The notes beneath the pieces were generated by a model. That model was not told the DNA's origin. It searched no databases and saw only the letters and a program-made list of their open reading frames with translations. From positions 1 to 35,836 of the forward strand of contig ONJS01000027.1 of assembly GCA_900318205.1 (NCBI GenBank): a stretch of DNA of 35,836 bases, read 5' to 3'. Position numbers and translations under genes: made by a program. Every line of letters begins with the position of its first letter. Position 1 is the first letter of the stretch. This document shows, piece by piece, positions 1-35,836 of the stretch. The stretch is from an uncultured Prevotellaceae bacterium. Lineage in GTDB: Bacteria > Bacteroidota > Bacteroidia > Bacteroidales > Muribaculaceae.

Positions 1-1165
1 CCAGGAATGTTGACGCCAGGGCCAACAATGCCAGCAACGCCACCACCAGCAACGCACCACGCCAACGGGATTGATACTTCACCTTGTTCAATTCCGCCAG
101 TTGTAAGTCATATTTTTTCTCGACTCCACGCAGGCGGTGATTGAGACCATTCATCGTAAGAGAATCTGCAATAGAATGGGCTAACTGGATATAATATCTT
201 GATTTCCCATCATCTTTCCAGTGAAGATGCTCCAATTCGGACATTAATTCAAAATAGACAATACTATCCATTGCTACTGTAGCTACTGGAGCATTTTTCA
301 GATAGTACAAAGCAGAGTCAGCTTGACCTAAAAATAAATAAGACGAGGCAAGTCGATAATGTGCTCTTGGGTGATCAATAATTGTTTGATCTACTGAAAC
401 GGCTTGTAATCCGTACTTTTTTGCAGTCTGATAATCATGTTTCCTTACATAATAATACTCTGAAAGAAGAAATAGATTTGCGAAAATATGATATTGATCA
501 TTCTGATTTTTAGCCAATTCTATCGCTTCTTTTAGAAATAAAACAGCTGAATCCTGTTTTTCTTCTATATTTCTATAAAGCCCTCCGATGCTTGTAAAGC
601 AGACAATTTCATAATGTTTATCGCCAACTTTTTTATATTCAGACAATGCCTCTTTAAGTTTATCTAAAGCGATAGTGTTTGCTCCTACTATCTGTGATTG
701 ATAGAGAACACCTAATCTCAAATTTGCGTAAGCTTTATTTTCCAGGTCACTTTCGTCTGCGGTTTCATCGGCCTTTTTATAGCTTTCCACTGCTTTTTCA
801 AGGTCGCCCATGACCTCATAGACAGCGCCTTGATAGATTAGGGAGCGGGTGCGCTTCTCGTGGTCGCTGGAGTTCTTGTAGTAGTCCACAGCGATGTTGA
901 TGACAGAGTCGGTTGTATCGTCAACAAAGCATTTGTAATGGACCTGGGTGAGCAGCAGGGAGTAGTAGGCACGCTCCTCCTTGTTAAAGCTGTCGGGTTG
1001 CAATGAATCCAGACGATGCAGGGCTGTCTCATACTGGCGCGAAACGGTCAACGTCGAGTCGATAGCAGCCAATTCCTGCATGGTGGCAGAGCCATGATGG
1101 CACCCTGTCAACACGAGAGTAAAAATGGCCGCAAATGAGATGATGATATTCCTGAAGCGTGTCAT
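1..1165 (-). CDS. TPR-repeat lipoprotein with C-terminal membrane segment (3' end cut by window edge)
   Basis: The frame is open from the ATG at 1165 to the left edge, giving about 388 residues. Residues 1-22 form a lipoprotein signal: a positive start (MTRFR), a hydrophobic core and a lipobox ending LTGC, so Cys22 is probably lipidated. Residues of about 35-340 are helical and rich in Tyr, Ala and Leu in the manner of tetratricopeptide repeats. The last visible residues form a hydrophobic Leu/Ala/Val helix that looks like a transmembrane segment. In Bacteroidales, proteins with this order (lipobox, TPRs, one membrane helix) usually continue into a coiled coil or a short DNA-binding tail; that part is outside the window, so the role (regulator or scaffold) is not determined. 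It is divergent from the thioredoxin-like gene at 1468. A TAnnTTTG box lies upstream at 1237-1230. Confidence 0.85.
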   Translation of the reverse strand, partial: MTRFRNIIISFAAIFTLVLTGCHHGSATMQELAAIDSTLTVSRQYETALHRLDSLQPDSFNKEERAYYSLLLTQVHYKCFVDDTTDSVINIAVDYYKNSSDHEKRTRSLIYQGAVYEVMGDLEKAVESYKKADETADESDLENKAYANLRLGVLYQSQIVGANTIALDKLKEALSEYKKVGDKHYEIVCFTSIGGLYRNIEEKQDSAVLFLKEAIELAKNQNDQYHIFANLFLLSEYYYVRKHDYQTAKKYGLQAVSVDQTIIDHPRAHYRLASSYLFLGQADSALYYLKNAPVATVAMDSIVYFELMSELEHLHWKDDGKSRYYIQLAHSIADSLTMNGLNHRLRGVEKKYDLQLAELNKVKYQSRWRGALLVVALLALLALASTFL

Positions 1166-1229
1166 GTGATAGATGTTTTTGGGTTGGGATTTGCTGCAGT
1201 TTCCACTATAAAGCCAGTGAAATAGGTTG

Positions 1230-1237
1230 CAAATTTA
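1230..1237 (-). promoter_or_regulatory. -7 box TAAATTTG for the TPR lipoprotein
   Basis: On the minus strand the sequence is TAAATTTG, matching the Bacteroidetes -7 consensus TAnnTTTG, 65 bases before the ATG at 1165. I found no good TTTG at the expected -33 distance. Confidence 0.45.
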
Positions 1238-1377
1238 ACACTTTAAGGCCCAATTTTCTCCCCCATTAGGGCATAATTAGATTTTTGTTTTTTAGATATC
1301 TGATTTTCACTGCTTTGCGTTTTCCATAATTAGGTAGGATTTTACGCATTTTAGTCTGATTTAACAATTACTATTCG

Positions 1378-1385
1378 TAATTTTG
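1378..1385 (+). promoter_or_regulatory. -7 box TAATTTTG for the thioredoxin-like gene
   Basis: TAATTTTG matches the TAnnTTTG consensus and is followed by GCAG, as often seen in this phylum. It would give a leader of roughly 75 bases to the ATG at 1468. The -33 element is weak. Confidence 0.5.
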
Positions 1386-1467
1386 CAGACGGATTATACT
1401 CAAGCAAAAGGTTCTTTAAACATTAACCCGTGAGCAAGTTAACTACTTTCGAAACTTAGATAAAAAC

Positions 1468-2304
1468 ATGAACGCGACCAAGAAATCATATCTGTTGCTG
1501 TTTGTGCTGGCGCTGCTGGCCTATGGTCTGATTTCGCCAGTGAGAGGCTACGGCTTCAAGCTTGCCACGGGATTGCATTGTGTCGCCTTTTTTGCCTTGA
1601 CGTTTTGGGCTTTGTGGAAATATAGTTCACAATTGAATCCCTGGGGCATACTGTCGATGATTATCTTGCCTTGGCTGCCCGAATTTGCTTATCGCATTTA
1701 CACTCCTGAATCTACGATGACTTCTCTCCCTTGCACGGCATTGCCCATGCAGGTTATTCTTGCGGCTGTCATTATCTATTATAACCGCAAGATTTGGTTA
1801 GTTTTATTGTTGGGGGCAGCCTTGATCTACAGTGCTACCGAGGGGCAAAACCAGTGGTATGAGTGGGCCAATTATGGAATGAACAAAGCGAGACCCGCAA
1901 GCCTTGCCACTGCAGAAGTCTTTAATGGTGAGCAGTCTGTCGCTCTAAGCAACATGAATGAAGAATATCTCGTCTTTGATGTATGGTCATCCACATGTGG
2001 ATCTTGCATCAATGCTTTACCCGAGGTGCAGGCTTTGCATGACCAATATAAGGATAACTCAAAGGTACAGGTTGCTTCCTTGTTCGTCTGCTATAAGGAC
2101 GAGACCATCGAGACAGCCCTCAATATCGTTAAGAAACGTGGCTGTAATCTGCCAGTTTATGCCGTTGACAAATTGAGTGTTATCCTTGCTGAATGCGGCA
2201 TAACCGCATATCCACGTGTCCTCATTCTCGACAAGAATCGCAATGTTATTTTCAACGGCAGCCTGGCATTTGCCAAGCGCAAACTCAAAACCCTGGAGAT
2301 ATAA
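1468..2304 (+). CDS. polytopic membrane protein with C-terminal thioredoxin-like (TlpA/redoxin) domain
   Basis: The 278-residue protein has two halves. Residues of about 7-122 contain four or five hydrophobic segments (near 7-24, 34-52, 59-75, 93-105 and 108-122). Residues of about 145-278 are a thioredoxin fold: the redox motif CGSC at 177-180 is preceded by WSST, and the cis-proline follows Tyr248 at Pro249. This is the pattern of TlpA/ResA-type thiol-disulfide proteins that act outside the cytoplasmic membrane. The likely role is oxidation or reduction of cysteines in exported proteins; the partner cannot be read from the sequence. It is transcribed alone or with the lipoprotein genes downstream (gap 119 bases). 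The fusion of a multi-span domain to the redoxin is less common than a single anchor. The redox motif is certain; the membrane topology is inferred. Confidence 0.85.
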   Translation: MNATKKSYLLLFVLALLAYGLISPVRGYGFKLATGLHCVAFFALTFWALWKYSSQLNPWGILSMIILPWLPEFAYRIYTPESTMTSLPCTALPMQVILAAVIIYYNRKIWLVLLLGAALIYSATEGQNQWYEWANYGMNKARPASLATAEVFNGEQSVALSNMNEEYLVFDVWSSTCGSCINALPEVQALHDQYKDNSKVQVASLFVCYKDETIETALNIVKKRGCNLPVYAVDKLSVILAECGITAYPRVLILDKNRNVIFNGSLAFAKRKLKTLEI

Positions 2305-2320
2305 TAAAAGATGTTTAAAC

Positions 2321-2328
2321 GGGGGGGG
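2321..2328 (+). repeat. homopolymeric G8 tract
   Basis: Eight consecutive G residues lie in an otherwise AT-rich spacer, 17 bases after the stop of the thioredoxin-like gene and 95 bases before the ATG of the first lipoprotein. Poly-G runs of this length can vary by slipped-strand mispairing. Whether this one varies cannot be seen from one sequence. Confidence 0.6.
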
Positions 2329-2423
2329 TAAATAAACTTAAAGTGTTGGTAGCAGTCTAATAATCATAACAATAGTGTATTGTTTAGGAAATACAATTAA
2401 CCCAAAATAACCAGAATAGAGTT

Positions 2424-3566
2424 ATGAGAACTAGCAAATTTTTATTTTGGATGATTCTGCCCGTCATGGTAATGATGGTTGCCTCATGCGGGGACAAGGA
2501 GGATGTTCATGGCACCGGTGAGTATAAATACTACTTAGAGATTCAGTCCCAAGTGAGACTGCATTTATCTGAAAATGCTGAAGATGAGAATGGGATGGTT
2601 AATCCGTTGTTTGACCGCTTATCCAGAACTATTTACTACATGAAACAGGCAGTGGTTGACAATGATTCTCTGCAAGTTGAAACCCAGATTAAGGAGGCCG
2701 CTTTGTTCACGACTTTAGACAGTTTATATCAGACCTATGCAGTTATTAATCCCGAAAATAGAGGAAATGTCATCTGTTTTGTCAAATTGATCCGCACTCG
2801 CATGAATAGTGACGGAACCATTGGGGATGCAGTAACGCTGAAATACTACTCGTTTTGGCGTGAAGGTTATGGTGGAGGCAACGGTGATTCTTCTTCCAAC
2901 GATTATTTGGCTCCGCCAGAATCGCTTGAGGCTGTTGATTTGGGCCTGTCTGTCCTTTGGGCCAATTGCAACCTTGGTGCTAAACAGCCTCGTGATTATG
3001 GTGCCCACCTAGCTTGGGGAGAACCTACAGGCGTTCTGTGGTCCGGTCGAGGCATTGGATGGGATGACAATGGCTATACATGGGACACCAATAATTATGG
3101 TGGCAACAATCCGCCAGCTGATATTGCCCAAACCGATTTAGACATTGTAACTCAAAATTGGGGTGAGGGATGGCATATCCCCAGTTATAGCGAAGCACTG
3201 GAATTATGCGAGCAATGCCAGTGGGAACTGCAAACGTATGGTGACATCAAATGGTATGAGGTCATCGGTCCTAATGGCAACAGCATCATCATGCCTCTGG
3301 CCGGAATCTATGGTGATGATCTATATGCTACATACCGCTTCCAAAGGGGGCCATTAGGTGTTAATGAAATGGGAAGCTACTGGACATCGACCAGTTGCCC
3401 GACGCCAAGCACAGCTGAGGAACGAGGTTATGGTGTTAATGATGACGTGGTAACAGCATGGAGTTTCAGATTCAATAGCAATAATGGCGATGACATGACT
3501 CCAGCGTTCGTTGACTATGTACGGGCATACCACATGTCCATCCGCGCAGTCCACGACAAGTATTAG
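2424..3566 (+). CDS. lipoprotein with C-terminal FISUMP-like domain, paralog 1
   Basis: The 380-residue protein starts with a lipoprotein signal ending VASC, with Cys22 as the predicted lipidated residue, followed by acidic residues as in surface-exposed Bacteroidetes lipoproteins. Residues of about 35-150 are a charged domain of unknown fold. From Val171 to the C-terminus runs a domain beginning VDLGLSVLWANCNLGA, with later blocks WGEGWHIPSYSEALELC, GNSIIMPLAG, GSYWTST and a final SIRAVHD. This resembles the Fibrobacter succinogenes major paralogous (FISUMP)/DUF1566-type domain, which is common on Bacteroidales surface proteins and has no assigned chemistry. The gene at 3742 is a close paralog. 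A role in surface binding or interaction is only an inference. The name rests on motif recognition. Confidence 0.82.
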   Translation: MRTSKFLFWMILPVMVMMVASCGDKEDVHGTGEYKYYLEIQSQVRLHLSENAEDENGMVNPLFDRLSRTIYYMKQAVVDNDSLQVETQIKEAALFTTLDSLYQTYAVINPENRGNVICFVKLIRTRMNSDGTIGDAVTLKYYSFWREGYGGGNGDSSSNDYLAPPESLEAVDLGLSVLWANCNLGAKQPRDYGAHLAWGEPTGVLWSGRGIGWDDNGYTWDTNNYGGNNPPADIAQTDLDIVTQNWGEGWHIPSYSEALELCEQCQWELQTYGDIKWYEVIGPNGNSIIMPLAGIYGDDLYATYRFQRGPLGVNEMGSYWTSTSCPTPSTAEERGYGVNDDVVTAWSFRFNSNNGDDMTPAFVDYVRAYHMSIRAVHDKY

Positions 3567-3741
3567 TTAGCTTAGAAAATTTTCAAGATTTTTTGAGGTG
3601 TCTATCTTTATCTGTAAATTATTATGTGGCCATTAAACTTCTTTAAGATTCGGTGGTCTAAAGATTGTGATGAAAATTTAGTTGGTTTTCAACTGTTTAA
3701 ATGATTGATATCAAGAATTATTAACCCTAATGGAGAAAATT

Positions 3742-4869
3742 ATGAGAAAAATCAATACGACTATTTGGGCGTTACTGTCCGTTATGATAGTGCTGTTCTC
3801 TTCGTGTGTAAGCGAGGAGCCTGAAGGCGATTACAGCTACTACCTGGATATACAGTCTCAAGTGCCCCTCAACTTGCATGAGAGTCAAGATAATAATCAA
3901 GGCACGATGCCTGATAATGGCAGAGATGACGTCTTGTCCAAAACCGTCCTCAAGATGAAGAATGCGGTAAAAGACGTCACGTCCGGGGATAACACTCGTC
4001 AGGCCAAAGATGCCGCGGTCATTAGGGTGTGTGACAGCATTTATAGTGCTTATGTTAGGGCCTATAATAAGATGGAGAGGATTATTGTCTGCCATGTGAA
4101 GTTGAACCGCATGAATTCGGTAGATGGTGTGCAGCGAAGCACTCGCTCACTCAAGTCCTATGAGTTCTGGCTTATTGACGTTGAAACGGAACCCACTGAG
4201 ACAGAAAAAATCGAAAAGCCCGAGTGTTTGGAACAAGTGGACCTGGGTCTGTCGGTGAATTGGGCCAACTGTAACCTGGGAGCCAAGGCCGTCGAGGGCT
4301 TCGGCGGACACTATGCCTGGGGTGACCCCACGGGCAAGCTGTGGGCAGGAAATGGCATTGGTTATAATGCTCAGACTCAAACCTACTCATGGAATACCCA
4401 GAACTATGGAGGCAATGAACCGCCGTTAAATATCAGTGGCTCGGCATTAGATGTCGTGGCAGCCAACTGGGGTGACGGCTGGCGCATGCCCACCTACAGC
4501 GAAGCCAAGGAGTTGTGTGAGCAATGCCAGTGGGTATTGCGCAACCGCAACGAGATCAAGTGGTATGAAGTTATCGGACCCAATGGCAACAGCATCATCA
4601 TGCCACTGGCAGGAAATTACGGTGACGACCTGAGTGACCGATTCCATGCCGGGCCATATCATACCAATGTGATGGGCTACTACTGGACATCAACCATCTG
4701 CCCGACGCCCGCTTCCCCCGAGGCTCGCGGCTATGGCATCAACAGTACGGTAAAGACTGCTTGGATCTTCTACTGTAATTCCAACTGGGGTGATTTTTCA
4801 AGCAGCAACGTGTTTATTGACCAGTTGCGCGCCATGCACTTCTCAATCCGCGCCGTCCATGATAAATAG
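3742..4869 (+). CDS. lipoprotein with C-terminal FISUMP-like domain, paralog 2
   Basis: The protein has 375 residues from the ATG at 3742. An in-frame ATG at 3730 would add four residues, but the 3742 start has GGAGA six bases upstream and puts the lipobox cysteine (LFSSC) at residue 22, exactly as in paralog 1. The two proteins share the N-terminal block YYL(E/D)IQSQV and the whole C-terminal domain: VDLGLSV, WANCNLGA, SYSEA or TYSEA, LCEQCQW, GNSIIMPLAG, YWTST and SIRAVHDK. The middle (about residues 50-150) has diverged strongly. This is a tandem duplication followed by divergence of the membrane-proximal half. Downstream is a period-7 TTAG-type array and the REP-like hairpin. The function is unknown; it is probably exposed at the cell surface. 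Confidence 0.83.
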   Translation: MRKINTTIWALLSVMIVLFSSCVSEEPEGDYSYYLDIQSQVPLNLHESQDNNQGTMPDNGRDDVLSKTVLKMKNAVKDVTSGDNTRQAKDAAVIRVCDSIYSAYVRAYNKMERIIVCHVKLNRMNSVDGVQRSTRSLKSYEFWLIDVETEPTETEKIEKPECLEQVDLGLSVNWANCNLGAKAVEGFGGHYAWGDPTGKLWAGNGIGYNAQTQTYSWNTQNYGGNEPPLNISGSALDVVAANWGDGWRMPTYSEAKELCEQCQWVLRNRNEIKWYEVIGPNGNSIIMPLAGNYGDDLSDRFHAGPYHTNVMGYYWTSTICPTPASPEARGYGINSTVKTAWIFYCNSNWGDFSSSNVFIDQLRAMHFSIRAVHDK

Positions 4870-4870
4870 G

Positions 4871-4891
4871 CTTTAGGCGTTAGGTATTAGA
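4871..4891 (+). repeat. period-7 array, TTAG type, three units
   Basis: The units CTTTAGG, CGTTAGG and TATTAGA follow directly after the stop codon at 4869. They are the reverse-complement relatives of the CTAACGT-type units found elsewhere in the window. Confidence 0.55.
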
Positions 4892-5024
4892 TGTGCTATA
4901 AGAATTTATTAGTGTCCGGGGAAAATCTGGTTTCTTATTATAACGGTCTTGGTACAAGCTGATTGGATGGGATGCTGAGATAAGGGGCCTGAAATAGGCG
5001 TGAGTTACTTCTGGTCGGATCCGA

Positions 5025-5080
5025 GGGGACGGTTCCTGAGTCCAAAATGCAAGGCATTTTGTTACACAGAAACCGTCCCC
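5025..5080. repeat. nested REP-like inverted repeat
   Basis: The outer arms GGGGACGGTT (5025-5034) and AACCGTCCCC (5071-5080) are perfectly complementary. Nested inside are CAAAATGC (5043-5050) and GCATTTTG (5054-5061), also perfect, with a three-base loop. Outer arms of the GGGGACGGTT type occur, as I recall, in REP-like elements associated with IS200-like (Y1) REP-associated transposases in many bacteria. No such transposase is in this window, so the assignment is an inference from the arm sequence and the geometry. Confidence 0.6.
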
Positions 5081-5086
5081 GAGCAG

Positions 5087-5101
5087 TTGCCCATTGGGCA
5101 A
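5087..5101. repeat. small hairpin next to the REP-like element
   Basis: TTGCCC (5087-5092) and GGGCAA (5096-5101) pair perfectly around a three-base loop. On the plus strand it is followed by CTTTT, so it may help end transcription of the lipoprotein genes, although it lies more than 200 bases after the stop codon. Confidence 0.45.
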
Positions 5102-5169
5102 CTTTTGGACACTCACATTAATCTTACTTGTTTTCCTCGGACAGCAAGAGAAAAACCCACGTGCATGCG

Positions 5170-5197
5170 AAAAAAAGAAAAAAAAGAAAAAAAGAAA
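5170..5197. repeat. A-rich purine tract
   Basis: Runs of seven, eight and seven A residues are separated by single G residues, then AAAT. On the minus strand this is a T-rich tract downstream of the CoA-transferase gene, which may contribute to termination. Confidence 0.6.
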
Positions 5198-5285
5198 TAA
5201 AAGATGTACAATCGATTGGATTGTTTTTCTTGTATTTCTTGTTTTCAAATCCGCTGGAATGCGGATGCCAATTTGTAGTTTGAAA

Positions 5286-6785
5286 TTACTTCATGAACTT
5301 GGCGAAGTCGGTCTTGCGCATGTCGCCGTCGTGAATCAGCGTGCTGTGCATGGCTAAGGCGATGTCGGGATTCATCATCACGTGGCCCTTCTTGGCGAGG
5401 TTGAGGTACTCACGCAACAGGGGGCGATAAACGGGATGAGCAGCCTTCTCGATGATTTCGTGGGCACTCTGTACGGGATCCTTGCCGCGCAGGTCGGCGA
5501 TACCCTGGTCGGTGATGATGATATCTACCGAGTGGGGGTTGTGGTCGGGATAGGAAACCATAGGCACGATGGTGCTGATGCAGTCGTCCTTCTTGATCGA
5601 CGGGCACAGGAAGATGCTGATGTAGGCATTGCGGGTGAAGTCGCCCGAGCCGCCGACACCGTTCATCAGGCGTGTACCGCTCACGTGGGTTGAATTGATG
5701 TGACCGTAGATGTCGGCCTCGATGGCGGTGTTCATCGTGATGACACCCAGACGGCGAACCACCTCGGGGTTGTTGCTGATCTCGCTGGGACGCATGAGCA
5801 CCTTGCCATGCAGGGCCTCGCCCTTCTTGAAGAACTCATCCATAGCCTGGCTGGAGAAGGTCATTGAGCAGGTGCTGGCAAACTTGCACTTACCGCTCTC
5901 GAGCAGCTCGAGCACGCTGTCTTGGATAACCTCGGTGTACATCTCAAAGGGAGGAATGTCGTCGCTCTTGTCAAGGGCGTCGAGCACGGCGTTGGCGATG
6001 TTGCCCACACCACTCTGCAGGGGCAGGAACTCCTTGGGAATGCGGCCAGCCTTCAACTCATTGACGAGGAAAGCGCACACGTTGTGGCCGATGGCTGCGG
6101 TCACGTCGTCAACCGGGGTAAAGGCACCCTCCTTGCTGATGGGCAGCGAAGTCTTGACAACGCCCAGCACCTTCTTGGGGTCAACATGGGCGGTGGGAGT
6201 ACCCACGCGGTCGTGAGGCGTATAGATGGGAATCTCGCGGCGGCAAGGCGGGTCGAGCGGCGTGTAAACGTCGTGCATGCCCAGGATGCTCTCGGGAATC
6301 TGGTCGTTGACCTCGACAATCACCTTGTCGGCCATCTTGAGCCAGGTGGCGGTGTTGCCCATCGAGGTACCCAGCACGAGTTCGCCGTCATCGGTGATGC
6401 TCTGAGCCTCAACGATGGCGATGTCCATCTTGCCGTAGAAACCATAGCGGAACTCCTGTGCCAGCTCGCTCAGGTGGCGGTCGTTATAGTGGATAGCGTT
6501 GGCGTTGATGGCCTTGCGCATATCGGGGTGTGACTGGTAAGGGGTGCGGAAGTTCAGGGCGTCGGCACGCGTCAGCTCACCGTCGATGTGGTCGCTGGTC
6601 GATGCGCCGGAGAAAAGGTTGATCTTGAACTCACGGCCTGCCTCATGCTCGCGCTTGGCGCGCTCGGCAATGGCAACAGGCACTGCTTGAGGACAACCGG
6701 GTGATGTAAAGCCCGAAACACCTACTGTGAAGCCATTTTGTACAAATTCGGCGGCTTCCTCGGCCGAAAGAATCGGATAAATCAT
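5286..6785 (-). CDS. succinyl-CoA:acetate CoA-transferase (acetyl-CoA hydrolase/transferase family)
   Basis: This 499-residue protein is full length for the family that includes AarC, Cat1 and ScpC. It moves CoA between acyl groups, typically succinyl-CoA or propionyl-CoA and acetate, in the cytosol. The conserved blocks are easily aligned from memory with AarC: SGVGNIANAVLDAL near 258-271; the catalytic glutamate in TEVIQD (Glu285); EADIYGHINSTHV near 356-368; the oxyanion-loop motif GVGGSGDF at 376-383; and DQGIADLRG near 426-434. In a succinate- and propionate-forming anaerobe it would balance CoA between succinate, propionate and acetate. The exact substrates cannot be told from sequence. 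It is the last gene of the minus-strand operon that begins at 11054, 88 bases after pgi. A period-7 array fills that spacer and ends next to its start codon. Confidence 0.9.
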   Translation of the reverse strand: MIYPILSAEEAAEFVQNGFTVGVSGFTSPGCPQAVPVAIAERAKREHEAGREFKINLFSGASTSDHIDGELTRADALNFRTPYQSHPDMRKAINANAIHYNDRHLSELAQEFRYGFYGKMDIAIVEAQSITDDGELVLGTSMGNTATWLKMADKVIVEVNDQIPESILGMHDVYTPLDPPCRREIPIYTPHDRVGTPTAHVDPKKVLGVVKTSLPISKEGAFTPVDDVTAAIGHNVCAFLVNELKAGRIPKEFLPLQSGVGNIANAVLDALDKSDDIPPFEMYTEVIQDSVLELLESGKCKFASTCSMTFSSQAMDEFFKKGEALHGKVLMRPSEISNNPEVVRRLGVITMNTAIEADIYGHINSTHVSGTRLMNGVGGSGDFTRNAYISIFLCPSIKKDDCISTIVPMVSYPDHNPHSVDIIITDQGIADLRGKDPVQSAHEIIEKAAHPVYRPLLREYLNLAKKGHVMMNPDIALAMHSTLIHDGDMRKTDFAKFMK

Positions 6786-6789
6786 TTTA

Positions 6790-6862
6790 TTAGTTTTAAG
6801 TTATAAGTTTTTTAGTTGTCAGTTTTTTAGTTGTCAGTTGTCAGTTTTTAGTTGTCAGGATA
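6790..6862 (-). repeat. period-7 array, ACTGACA/ACTAAAA type, before the CoA-transferase
   Basis: Read on the minus strand, about nine seven-base units follow one another: ACTAAAA, ACTGACA, ACTGACA, ACTAAAA, ACTGACA, ACTAAAA, ACTTATA, ACTTAAA, ACTAATA, with two single-A insertions. The last unit ends a few bases before the ATG at 6785. The array occupies most of the pgi/CoA-transferase spacer. Confidence 0.8.
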
Positions 6863-6873
6863 ATGACCAATAG

Positions 6874-8199
6874 TTAGCTGAGCTTAGCGCGGATGGCCTT
6901 AGTGGCCTCTTCGTGGCCGGGCTTCTCGAGCAGGGCGAACATGTTCTTCTTGTAAGCCTCGACACCGGGCTGGTCAAACGGGTTCACGCCCAGCATATAG
7001 CCGCTCACGCCGCACGCCTTCTCAAAGAAGTAGATCAACTGGCCCACAAAGCGCTCGGTCAGGGCAGGGATGGTGATGATCAGGTTGGGTACACCGCCGT
7101 CAACGTGTGCCAAGCGGGTTCCCAGCTCAGCCATCTTGTTGACGTAGTCCACATTCTTGCCGGCGATGTAGTTCAGGCCGTCAAGGTCTTCCTCGTCACG
7201 GGGTATGATGACCTCGTGCTCCTGGTCGCCCACACTGAGGACCGTCTCAAAGAGCGTGCGCTCGCCGTCCTGAATCATCTGTCCCATGCTGTGCAGGTCG
7301 GTGGTGAAATCGACACTGGCGGGGAAGATGCCCTTGTGGTCCTTGCCTTCACTCTCACCGTAGAGCTGCTTCCACCATTCGGCGAGGAAGTGCAGGCGCG
7401 GGGTGAAGTTGGCGAGAATCTCGATTTTCTTGCCGTCCTGGTAGAGGGCGTTGCGGGTGATGGCATATTCCAGCACCTGCTCGTCGTCACCTTGCTCCAT
7501 CTCGACAGCACCTGCCACCAGGGCACGGATGTCAAATCCAGCCACAGCGATAGGCAGCAGACCTACAGGGGTGAGCACCGAGAAACGGCCGCCCACGTTG
7601 TCGGGGATGACAAAGGTGGCATAGCCTTCCTGAGTGGCGAGGCCACGCAGGGCGCCACGGCGTGCGTCGGTGATGGCGACGATGTTGCGCTGTGCAAATT
7701 CCTTGCCCTCCTGCTTCTCGAGCATCTCCTTGAACAGACGGAAGGCGATGGCGGGCTCGGTGGTGGTACCTGATTTGGAGATGACGATGATGCCGAACTT
7801 GTGTCCGCGCACTAGGTCCATCATGTCATACAGGTAATCCTCGCCGATGTTGCTGCCGGCGAACAGCACCTTGGGGCCACCATCCTGCCTATAGGCAGCA
7901 AAGTGGTTGCTCAGGGCCTCGATAACGGCTTTGCCACCCAGGTAGCTGCCACCGATACCGATGCTGATGACGTATTCGCACTCGTTGCGCAACTGGGCAG
8001 CACTCTTCTCGATAGCCTGGAACTGCTGCTCGTCGATGCTGCTGGGCAGGTGAAGCCAACCCAGGAAGTCGTTGCCGGCACCGCTGCCGCTCTCGAGGGT
8101 CTTTTTGGCGGCCAGGGCGGTTTCACGCAGGGCCTTTGCACACTCGGCGGTCTTTCCGTCAAGGGCATATTTACTGATAACTTGAATCTTGTCGTTCAT
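6874..8199 (-). CDS. pgi: glucose-6-phosphate isomerase
   Basis: The enzyme interconverts glucose 6-phosphate and fructose 6-phosphate in glycolysis and gluconeogenesis. The 441 residues match the shorter bacterial Pgi type. Recognisable family blocks are the phosphate-binding region [17 protein letters not shown] near 81-97, the [10 protein letters not shown] segment near 140-150, and the signature [14 protein letters not shown] near 203-216. The start [13 protein letters not shown] is normal for the Bacteroidetes form. Its neighbours in the operon are a GNAT-like gene upstream and a CoA-transferase downstream, so the operon joins a glycolytic and a fermentative enzyme. The spacers on both sides carry period-7 arrays. 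I see nothing abnormal in the protein. Confidence 0.96.
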
Positions 8200-8226
8200 A
8201 AATAATATTGTTTTTTAGTTAATTCT

Positions 8227-8254
8227 CTAATCTCTAACCACTAATCACTAATCA
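8227..8254. repeat. period-7 array, CTAATCA type, four units
   Basis: On the plus strand the units are CTAATCT, CTAACCA, CTAATCA and CTAATCA, exactly contiguous. On the transcribed sense strand (minus) they read as TTAG-type units placed just after the GNAT-like gene's stop and before pgi. Confidence 0.75.
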
Positions 8255-8283
8255 ATTTGATTTGCTCTGGTGCAAATCAAATT
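8254..8283. repeat. hairpin overlapping the stop codon of the GNAT-like gene
   Basis: AATTTGATTTGC (8254-8265) pairs perfectly with GCAAATCAAATT (8272-8283) around a six-base loop. The stop codon at 8279-8277 lies in the arm. No T-run follows on the minus strand, so it is more likely an mRNA stability or processing element within the operon than a terminator. Confidence 0.6.
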
Positions 8284-9407
8284 TCTTTGGTATAGGCGCG
8301 GCGGCGCTTGTGCTGGTCATACTCAAAGTATTCCCATTGCTTGAGCACCTTGGAGTTGAGTTCCAGCTCGTGATTGCTCTCGGCATGGGTGTAGCCATGC
8401 TTGTTGAACACGGGGATGAGGTCATCGAAGATGAGTGAGTTCACACCCTTGTTCTGGAGCTCGGGCTTGACGGCAATGAGCATCAGGTCCACCACATTGT
8501 TATGCTTGAAGGCGTCAAGCAGGTATTTCCAGCCCATGGGGAACAGACGGCCACGGCTCTTGATGAGTGCCTTGGACATCGAGGGGATGGTGATGCCCAC
8601 ACCGACGAGTTCGCGCGTGTCTTTGTCGATGACCATCGACAGGTCGTCGAGCGGCAGGAAGGGCAGGTACATCTTGATATAGTGCTTGATCTGCTTGTCG
8701 GTGAGCGGCGAGTAGCCGAACAACTCGTCATAGGCCACGTTGATCAGTTTGAAGATGGCGTCGCCGTAGTCCTTGACCAGTTGCTTGCGGTCGGTGTACT
8801 TGATGGTCGTCACATTCATGCGTTGACTTATCAGGGTGGCGATGCGGTGCATCTTCTCGGGAACCTCTTTGGGGATGGTGATCAGGAACTCCAGCCAGTC
8901 CACATACTTGACGAAACCCAAGCGCTCCAGGTGCTTGTGATAATAGGCGTGGCTGTACACGGCGCCTGTGGTGCCAATGCGGTCAAAGCCCTCGACGAGC
9001 AAACCCTCGGGATCCATGTCGGTGAAGCCTAGGGGACCTGTTAGGAGTTCCATGCCTTTGCCCTTGGCCCACTTGGTCACGGCATCGATGAGGGCGTCGG
9101 CAACCTCGGCATCGTCAATGAAGTCGATGTAGCTGAAGCGGGCCTCTTTCTTGTTGTTGCGCTCGTTGACCACCTTGTTGATGATGCCGGCGATGCGTCC
9201 CACGATTTTCCCGTTGCGGTAAGCCAGGAAATAGGTGGCCTCGCAGAAATCAAATGCCGGGTTCTTGTCGGGTCGCAGGGTGTTCACTTCATCGGTGACC
9301 AGCGGCGGAACATAGTACTCGCTGTCGCGGTAGATGACATCGATGGGGAAGTGCACAAACTTGAGCAGGTTGCGCTTGGTGGGTTGGATTTCTCTGATTT
9401 CAACCAT
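8277..9407 (-). CDS. GNAT-fold acetyltransferase-like protein, YghO-like
   Basis: The 376-residue soluble protein has no signal peptide or membrane segment. The N-terminal part (about 1-180) contains an acyltransferase-like strand pattern: FLAYRNGKIVGRIAGIIN near 61-78, then YIDFID and GPLGFTDMDPEGLLVEGF near 125-142. The C-terminal part contains LMLIAVKPELQNKGVNSLIFDDLIP, which resembles the acetyl-CoA-binding V-x-P-x-x-x-x-x-G region of GNAT enzymes. This layout recalls the E. coli YghO family of uncharacterised double-GNAT proteins, widely kept in Bacteroidetes. The substrate is unknown. It sits between the 36-residue membrane protein and pgi in one operon; a period-7 array (9409-9445) directly precedes its start. 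The fold call is moderate; the reaction is unassigned. Confidence 0.75.
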   Translation of the reverse strand: MVEIREIQPTKRNLLKFVHFPIDVIYRDSEYYVPPLVTDEVNTLRPDKNPAFDFCEATYFLAYRNGKIVGRIAGIINKVVNERNNKKEARFSYIDFIDDAEVADALIDAVTKWAKGKGMELLTGPLGFTDMDPEGLLVEGFDRIGTTGAVYSHAYYHKHLERLGFVKYVDWLEFLITIPKEVPEKMHRIATLISQRMNVTTIKYTDRKQLVKDYGDAIFKLINVAYDELFGYSPLTDKQIKHYIKMYLPFLPLDDLSMVIDKDTRELVGVGITIPSMSKALIKSRGRLFPMGWKYLLDAFKHNNVVDLMLIAVKPELQNKGVNSLIFDDLIPVFNKHGYTHAESNHELELNSKVLKQWEYFEYDQHKRRRAYTKEI

Positions 9408-9408
9408 A

Positions 9409-9445
9409 TTTTAGTTTTTAGTTGCCAGTTTTTAGTTGTCAGTTG
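9409..9445 (-). repeat. period-7 array, ACTGACA/ACTAAAA type, before the GNAT-like gene
   Basis: On the minus strand five contiguous units ACTGACA, ACTAAAA, ACTGGCA, ACTAAAA, ACTAAAA end immediately before TATG, where ATG is the start at 9407. Confidence 0.8.
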
Positions 9446-9453
9446 GATGGATT

Positions 9454-9471
9454 CTAGATTTTCTAGACTAT
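9454..9471. repeat. period-9 array, CTAGA type, two units
   Basis: Two nine-base units, CTAGATTTT and CTAGACTAT, begin at 9454 and 9463. The second overlaps the stop codon of the 36-residue miniprotein gene. It sits beside the ACTAAAA array in the same spacer. Confidence 0.55.
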
Positions 9472-9578
9472 CCTGCATACACGACATTGTTGAGCCACCA
9501 CAGCAGGGCCAAGAGTGCCACGATGATGATGTTCAACTTGAAGAAAAACCAGAAATAATATCGTTTTTCGGGAGTCAT
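9468..9578 (-). CDS. 36-residue single-span membrane miniprotein
   Basis: A short frame runs from the ATG at 9578 to a TAG at 9468. The peptide begins MTPEKRYYFWFFFKLN and continues as a hydrophobic segment rich in Ile, Val, Ala, Leu and Trp, ending NNVVYAG. It has a positive N-terminal flank and one clear membrane helix (about residues 8-33). It starts nine bases after the stop of the zinc-ribbon membrane protein, with 60 bases to the GNAT-like gene, so it lies inside the operon. I do not recognise a family. The tight spacing, membrane character and non-random composition support a real gene; comparative data would be needed to be sure. Confidence 0.6.
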   Translation of the reverse strand: MTPEKRYYFWFFFKLNIIIVALLALLWWLNNVVYAG

Positions 9579-9587
9579 GTCTCTCTC

Positions 9588-11054
9588 TTATTTGGAAGAT
9601 TTGGCACGGTCATGCACTAGGTCATAGGTGATGGAACCGCTGGGCGTCTTGATGAGCACGTTGTTGTCGCCGCTGAAGCTGATGCTGCTGGCAGCGCCGT
9701 TCTTGCCGGCATAGACGGTGAAGTACTTGCGGGAACTCTTGTTGAAACCGACAACCGAACCCTTGGTGTCAAGGAATACCAGATAGCGGTCGTTCTCGAG
9801 CTTGTCCTTGATCTCCTTCATGTTGATGATGGGCTTGTCATACTGGGTGGGCTTCATCTTCACTTCCTCACCTTCCTTGAGCTTGTCCATGTTCTCGGCA
9901 TTGTCGTGGTCCCACTTGGCGTCGGCATTCTCCTCACCAGCGAGGGCTTTTTCTTCCTCTTCCTTGGCTTTGGCCTCTTCCTCGGCGTCAATTTCTTCTT
10001 GGGTCGCTACCTTGATGCATCCCAGGCTGGCAGCCTCCTGACGCAGGAAAGAGCGCTCGCTGCTGCTGGTGCTTTCCAGCGGGCCGCGGCTATAGACATA
10101 CTGGCGGCCGTCGGTGCGGGAGCGAATCTGGCCGTCATAGGTCAGCGTGGTCAACTTCTTGCCCTCTACATCATACAAGGCCAGGGTCACGCGGCCGTTG
10201 TTGCCCTCGCCGGCACCCTTCAGGTGGTTGAGGAAGGCGAAGTAGAGGCACTGCTTGCCGTCAACGGTTGCGGCACGCGGCACGTTCATGGCATCGGCGA
10301 TGAGCGAGCTGTTGTCCATGATGATGGAGCGTCCGTCGAAGTACTTGGTCTGGGCCAGTTCGGTCTTCCACTGGGCACCGTCACGGGTGAGGGTATAGAC
10401 CTTGACGAAGGGGCGCTCGGTGTCGTCCTTGTAGGTCACGCCGACGATGCGTTCGGGCGTATCGGGGTCGGTGCTGGCGAGACGGACGGCGCAGCCCGTG
10501 TAGGCCTTGTCGTCGGTCATGCCGTTGCGGCTCAATTCGGCATTGAGGATCTGCATCGGCTCCTGACTGCTGTCGGCAATCATTGCGGCACTGTCGGCAC
10601 GAGCCTCCAGGCGGTCATTTTCCTGGCTGTTGCAGTGACGCAACAGGCTCAGCAAGGCAATGAGAATCACTGCTGCTACAATAGCGATAATGAGGTTGCG
10701 GTTGAAGTTGGAACCGCTGCCACCGCCATCGTCGTCATCATCATCGTCGTCCTCGACAGGCTCGGGCTGCTTCCAGGCATTCATTGGCTGGCGGGCGGCC
10801 TGCTGTTCAGCAGCACGGCGTTGCTCGTTGTAAGTGGTGGGCTGCTGGGGCTGCCTTGCCGGCGCATGTTCCTGGCTGGCAACGCTCACGGCATTGTCAA
10901 CGGCCTTGCCACAATGTGGGCAGAATACCGATGTTGAAGGCATGGGTTCGTGGCAATAACTGCACCTTACCTGTTGATTCATGCGGTAGCCGCAGTGGTT
11001 ACAGAAGACTGAATCCTCGGGCACCTCGTGTCCGCAATGTTGACATCTTGTCAT
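9588..11054 (-). CDS. double zinc-ribbon, single-span membrane protein
   Basis: The 488-residue protein opens with two four-cysteine zinc ribbons: Cys4, Cys7, Cys18, Cys21 and Cys31, Cys34, Cys45, Cys48. A Gln/Pro-rich linker follows (about 61-98), then a run of eight Asp and a Gly/Ser stretch (102-115), and one membrane helix at about 121-139. The remaining 350 residues would lie outside the cytoplasm (the Cys-rich side being cytosolic). They include repeated beta-type segments and a Glu/Lys-rich helical stretch starting EEIDAEEEAKAKEEEE. Zinc-ribbon plus membrane-helix proteins of this kind are widespread and poorly understood. It is first in the operon with the miniprotein, GNAT-like gene, pgi and CoA-transferase, and has a TAnnTTTG box about 50 bases upstream. 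Binding of zinc is inferred from the cysteines; a sensor or scaffold role is speculative. Confidence 0.82.
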   Translation of the reverse strand: MTRCQHCGHEVPEDSVFCNHCGYRMNQQVRCSYCHEPMPSTSVFCPHCGKAVDNAVSVASQEHAPARQPQQPTTYNEQRRAAEQQAARQPMNAWKQPEPVEDDDDDDDDGGGSGSNFNRNLIIAIVAAVILIALLSLLRHCNSQENDRLEARADSAAMIADSSQEPMQILNAELSRNGMTDDKAYTGCAVRLASTDPDTPERIVGVTYKDDTERPFVKVYTLTRDGAQWKTELAQTKYFDGRSIIMDNSSLIADAMNVPRAATVDGKQCLYFAFLNHLKGAGEGNNGRVTLALYDVEGKKLTTLTYDGQIRSRTDGRQYVYSRGPLESTSSSERSFLRQEAASLGCIKVATQEEIDAEEEAKAKEEEEKALAGEENADAKWDHDNAENMDKLKEGEEVKMKPTQYDKPIINMKEIKDKLENDRYLVFLDTKGSVVGFNKSSRKYFTVYAGKNGAASSISFSGDNNVLIKTPSGSITYDLVHDRAKSSK

Positions 11055-11104
11055 CGTAGTAGTTTATTTTTGCTTTTGGTTAAACTTCGTTTTGTTACAA
11101 TCTG

Positions 11105-11112
11105 CAAAATTA
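11105..11112 (-). promoter_or_regulatory. -7 box TAATTTTG for the zinc-ribbon operon
   Basis: The minus strand reads TAATTTTG followed by GCAG, matching the Bacteroidetes -7 consensus. The predicted start of transcription would leave a leader of roughly 44 bases before the ATG at 11054. It probably serves all five genes down to 5286, because no later gap shows such a box. Confidence 0.6.
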
Positions 11113-11185
11113 GGCAATAATCTTTGATTATTGACTTTTTTATAGAAAAACTTTGCCATAACCCCTGTTGGCAGAGTAAGAAAAG

Positions 11186-11215
11186 AGGGGAGACGCAAAA
11201 TTTTGCGTCTCCCCT
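11186..11215 (-). terminator. perfect 30-base palindrome, intrinsic terminator
   Basis: The arms AGGGGAGACGCAAAA and its exact complement meet with no spare loop bases. On the minus strand the palindrome is followed by CTTTTCTT. It lies about 100 bases after the stop of the secreted protein gene at 11314 and before the zinc-ribbon operon promoter, so it most likely ends the former transcript. Confidence 0.85.
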
Positions 11216-11242
11216 GTGTCTGTTTGCTATCAGCTAAAAGGC

Positions 11243-11298
11243 CTAAAGTCTAACGTCTAAAGTCTAACGTCTAAAGTCTAACGTCTAAAGTCTAATAG
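11243..11298. repeat. period-7 array, alternating CTAAAGT and CTAACGT
   Basis: Seven exact units alternate CTAAAGT and CTAACGT from 11243 to 11291, that is 3.5 copies of a 14-base unit; a degenerate eighth unit CTAATAG follows. On the sense strand of the secreted protein gene (minus) it reads as TTAGAC-type units placed between its stop codon and the palindromic terminator. Confidence 0.9.
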
Positions 11299-11313
11299 CT
11301 TAAGCCTAAAGCC

Positions 11314-12393
11314 TTACTTCACAACCTTAACAGCGCTGGTGGTGCCGTCGGTGTAGGTGGTAACAACGATGGTCAGGCCGTTAGCCTCGGTCATCTCCTG
11401 ACCAGCCATGTTGAAGTAGCGTACGCCAGCAACGGTCTTGCCGTTCATCATCTCGCTGATAGCCGTGGGAGGCTCGGGCTCAACAACGAACTCATAAGCA
11501 ATCTGCTCGCTGGGGAGCTTGTTAGGAGCTACGGCATAAGCCTCAACGCGGTGCTTGCCATCACCCTCGAAGGACAGGATGTCCTCGTAAACAGCCCACT
11601 CGGTGTACTCCTCTTCACCGGGATAGAGAACGCGGTAGTAGATAACGCTGCCCTCATCGGTGGGAAGGATCTCAACAAAGTAAGCGTGGATACCGTCGGT
11701 GGTGTAGCCGTTGAAGACAGGAGCACCAGTCTTCTCGGTGGGCTCAACGGGAGGAACATCGCCGCCTTCCTCATAGGTGAAGGTTGCCATGGGCAAGAAG
11801 GTCTCGAAATACTTATTCGTGCCACTGTAGGCGCTCTCATAAACATAGATGGAGCAGTACTCGGGGACACCAGTGATGCGACCATAGAAGTAGGTGGTGC
11901 CAAACGAGCCACCCTCAACGACCATAGACTCAACGAGGAGGTTGCCGCCTTCATAGGTGAACGGCTCATCCAGTTGGAAGGTCATGTACATGTCACCCAC
12001 CTCGGGAACCGTGGTGGCAACGGGGGTAGCACCAACGATAGTGGATGTGCTGAAACCATCCTCATCAACGACCTTGAGTGCCAGTTGAATCTTGGCATTC
12101 TCAAAGTTGATGAAGTTAGTGTTACTGATGTAGGGATCCAGATCGTTCTCAAGGTAATACTGGGCGAGGGTGTAGAACTTCACCTCGGTGATTTGACCGC
12201 CGACCATATCGGTAAGCATGTCGGCAGGATAAATCGACTGGGCAATGGTGCCCTCGGTGTCAGCCCAGAATCCGTAAACGGGAACATGATTGGAATAGCC
12301 GTCGTAACCACCATTGTCACAAACGGTCAGCACGTTGGCCTGAGCGGCAAATGCCATTGCGGCCACAGCGAAAAGAGTAAACAATTTCTTCAT
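11314..12393 (-). CDS. secreted protein with Bacteroidales C-terminal tail
   Basis: The 359-residue protein has a typical Sec signal peptide, MKKLFTLFAVAAMAFAAQA, with likely cleavage before Asn20. The mature part is acidic and beta-rich, with many Tyr, Thr and Gly residues. An FEGDGKHRVEAYAV segment near 280-295 looks like a beta-sandwich repeat of the chitobiase/CHB type, although this is uncertain. From about residue 323 the tail reads GVRYFNMAGQEM and goes on to a DGTTSAVKVVK ending. Such tails are common at the C-terminus of secreted Prevotella and related proteins, where they resemble type IX secretion sorting domains. The cargo function is unknown. It has its own promoter and terminator. 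Confidence 0.8.
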   Translation of the reverse strand: MKKLFTLFAVAAMAFAAQANVLTVCDNGGYDGYSNHVPVYGFWADTEGTIAQSIYPADMLTDMVGGQITEVKFYTLAQYYLENDLDPYISNTNFINFENAKIQLALKVVDEDGFSTSTIVGATPVATTVPEVGDMYMTFQLDEPFTYEGGNLLVESMVVEGGSFGTTYFYGRITGVPEYCSIYVYESAYSGTNKYFETFLPMATFTYEEGGDVPPVEPTEKTGAPVFNGYTTDGIHAYFVEILPTDEGSVIYYRVLYPGEEEYTEWAVYEDILSFEGDGKHRVEAYAVAPNKLPSEQIAYEFVVEPEPPTAISEMMNGKTVAGVRYFNMAGQEMTEANGLTIVVTTYTDGTTSAVKVVK

Positions 12394-12461
12394 AATGAAT
12401 CTTGTTTAAAAAGTTTATAATGTGAATAATAATTATCTAATACAATGCGTGTTTAAAAATA

Positions 12462-12469
12462 CAAAATTA
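12462..12469 (-). promoter_or_regulatory. -7 box TAATTTTG for the secreted protein gene
   Basis: The minus strand reads TAATTTTG about 70 bases upstream of the ATG at 12393. It lies in a very AT-rich gap between psuG and the secreted protein gene. No clear -33 box is seen. Confidence 0.5.
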
Positions 12470-12516
12470 AACAAAAATACGGAATGGATTTCTTGTCAGA
12501 CAGGATTTAATGTATT

Positions 12517-13443
12517 TTAACAATCTGTCGGAAACCTGTTGAGTGCTGCGGCGGTCTTGGCGGCCAAGCGGGCGTTGTTGAGCACCAGTTGGATGTTGCT
12601 GGCGAGGCTGTCGCCTCCAGTGAGGTCTTTGACCTTGGCGAGCAGGAAGGGTGTCGTCTCCTTGCCCCTGATACCCAATTTATTAGCTTCGTCGATAGCC
12701 TCGTCAATAGCCTTGTTGATGACGTCGGCGGGCATGGAATATTCCTCGGGAATGGGGTTGGTGACGAGCATACCGCCCTGCAGGCCTATGTCGAGTTTGG
12801 CGCGGAAGGCGGCTGCAAGGTCCTCGGGGGTGTCGATGCGGTAATCTACCTTGAAGCCGCTGTGGCGTGTGTAGAAAGCGGGCAGTTCCTCGGTGCCGTA
12901 TCCGATGACAGGTACGCCCTTGGTCTCGAGGTACTCGAGTGTGAGGCCCAGGTCGAGGATTGACTTGGCTCCTGCACAGATGACCATGACTGGCGTCATT
13001 GCCAGTTCTTCCAGGTCGGCACTGATGTCCATGGTGGTCTCGGCTCCGCGATGCACACCGCCGATGCCGCCGGTGGCAAAGACCTTGATGCCTGCCATTG
13101 CAGCGATAATCATTGTCGTCGTCACCGTGGTGGCACCGTCCTCGCCACGTGCAATGAGTACGGGCAGGTCACGGCGCGATGCCTTGGTCACGGCTTGGCC
13201 CTTGTGACCCAGGTATTCAATTTCTTCGGGGGTACAGCCTGCCTTGAGTTTGCCGCCGATGATGGCGATGGTAGCGGGCACGGCGCCGTTGTCGCGGATG
13301 GTCTGCTCGACCTTCAGTGCCGTTTCCACATTTTGGGGATAGGGCATGCCGTGAGAGATGATGGTGGATTCAAGGGCAACCACGGGGCGTCCCTCGTCAA
13401 GTGCCTGTTGCACTTCAGGTGAGATGGATAGGTATTTGTTCAT
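12517..13443 (-). CDS. psuG: pseudouridine-5'-phosphate glycosidase
   Basis: PsuG splits pseudouridine 5'-phosphate into uracil and ribose 5-phosphate in the cytosol. The 308-residue length is that of the family. The N-terminal ALESTIISHGMPYPQN block carries the conserved glutamate (Glu25). VTKASRRDLP carries Lys87. The metal-site region TTMDISADL surrounds Asp139, and CAGAKSILD holds Lys160, the likely Schiff-base lysine. GGIGGVHRGAE is also diagnostic. It follows psuK by 60 bases; the two enzymes act in sequence on pseudouridine released by RNA breakdown. A period-9 CTAGA array fills the psuK/psuG spacer. The uracil made here could be reused by Upp (20219). Confidence 0.96.
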   Translation of the reverse strand: MNKYLSISPEVQQALDEGRPVVALESTIISHGMPYPQNVETALKVEQTIRDNGAVPATIAIIGGKLKAGCTPEEIEYLGHKGQAVTKASRRDLPVLIARGEDGATTVTTTMIIAAMAGIKVFATGGIGGVHRGAETTMDISADLEELAMTPVMVICAGAKSILDLGLTLEYLETKGVPVIGYGTEELPAFYTRHSGFKVDYRIDTPEDLAAAFRAKLDIGLQGGMLVTNPIPEEYSMPADVINKAIDEAIDEANKLGIRGKETTPFLLAKVKDLTGGDSLASNIQLVLNNARLAAKTAAALNRFPTDC

Positions 13444-13462
13444 GACTTTGTTTTCTGTTGTT

Positions 13463-13498
13463 CTAGACCGTCTAGAGGCTCTAGATGATCCAGATGGT
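13463..13498. repeat. period-9 array, CTAGA type, four units
   Basis: Four contiguous nine-base units start at 13463: CTAGACCGT, CTAGAGGCT, CTAGATGAT, CCAGATGGT. The array fills most of the 60-base spacer between psuK and psuG. Confidence 0.8.
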
Positions 13499-13503
13499 TT
13501 ATA

Positions 13504-14400
13504 TCAGTTCAGGTAGTTCTTGATTTCGGGATTGACGGTTTGGAGGGAGAGTAGGGTGGCATGGGCAGCCTTAAGGCCTGTCAGGGTGCAGTCGGGGAAC
13601 GGAACCTGGCACATTTGGGCATGGGCGACGCCGGCGATGAAGGCATCTCCAGCCCCAGTGGTGTTGATGACGCGGGTAGGGATAGCCTTCATGTGCTCGT
13701 GATGCTCCCCGTCGCTACAATACACACCATTGCTGCCCAACGTGATATAGACCTGCTCGACACCCAGTGCCGTCAATTGGTCGGCGGCACCCTTGGCCGT
13801 GTCGCAATGGGTGACGGCCTGCGATTCCTGCAGGTTGAGTTTCAGGGCGTGCAGGCGCTTCACTTGGCTCTGCTGCAGGGCCTTGATGACGCGTGGGGCC
13901 TTGGCGGTGCTCACTGTATCGACCATGAGCGGCACTGTGCAATGGTCGATGAGAAATGTGATGACTTCGGTCGATATGTTGGTGTCGGCAATGACGAGTT
14001 CCGAGCGGTTGATATCGGTGATGCGGGCTTCCAGGAATTCGGGTGTGATGCAGGAGATGATGTCGGTATCGGCTACGGCGGCGCGCATCTCTCCACTCTG
14101 GTCGTTGACGCACAGGTACAGACCGTTACGCATCCCCTCGCAGCGCTCGCTCAGCGTGAGGTCCAGCCCGATGGCCTGGCACTCGCGCCAGCACATCTCA
14201 CCGAAGGTATCGCCGCCGAAGACGCTCACAAACTTCACCTCATGTCCCATCAGCCGCAGGTTGTGGGCGATGTTGCGTGCCACGCCTCCGCACCCAAGGG
14301 TCACATGTCCCGGCACTGAGTCGGCAGGTACAAACGGCGCCGTCAATGCTGCCGAGATGTCCATGTTCACGCCTCCGATAACTGTCAGATATTTGTCCAT
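13504..14400 (-). CDS. psuK: pseudouridine kinase, PfkB family
   Basis: This 298-residue PfkB-type sugar kinase begins with the substrate-binding GGVNMDI block (residues 9-15) and GCGGVARNIAHNL near 37-49. It ends with the ATP/anion-hole motif NTTGAGDAF, where GAGDAF is at 249-254 and Asp252 is the predicted catalytic base. The family alone does not define the substrate; the adjacent psuG does, because PsuK makes the pseudouridine 5'-phosphate that PsuG cleaves. It starts 12 bases after the esterase stop, so the three genes are one operon. The alternatives, ribokinase or adenosine kinase, are less likely given the neighbour. Confidence 0.92.
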   Translation of the reverse strand: MDKYLTVIGGVNMDISAALTAPFVPADSVPGHVTLGCGGVARNIAHNLRLMGHEVKFVSVFGGDTFGEMCWRECQAIGLDLTLSERCEGMRNGLYLCVNDQSGEMRAAVADTDIISCITPEFLEARITDINRSELVIADTNISTEVITFLIDHCTVPLMVDTVSTAKAPRVIKALQQSQVKRLHALKLNLQESQAVTHCDTAKGAADQLTALGVEQVYITLGSNGVYCSDGEHHEHMKAIPTRVINTTGAGDAFIAGVAHAQMCQVPFPDCTLTGLKAAHATLLSLQTVNPEIKNYLN

Positions 14401-14412
14401 GTCTTTTCGGTA

Positions 14413-15351
14413 TTATTTTCCAAGCAAGAATAAGAGCGGTTGGTCCAGGCGCTTGGCCCAGCAGGTCTCGTTGTGGCTATGACCATTATACACCTTGCTC
14501 GTGTAGTGCTTCACATCCAAACCTTTAGCGAGGATGACGCTGTCGAGTTTTTCCTGATATGGGCCATAGTCGGCGTCAAAATCCTCGGTGCCGCGGTCCA
14601 TATAGATGATGCTACTGTTGGCCTCAGGCAGATGTTGGTCCACATAATTGCGAAAACCTGTTGCCCATGACTCGCCGTCAAGACCGTCGGGCATATGACC
14701 CATCGACAGGTGGGACGAGAGGCAGCCCGCGCCACCGAACACCTGCGGGTATTCACACAAGGCATAGAGTGAAATCAATCCGCCCATACTGGACCCCATT
14801 ATGAAGGTGTGCTCGCGACTGGTCAAGGGCTGGTAGCGATTGTCAATAAAGGGTTTCAGTTCTTTTACGATGAATTGCAGGTAGGCATCGGCAGTGAGTT
14901 TGTCGATTTTGGCTTTCTCTCGGTCGGCATCAGCAACGTATTGAACCGTTTTGGCGGGGAAATACTCGGTGAGACGGTCGTCGGTATTGTAGATGCCTAC
15001 CACGATGCAAGGACTTATTTTGCCGACTTTAATCAGGCTGTCCATGACCTCATCGACACGCCATTCCTGACGGTTCCACGTCGTGGTGGCGTCAAACAGC
15101 ATCTGCCCGTCGTGCATGTAGAGCACGTCGCATGAATCTCCCTTTTGGTATCCTTCAGGAGTCCACACCACGACATCCCTTGCCGGGACGAACTGCGACT
15201 CAAACTGCGGGAAGCGTTCCAGCGAACCGCGGCTTGCCGTGGGGATTGTGTTGGTCGGCGGGCGCATAAACCATGCCGCTACTGCGACTATCAAAACCAG
15301 AGCCGCCAATAAGATCCACGGCCAAATCTTTCTCTTCTTCTTGTCTGACAT
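14413..15351 (-). CDS. membrane-anchored alpha/beta-hydrolase, esterase (Fes/EstD-like)
   Basis: The 312-residue protein has a basic start (KKKRK) and a hydrophobic helix at about 10-28, so it is probably tethered with the enzyme domain outside the cytoplasm. The catalytic serine lies in GSSMGG (Ser188). An acid follows in DRGTEDFD (Asp257 or Asp259), and a histidine in NGHSHNETCW (His291 or His293). LYMHDGQMLFD near 77-87 is typical of the putative esterase family that includes enterochelin esterase and carbohydrate esterase 1-like enzymes. The natural ester is unknown; in Bacteroidales such enzymes often deacylate plant polysaccharides. It is first in the operon with psuK and psuG, an association I cannot explain by pathway logic. 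Confidence 0.82.
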   Translation of the reverse strand: MSDKKKRKIWPWILLAALVLIVAVAAWFMRPPTNTIPTASRGSLERFPQFESQFVPARDVVVWTPEGYQKGDSCDVLYMHDGQMLFDATTTWNRQEWRVDEVMDSLIKVGKISPCIVVGIYNTDDRLTEYFPAKTVQYVADADREKAKIDKLTADAYLQFIVKELKPFIDNRYQPLTSREHTFIMGSSMGGLISLYALCEYPQVFGGAGCLSSHLSMGHMPDGLDGESWATGFRNYVDQHLPEANSSIIYMDRGTEDFDADYGPYQEKLDSVILAKGLDVKHYTSKVYNGHSHNETCWAKRLDQPLLFLLGK

Positions 15352-15373
15352 AATGAATCATGTTTATCTTCGG

Positions 15374-15381
15374 CAAAGATA
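15374..15381 (-). promoter_or_regulatory. -7 box TATCTTTG for the esterase/psuK/psuG operon
   Basis: The minus strand reads TATCTTTG, 22 bases before the ATG at 15351. This implies a very short leader of about 15 bases. No clear -33 box is visible. Confidence 0.5.
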
Positions 15382-15400
15382 AAACATTTTTCTTAGAAAA

Positions 15401-15423
15401 CCTCTATCTCTAATCATTAGAGG
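15401..15423 (-). terminator. possible weak terminator after the MG2/plug protein gene
   Basis: On the minus strand CCTCTA and TAGAGG can pair and are followed by TTTTC. The stem is only six base pairs and an overlapping alternative (CTCTAAT with ATTAGAG) exists, so the call is tentative. Confidence 0.35.
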
Positions 15424-15451
15424 ATTGTTGCTCAACTATTCTGTGAAATGG

Positions 15452-18118
15452 TTAGCGCTTGGTTATCTGATGGGTGGTGCGGAACAGCGTGCCATCACTA
15501 GCGATGCCCTCGACAGTGACTATATAGGTAGTGTTGTGGGCGTCGCTGGCATAGAAGTCAAACTTGGATGTGCCGTCATTGTTGACTGCTACACAGGGAT
15601 TCCAGTAAAGCACCTTGCGCAGGTCGGAGCCGGGTTCACGGCCGTCATTTCCCTGGTCATAGCGTGGTGAATAGAATTCGGCAGGAGTCTGTGCTCCCAT
15701 GGGTTGGGTGATTTTCAGGTAGATGCTTGGTTCCTTGCGGTCACCAGCCGTGTAGCCCTCACGGTGGCCGATAAAGAGACTGCCACCGCCATGGGCACCC
15801 CTTGCGAAGTAAATGTATTCTACATCCTTGAACGATATCAAGCTCTGTGCAATCGATAAGTCTGAGATCTCTGCAGTGCCCTGGTTTCCCAAAAAGATAT
15901 AGCTTTGCGGTTTAGGTTCAATGGGAGAGATGTACTCCGACAATAGTCTGACGGCAGTTTGGTCGGTCTCGAAGTTCGCTGCTATCGGCTCCCCGTCAAT
16001 ATAGATGTCCACGTGGTCTTTTGGCCTGCAGCCAGGGGTATAGAGTGAGCCGCCCATCACCGTAAGGTTTGGAATTTCTCTTGCTACGGCATCCAGAGTC
16101 GTGATGCCCTTTTCTTTGATTTTTTTAGGGGTCAGGTTATAGGCGTTGCGTTCGTTGTTATGGCGCCGTGGCCTGTAGGCCTTCACGGTCAGTTCGTTAA
16201 GAATGATGTGTCTCCAGTCTCCACTGCGTTCCAGTCTCCACCCCTGATCGTCATTGAACGTCGCAGCCTCGTGAGCAGATTTCTCAAGGGTCATATAGTA
16301 GGTTTGTGGAAATAGTTCGTCATCCAGTTCCAGATTCATCTGTTTTTTCCCCTTGACGTTCTCGGCCATAACGATGCAATCCACGCTATCGGGCAATAGT
16401 GGCATGTTGATGACAAACTCGCCTAGCGAGTCGGTAAAAGTCATTGAACTGTATTCCACTCGCGGAGCAATCAGGCTCACCTTTGCACCGACAACCGGCT
16501 TCTTGCGCCAATCGCTCAAGACGCGTCCTGTCACCACCTGTGACACCTCGATGGGGTACTGTGCTTCGGCAAGGCGGCCTCGCAGCACACGGGGGATGTC
16601 ATAACGTCGCCAGCCTTGAGTGAGCATGAGCAGATCCAGATGGCGCAGACGCTGTTCCCTGTCAATGGTGTCGCCTTGCTCAAAATAGTAGTTCGGTTGG
16701 TTGATGCGACCTCTCAGTTCGCTCTGCAGCAGCAGGTTGGCAAATATGTTCCCCTCGGATGGTTCACAGGCTTGTCCGTCGATGACCGAGACAGCATAAT
16801 TGCCGGTATTGCATGACAAACTGCTCAAATCTACGTTGACTTTCACGGGCGCACGGTCGGTGTAGGTCTCGCGATCGGTAGCCACTGTGGGCACCGATGG
16901 TGATGAATTGCCTGCAAAAAAGAGCCTCTCGCTCAGGCAGTGCATTTCCTTGTCAAACAGCATCGCCTGCACCACACCTGCAGGTAAATCGGATTCCCGA
17001 ACGGTCACCGAGTCGTAACCGCAGGTCACCATCAGTCCACGTTGTTGCAGCACGATCAGTTCATTGCTTGACTTGGCGCCGGCGGCTGAAAGGGTGATAA
17101 GACCTTCATCGTGGCGGCGCACTTGCAACACGGTGGCGTCTTGCCGCACTTGTGGCAGTGGGAAGGAGACCTTCTCGTCAAGGGTGTTTTTCCATTGTGC
17201 CGTGTAGGCCTTGTCGCTGTGTGGTGTGAACCTGACGATACCCATGCCATCATGCTCAACCTGCAGTTGTGCAATCACGTTGCCCATTTCATCGACCAGT
17301 TCTCCGACCTGTGATAAGGTTGTGGCACTGGTGTTGAAGACCTTGAATGTCATCACATTTTCCACGTCTGGAACCAGGTAGCCACCCTCGGGATAAAAGG
17401 TGACGTCGAGCGCTTCTTGCGGTGGCAGGGTGATGTACTTGGCATAGTTGTCAAACTTCACCAGGATAGCTGACTGTCTTGCCTCTTCTCCATGGAGGGT
17501 CAGGTGCTCTTCTTTGGTGCGGTTATTGTATTGTTTTTCAGACCATAAGTCACTAGCTATACCGTAACTGAACTGATTGAAGGGGCACAGGCTACTGTCA
17601 GCCTTGTTCTCATATCGAAGCGTCACGTCCACTTCATCCTTATATCTCACACACTTGCTGACGATGCGTCGGCGCACCGATGGCAACGCCGCGATCTCGA
17701 TGGGCTGGCTATAGAAATAGTCAACTCCTGCATTTTGCATGAACATGGTATAGGCTGTCAGTTGGTAGCGTCCCTCGGGTATGCTGATGTCGATGGGCAG
17801 GTATCCCTTGAACACTCCATCTGCATCGGGGTGAATCTTGACGCGCTCATGCACCCAGTCGTTGGGTGACACAAGTTCTACATATATAAATTGGCTGGCA
17901 TTCACCGGCTGGTGGGATGCTGCATCCACAACCCAGGCGCGTAGCCAGATGGTGTCACCTGCCAGATAGTCGCCGTGGTCGGTCATCACGTGGATTTTCT
18001 CTTGGGGAAACTCCTGGCGCTGCAAGTCAATCCTTTCAGAAATCGCGTCAATATTTTGGGCTAACAGAGATGTTGCTGTTGTTAGGATAAAAACAAGCGA
18101 GGTAATAATATTTCTCAT
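15452..18118 (-). CDS. secreted MG2-like / TonB-plug-like hybrid protein
   Basis: The 888-residue protein has a Sec signal ending SLLAQ near residue 21. Residues of about 40-135 (DHGDYLAGDTIWLRAWVV, then GRYQLTAYT) match the MG2 type of macroglobulin beta-sandwich. The middle part includes a carboxypeptidase-regulatory-like segment (VVTGRVLSDWRKKPVVGAKV near 545-565). The region of about 660-790 resembles a TonB-receptor plug (TTLDAVAREIPNLTVMGG, then VDIYIDGEPI), but no beta-barrel follows: the protein ends about 100 residues later with SDGTLFRTTHQITKR. Proteins of this build are frequent in Bacteroidetes envelopes and are often near TonB systems; their role is not established. It has no obvious partner gene here. 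Confidence 0.8.
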   Translation of the reverse strand: MRNIITSLVFILTTATSLLAQNIDAISERIDLQRQEFPQEKIHVMTDHGDYLAGDTIWLRAWVVDAASHQPVNASQFIYVELVSPNDWVHERVKIHPDADGVFKGYLPIDISIPEGRYQLTAYTMFMQNAGVDYFYSQPIEIAALPSVRRRIVSKCVRYKDEVDVTLRYENKADSSLCPFNQFSYGIASDLWSEKQYNNRTKEEHLTLHGEEARQSAILVKFDNYAKYITLPPQEALDVTFYPEGGYLVPDVENVMTFKVFNTSATTLSQVGELVDEMGNVIAQLQVEHDGMGIVRFTPHSDKAYTAQWKNTLDEKVSFPLPQVRQDATVLQVRRHDEGLITLSAAGAKSSNELIVLQQRGLMVTCGYDSVTVRESDLPAGVVQAMLFDKEMHCLSERLFFAGNSSPSVPTVATDRETYTDRAPVKVNVDLSSLSCNTGNYAVSVIDGQACEPSEGNIFANLLLQSELRGRINQPNYYFEQGDTIDREQRLRHLDLLMLTQGWRRYDIPRVLRGRLAEAQYPIEVSQVVTGRVLSDWRKKPVVGAKVSLIAPRVEYSSMTFTDSLGEFVINMPLLPDSVDCIVMAENVKGKKQMNLELDDELFPQTYYMTLEKSAHEAATFNDDQGWRLERSGDWRHIILNELTVKAYRPRRHNNERNAYNLTPKKIKEKGITTLDAVAREIPNLTVMGGSLYTPGCRPKDHVDIYIDGEPIAANFETDQTAVRLLSEYISPIEPKPQSYIFLGNQGTAEISDLSIAQSLISFKDVEYIYFARGAHGGGSLFIGHREGYTAGDRKEPSIYLKITQPMGAQTPAEFYSPRYDQGNDGREPGSDLRKVLYWNPCVAVNNDGTSKFDFYASDAHNTTYIVTVEGIASDGTLFRTTHQITKR

Positions 18119-18310
18119 AAATCAGATGTCGTTTAGGATTAATGGCAAGGTGCTCATTTATAATTATGACTATGATATTGCGATAAAGTTTAACCAATAT
18201 GGCTCCGATATCGGTATTTATCAGCATATTGCCGTGTGGCGCAAGATGCATGAAGTGAAAATCAGTCTATTTTTTATGATGATATGAGGTGAGTTATTGC
18301 AGAGTTTTTG

Positions 18311-18318
18311 TAACTTTG
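18311..18318 (+). promoter_or_regulatory. -7 box TAACTTTG for the SDR/ribF/upp run
   Basis: TAACTTTG followed by GCAGG matches the consensus. Transcription would begin near 18325, which rules out the in-frame TTG at 18323 as start codon and supports the ATG at 18356. Confidence 0.6.
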
Positions 18319-18355
18319 CAGGTTGGAAAGATATGACCCGATAAAAAACTATAAT

Positions 18356-19216
18356 ATGATGACCGATAACGACAAAGTGCTTGATGCCGATGTGAAACCG
18401 TTATACATCGTGACAGGCTCGACCGATAGCATGGGTAGTGTGATTACCCGCAAACTCGCCGAACAGGGCAAGGCCGTGTTGCTCGCCAGCCGTGATATTG
18501 CCAAGGCTGAGAACTATGCTACACAGCTGCGCAAGGTGACCCGCAACAAGGATATCACATGCCTGCAACTGGACCTCAACTCTTTTGAGTTGGTGAATGA
18601 CTTTGTAAAGCGCCTGCGCGCGTTGAACCGTCCCGTTGCGGCTCTGATCAACAACGCCGGTCTGCTGCCGCGTCGCAGTGAGATTTCGGACGACGGTTTT
18701 GAGCACGCCGTTCAGGTGAATTACTTGAGCACCGTGCTGCTGTCGATGCAGGTCTATCCGCTGATTGAGGAGGAAGGCCACATCATCTTGTCCACCAGCG
18801 TTTCGCGCCGCTTTGTGACCCTGCCCTACGAGTTCCCCGCAGTATCCCACTTCACTCCCTGGGGTGCCTATGCCCAGAGTAAATTGGCGCTCACGCTGTT
18901 CTCCATCTACATGTCGAGCACGATGAAGACGCACCGCGTGTCAGTGAACTGTGTGAATCCCGGCCTGTTGAAGAGTGGTGCTATCGCCATGTCGCGGTGG
19001 ATGGATCGCGTCCCCGACTACCTGAGCCGCAACATTCCCAGTCCCGAGGCTGGTGTGGTGCCCACATTCCGCGCTCTGGAGAGCAAGGATACAGGCTACC
19101 TGTTCTCGGGTGCCGATAAGCAGGTGAAGACATCGACGATGCTCAAGAACCGTGAGATGTTCATCCGTTTGTGCAACGATACCATGCGCATCTTGAAAGA
19201 ACATTTGGGTAAATAA
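18356..19216 (+). CDS. short-chain dehydrogenase/reductase (SDR)
   Basis: From the ATG at 18356 (or the adjacent one at 18359) the protein has 286 residues. The TTG at 18323 lies at or before the predicted transcription start. The Rossmann dinucleotide motif is TGSTDSMG (residues 20-27), NNAG is at 99-102, a structural Asn at 122, Ser148 precedes the catalytic Tyr172-x-x-x-Lys176, and the NPG loop is at 201-203. It is therefore an NAD(P)-dependent oxidoreductase of the classical or retinol-dehydrogenase-like type. One oddity is that the middle Gly of TGxxxGxG is Ser25. The substrate is unknown. It is 56 bases upstream of ribF and probably co-transcribed with it. Confidence 0.87.
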   Translation: MMTDNDKVLDADVKPLYIVTGSTDSMGSVITRKLAEQGKAVLLASRDIAKAENYATQLRKVTRNKDITCLQLDLNSFELVNDFVKRLRALNRPVAALINNAGLLPRRSEISDDGFEHAVQVNYLSTVLLSMQVYPLIEEEGHIILSTSVSRRFVTLPYEFPAVSHFTPWGAYAQSKLALTLFSIYMSSTMKTHRVSVNCVNPGLLKSGAIAMSRWMDRVPDYLSRNIPSPEAGVVPTFRALESKDTGYLFSGADKQVKTSTMLKNREMFIRLCNDTMRILKEHLGK

Positions 19217-19272
19217 ACAGTTAATGGGTGGATGGCCTTTGGCTTAGTCCACTCTTTTTTAATGTCAAGTGC

Positions 19273-20214
19273 ATGAGAATTTTGGGTGAAAACGACCGAC
19301 TGCCTGAAGGCAGCACAGTCGCCACGATAGGCATGTTTGACGGTGTCCACTTGGGGCACGTCACGCTGGTCGATTTCCTGAAACAGCAAGCGGCAATGCA
19401 AGGAAAGCAGTCGCTGGTCATCACTTTCCTGCGCCACCCTCGTCAGGTATTACATCCTGACGATTCTTTCAAACTCATCATGCCGCTTGAGGACCGCTTG
19501 GCACAGATTGAGGCTCTGGAGCCCGATTTGCTGTTGCCGTTAGACTTCAATGCCGATTTTTCCCGCCAAGGCTCGGAGCAGTTTATCCAACTGTTGCATG
19601 ACCGCTATGGTGTGGATGTGCTGGTGGCTGGGTATAACCACCGTTTCGGACACAATAGGGGAGAGACTTTTGAGGACTACTGCCGTCACGGCGAGCGCCT
19701 GGGCGTCAAGGTCGTCAAGGCCCCCGAATATCTGGGCCAATATGCTCCTGTGAGTTCCACTATCATCCGTGGGCTGATTGCCGCCGGCAGGGTCGTTGAT
19801 GCGATGCACTGCATGGGGCGTCCTTTCATGCTCAAGGGCAAGGTGGTGCATGGCTTCCACAACGGCAGGGGACTGGGTTTCCCCACCGCCAATGTGGGTG
19901 AGATAGACAACAATCTGCTATTGCCGCACAACGGTGCCTATGCCGTGTTGGCACATGTCGCCGGCCAATGCCTGCAGGGCATGACCAACATCGGTCGTCG
20001 CCCCACGCTGGACAATGGCACCCAACTGAGCATTGAGGTGAACCTGTTTGACTTTGATGACGATATCTACGGTGAGGACATTGCATTGGAATTCATCAGT
20101 TTCCTGCGTCTGGAATTCAAGATGTGCGGGCTCGATGAGCTCAAATGCCAACTCACTAAGGACCGAGAGAATGCCAAACGATTGCTTAATGAATATTTAA
20201 CTACTAAACAATAA
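19273..20214 (+). CDS. ribF: bifunctional riboflavin kinase / FAD synthetase
   Basis: RibF phosphorylates riboflavin to FMN and adenylates FMN to FAD. I choose the ATG at 19273 (313 residues, MRILGENDRLPEG) rather than the GTG at 19228, since family members begin close to this point. The N-terminal adenylyltransferase domain has GMFDGVHLGH (20-29) and SSTIIRGLI (161-169). The C-terminal kinase domain has GRGLGFPTANV (198-208), NIGRRPT (239-245) and the acidic FDFDDDIYGED stretch. It lies four bases before upp, a tight co-transcribed pair. FAD is needed by NadB further downstream. Nothing unusual is seen. Confidence 0.95.
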   Translation: MRILGENDRLPEGSTVATIGMFDGVHLGHVTLVDFLKQQAAMQGKQSLVITFLRHPRQVLHPDDSFKLIMPLEDRLAQIEALEPDLLLPLDFNADFSRQGSEQFIQLLHDRYGVDVLVAGYNHRFGHNRGETFEDYCRHGERLGVKVVKAPEYLGQYAPVSSTIIRGLIAAGRVVDAMHCMGRPFMLKGKVVHGFHNGRGLGFPTANVGEIDNNLLLPHNGAYAVLAHVAGQCLQGMTNIGRRPTLDNGTQLSIEVNLFDFDDDIYGEDIALEFISFLRLEFKMCGLDELKCQLTKDRENAKRLLNEYLTTKQ

Positions 20215-20218
20215 AGAT

Positions 20219-20875
20219 ATGGAGATTTTCAACTTGTGTGAACACAACTCGCTCGTTGGTCAGTTCATGAGCGAAATCCGTGACAAGGAGTCACAGCAGG
20301 AACGTCTGCGTTTCCGCACCAATATCCAACGCTTGGGTCAGATTATGGCCTACGAGATTTCCAAGAAACTGCAGTATAAGGTCGAAGGCGTGACCACCCC
20401 TCTAGGCGTAAAGCAGTGTAACGTGCTGGCCGACCGTGTGGTGCTGGCCACCATTCTGCGCGCCGGACTGCCGTTCCATGAGGGCTTTTTGAGCTACTTT
20501 GACGGTGCCGACAACGCCTTTGTTTCGGCCTACAGGAAATATTTCCCCAAGACCGACGACTTTGTCGTTCACATCGAGTACATTGCCAGCCCGCGCCTTG
20601 ATGACAAGACGCTGGTTATCGTGGATCCGATGCTTGCTACCGGTTCTTCGATGGAACTTGCCTATCAGGCATTGGTGACCAAGGGTCATCCTGCCCATAT
20701 CCACGTGGCAAGCGTGGTGGCAACCCCCAAGGCCATTGAGGTCGTTCGTCAGCACTTGCCCGAGGACAAGACCACGTTGTGGACCTGTGACATCGATGAT
20801 GAACTCAACGAGCACAGCTACATCGTGCCCGGTCTGGGCGATTGCGGTGACTTGCTCTACGGCGAGAAGGAGTAA
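20219..20875 (+). CDS. upp: uracil phosphoribosyltransferase
   Basis: The enzyme joins uracil and PRPP to give UMP for pyrimidine salvage. The 218 residues include ILRAG (79-83), the PRPP-binding loop VDPMLATGSS (135-144) and the uracil-binding GLGDCGD near the C-terminus (205-211), all expected. It could recover uracil released by PsuG encoded at 12517. It starts four bases after ribF. A period-9 CTAGA array separates it from nadB. Confidence 0.95.
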   Translation: MEIFNLCEHNSLVGQFMSEIRDKESQQERLRFRTNIQRLGQIMAYEISKKLQYKVEGVTTPLGVKQCNVLADRVVLATILRAGLPFHEGFLSYFDGADNAFVSAYRKYFPKTDDFVVHIEYIASPRLDDKTLVIVDPMLATGSSMELAYQALVTKGHPAHIHVASVVATPKAIEVVRQHLPEDKTTLWTCDIDDELNEHSYIVPGLGDCGDLLYGEKE

Positions 20876-20892
20876 ATGAAGAATTGGATAAT

Positions 20893-20937
20893 CTAGAGCC
20901 TCTAGATAACCTAGACTATCTAGTACATCTAGAATTG
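20893..20937. repeat. period-9 array, CTAGA type, five units
   Basis: Five exact nine-base steps: CTAGAGCCT, CTAGATAAC, CTAGACTAT, CTAGTACAT, CTAGAATTG. The array fills half of the 84-base gap between upp and nadB. Confidence 0.85.
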
Positions 20938-20959
20938 TCCTATAATCAATAGAAAAAGA

Positions 20960-22552
20960 ATGGTACGCAAATATGATTATCTCATCATCGGTTCAGGTGT
21001 AGCCGGTATGAGTTTTGCCCTCAAAGTGGCAAAAACGGGAAAGGTGGCGCTCGTGTGCAAATCCAAGATGGAGGAGGCCAACACCGACCTCGCACAGGGC
21101 GGTGTCGCCACGGTGACTAACCTGGAAGTGGACAACTTTGACAAGCACATCCATGACACGATGGTGGCAGGTGACTGGCTCAGCGACCCTGAGGCAGTGA
21201 AGAAAGTCGTTACCGAGGCTCCCGCCCAGATTCAGGAACTGCTGGGCTGGGGTGTGGATTTTGACAGGAACGAGAAGGGTGAGTTTGACCTGCACCGTGA
21301 GGGCGGTCACAGCGAATTCCGCATCCTTCACCATGCCGACAATACCGGTCACGAAATCCAGGTATCTCTCATCGAGACGGTCAAGAATAACCCCAATATC
21401 GACGTCTATGAGGACCACTTTGCCGTGGAAATCCTCACGCAGCACCATTTGGGAAAGATTGTGACCCGCCGTACGCCTGGCATCGAGTGCTATGGTGCCT
21501 ATGTCCTCAATCAGGAGACCGGCGTGGTAGACACCTTCCTGTCACGCGTGACGTTGATGGCGACAGGCGGCGTAGGCTGTGTTTACCATACCACGACCAA
21601 CCCGCTGGTGGCAACCGGTGACGGTATCGCCATGGTCTATCGTGCTAAGGGTACTGTGCAGGACATGGAGTTCGTGCAGTTCCATCCCACTGCTTTGTAC
21701 CATCCTGGTGACCGCCCTGCCTTCCTCATTACCGAGGCGATGCGTGGCTATGGCGGCGTGTTGCGCAACCTGGGCGGCGAGGAGTTCATGCAGAAGTATG
21801 ACCCCCGTCTGTCGTTAGCCCCGCGCGACGTGGTGGCACGCGCCATTGATAACGAGATGAAGCAGCGTGGTGAGGACCATGTCTTCCTCGATGTGACCCA
21901 CAAGGATCCCGAGGAGACCAAGCACCACTTCCCCAATATCTACAAGCATTGTCTGGACTTGGGCATCGACATCACCAAGGAGTACATTCCCGTAGTTCCT
22001 GCTGCACACTACCTGTGCGGCGGTATCAAGGTCGATTTGAACGCCTGCTCAAGCATCAAGCGCCTGTATGCTGTGGGCGAGTGCTCCTGCACGGGTCTGC
22101 ACGGCGGCAACCGCTTGGCAAGCAACTCGTTGATTGAGGCTGTCGTGTATGCCGACGCTGCCGCCAAGCATGCCATTGAGCACCGCAACGAGTTCACCTG
22201 GCGTGAGGACATTCCCGCATGGGACGATGCTGGCACTACCCACCCCGAGGAGATGGTGCTCATCAGCCAGAGCGAGAAAGAGGTGGGAGAAATCATGTCA
22301 ACCTATGTAGGCATCGTGCGCAGCAACCTGCGACTTGACCGTGCCTGGAACCGCCTGGACATCCTCTACGAGGAAACCGAGCGCCTGTTCAAGACCAGTA
22401 ACGTGTCACGACGCATCTGCGAGCTGCGTAACATCATCAACGTGGCTTACCTGATTACCCGCCAGGCCAAGGACCGCAAGGAATCCCGCGGCCTGCACTA
22501 CACGATCGACTATCCCCCTCAACCCAAGAGCGAGGACGACCTGAAGTTGTAA
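20960..22552 (+). CDS. nadB: L-aspartate oxidase
   Basis: NadB oxidises L-aspartate to iminoaspartate, the first step of de novo NAD synthesis; in anaerobes fumarate probably accepts the electrons. The 530-residue flavoprotein begins with an FAD-binding GSGVAGMSFAL (11-21) and carries TDLAQGGVA, HREGGHSEFRILH, QFHPTALYHPGD, LAPRDVVARAI and PAAHYLCGG. Near residues 370-395 follow GECSCTGLHGGNRLASNS and LIEAVVYA. These are diagnostic and separate it from SdhA/FrdA. No nadA or nadC is adjacent. It is downstream of upp with a repeat-filled spacer; a strong hairpin follows it. Confidence 0.94.
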   Translation: MVRKYDYLIIGSGVAGMSFALKVAKTGKVALVCKSKMEEANTDLAQGGVATVTNLEVDNFDKHIHDTMVAGDWLSDPEAVKKVVTEAPAQIQELLGWGVDFDRNEKGEFDLHREGGHSEFRILHHADNTGHEIQVSLIETVKNNPNIDVYEDHFAVEILTQHHLGKIVTRRTPGIECYGAYVLNQETGVVDTFLSRVTLMATGGVGCVYHTTTNPLVATGDGIAMVYRAKGTVQDMEFVQFHPTALYHPGDRPAFLITEAMRGYGGVLRNLGGEEFMQKYDPRLSLAPRDVVARAIDNEMKQRGEDHVFLDVTHKDPEETKHHFPNIYKHCLDLGIDITKEYIPVVPAAHYLCGGIKVDLNACSSIKRLYAVGECSCTGLHGGNRLASNSLIEAVVYADAAAKHAIEHRNEFTWREDIPAWDDAGTTHPEEMVLISQSEKEVGEIMSTYVGIVRSNLRLDRAWNRLDILYEETERLFKTSNVSRRICELRNIINVAYLITRQAKDRKESRGLHYTIDYPPQPKSEDDLKL

Positions 22553-22566
22553 AACTCAAGGATACA

Positions 22567-22610
22567 AACGAGCAGCCACCAACATGACATCATGTTGGTG
22601 GCTGCTCGTT
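22567..22610. terminator. bidirectional hairpin terminator between nadB and the DUF4834-like gene
   Basis: A 20-base arm (22567-22586) is perfectly complementary to 22591-22610 around ACAT. The stem includes GAGCAGCCACCAACATG. On the plus strand GTTTTG follows. It lies 14 bases after the nadB stop and 33 bases before the stop of the convergent gene, so it probably serves both. Confidence 0.85.
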
Positions 22611-22643
22611 GTTTTGTCGATGTATTTCAAGCCTCTGGCTTGC

Positions 22644-22970
22644 TCACTTGATTTCCTCGTATTCGGCGTCGGTGACTTGTTCTTCAATGATTGTCTCGTT
22701 GACCGAGGTGGTCTCTTCGATGACAGTGCCGCTGACTTCCTCAAAGTCGGCATATTCACCCTCGCCGCTGGTGAAGATTTTGCGCTCACCGGTCTCGGTG
22801 TATTCTTCCTCTTCATACTGCTCGCGGCGGGGTCGCTCATGTTCCTGTCGCCCACGGAAAGACTCATTGACGCGGTGACGCAGTTTCTGCATGTACAACC
22901 ACCCCCTCAACAGCGGTACTCCCACCATCAGGAAAAGGACCAGCAATATGAAAAGCAGGAAAGTTCCCAT
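22644..22970 (-). CDS. small membrane protein, DUF4834-like
   Basis: The 108-residue protein has one N-terminal membrane helix (about 2-19) followed by a basic segment (RHRVNESFRGRQEHERPRR) and a long acidic, disordered tail rich in Glu, Thr and Val. This matches what I recall of the Bacteroidetes DUF4834 family, which is usually found beside phosphatidylserine biosynthesis genes. It begins on the base after the pssA stop codon, so translation may be coupled. The function is unknown; a membrane-associated accessory to phospholipid synthesis is a guess from context. Confidence 0.75.
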   Translation of the reverse strand: MGTFLLFILLVLFLMVGVPLLRGWLYMQKLRHRVNESFRGRQEHERPRREQYEEEEYTETGERKIFTSGEGEYADFEEVSGTVIEETTSVNETIIEEQVTDAEYEEIK

Positions 22971-23666
22971 TTATTTCTCTCGTTTAATGACTGACAACAG
23001 CACATAGAGCATAATCGCGGGAGCCAGACCGGGCAGTCCCATGACAATGACAAGTGCCACTGTAGCGATGACCTGCAAATACTGTGCCCAATTCTGCTTG
23101 AGCGACGAGAGGTTGTGCATCTTCAACGAGAACATGCGCAGGTTGCACACCATCAAGAGTGACATCGCTACAATCGCCAGAATGGTCATCCACAGGGGAG
23201 TAGGATATGTGGCATACCATGCCGTGAAGCCAATCCAGAAGATGGCATTGGCAGGAATGGGCACACCCGTAAAAGTCGTCGCCTGGTTGGTATCGACATT
23301 GAAGCGTGCCAGGCGCAATGCACCGAATACGGGCAGCAACAGCGCCACCAGTGCCCAATGGCCTGCACCATGGTCCAACATCATGTTGTATAGAATCATG
23401 GCAGGTGCAAGTCCAAAGCTCACCAGGTCGGCAAGCGAGTCCAGTTCCTTGCCGATGCCGCTCACGGCATTCAGCAGGCGCGCCACCAGTCCGTCAAAGA
23501 AGTCGGCAACTGCCGACAGGGCAATGCAGATAAAGGCCAGTTCATAGCCTTTGAGACCGCCACACACCGTGTCAAAGCAACTGAATGCTGCAATGCATGC
23601 CATGCAGCCGAACAGCAGGTTCAGCGAGGTGATGGCGTTGGGGATATTGTTGCGTATTGCGTTCAT
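22971..23666 (-). CDS. pssA: CDP-diacylglycerol--serine O-phosphatidyltransferase
   Basis: PssA makes phosphatidylserine from CDP-diacylglycerol and serine in the inner membrane. The 231-residue polytopic protein carries the CDP-alcohol phosphatidyltransferase motif intact: Asp58-Gly59, Ala62-Arg63, Gly72, Asp76 and Asp80, with the exact spacing D-G-x2-A-R-x8-G-x3-D-x3-D. The remaining sequence forms several membrane helices. It is eight bases downstream of psd and abuts the DUF4834-like gene, so the two enzymes for phosphatidylethanolamine are made together. Confidence 0.95.
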   Translation of the reverse strand: MNAIRNNIPNAITSLNLLFGCMACIAAFSCFDTVCGGLKGYELAFICIALSAVADFFDGLVARLLNAVSGIGKELDSLADLVSFGLAPAMILYNMMLDHGAGHWALVALLLPVFGALRLARFNVDTNQATTFTGVPIPANAIFWIGFTAWYATYPTPLWMTILAIVAMSLLMVCNLRMFSLKMHNLSSLKQNWAQYLQVIATVALVIVMGLPGLAPAIMLYVLLSVIKREK

Positions 23667-23674
23667 GATGCAGA

Positions 23675-24352
23675 TTATTTGTTTTTGAGTTTGGCCACTA
23701 AGGTTTCACCGCCCCAAGTGCGGTCGCCCAGTTTTACCTTGATTTCGGTATCAAGCGGCAAGAAAATGTCCACCCTGGAGCCGAACTTGATGAAGCCGAT
23801 GAAGTCATCGACATCCACTGTCTCGCCCTGCTCGACATAGGTCACGATGCGCCTTGCCACAGCGCCGGCAATCTGGCGCACAAGGATTTCCTCTCCCGTG
23901 GCAGTGCGGATGACAATCGACGAGCGCTCGTTGTCGCTGCTCGACTTGGGCAGGTTGGCGGCAAGGAAGCGTCCCGAGTGGTGCTTGTAGTAAATGACTT
24001 CGCCCTTGACGGGAACCCAGTTGGCATGCACATTAAACACCGTCATGAACACCGACAGCTGAATGCAGTTGCGGTGCAGGAATTCGTCTTCATAGACCTC
24101 CTCAAGGGCTACTACTGTGCCGTCAACACTCGACACAACGGCGGTGCCGTCGCTGTTGTCTCCCTTGAAGTGGCGGCGCGGCAGCCTGAAGAAATTCAGT
24201 ACCAGCAGGAACAGGATGGCCATCAGCCCGATCAATATCCAAGCCACAGGCTTGTAGTCAATGAAGCGATAGGCCAGCACGCCGCTTGCCGCTATAATCA
24301 GGAACAACATCATCAGGATGTTTTCTCCCTCGTGATGGATTTTGACTTTCAT
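23675..24352 (-). CDS. psd: phosphatidylserine decarboxylase
   Basis: Psd converts phosphatidylserine to phosphatidylethanolamine. The 225-residue protein is the short form. Two N-terminal hydrophobic segments (about 13-30 and 36-55) anchor it. MTVFNVHANWVPVKGEV (103-119) is the family's conserved histidine block. The self-cleavage site is the Gly191-Ser192 pair in KFGSRVD; cleavage makes the pyruvoyl cofactor at Ser192. It is the first gene of the psd/pssA/DUF4834-like operon, with a TAnnTTTG box 29 bases upstream. Confidence 0.94.
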   Translation of the reverse strand: MKVKIHHEGENILMMLFLIIAASGVLAYRFIDYKPVAWILIGLMAILFLLVLNFFRLPRRHFKGDNSDGTAVVSSVDGTVVALEEVYEDEFLHRNCIQLSVFMTVFNVHANWVPVKGEVIYYKHHSGRFLAANLPKSSSDNERSSIVIRTATGEEILVRQIAGAVARRIVTYVEQGETVDVDDFIGFIKFGSRVDIFLPLDTEIKVKLGDRTWGGETLVAKLKNK

Positions 24353-24380
24353 CTGTAATAGTTAAATGTCGTTTAACCTG

Positions 24381-24388
24381 CAAAGGTA
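24381..24388 (-). promoter_or_regulatory. -7 box TACCTTTG for the psd/pssA operon
   Basis: The minus strand reads TACCTTTG followed by GCAGG, about 30 bases upstream of the psd ATG at 24352. The gap is shared with the divergent vWA gene. No clear -33 box is visible. Confidence 0.55.
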
Positions 24389-24532
24389 ATAAAAGTTTTT
24401 CATTTTGTGGTCGTCGGTCCTCGGTTTTTTGACTTAGTAGAGCCTATTCTGATAGAATTGTGCCGGATATCCCCTCTATCTCATCAAGAAACTGCAACCT
24501 TGCAGGAAAAAAGGTCGCGTGGAAATGGATAT

Positions 24533-24540
24533 TACCTTTG
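24533..24540 (+). promoter_or_regulatory. -7 box TACCTTTG for the vWA gene
   Basis: TACCTTTG followed by GCAAC matches the consensus and lies 68 bases before the ATG at 24609. The -33 region is poor. Confidence 0.5.
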
Positions 24541-24608
24541 CAACGTCAGCTGAACAGCAGCTCCGTACAAGTCCACTATTATTTACCATTTTTTAAAAGA
24601 GAGAAAAG

Positions 24609-25289
24609 ATGAAAACTAAAGTTTACAATGTGATTATCCTTGACAAGAGCGGCTCCATGAGTAGCATCGCCCGTCAAGCCGTCGATGGCGTGAACGAGAC
24701 CATCGGCTCCATCAAGAGTGCCCAGGAAAAGAACCCCGACCAGGAACACAATGTGACGTTGGTAGCCTTTTGCGGCTGCGAGATGAAAATGATCTATGAC
24801 GACCTGCCCGTTGCCGAGGTCAAGACCCTCACCGACCGTGACTACAGCCCCTGCTGCATGACTCCGCTCTATGATGCCATCGGCACAACCATTACCCGAG
24901 TGCATGCCCTCAAGAGCCAGCAGCCCGACTCGTTGGCGCTGGTGACTATCATCACCGACGGTTATGAAAACGCTTCCCACGAGTTTACCAGGATGGGTAT
25001 CATGTCGCTCATCGACAGCTACAAGGAGCAGGGATGGCAGTTCACCTACATCGGTGCCGACCACGATGTCCAGCAGGTGGCTTTCTCACTCCACATCGAC
25101 CACCACTTGCAGTTCGATAAGAGCGAGGCTGGCACAGTAGCCATGTTTGCCAAGGAGCGCAAGGCCCGCAGCAAGTGGATGTGCGAGATGGCAGATGTGA
25201 TGGCCAGGCCGTGTGCCAGCAATGAAGAGCGCCTGCAGCTCATCCGCAATGCCAATAAAAAATCCTTCTTTGACGATGATGAAGATTGA
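24609..25289 (+). CDS. cytosolic von Willebrand factor A domain protein
   Basis: The 226-residue protein is a single vWA domain with a complete metal-ion-dependent adhesion site: Asp12-x-Ser14-x-Ser16 in LDKSGSMSS, Thr85 in CCMTPLYDAIG, and Asp117 in IITDGYENAS. There is no signal peptide or membrane helix, so it acts in the cytosol. The C-terminus is basic and then ends in an acidic FDDDED tail. Stand-alone cytosolic vWA proteins usually serve as partners of AAA ATPases or in metal-cofactor, stress or tellurite-type gene sets, but no ATPase is present here. A 75-residue gene follows after 26 bases, then the unknown 397-residue gene. The fold is clear; the role is open. Confidence 0.88.
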   Translation: MKTKVYNVIILDKSGSMSSIARQAVDGVNETIGSIKSAQEKNPDQEHNVTLVAFCGCEMKMIYDDLPVAEVKTLTDRDYSPCCMTPLYDAIGTTITRVHALKSQQPDSLALVTIITDGYENASHEFTRMGIMSLIDSYKEQGWQFTYIGADHDVQQVAFSLHIDHHLQFDKSEAGTVAMFAKERKARSKWMCEMADVMARPCASNEERLQLIRNANKKSFFDDDED

Positions 25290-25315
25290 TAATCAACACC
25301 AGAAGAATTACCAAG

Positions 25316-25543
25316 ATGACAGAGAAATTATTAAAGAAACTGATGGAGTGGCTGAAAGAAACTCCTACCTGTGATCCCATTCCCATGCCTTTCTACAATG
25401 AGTGGGAAGTGCAGGTCGATGGCAAGACGGTCCGCATCACGGGTGCTAACAGGCTGATAGCCTATGTCACGGCCAAGATAAAGTATCCCGATGCCAAGCG
25501 CATCCGTGTCGTTAAACAGCTCAAAATGAGGTTGGTGTTATAA
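25316..25543 (+). CDS. 75-residue protein of unknown function
   Basis: I place the start at the ATG at 25316 (MTEKLLKKLMEWLKETP). A TTG at 25286 overlapping the previous gene would add ten residues with no support. The protein has an amphipathic, basic N-terminal helix (1-14) followed by a beta-rich part: WEVQVDGKTVRITG and IAYVTAKIKYPDAKRIRVVKQLK. I recognise no family. It is 26 bases after the vWA gene and is followed by a strong hairpin, so the two form one short operon. Confidence 0.65.
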   Translation: MTEKLLKKLMEWLKETPTCDPIPMPFYNEWEVQVDGKTVRITGANRLIAYVTAKIKYPDAKRIRVVKQLKMRLVL

Positions 25544-25547
25544 TGCT

Positions 25548-25585
25548 GGTACTGTTGCCGGGATAATATTCCCGGCAACAGTACC
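25548..25585 (+). terminator. hairpin after the vWA/75-residue operon
   Basis: GGTACTGTTGCCGGGA (25548-25563) pairs perfectly with TCCCGGCAACAGTACC (25570-25585) around a six-base AT loop. It starts four bases after the stop at 25543. There is no immediate T-run, but a T-rich stretch lies 30 to 50 bases later. It marks the end of the vWA operon and separates it from the 397-residue gene. Confidence 0.75.
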
Positions 25586-25655
25586 CTTAGTGCTGACAGC
25601 CACCCTTTGGCATGGTTTTTGCGGTATTTTTTATTATTAACTTCTCAACTCCAGC

Positions 25656-26849
25656 ATGATGATGATACCCGATTTTCAAGACCTCAAATTTGGCATAATC
25701 TACTTCTACTGTGGCGGCAAGCGCTCTGGCGCATTGCAACGAGCGGCTGACCTGCTTCTCAGGTTGGTTTACCCGATGGACATCCAGTGGGTGGATCATC
25801 CTGGTGATGATGGGAGCATGATTGTGGCACGCCGTTTCAATGTATCCAACGCCGGCCGCTATGCCGTCGTCCGTCTCAAGGTTGAAGACGACAGCATGTT
25901 GGGCAGACTGTATGAATCCATCGAGGCTTTTGCCCATGTGTTGATGGACGTGGGCGACCGTCGGGTGGGTGATGTGCTGCTCAAGGAGAGTGACTATGGT
26001 CCTCGTATCATGGCCAGCGAGTCATACTGCGATTATTTGCCCGAGGCTGCCCCGCAGGACAAGACCCGCGTCAAGAAGACAAAGCCTAGGCTCTTGAAGA
26101 GAATAAAGAAGAGTTTGAGGGATTTGGTCAAGGAAGAGTTGGAGGAAGATCTAGAGGAAGAACTGACGGACAGCGTAACGTCATCCTCTGTTACCCAGTC
26201 TTTCAATCTTGAGCGTGAACTCAATTATGAGTGCTACAACGAGGCTGCCCCGCAGGACCTGCTTGAAGAACTGGAAGAAGACCTTGAGTTTAAGAGGTTG
26301 GAGCGTGAGCGCAAGCAGGCTCTGGAACGCATCAGGCGCGACATTGTCGCCTACGTCGCCCGTTACCATGAGGATCCCAAGAATCTGATGGCCGAGTTGC
26401 TGCGGGGTAAGGTTGTCGTGGGTCAGCCGGGACGCCTGCTGGTCAATGGCGACATGAAAATCGTGTTGCCCGAGTATGACGAGATGGAAATCGAGATGCC
26501 TGCCTCGTGCCGCACGCTCTACATCCTGTTCATGAAACTGCGCAAACAGGGTCGTGGCATCATCTTGAAAAACATCGACGAGCATCGTGAGGAGCTTCTC
26601 GCTATCTATACCATGGTCAAGCCTGGTGCTAGCGATGAGCGTGCCAAACGGACGGTGAGAAACTTGTGCGACCCCTTGTGTGACAGCCTTAACCAGACGA
26701 TTTCCCGTATCAATCGGTGCGTCAAGAACGTCATTACCGACCCGGAACTCGTCAAGCGATATACCGTCACGGGCAAGAAGGGTGAGCCCTACAGCATCGC
26801 CCTTGACCCTCAATACTTGGAATTGCCCCGTGCCGTGACGGGTACTTGA
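25656..26849 (+). CDS. 397-residue protein of unknown function with charged central repeats
   Basis: No signal peptide or membrane helix is present. Residues of about 1-125 form an alpha/beta domain that I cannot name (LKFGIIYFYCGG, MIVARRFNVSNAGRYAVVRL). Residues of about 128-240 are highly charged and contain an internal duplication: EAAPQD occurs at 130 and again at 196, each followed by an acidic LEEDLEEE-type stretch and basic helices. Residues of about 265-390 form a second domain: VNGDMKIVLPEYDEM, CRTLYILFMKLRKQGRGI, then NQTISRINRCVKNVI and YTVTGKKGEPYSIALD. This tail resembles a domain recurring in uncharacterised Bacteroidales proteins, perhaps winged-helix-like; that is memory, not proof. 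It follows the vWA operon in the same direction and is convergent with the NagB-like gene. Confidence 0.72.
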   Translation: MMMIPDFQDLKFGIIYFYCGGKRSGALQRAADLLLRLVYPMDIQWVDHPGDDGSMIVARRFNVSNAGRYAVVRLKVEDDSMLGRLYESIEAFAHVLMDVGDRRVGDVLLKESDYGPRIMASESYCDYLPEAAPQDKTRVKKTKPRLLKRIKKSLRDLVKEELEEDLEEELTDSVTSSSVTQSFNLERELNYECYNEAAPQDLLEELEEDLEFKRLERERKQALERIRRDIVAYVARYHEDPKNLMAELLRGKVVVGQPGRLLVNGDMKIVLPEYDEMEIEMPASCRTLYILFMKLRKQGRGIILKNIDEHREELLAIYTMVKPGASDERAKRTVRNLCDPLCDSLNQTISRINRCVKNVITDPELVKRYTVTGKKGEPYSIALDPQYLELPRAVTGT

Positions 26850-26871
26850 AACACATTACCTATGGAATCAG

Positions 26872-26920
26872 GAAGGATGCTACAGATGACTGCGATAGTC
26901 ACTATGGCATCCTTCTTTTT
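26872..26920 (+). terminator. intrinsic terminator after the 397-residue gene
   Basis: GAAGGATGC (26872-26880) pairs with GCATCCTTC (26907-26915); inside, TGACT and AGTCA form a second stem. TTTTT follows on the plus strand at 26916-26920, overlapping the end of the convergent NagB-like gene by one base. Confidence 0.8.
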
Positions 26921-28911
26921 CATTCAGCCGCATTGTCCTGGAAATGGTATTGCACAAACGCCTCAATCGCCTCATAGGTGGCAAGGCCCAGCTGCTGGTA
27001 TTTCTCGGCCAGGTCACGGTTGCGCTCGATGGAGCGTTGCCACGGCAGTTTGCCGTCGTCACCGGTGCGGAAGGGGGCGTCATGGATTTGGGACTGGTAC
27101 TTGAGGATGGCGTCGCGCTTCTCGCTGAATTCCTCAGGGCTCATCGGCACCGCCATTTCCACATGATCCACGTCCCATTGTCCCCATTGTCCACGATACA
27201 TCCACACGCGGCAGTCATTCATGAATTCCTCGCCTTTCAGTTTATCTACGGCATGCATCACGGCGGTGCTGGCGCGCACGTGGGTGCCGTTGGGGTCCAC
27301 CAGGTCGTTGTCAATAAAGATTTGGTGAGGCTTTACCTGAGTGATGAGTTGCTGGATGACGTCGATGTCTGCATCGGTGAGTTTGCCTTGACCGTGAGGA
27401 TCGTCAACATAGAAGGGCATGCTCAGGTCGTGGAGGTTCTCAGGTGCTACACCCATCTGGCGGCAGGCGATGAATGCCTCGCTCATCATGATGGAACCCT
27501 TGAAATAGCGCAAGTCGGTATTGTCCTCTTGACTCGGGTTCTTGTCGTTGAGCTGTTCTATAATCTTCTCAATGAAGGGGTATTGCTTGTCGGGCTCGTA
27601 GTGGCTCATCACACGCTTGGCAAGCATGATGCAACGCAGCAGGTCCTCATCGCTCACGCCGACGTCACCGTCGGTCTGGAAAGCGATGTGGACATCATGA
27701 CCTTGTTGCACGAGGCGGCGCACGGTGCCACCCATCGACACCACGACGTCGTCGGGATGAGGACTGAATACGAGCACGCGTTTGGGATAAGGTGTGGCGC
27801 GTTCAGGCCGGTGGGTATCATCGGCGTTGGGCTTGCCGCCGGGCCAGCCGGTAATGGTGTGCTGCAGGTCGTTGAATATCTTGATGTTGACGTTATAGGC
27901 CGAATCATAGAGGGCGACCAGTTCGCTCAGTCCGTTGTCATTATAGTCTTTGTTGGTCAGTTTCAGGATGGGTTTGCCTGTCTGTTCGCAGAGCCACACG
28001 ATGGCGCGGCGAATCAGGTGGTCACTCCATTCACAGGAAGTGACTTTCCAGGGGTAGCTGATGCGTGTCAGCCGTGAGGCGGCATCCAGGTCGGCAAAGA
28101 TTCTCACGTCGCTGTGAACCTGCAGGAATGAGGCGGGAACCTGGTCGCTCATCTTGCCCTCAATGGTGTTGAACAACGCTGTTGCACAGTCTTCTTCCCA
28201 TGCCACGCAGATGACTTTGGCGGCACTCAGGATGTTACCGATACCCAGCGTTACGGCGGTCTTGGGTGCGGTCTCGCTCTGGAATGCCTCGGCAACGCGG
28301 GTGCGCGACTCGCTGCCCAGCAGCATCAGGCGGCAAGCACTGTTGCGTGCCGATCCGGGCTCGTTATAGGCGATGCTGCCGTCATGGTTGATGTCACACA
28401 GCACCAGGTCGAGTCCGCCGGCATCGATGATTTCGCGCTCGTATGCCTTGCACAGGCTGTGGATATCCTCGATGTCGTCAGGGCGGTTAAAGAAGTGGAT
28501 ATTTGCGCGTTCGATGTCAACTTTGGCAAACAGGCGCTCGTTGATCAAGTCATTCAGGTTGAGGCGGCCGTCAACGTAGCCTACGCCCAACTCGTTCATG
28601 TTAAACGCGACCACATCGGCAAAACTCACTTTGTCGGCAAAATAGAGTTTTACGAGTTCATCATATACCTTCTGTACGTTCCTTCCCGACCCGAAGCCGA
28701 TGACGCAGCGCCCTTTTTCATCCACGCAGCGGTTGATGATGCGGGTGACTTCCTCGGCGGCTTCGAGGGAGCCTTGTTCGACACTTTCCACTATGGTGGT
28801 AGGTACCTTCTCGTATCGTGTCAGTGATGCCAGCTCAATGTCATTCTCAGGGCTGTAATACCTGATAGACACCTGATGCGACTTGATATTTGTCTTTAAT
28901 TCCGTATTCAT
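26920..28911 (-). CDS. NagB-like / PIG-L (LmbE) deacetylase fusion protein
   Basis: From the ATG at 28911 it has 663 residues; the upstream ATG at 28962 lies before the predicted promoter and adds an atypical 17 residues. Residues of about 1-300 are a glucosamine-6-phosphate deaminase-like fold. The canonical catalytic residues are changed: the FNMDE aspartate of E. coli NagB is Asn106 here, and DGHIAFNE reads DGSIAYNE, so His143 becomes Ser179, while Asp177 and Glu184 remain. Residues of about 375-663 are a PIG-L/LmbE domain with zinc-binding PHPDD at 384-388 and a later DPNGTH. This long form is widespread in Bacteroidales and is usually annotated as GlcN6P deaminase. The PIG-L half suggests N-deacetylation of a GlcNAc-type substrate. 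The actual reaction is unknown. It is monocistronic. Confidence 0.85.
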   Translation of the reverse strand: MNTELKTNIKSHQVSIRYYSPENDIELASLTRYEKVPTTIVESVEQGSLEAAEEVTRIINRCVDEKGRCVIGFGSGRNVQKVYDELVKLYFADKVSFADVVAFNMNELGVGYVDGRLNLNDLINERLFAKVDIERANIHFFNRPDDIEDIHSLCKAYEREIIDAGGLDLVLCDINHDGSIAYNEPGSARNSACRLMLLGSESRTRVAEAFQSETAPKTAVTLGIGNILSAAKVICVAWEEDCATALFNTIEGKMSDQVPASFLQVHSDVRIFADLDAASRLTRISYPWKVTSCEWSDHLIRRAIVWLCEQTGKPILKLTNKDYNDNGLSELVALYDSAYNVNIKIFNDLQHTITGWPGGKPNADDTHRPERATPYPKRVLVFSPHPDDVVVSMGGTVRRLVQQGHDVHIAFQTDGDVGVSDEDLLRCIMLAKRVMSHYEPDKQYPFIEKIIEQLNDKNPSQEDNTDLRYFKGSIMMSEAFIACRQMGVAPENLHDLSMPFYVDDPHGQGKLTDADIDVIQQLITQVKPHQIFIDNDLVDPNGTHVRASTAVMHAVDKLKGEEFMNDCRVWMYRGQWGQWDVDHVEMAVPMSPEEFSEKRDAILKYQSQIHDAPFRTGDDGKLPWQRSIERNRDLAEKYQQLGLATYEAIEAFVQYHFQDNAAE

Positions 28912-28935
28912 CTTTTTTACCTTAGTATGAAAACA

Positions 28936-28943
28936 CAAAAGTA
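28936..28943 (-). promoter_or_regulatory. -7 box TACTTTTG for the NagB-like/PIG-L gene
   Basis: The minus strand reads TACTTTTG, 25 bases upstream of the ATG at 28911. It lies downstream of the alternative ATG at 28962, which is why I choose the later start. Confidence 0.6.
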
Positions 28944-29146
28944 ACATTATTTTTGAAATCAAGCTAGTTTGTGGGCCATATACTGTGCGAAAGTTTGAGA
29001 AAAACCAGACTTTCTCTCAGCATATTGCCAATTTTGATATTGTTTTTACCGCTTTGCATTGGTCGTTGATGGTGACGATAACCAGGAGTGTGGGATGAAT
29101 GGTGCTTCTCGTTTTCTTTCCCGTTGTTGTGTCGCATTGCAGTCAT

Positions 29147-29178
29147 ATTGTGTGAATGAAGGATTTGTTGTACTTTTG
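29147..29178 (+). promoter_or_regulatory. promoter of miaB, ATTG-20-TACTTTTG
   Basis: ATTG at 29147-29150 is separated by 20 bases from TACTTTTG at 29171-29178. Both spacing and sequence fit the Bacteroidetes consensus. The ATG of miaB follows at 29199. Confidence 0.7.
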
Positions 29179-29198
29179 CGGGGTTAAAACAGAACGAT

Positions 29199-30569
29199 AT
29201 GGCAATGAACTTGAAATATGATGCCCAGGGCGACGCGCCCAAGAGGCTGATGCTGGAAACCTACGGCTGCCAGATGAATGTGGCAGACAGTGAGGTAGTC
29301 GCTACCGTGATGAAGATGGCGGGTTATGAGACCTGCGAGACCATTGACGAGGCCGATGCAATCTTTATCAACACCTGTTCGGTGAGGGACAATGCCGAGC
29401 AGCGCATCTTCTCGCGCTTGAACCAGCTCAATGCTTACCGTCATAAGAGGCAGCGCCGCTTGATTATCGGCATCATCGGCTGCATGGCCGAGCGCATGAA
29501 GGAAGTGCTCATCAATGAGCACGGCGTGGACCTGGTGGCAGGCCCCGACGCTTATCTGGAACTGCCGTCGCTCATCGGCCTTGCCGAGCGTGGCGAGAAG
29601 GCCATCAATACCGAGTTGTCCACCACCGAGACCTATCGCGACATCATCCCGTCGCGCGTGGCTGGCAGCAAGGTGAGCGGATTCATCAGCATCATGAGAG
29701 GGTGCAACAACTTCTGCACCTACTGCATCGTGCCCTATACCCGCGGCCGTGAGCGTAGCCGTGAACCGCAGAGCATCCTCAACGAGTTGGCTGACCTGCG
29801 ACAGCGTGGCTTCAAGGAGGTGACCTTGTTGGGCCAGAATGTCAATTCCTTCCTATACAAGCCCGCTGATGGCGGCGAGGCCGTTGATTTGGCCCGTTTG
29901 CTGGCGATGGTTGCCGAGGCTGCTCCCGAGATGCGTGTGCGTTTCACCACCAGCAACCCCGAGGACTTGAGCGATGCCATCATCGACACGATGGCAAGCC
30001 ACGACAACATCTGCAACCATATCCACCTGCCAGTGCAAAGCGGCAGTAACAAGGTGTTGAAACTCATGAACCGCAAGTACACCCGCGAGTGGTATTTGGA
30101 CCGCATTGCCCGCATCCGCGCCGCCATGCCCGACTGCGGCATCTCGACCGACATGTTCACCGGCTTCCACGACGAGACCGAGGAGGACTTCCAGGAGACC
30201 CTGTCGCTCATGCGTGAGGTGGGCTTTGATTCCTCCTTCATGTTCAAGTATAGCGAACGTCCCGGCACCTTCGCTGCCAAGAATCTGCCCGACAACGTTC
30301 CCGAGGATGTGAAGATCGACCGCCTCAACCGCATGATTGCCTTGCAGAACGAACTGTCGCTGTGCAGCAACCGTGCTGACGTGGGCAAGACCTTTGAGGT
30401 GCTCGTCGAGGGATACAGCAAGCGCAGCCGCGATGATATGTTCGGTCGCACGCAGCAGAACAAGGTCATCGTCTTTCCCGCCCACGGTGAGCAGCCTGGT
30501 GACAAAGTGATGTGCCGCGTGCTCAGCGCATCCAGCGCTACCCTCAAGGGAGAACGGGTGATGGAATAA
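29199..30569 (+). CDS. miaB: tRNA-2-methylthio-N6-dimethylallyladenosine synthase
   Basis: MiaB is the radical SAM methylthiotransferase that adds the 2-methylthio group to i6A37 in tRNAs that read codons starting with U. The 456 residues contain the N-terminal UPF0004 domain with its cluster cysteines Cys24, Cys60 and Cys95 and the radical SAM CxxxCxxC at Cys169, Cys173 and Cys176 (RGCNNFCTYCIVPYTRG). A C-terminal TRAM domain follows from about 380. TYGCQMN near 21-27 and GRERSREP near 184-191 favour MiaB over MtaB or RimO. It is followed by a separate promoter, so it is probably monocistronic. Confidence 0.95.
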   Translation: MAMNLKYDAQGDAPKRLMLETYGCQMNVADSEVVATVMKMAGYETCETIDEADAIFINTCSVRDNAEQRIFSRLNQLNAYRHKRQRRLIIGIIGCMAERMKEVLINEHGVDLVAGPDAYLELPSLIGLAERGEKAINTELSTTETYRDIIPSRVAGSKVSGFISIMRGCNNFCTYCIVPYTRGRERSREPQSILNELADLRQRGFKEVTLLGQNVNSFLYKPADGGEAVDLARLLAMVAEAAPEMRVRFTTSNPEDLSDAIIDTMASHDNICNHIHLPVQSGSNKVLKLMNRKYTREWYLDRIARIRAAMPDCGISTDMFTGFHDETEEDFQETLSLMREVGFDSSFMFKYSERPGTFAAKNLPDNVPEDVKIDRLNRMIALQNELSLCSNRADVGKTFEVLVEGYSKRSRDDMFGRTQQNKVIVFPAHGEQPGDKVMCRVLSASSATLKGERVME

Positions 30570-30606
30570 ACTGCAATCGCAAAATGTGATTAATTGGTTG
30601 TGAATT

Positions 30607-30638
30607 ATTGCATAATTCAATAATACACTGTAACTTTG
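30607..30638 (+). promoter_or_regulatory. promoter of the glycosyltransferase gene, ATTG-20-TAACTTTG
   Basis: ATTG at 30607-30610 and TAACTTTG at 30631-30638 are 20 bases apart. The predicted transcript begins near 30645, which excludes the ATG at 30608 as start codon and supports the one at 30665. Confidence 0.7.
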
Positions 30639-30664
30639 CAACAAATATCAACAGCTTGCACTTT

Positions 30665-31792
30665 ATGGCCAAAAATCAAAAACAATTCCGCAACGTGCTT
30701 GTCATGCGCCTGTCGGTGCTCGGCAACGTGGCGATGACCATACCAGTTCTGTACCCTGTATGTAAGGCTAACCCCGATACCCGCTTCATCATGCTCACCA
30801 AGAGGTGGCCTGCATCGATGTTTCATGACCGTCCTGCCAACCTCAAGGTGGTGGACTTTGACGTCAACGAGAACCATAGCGGTCTGTTTGGCCTGTTAAA
30901 GCTCTCGGCACAACTGTATAAGCTCTATGATATTGATGCTGTAGCCGACCTTCACAATGTCAGCGGCACGTGGATTATCGATGCCTATATGCGCTTGCGC
31001 GGCGCCAAAGTGGCACGCCTCGACCGTGAGAAGCCTAAACGTCGTGCGCTTGTCAACCACAAGACCAATGAGCCTGTGACACCCATCCACGAGCGCTACC
31101 GCTGGGTCTTCAAGGAGTTGGGCTTTGAAACTCCCGATAATTTTACTCGCCTGTATGAAGGTCGCGAATGGCCCGAAACGCCTATCGTTCCCAAGAAGGA
31201 GGAAGGCCAGCGCTGGATTGCCATATCGCCCTTCTCGTCCCATCGCCAGAAGGCTTATCCCCTGGAACTGATGGAACAGGTGATTGCCGAATTGTGCAAG
31301 CGTGAGAACTACCATATCTTCCTCATGGGCGGTGGTAAACCTGAAAAGATTGCCCTGCGCCCCATCGCGCGTAAATACAAGAACGTGCTTTCCATGGCCG
31401 AAATCAAGCACAGCTTCATTGACGAGTATGCCTTGTTGGGACAGTGTGACCTCATGCTCACGATGGAGTCGGCCAATATGCACTTGGCTTCCTTGGTAGA
31501 CTTGCAGGCGATGACCATCTGGGGTCCGACGTCACCGGCTTGTGGATATCTGGGCTACAACCAGATTGTGGATGACGACATCCAACTTGACATGGACTGC
31601 CGTCCGTGCTCCATCACTGGTGATAAACCTTGTAAATATGGCAACTTCCCGTGCCTGAAAAACATCAAACCCGAGGTAATCGCCCAGCATGTGATAGAAG
31701 CAGTAGAGTATAACGTCAAGCACCAGACAAAGGCTACCAAGCTGTCCATGGTGCGCAAGGCTAGAGGGATAGATAAAGAAGCAACCGAATGA
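30665..31792 (+). CDS. glycosyltransferase family 9 (heptosyltransferase-like)
   Basis: From the ATG at 30665 the protein has 375 residues (MAKNQKQFRNVLVMRL). The N-terminal block RLSVLGNVAMTIPVLYPV is the GT9 acceptor-side signature. The C-terminal half has ISPFSSHRQKAYPLELM and TMESANMHLASLVDLQAMTIWGPT, in the place of the nucleotide-sugar-binding DSGPMHLA-type motif of heptosyltransferases. It probably adds a sugar to the LPS core or a surface glycan on the cytosolic side of the inner membrane. The precise sugar is unknown. It overlaps the epimerase gene by four bases (ATGA), a sign of coupled translation. Confidence 0.85.
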   Translation: MAKNQKQFRNVLVMRLSVLGNVAMTIPVLYPVCKANPDTRFIMLTKRWPASMFHDRPANLKVVDFDVNENHSGLFGLLKLSAQLYKLYDIDAVADLHNVSGTWIIDAYMRLRGAKVARLDREKPKRRALVNHKTNEPVTPIHERYRWVFKELGFETPDNFTRLYEGREWPETPIVPKKEEGQRWIAISPFSSHRQKAYPLELMEQVIAELCKRENYHIFLMGGGKPEKIALRPIARKYKNVLSMAEIKHSFIDEYALLGQCDLMLTMESANMHLASLVDLQAMTIWGPTSPACGYLGYNQIVDDDIQLDMDCRPCSITGDKPCKYGNFPCLKNIKPEVIAQHVIEAVEYNVKHQTKATKLSMVRKARGIDKEATE

Positions 31793-32796
31793 AGAGTATC
31801 CTGATTACCGGCGCCGGTGGTTTTATCGGCGGATTTCTTGTTGAAGAAGCACTCAAGCGAGGGTATGACACCTGGGCAGCAGTGCGGGAATCTACAAATC
31901 GTGAGTTTCTCCAGGACAAGCGCATCCATTTCATCGAGCTGGACTACAGCGATCAAGACAAGTTGGAACAGACCCTGCGCGACCACATGGGCGAGTGGGG
32001 TAGGTGGGATTACATTGTCCACAACCTGGGTGTGACCAAGAGCACCAATTACCTGGATTTTGAACGTGTCAACTACGGATACCTGCGTGCGCTGGTCGAT
32101 GCCCTGCGAGCAACCGAGATGACGCCCGACGTCTTCCTGATGATGAGCAGCCTGAGTGTCATGGGACCTGGCGATGAAAAGACCTATAAGCCTATACTGT
32201 CGACCGATATCCCCATGCCCAACACGTTCTATGGCGTGTCCAAACTCAAGGCAGAATCCTATCTGCGGAATATCGAAGGATTCCCTTATACCATCTTCCG
32301 TTGCACGGGCGTCTATGGACCGCACGAGAAGGACTACTACCTGATGATCAAGAGCATCAAGCGCGGTTTTGACTTCAGTGTGGGCTTTGACAAGCAGATG
32401 CTCACCTTTATCTATGTCAAGGATTTGGTGGTTGGCGTGATGGACGCTTTGGAAAAAGGCCCGTTGTACAAGGCCTATTTCATCAGCGAGGACCAGGCTT
32501 ACACGCAGCAGGAATTCCGCAAAATCGTATGCGAGGAACTGGGCAAGAAGTTCGTCATTCCTGTGACCTGCCCGCTGTGGCTCGTCAAGAAGGTGTGCAG
32601 TGTTGCCGAGTGGATTGGCAAGGTGACCCTCAAGGCCAGCACCCTCAACCGCGACAAGTTCAAGATATTGAAGCAGCGCAACTGGCTGTGTGATACCAGC
32701 GAGGCACGCCGTGACTTTGATTTCTCTCCCAAATATTCACTGCGCGAAGGCATACGTGAGGCAATCGCCTGGTACCGCGAAGCCGGCTGGCTCTAA
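31789..32796 (+). CDS. NAD-dependent epimerase/dehydratase (extended SDR)
   Basis: The 335-residue protein has the Rossmann motif TGAGGFIG (7-14) and the catalytic Tyr148-x-x-x-Lys152 in YGVSKLK with Ser120/Ser121 preceding, as in nucleotide-sugar epimerases, dehydratases and related reductases. The C-terminal part (about 230-300) includes a hydrophobic CPLWLVKKVCSVAEWIGKV segment, common in the sterol-dehydrogenase-like members of the family. The substrate is therefore open: a nucleotide sugar for the neighbouring GT9, or a lipid. It starts inside the last codons of the GT9 gene. A CTAACGT array separates it from aroK. Confidence 0.84.
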   Translation: MKSILITGAGGFIGGFLVEEALKRGYDTWAAVRESTNREFLQDKRIHFIELDYSDQDKLEQTLRDHMGEWGRWDYIVHNLGVTKSTNYLDFERVNYGYLRALVDALRATEMTPDVFLMMSSLSVMGPGDEKTYKPILSTDIPMPNTFYGVSKLKAESYLRNIEGFPYTIFRCTGVYGPHEKDYYLMIKSIKRGFDFSVGFDKQMLTFIYVKDLVVGVMDALEKGPLYKAYFISEDQAYTQQEFRKIVCEELGKKFVIPVTCPLWLVKKVCSVAEWIGKVTLKASTLNRDKFKILKQRNWLCDTSEARRDFDFSPKYSLREGIREAIAWYREAGWL

Positions 32797-32807
32797 TTGT
32801 CAAAGGT

Positions 32808-32849
32808 CTAAAATCTAACGTCTAACGTCTAATATCTATTATCTAACAC
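32808..32849 (+). repeat. period-7 array, CTAACGT type, six units
   Basis: Six contiguous units: CTAAAAT, CTAACGT, CTAACGT, CTAATAT, CTATTAT, CTAACAC. They end three bases before the ATG of aroK and fill the 56-base spacer after the epimerase gene. Confidence 0.85.
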
Positions 32850-32852
32850 CCT

Positions 32853-33392
32853 ATGACTCCCACCTTTCTAATAGGCTATATGGGCTGCGGCAAGACTACG
32901 CTGGGCGAGGAACTTGCCAGGCAGATGGGGCTCCGCTATATTGACCTTGACGATTACATTGAGGACCGTCAAGGAATGACAATCACCGACATCTTCCAAG
33001 AAATGGGCGAAGGGCACTTCCGCGAACTGGAGGTTAATGCCCTGCGCGACGTGGCAGCGATGACCGATGTCATCGTCGGCTGCGGGGGCGGCACACCCTG
33101 CCATGGCGACAACATGGCGTTGATGAACCGGTCAGGCGTTACCGTTTGGCTCACGACCAGTCCCGAACGCATCACCGCCCGTCTGCTCCTGCCTGACCAG
33201 AAGGCCAAGCGTCCCAAGGTCGCCAACCTGCCCGATGAGGCTGTGTTATCCCTCGTTGAGAAGGAACTTGAAGCCCGCACCCCATACTACGCACAAGCCC
33301 AATTGCAATTTGACTCCACCGACATCGAGACTGCCGAGGCGACCATACGCACTGCCAACCGTCTTGCCGATGTACTGCAAAATTGTCACTAA
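32853..33392 (+). CDS. aroK: shikimate kinase
   Basis: The enzyme phosphorylates shikimate at O3 on the route to chorismate. The 179 residues contain the Walker A loop GYMGCGKTT (8-16), Asp33 and Asp34 in DLDDYIE, Arg57 in HFRELE and the GGG of CGGGTP (78-82), all conserved in the family. The start MTPTFLIGYMG is normal. It is co-directional with the glycosyltransferase and epimerase genes but unrelated by pathway. The next gene, RNase HI, has its own strong promoter. Confidence 0.94.
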   Translation: MTPTFLIGYMGCGKTTLGEELARQMGLRYIDLDDYIEDRQGMTITDIFQEMGEGHFRELEVNALRDVAAMTDVIVGCGGGTPCHGDNMALMNRSGVTVWLTTSPERITARLLLPDQKAKRPKVANLPDEAVLSLVEKELEARTPYYAQAQLQFDSTDIETAEATIRTANRLADVLQNCH

Positions 33393-33432
33393 ACCTTTCC
33401 TGAAGCGCGCTATAGCGTGTCATGGCCCTGAA

Positions 33433-33464
33433 TTTGCCGATTTCAGAAAAATGATGTACTTTTG
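33433..33464 (+). promoter_or_regulatory. promoter of the RNase HI gene, TTTG-20-TACTTTTG
   Basis: TTTG at 33433-33436 and TACTTTTG at 33457-33464 are 20 bases apart, an exact match to the Bacteroidetes -33/-7 consensus. The ATG lies 30 bases further on at 33494. Confidence 0.78.
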
Positions 33465-33493
33465 TAGTTCCAAGCAATCAATAATTGTGATTC

Positions 33494-34138
33494 ATGGCTA
33501 ATGATAGGCGCAAATGGTATGTAGTGTGGCAGGGAACCGAACCTGGCATCTGTGACTCATGGGCTGAATGTGAGTTGCGGGTCAAGGGATTTCCTGGTGC
33601 CCGCTACAAGGCATTCAACTCCCAGGAGGAGGCTGTCGAGGCTTTCCGCAACGACCCTGGCGAGATGGATATTCTGCGTGCCATTGCCCGTGCCCCCCGT
33701 GAGTTTGTCAACTATGACGCCATCCCTGAGATTGTTCATGACAGCATTGCTGTGGATGGCGCGTGCTCGGGTAACCCGGGAATGATGGAATACCGTGGAG
33801 TCGATGTGCCGACGGGAGCTGAACTGTTCCACCAGGGACCCTTCCCCGATGCGACCAACAACATCGGCGAGTTCCTGGCTATTGTCCATGCCCTTGCACT
33901 CTTCCACAACCAGGGAAATGACCACACCGCCATCTACAGTGACAGCAAGACGGCGTTGTCATGGATCAGGGCAAAGCAGTGCCGCACCAAGTTGGCTCGT
34001 ACCGATGCCAATGCGCGTCTGTTTGCCATTATCGGTCGAGCTGAGCATTGGCTTGCCACTCACACCTGGCCCAATGCCCTGTTGAAATGGAATACATCGG
34101 ATTGGGGCGAAATACCTGCGGACTTCGGTCGCAAATGA
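33494..34138 (+). CDS. rnhA: ribonuclease HI with N-terminal viroplasmin domain
   Basis: RNase HI cuts the RNA strand of RNA:DNA hybrids. Residues of about 6-50 (KWYVVWQGTEPGICDSWAECELRVKGFPGARYKAF) form the viroplasmin-like hybrid-binding domain. The catalytic domain holds the four acids: Asp88 in AVDGACSGNPG, Glu126 in NNIGEFLA, Asp150 in IYSDSKTA and Asp210 in IPADFGRK. The 214-residue length fits the Bacteroidetes form of this two-domain type. It is followed after 11 bases by an unknown gene and then a radical SAM gene. Confidence 0.93.
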   Translation: MANDRRKWYVVWQGTEPGICDSWAECELRVKGFPGARYKAFNSQEEAVEAFRNDPGEMDILRAIARAPREFVNYDAIPEIVHDSIAVDGACSGNPGMMEYRGVDVPTGAELFHQGPFPDATNNIGEFLAIVHALALFHNQGNDHTAIYSDSKTALSWIRAKQCRTKLARTDANARLFAIIGRAEHWLATHTWPNALLKWNTSDWGEIPADFGRK

Positions 34139-34149
34139 TATAATAGACT

Positions 34150-34686
34150 ATGAAAGAGAAACCGATGATAATGAAATATCGTGACGAGTTGGACAAGAGC
34201 TACGGCGTGGCCGGCATGGCGCTGGGCCTGTCGGTGCTTGATGCCAGCGACCTGTTCACGGCGGTTACGCTTGATGGCGATGACACGGGCTGCATACAGT
34301 TCACGCCTGAGTTCTTCTTTGCGGGGAACCCACGGCTGTCACCGCGTGGCGCTTGGAAATATATCCTGGGACATTACCGCATCTCCGTCGGACTGGCTGT
34401 TGCTAATGCCCTGTGTCGCCGCATGGTGCTTGACAACGACAAAGCCGATAACCAATTGCGTGACCAGTTGTTCAATATCGCCTTTGCCGATGGCAGGGAC
34501 TATTGCCAACTTGAGCGTGACGAGGTGGAGCCTATCTTCGATGAGGCTTTCGAGAACATGACGCGCCTGTTCGGTGACGCACGTGTCCGTCATGCGATGG
34601 ATTCGTTTGTTGATACTTTACAGCAGCGGCGCACCCTGTCGCATATCGATGTCATCGATATCCTTCAGCAGTTAAATCTCGCTTAA
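34150..34686 (+). CDS. conserved-looking protein of unknown function, 178 residues
   Basis: The soluble, acidic protein begins MKEKPMIMKYRDELDKSYG; later ATGs at 34165 and 34171 are possible starts. It contains an FTPEFFFAGNPRLSPRGAWKYI segment near 51-72 and a helical C-terminal half with many charged residues. No signal, membrane helix or metal motif is visible. I do not recognise the family. It is 11 bases after rnhA and co-transcribed with it, and it could be an accessory of nucleic-acid metabolism only by context. Codon use looks like that of its neighbours. Confidence 0.72.
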   Translation: MKEKPMIMKYRDELDKSYGVAGMALGLSVLDASDLFTAVTLDGDDTGCIQFTPEFFFAGNPRLSPRGAWKYILGHYRISVGLAVANALCRRMVLDNDKADNQLRDQLFNIAFADGRDYCQLERDEVEPIFDEAFENMTRLFGDARVRHAMDSFVDTLQQRRTLSHIDVIDILQQLNLA

Positions 34687-34732
34687 TCCGTGTTTTTTAT
34701 ATTATATAATGTGTAATAGCATCCCACATTAT

Positions 34733-34788
34733 ACTGAAAACTGAAAACTGCCAACTAAAAACTGACAACTGATAACTAACAACTAAAA
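34733..34788 (+). repeat. period-7 array, ACTGACA/ACTAAAA type, eight units
   Basis: Eight exact contiguous units: ACTGAAA, ACTGAAA, ACTGCCA, ACTAAAA, ACTGACA, ACTGATA, ACTAACA, ACTAAAA. They end ten bases before the ATG at 34799. Orientation relative to the gene is the same as in the arrays at 6790-6862 and 9409-9445. Confidence 0.88.
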
Positions 34789-34798
34789 TACTAAAGCC

Positions 34799-35578
34799 AT
34801 GCAGACTGTACTATTTCACTCAACGATATACGGACCTATCCACAGTCGCCGACTGGGAATGTCCCTCGGCATTAATCTCATGCCCAACGATGGCAAGATC
34901 TGTTCCTTTGACTGCCTCTATTGTGAAGCGGGTTTCAACGCCCAGGGTCCCGGCAAGGACGGGGTGCCGACACGAGAGATGGTCAAGAAGCAACTCAAAC
35001 GCAAACTTACCGAGATGAAAGAGGCAGGCCAGACGCTTGACGTCATCACTTTCTCAGGCAATGGTGAGCCCACTCTGCACCCCGAGTTCAAAAAGGTGGT
35101 GGAAGATGTCCTGAGATTGCGCACGGAGTTTTTCCCCAATGCCAAGGTGTCGGTGCTGAGCAATTCGACGATGGCAGGAAAGCCTGCTGTGGCCGAGGCA
35201 CTCCTCAAGGTGGACAATAACATCCTCAAACTTGACAGTGCTATGCCGCGCACCTTCATCACCCTCAACCGTCCCACTTCGCCCAATTGTCTCCCCGACG
35301 GCGTGATTGCCGATCTCAAGAAATTTAACGGCCAGTGTATAGTACAGACCATCATGATTCGTGGTGAATACGATGGCGTGAAGTTTGATAACACCACCGA
35401 CGAGGAACTGGATGCCCTGTTGAGCGCCTATCTCCAAATCCAGCCTCGCGAAGTGATGCTCTATAGTATCGACCGCAAGACACCCGCCGAGAATCTTGTA
35501 AAAGTGTCCAAGGAGGAAATGGAGCGCATCGCCCAGCGTTTCCGTGATGCGGGCTTGAAAGTTCAGGTTAACGCTTGA
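34799..35578 (+). CDS. radical SAM protein (COG0731-like)
   Basis: The 259-residue enzyme has the SAM-cluster cysteines Cys35, Cys39 and Cys42 in CSFDCLYC and the glycine-rich SAM loop in FSGNGEPTLHPEF near 84-97. Its opening STIYGPIHSRRLGMSLGINLMP is typical of the small radical SAM group COG0731, whose substrates are mostly unknown. No second cluster motif is seen. It follows the unknown 178-residue gene after 112 bases filled by a period-7 array. It is probably the last gene of the rnhA transcript. Confidence 0.85.
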   Translation: MQTVLFHSTIYGPIHSRRLGMSLGINLMPNDGKICSFDCLYCEAGFNAQGPGKDGVPTREMVKKQLKRKLTEMKEAGQTLDVITFSGNGEPTLHPEFKKVVEDVLRLRTEFFPNAKVSVLSNSTMAGKPAVAEALLKVDNNILKLDSAMPRTFITLNRPTSPNCLPDGVIADLKKFNGQCIVQTIMIRGEYDGVKFDNTTDEELDALLSAYLQIQPREVMLYSIDRKTPAENLVKVSKEEMERIAQRFRDAGLKVQVNA

Positions 35579-35599
35579 TCGATTAGAAAAAGAATAAGG

Positions 35600-35625
35600 G
35601 TGGGGTGGGCTAGTGCCCGCCTCAC
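35600..35625 (+). terminator. hairpin terminator after the radical SAM gene
   Basis: GTGGGGTGGGC (35600-35610) pairs with GCCCGCCTCAC (35615-35625), nine canonical and two G-U pairs, with a four-base loop. It is followed by TTTGTTAT. It lies 22 bases after the stop codon. Confidence 0.7.
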
Positions 35626-35779
35626 TTTGTTATATAAAATCAGGTGGACGATTTTTGAAGGCCGTCAAAACCCGCCTAACCGTTTTCGGAGGATTTTTGG
35701 CGAAATTTCGGTAAAAACCCCGATTTTCCACCCTTTGATTCTTAACATAGGTTAAATATTAAAATTTCTTGCTGAAATA

Positions 35780-35811
35780 TTTGGTCAGTTTCGGGAGCGG
35801 GTGTAATTTTG
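35780..35811 (+). promoter_or_regulatory. promoter of the gene starting at the right edge, TTTG-20-TAATTTTG
   Basis: TTTG at 35780-35783 and TAATTTTG at 35804-35811 are 20 bases apart, an ideal consensus match. The bases after the -7 box read GCATCGC and lead to the ATG at 35834. Confidence 0.8.
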
Positions 35812-35833
35812 CATCGCTTTTGCGGCTCACAAT

Positions 35834-35836
35834 ATG
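35834..35836 (+). other. probable start codon of a gene beyond the window
   Basis: The window ends with ATG, 23 bases after an ideal promoter's -7 box. Nothing of the product can be seen. Confidence 0.5.

Follow-up and report, generated by a model that had tools for sequence, protein, structure and literature searches.

Heptad arrays at gene edges of a rumen Muribaculaceae genome resemble the arms of mirrored elements like the intervening sequences of 23S rRNA

Results

Heptad arrays at gene edges in the window

The window analysed here is a stretch of 35,836 nt, contig ONJS01000027.1 of assembly GCA_900318205.1; its host genome is a draft rumen Muribaculaceae metagenome-assembled genome (MAG) of 3.62 Mb in 53 contigs. 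Tandem arrays of 7-nt units lie before the start codons or past the stop codons of several of its genes (Table 1). A sequence-only reading of the window had singled out three arrays at starts under the consensus ACT(A/G)(A/C/T)(A/C)A, and these three exist at the places given, in sense orientation as claimed, once small corrections to distance and register are made. The eight exact units counted at 34733-34788 are eight consecutive ACTNNNA units, of which the first five in a row fit the stricter consensus and the sixth (ACTGATA) does not; the five units assigned to 9409-9445 are indeed five, at 9409-9443, one of which (ACTGGCA) violates the consensus; and the roughly nine units placed at 6790-6862 are nine complete units plus a partial unit at 6788-6858, with an extra A between the three blocks. 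The distance from array to ATG, put at 3 to 10 bases, is actually 10 nt at 34799, 1 nt at 9407 and 2 nt at 6785. Further arrays in the window (8224-8254, 11243-11311 and 32799-32848) use units other than those of that reading.

Table 1. Heptad arrays of the window with adjoining genes and motifs
Feature	Position	Strand	Remarks
Gene 3' of the 6788 array	5286..6785	-	Succinate/butyryl-CoA transferase family
Leader array, about nine units	6788..6858	-	Three blocks, extra A between blocks; 2 nt from ATG 6785
Trailer array, sense GATTAGT (CTAATCA on +)	8224..8254	-	Past the stop of 8277-9407
Gene 3' of the 9409 array	8277..9407	-	NCBIfam match: none
Leader array, five units	9409..9443	-	1 nt from ATG 9407
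Two TCTAGA palindromes, 9 nt apart	9453..9467	-	Immediately upstream of the 9409 array
Trailer array, sense TTAGACT/TTAGACG (CTAAAGT/CTAACGT on +)	11243..11311	-	Past the stop of 11314-12393
Leader array, CTAACGT/CTAAAAT/CTAACAT units	32799..32848	+	Upstream of ATG 32853
Perfect 9-bp hairpin, TATAATGTG/CACATTATA	34705..34733	+	11-nt loop containing GCATCC; abuts the 34733 array
Leader array, eight ACTNNNA units of CTGA/CTAA type	34733..34788	+	C-strand in sense; ATG 34799 lies 10 nt downstream
Gene 3' of the 34733 array	34799..35578	+	Radical-SAM-like; all matches below curated cut-offs

Upstream of the 34733 array we found no G-arm, only the 9-bp hairpin with its GCATCC loop, which is possibly the remnant of an element centre, and a terminator scan of positions 34600-34820 returned none. 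The predicted fold of this leader was unremarkable against shuffled sequences (z +0.5); such an unstructured leader is compatible with a permissive one but demonstrates no enhancement. The array lies between protein genes and is without pairing terminal inverted repeats, and in both respects it differs from the intervening sequences (IVSs) of 23S rRNA; none of the genome's seven matches to PF05635, the family of the IVP/S23 four-helix-bundle genes, is on the window's contig. When rotated, the unit ACTGATA of the 34733 array reads TAACTGA, a heptamer known from other bacteria; exact TAACTGA direct repeats were absent from the units read at 34733-34788, 9409-9443 and 6788-6858.

Abundance and polarity across the genome

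Three consecutive ACTNNNA units occurred at 396 places genome-wide (206+190), compared with 1+0 for the reversed pattern; here, as in the CTRANNN counts given below, overlapping places were counted and long arrays were thus entered several times. A 400-kb sample picked regardless of hits contained 21 strong segments of period 7, and a Markov-1 shuffle none. Among the other periods from 2 to 24, the same sample yielded 5 segments for period 9, 16 for period 14, 3 for period 18, 10 for period 21 and one each for periods 11, 20 and 22, the rest giving none.

Arrays were surveyed in 38-39 stretches of the host genome, together 769 kb or a fifth of it (of the 38 counted, 14 were picked around hits and 24 regardless of hits; 20 are termed blind), with gene calls from a simple hexamer caller whose starts were shifted to the farthest ATG, such that individual distances may err. 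At a score of at least 14, 84 arrays were found, none of them within called genes, and their unit families mostly share a CTRA core (CTGAAAA, CTGACAA, CTAACTC, CTAACTT, CTAAAGT, CTAACGT, CTAATCA, CTAAACT and others). Seven of the 84 had no neighbour on one side and were dropped; in 67 of the 77 usable arrays, the 3' end of the C-rich strand was nearer the ORF edge, with 9 contrary cases and 1 tie. The count was 54 versus 9 when restricted to arrays at most 20 nt from an ORF edge, and 26 versus 5 in the blind stretches alone. Two further species of the genus displayed the same polarity, G009 in 14 of 17 arrays (stretches picked regardless of hits) and G018 in 15 of 15 (mostly around hits), and the count pooled over three genomes was 96 versus 12 (binomial 2e-17).

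The 67 rule-keeping arrays bordered 27 starts and 40 stops. Seen from the mRNA, CTGACAA-like repeats stand right before starts and TTAGACT-like repeats right after stops, the stop codon sometimes lying inside the array. Unit families differed in the edge that they occupy: CTAACTC/T arrays were found at stops only (11/11), and CTGAAAA/CTGACAA arrays at 14 starts versus 3 stops among those keeping the rule, with 4 more breaking it. A GGG run on the G-strand occurred in merely 4 of the 77 arrays of the host genome, and a quadruplex reading was set aside on this count.

Some trailers have further features beside them. GATTAG-type trailers were located directly 3' of a hairpin that starts at or near the stop (L035:15387-15440, L037:8919-8974, L067:1949-2007, L185:1408-1472 and window 8224-8276), and GCTCGC words (TGCTCGCnnnGCTCGCA and variants) lie as a further module between stops and CTAAACT/CTAATCA trailers (L040:4260-4330 and 5000-5070, L041:8180-8240, L044:8390-8410). 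G029, which belongs to another family of the same order, has heptads of its own (CTGAGAG, CTAAACG, CTGAACG), indicating that arrays are also present outside the genus.

Arrays facing starts

The consensus of the sequence-only reading had been expected to show strand bias and a preference for the bases before starts, and a scan with this exact unit bore out both. Three or more such units in a row formed 24 arrays in 769 kb, 22 of which were usable, the other 2 being left out; 17 of the 22 face a start in sense, 14 of these within 60 nt, and the reversed pattern gave 0. The remaining five lie antisense to a gene and point at its stop. The blind stretches alone held 7 exact-unit arrays, 6 of them usable, with four facing starts and two facing stops. 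The interpretation of the arrays as leader signals is thereby supported in part: the exact unit favours starts, but starts are part only of the system, given the 27 starts and 40 stops of the 67 rule-keeping arrays.

Two properties that had been ascribed to the array genes are real and are shared by the genome at large. SD-like 4-mers were found in 28 of 475 leaders versus 32 when shuffled, so that the lack of a Shine-Dalgarno site is a genome-wide property and nothing peculiar to array genes; mimicry of such a site by the arrays was rejected on the same figures. Similarly, A makes up 43.6% of positions -20 to -1 across leaders, and A-richness is the genome norm without arrays too.

Turnover between relatives

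For comparison we used 80 relatives kept from a protein search, all of them Bacteroidales MAGs, mostly from ruminants, filed as Muribaculaceae, Prevotellaceae, Porphyromonadaceae or Bacteroidales; the one named relative is Candidatus Sodaliphilus aphodohippi, at 73% identity. CTRANNN places per genome ranged from 0 to 681 across 24 genus relatives, in a count whose backward control is nonzero in array-rich genomes (25 versus 526 in the host genome). In the leader of the CoA-transferase gene (5286-6785), an array scored at least 14 in 11 of 36 loci at 91% identity or more and was weak or missing in the others, its units among relatives being of ACTAAAA, ACTAGAA or GACTAAG type; two genomes with an identical CoA-transferase protein have about six units there, compared with the window's nine to ten. 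At the place of the 8224-8254 trailer, several relatives have arrays as well, of CTAATC or CTAAAC type.

Between the host genome and its sister G041, 70 spacers were comparable (flanks 75-100% identical), and 13 of them held an array in either genome. Some arrays persist between the two with a changed unit number, and two heptad spacers of the host genome are TCTAGANNN arrays in G041; where the flanks were 97-100% identical, we observed point changes only. The truA spacer was followed through 30 genus loci, with the truA start located by tblastn in all of them: four have an IVP cassette, seven a mirrored octamer hairpin, eleven TCTAGANNN arrays (including the host genome), one CTATAGNNN and seven other sequence, two of the last carrying one-sided heptads.

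The TCTAGANNN arrays are built of nonamers (a palindrome plus 3 nt) and occupy truA spacers where sister species have heptads (L251, L256-L258, L262, L264, L265, L267, L268, L271 and L273), and the same holds for the CTATAGNNN nonamer array of L263. Sites of nonamer type also occur in the sister spacer opposite L049:3553-3636 and at 9453-9467 of the window. Downstream of an ORF with a dockerin-like repeat at its end lies a non-coding stretch, L051:8168-8400, parts of which have dozens of matching places in G041; the whole 4-kb query containing this stretch gave 47 matches there.

IVP/S23 genes between mirrored arrays

One spacer measures 490 nt in the host genome versus 76 in the sister, and the longer version has mirrored CTAARGT arrays with an IVP/S23 four-helix-bundle gene enclosed by them. 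All three PF05635 genes over the cut-off in the host genome are flanked by mirrored heptad arrays, which belong to three families; the other four of its seven matches are weaker, reside in longer ORFs and do not have the look of fossils between solo arrays. The protein encoded at L057:9686-10063 passes both TIGR02436 (131.5 bits, cut-off 24) and PF05635 (136.3 bits, cut-off 33.8), and an assignment to Avd of diversity-generating retroelements was rejected (33 bits versus the NF033474 cut-off of 80). PF05635 exceeds its cut-off in 52 of 61 genus genomes and 153 of 198 Bacteroidota genomes.

The 200-nt flanks of IVP genes were compared by an inverted-repeat score with a threshold of at least 12, and 155 like-sized genes, all from the host genome, served as the control. 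The genus set comprised 32 loci (3 own, 29 others), in 29 of which an ORF was found, and the phylum set 30 loci, of which 27 were used; three loci were dropped from each where the motif filter gave no ORF, and both sets consist of the best-scoring match per genome rather than a random draw. Genus loci scored at least 16 in 18 of 29 and at least 12 in 23 of 29 cases, compared with 2/155 and 4/155 control genes. In the phylum set, 10 of 27 loci scored at least 12 and 17 scored below, 8 of 27 reached at least 14 versus 2/155 for mismatched flanks, and 8-nt units and extra mismatches were common. Plasmids yielded 29 matching records, mostly cyanobacterial. Among the 12 examined (10 cyanobacteria, Gemmatirosa and Azospirillum), 11 scored at least 12 with full 200-nt flanks and 9 with flanks clipped at annotated neighbours where these are given; the 132 mismatched-flank controls of the plasmid set had their 95% point at 10.5 and reached 25 at most. 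In Azospirillum, the IVP gene is located within a large-subunit (23S) rRNA gene, with GAGGACG-type heptads as its arms.

The mirrored flanks had a direction. Among those scoring at least 12, the 5' arm was the G-richer one in 18 of 23 genus, 10 of 10 phylum and 11 of 11 plasmid loci. The IVP gene was on the strand of its upstream neighbour at all loci with both neighbours called (26/26 genus and 19/19 phylum; loci at the edge of a contig or locus, 3 from the genus and 8 from the phylum set, were left out). Of the 10 IVP genes annotated on plasmids, 3 oppose both neighbours.

At one genus locus, represented in five species (L202, L206, L212, L214 and L217), the two arms had changed jointly: they fall into three families, with own arms scoring 17-32 and cross-family combinations 6-11. 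Other shared genus loci were less clean, in that pairing across species was as good as within one (cross scores up to 30), and of the 29 genus left flanks only 13 had their own right flank as the single best partner. Duplex energies favoured own over mismatched flanks in the three sets (p 1.7e-7, 1.1e-5 and 5.7e-4). Counts of IVP genes and arrays were moderately correlated across 25 draft genomes (rho 0.53, p 0.006, without tree correction).

Mirrored pairs and centre words

Wherever two arrays share a spacer, the G-strand array comes first and the C-strand array second (16/16), and in 10 of the 16 pairs GCATCCGC or its complement lies between them. Complementarity was seen in only 6 of 16 IVP-free pairs, and stem formation as the purpose of every pair is unsupported for that reason. 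GCATCCGC was enriched in spacers, with 52 occurrences versus 8.1 expected from coding sequence, and 14 of the 35 arrays that face starts and 12 of the 42 that face stops were immediately preceded by GCATCC or GCGGATGC (expected 0.029 per 35 nt of spacer). Among the 24 arrays at most 60 nt from a start, an upstream G-array, centre word or palindrome array accompanied 13, and 11 had none of these; an upstream G-array as such was detectable for only 10 of the 24. Predicted RNA folds were far below those of shuffled sequences for two IVP cassettes (z -8.2 and -4.7) and one IVP-free pair (z -7.8).

Discussion

On balance, we consider that the heptad arrays are probably the arms of mirrored, IVS-like short-repeat elements in gene spacers, a reading that draws on the observed polarity, mirrored order, IVP association, between-species turnover and joint arm change at one locus. 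In such an element, G-strand heptads at one ORF edge would come first and C-strand heptads at the other edge last, enclosing either a small ORF or a short centre that is frequently GCATCCGC; the ORF, where present, would be the IVP/S23 four-helix-bundle gene (PF05635). In the transcribed spacer, base pairing of the two arms could give a long stem that carries the centre or the IVP ORF as its loop, an arrangement that would reproduce the anatomy of the 23S rRNA IVSs that are excised by RNase III. We infer that stems form in vivo and are processed by RNase III, that solo arrays descend from mirrored elements and that the elements are mobile. The 34733 leader array would then be a 3' arm whose 5' partner has been lost or degraded, and its A-rich, G-poor unit may be of the kind tolerated by a leader without a Shine-Dalgarno site. 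The mirrored arrays around IVP genes argue for an IVS-like element rather than a dedicated leader code; effects of the arrays on translation may be secondary, and a direct role in translation is possible. Several observations count against the IVS-like reading: the surveyed fifth of the genome has 84 arrays, compared with three IVP genes that pass the cut-off; no IVP fossils were seen among the PF05635 matches; some arrays are unpaired or have mismatched partners; and the phylum loci score lower.

Template switching at mirrored repeats is the process of quasi-palindrome correction. Together with slippage, it could have produced the arrays by neutral growth, tolerated in spacers only, with IVP genes merely settling there. 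We regard this as unlikely: the copy number and the units do change fast, the matched arms at IVP loci could be mutual copies, and period 7 is favoured in many bacteria, for which slippage is cited (PMC4679880, PMC4692102), but neutral growth is at odds with the uniform polarity at both starts and stops (67/77), with the preference of families for one edge (CTAACTC/T, 11/11 at stops) and with the repeated occurrence, across several phyla, of mirrored arms on either side of the same gene family.

Under a leader code, in line with the sequence-only reading, selection would favour CTGA-type arrays as leaders for translation initiation; ribosomal protein S1 or a different RNA-binding protein that recognises the repeats would read them, and expression would be tuned by the number of units. 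That most exact-unit arrays face a start (17/22, 14 within 60 nt), that CTGAAAA/CTGACAA arrays prefer starts (14 versus 3 stops among rule-keeping arrays), that the genome is without Shine-Dalgarno sites, that the 34733 leader is predicted to be unstructured and that ACTA-type units are kept in the leaders of one ortholog across several species would all suit such a code, which MacGregor proposed for TAACTGA (PMC4679880). However, oppositely oriented arrays at stops are at least equally common, A-rich leaders are normal without arrays and the IVP association is left unexplained, and we hold a leader code to be quite unlikely. Selection of the arrays for transcription control or for the structure of the nucleic acid (a terminator, a Rho site on the C-strand or a quadruplex) is very improbable, with a G-strand GGG run in only 4 of 77 arrays and a negative terminator scan at 34600-34820 set against a polarity that matches the GGGAATC heptads with proposed quadruplexes (PMC4692102) and a hairpin that precedes some trailers.

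As probable arms of IVS-like elements, the arrays can be set beside several known systems. Like the 23S rRNA IVSs with an S23p/IVP ORF (PF05635, TIGR02436), the IVP cassettes have an ORF looped between terminal inverted repeats (own 3/3, genus 23/29, phylum 10/27, plasmid 11/12). One published 23S IVS has two to three GACAGAT heptads, in a number that varies between strains, and RNase III cuts at the first of them (PMC4990558); the Azospirillum copy, with its heptad arms, likewise lies in large-subunit rRNA. The other copies described here differ in residing in protein-gene spacers, most arrays have no IVP ORF, and cleavage is what we infer for them. The heptads GGGAATC and GGGGA(C/T)T of Xanthomonas and Nostoc, for which Rehm et al. 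2015 proposed quadruplexes (PMC4692102), resemble the present ones in forming many 7-nt arrays that are mostly intergenic and differ in length between species, with the G-strand after stops or antisense before starts and, in Xanthomonas, with mirrored pairs. The present arrays differ from them in their many unit families and rare G-tracts, and do not have the G-tracts that a quadruplex would use. The available text of PMC4692102 makes no mention of 'four helix', 'helix bundle', 'intervening' or 'XCC0516'.

TAACTGA heptamers were described by MacGregor 2015 before start codons in Beggiatoaceae, cyanobacteria and five Bacteroidetes (PMC4679880). They share with our arrays the position directly before starts, the mostly forward orientation and the usual absence of a Shine-Dalgarno site; in contrast, many units are used here, stops are occupied too and TAACTGA itself is absent from the 34733 array. 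TAACTGA counts in Thiomargarita are given in PMC4853749, and four-helix-bundle genes are merely listed in PMC8700078. A literature search for the cyanobacterial STRR heptanucleotide repeats gave no paper. Earlier publications already cover heptads with such polarity as well as the heptads of one 23S IVS; nothing was found in the literature searched, which comprised no preprints and few subscription papers, that connects heptad arrays with IVP genes in general.

REPIN/RAYT and MITE-type elements are numerous short mirrored elements accompanied by few copies of a candidate helper gene. The many short mirrored arrays and few IVP genes resemble that arrangement; unlike in those systems, no transposase-like gene was seen beside the arrays, and IVP is a four-helix bundle that is Avd-like only below the NF033474 cut-off.

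More tentatively, and with doubt outweighing confidence, the heptad, octad and nonamer arrays and the IVP genes might together constitute a single class of intervening elements, spanning phyla, that invades spacers and rRNA helices. IVP would act in trans on paired arrays, such that few IVP genes could sustain hundreds of arrays; the classical 23S IVS would be the best-known member of the class, and TAACTGA, GGGAATC and perhaps the STRR repeats would be its footprints. No function is agreed on for the heptad repeats reported from unrelated bacteria, and none is known for IVP/S23 proteins (PMC4990558); a common architecture would join the two and make each testable. An IVS-like architecture would also explain the fast turnover of some gut Bacteroidota spacers, and it cautions against taking such arrays for start-site codes.

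IVP genes were additionally observed within CRISPR-cas operons of cyanobacterial plasmids (L281, L283 and L286), in the order cas6-IVP-cas4 twice and cas10-IVP-cmr3 once.
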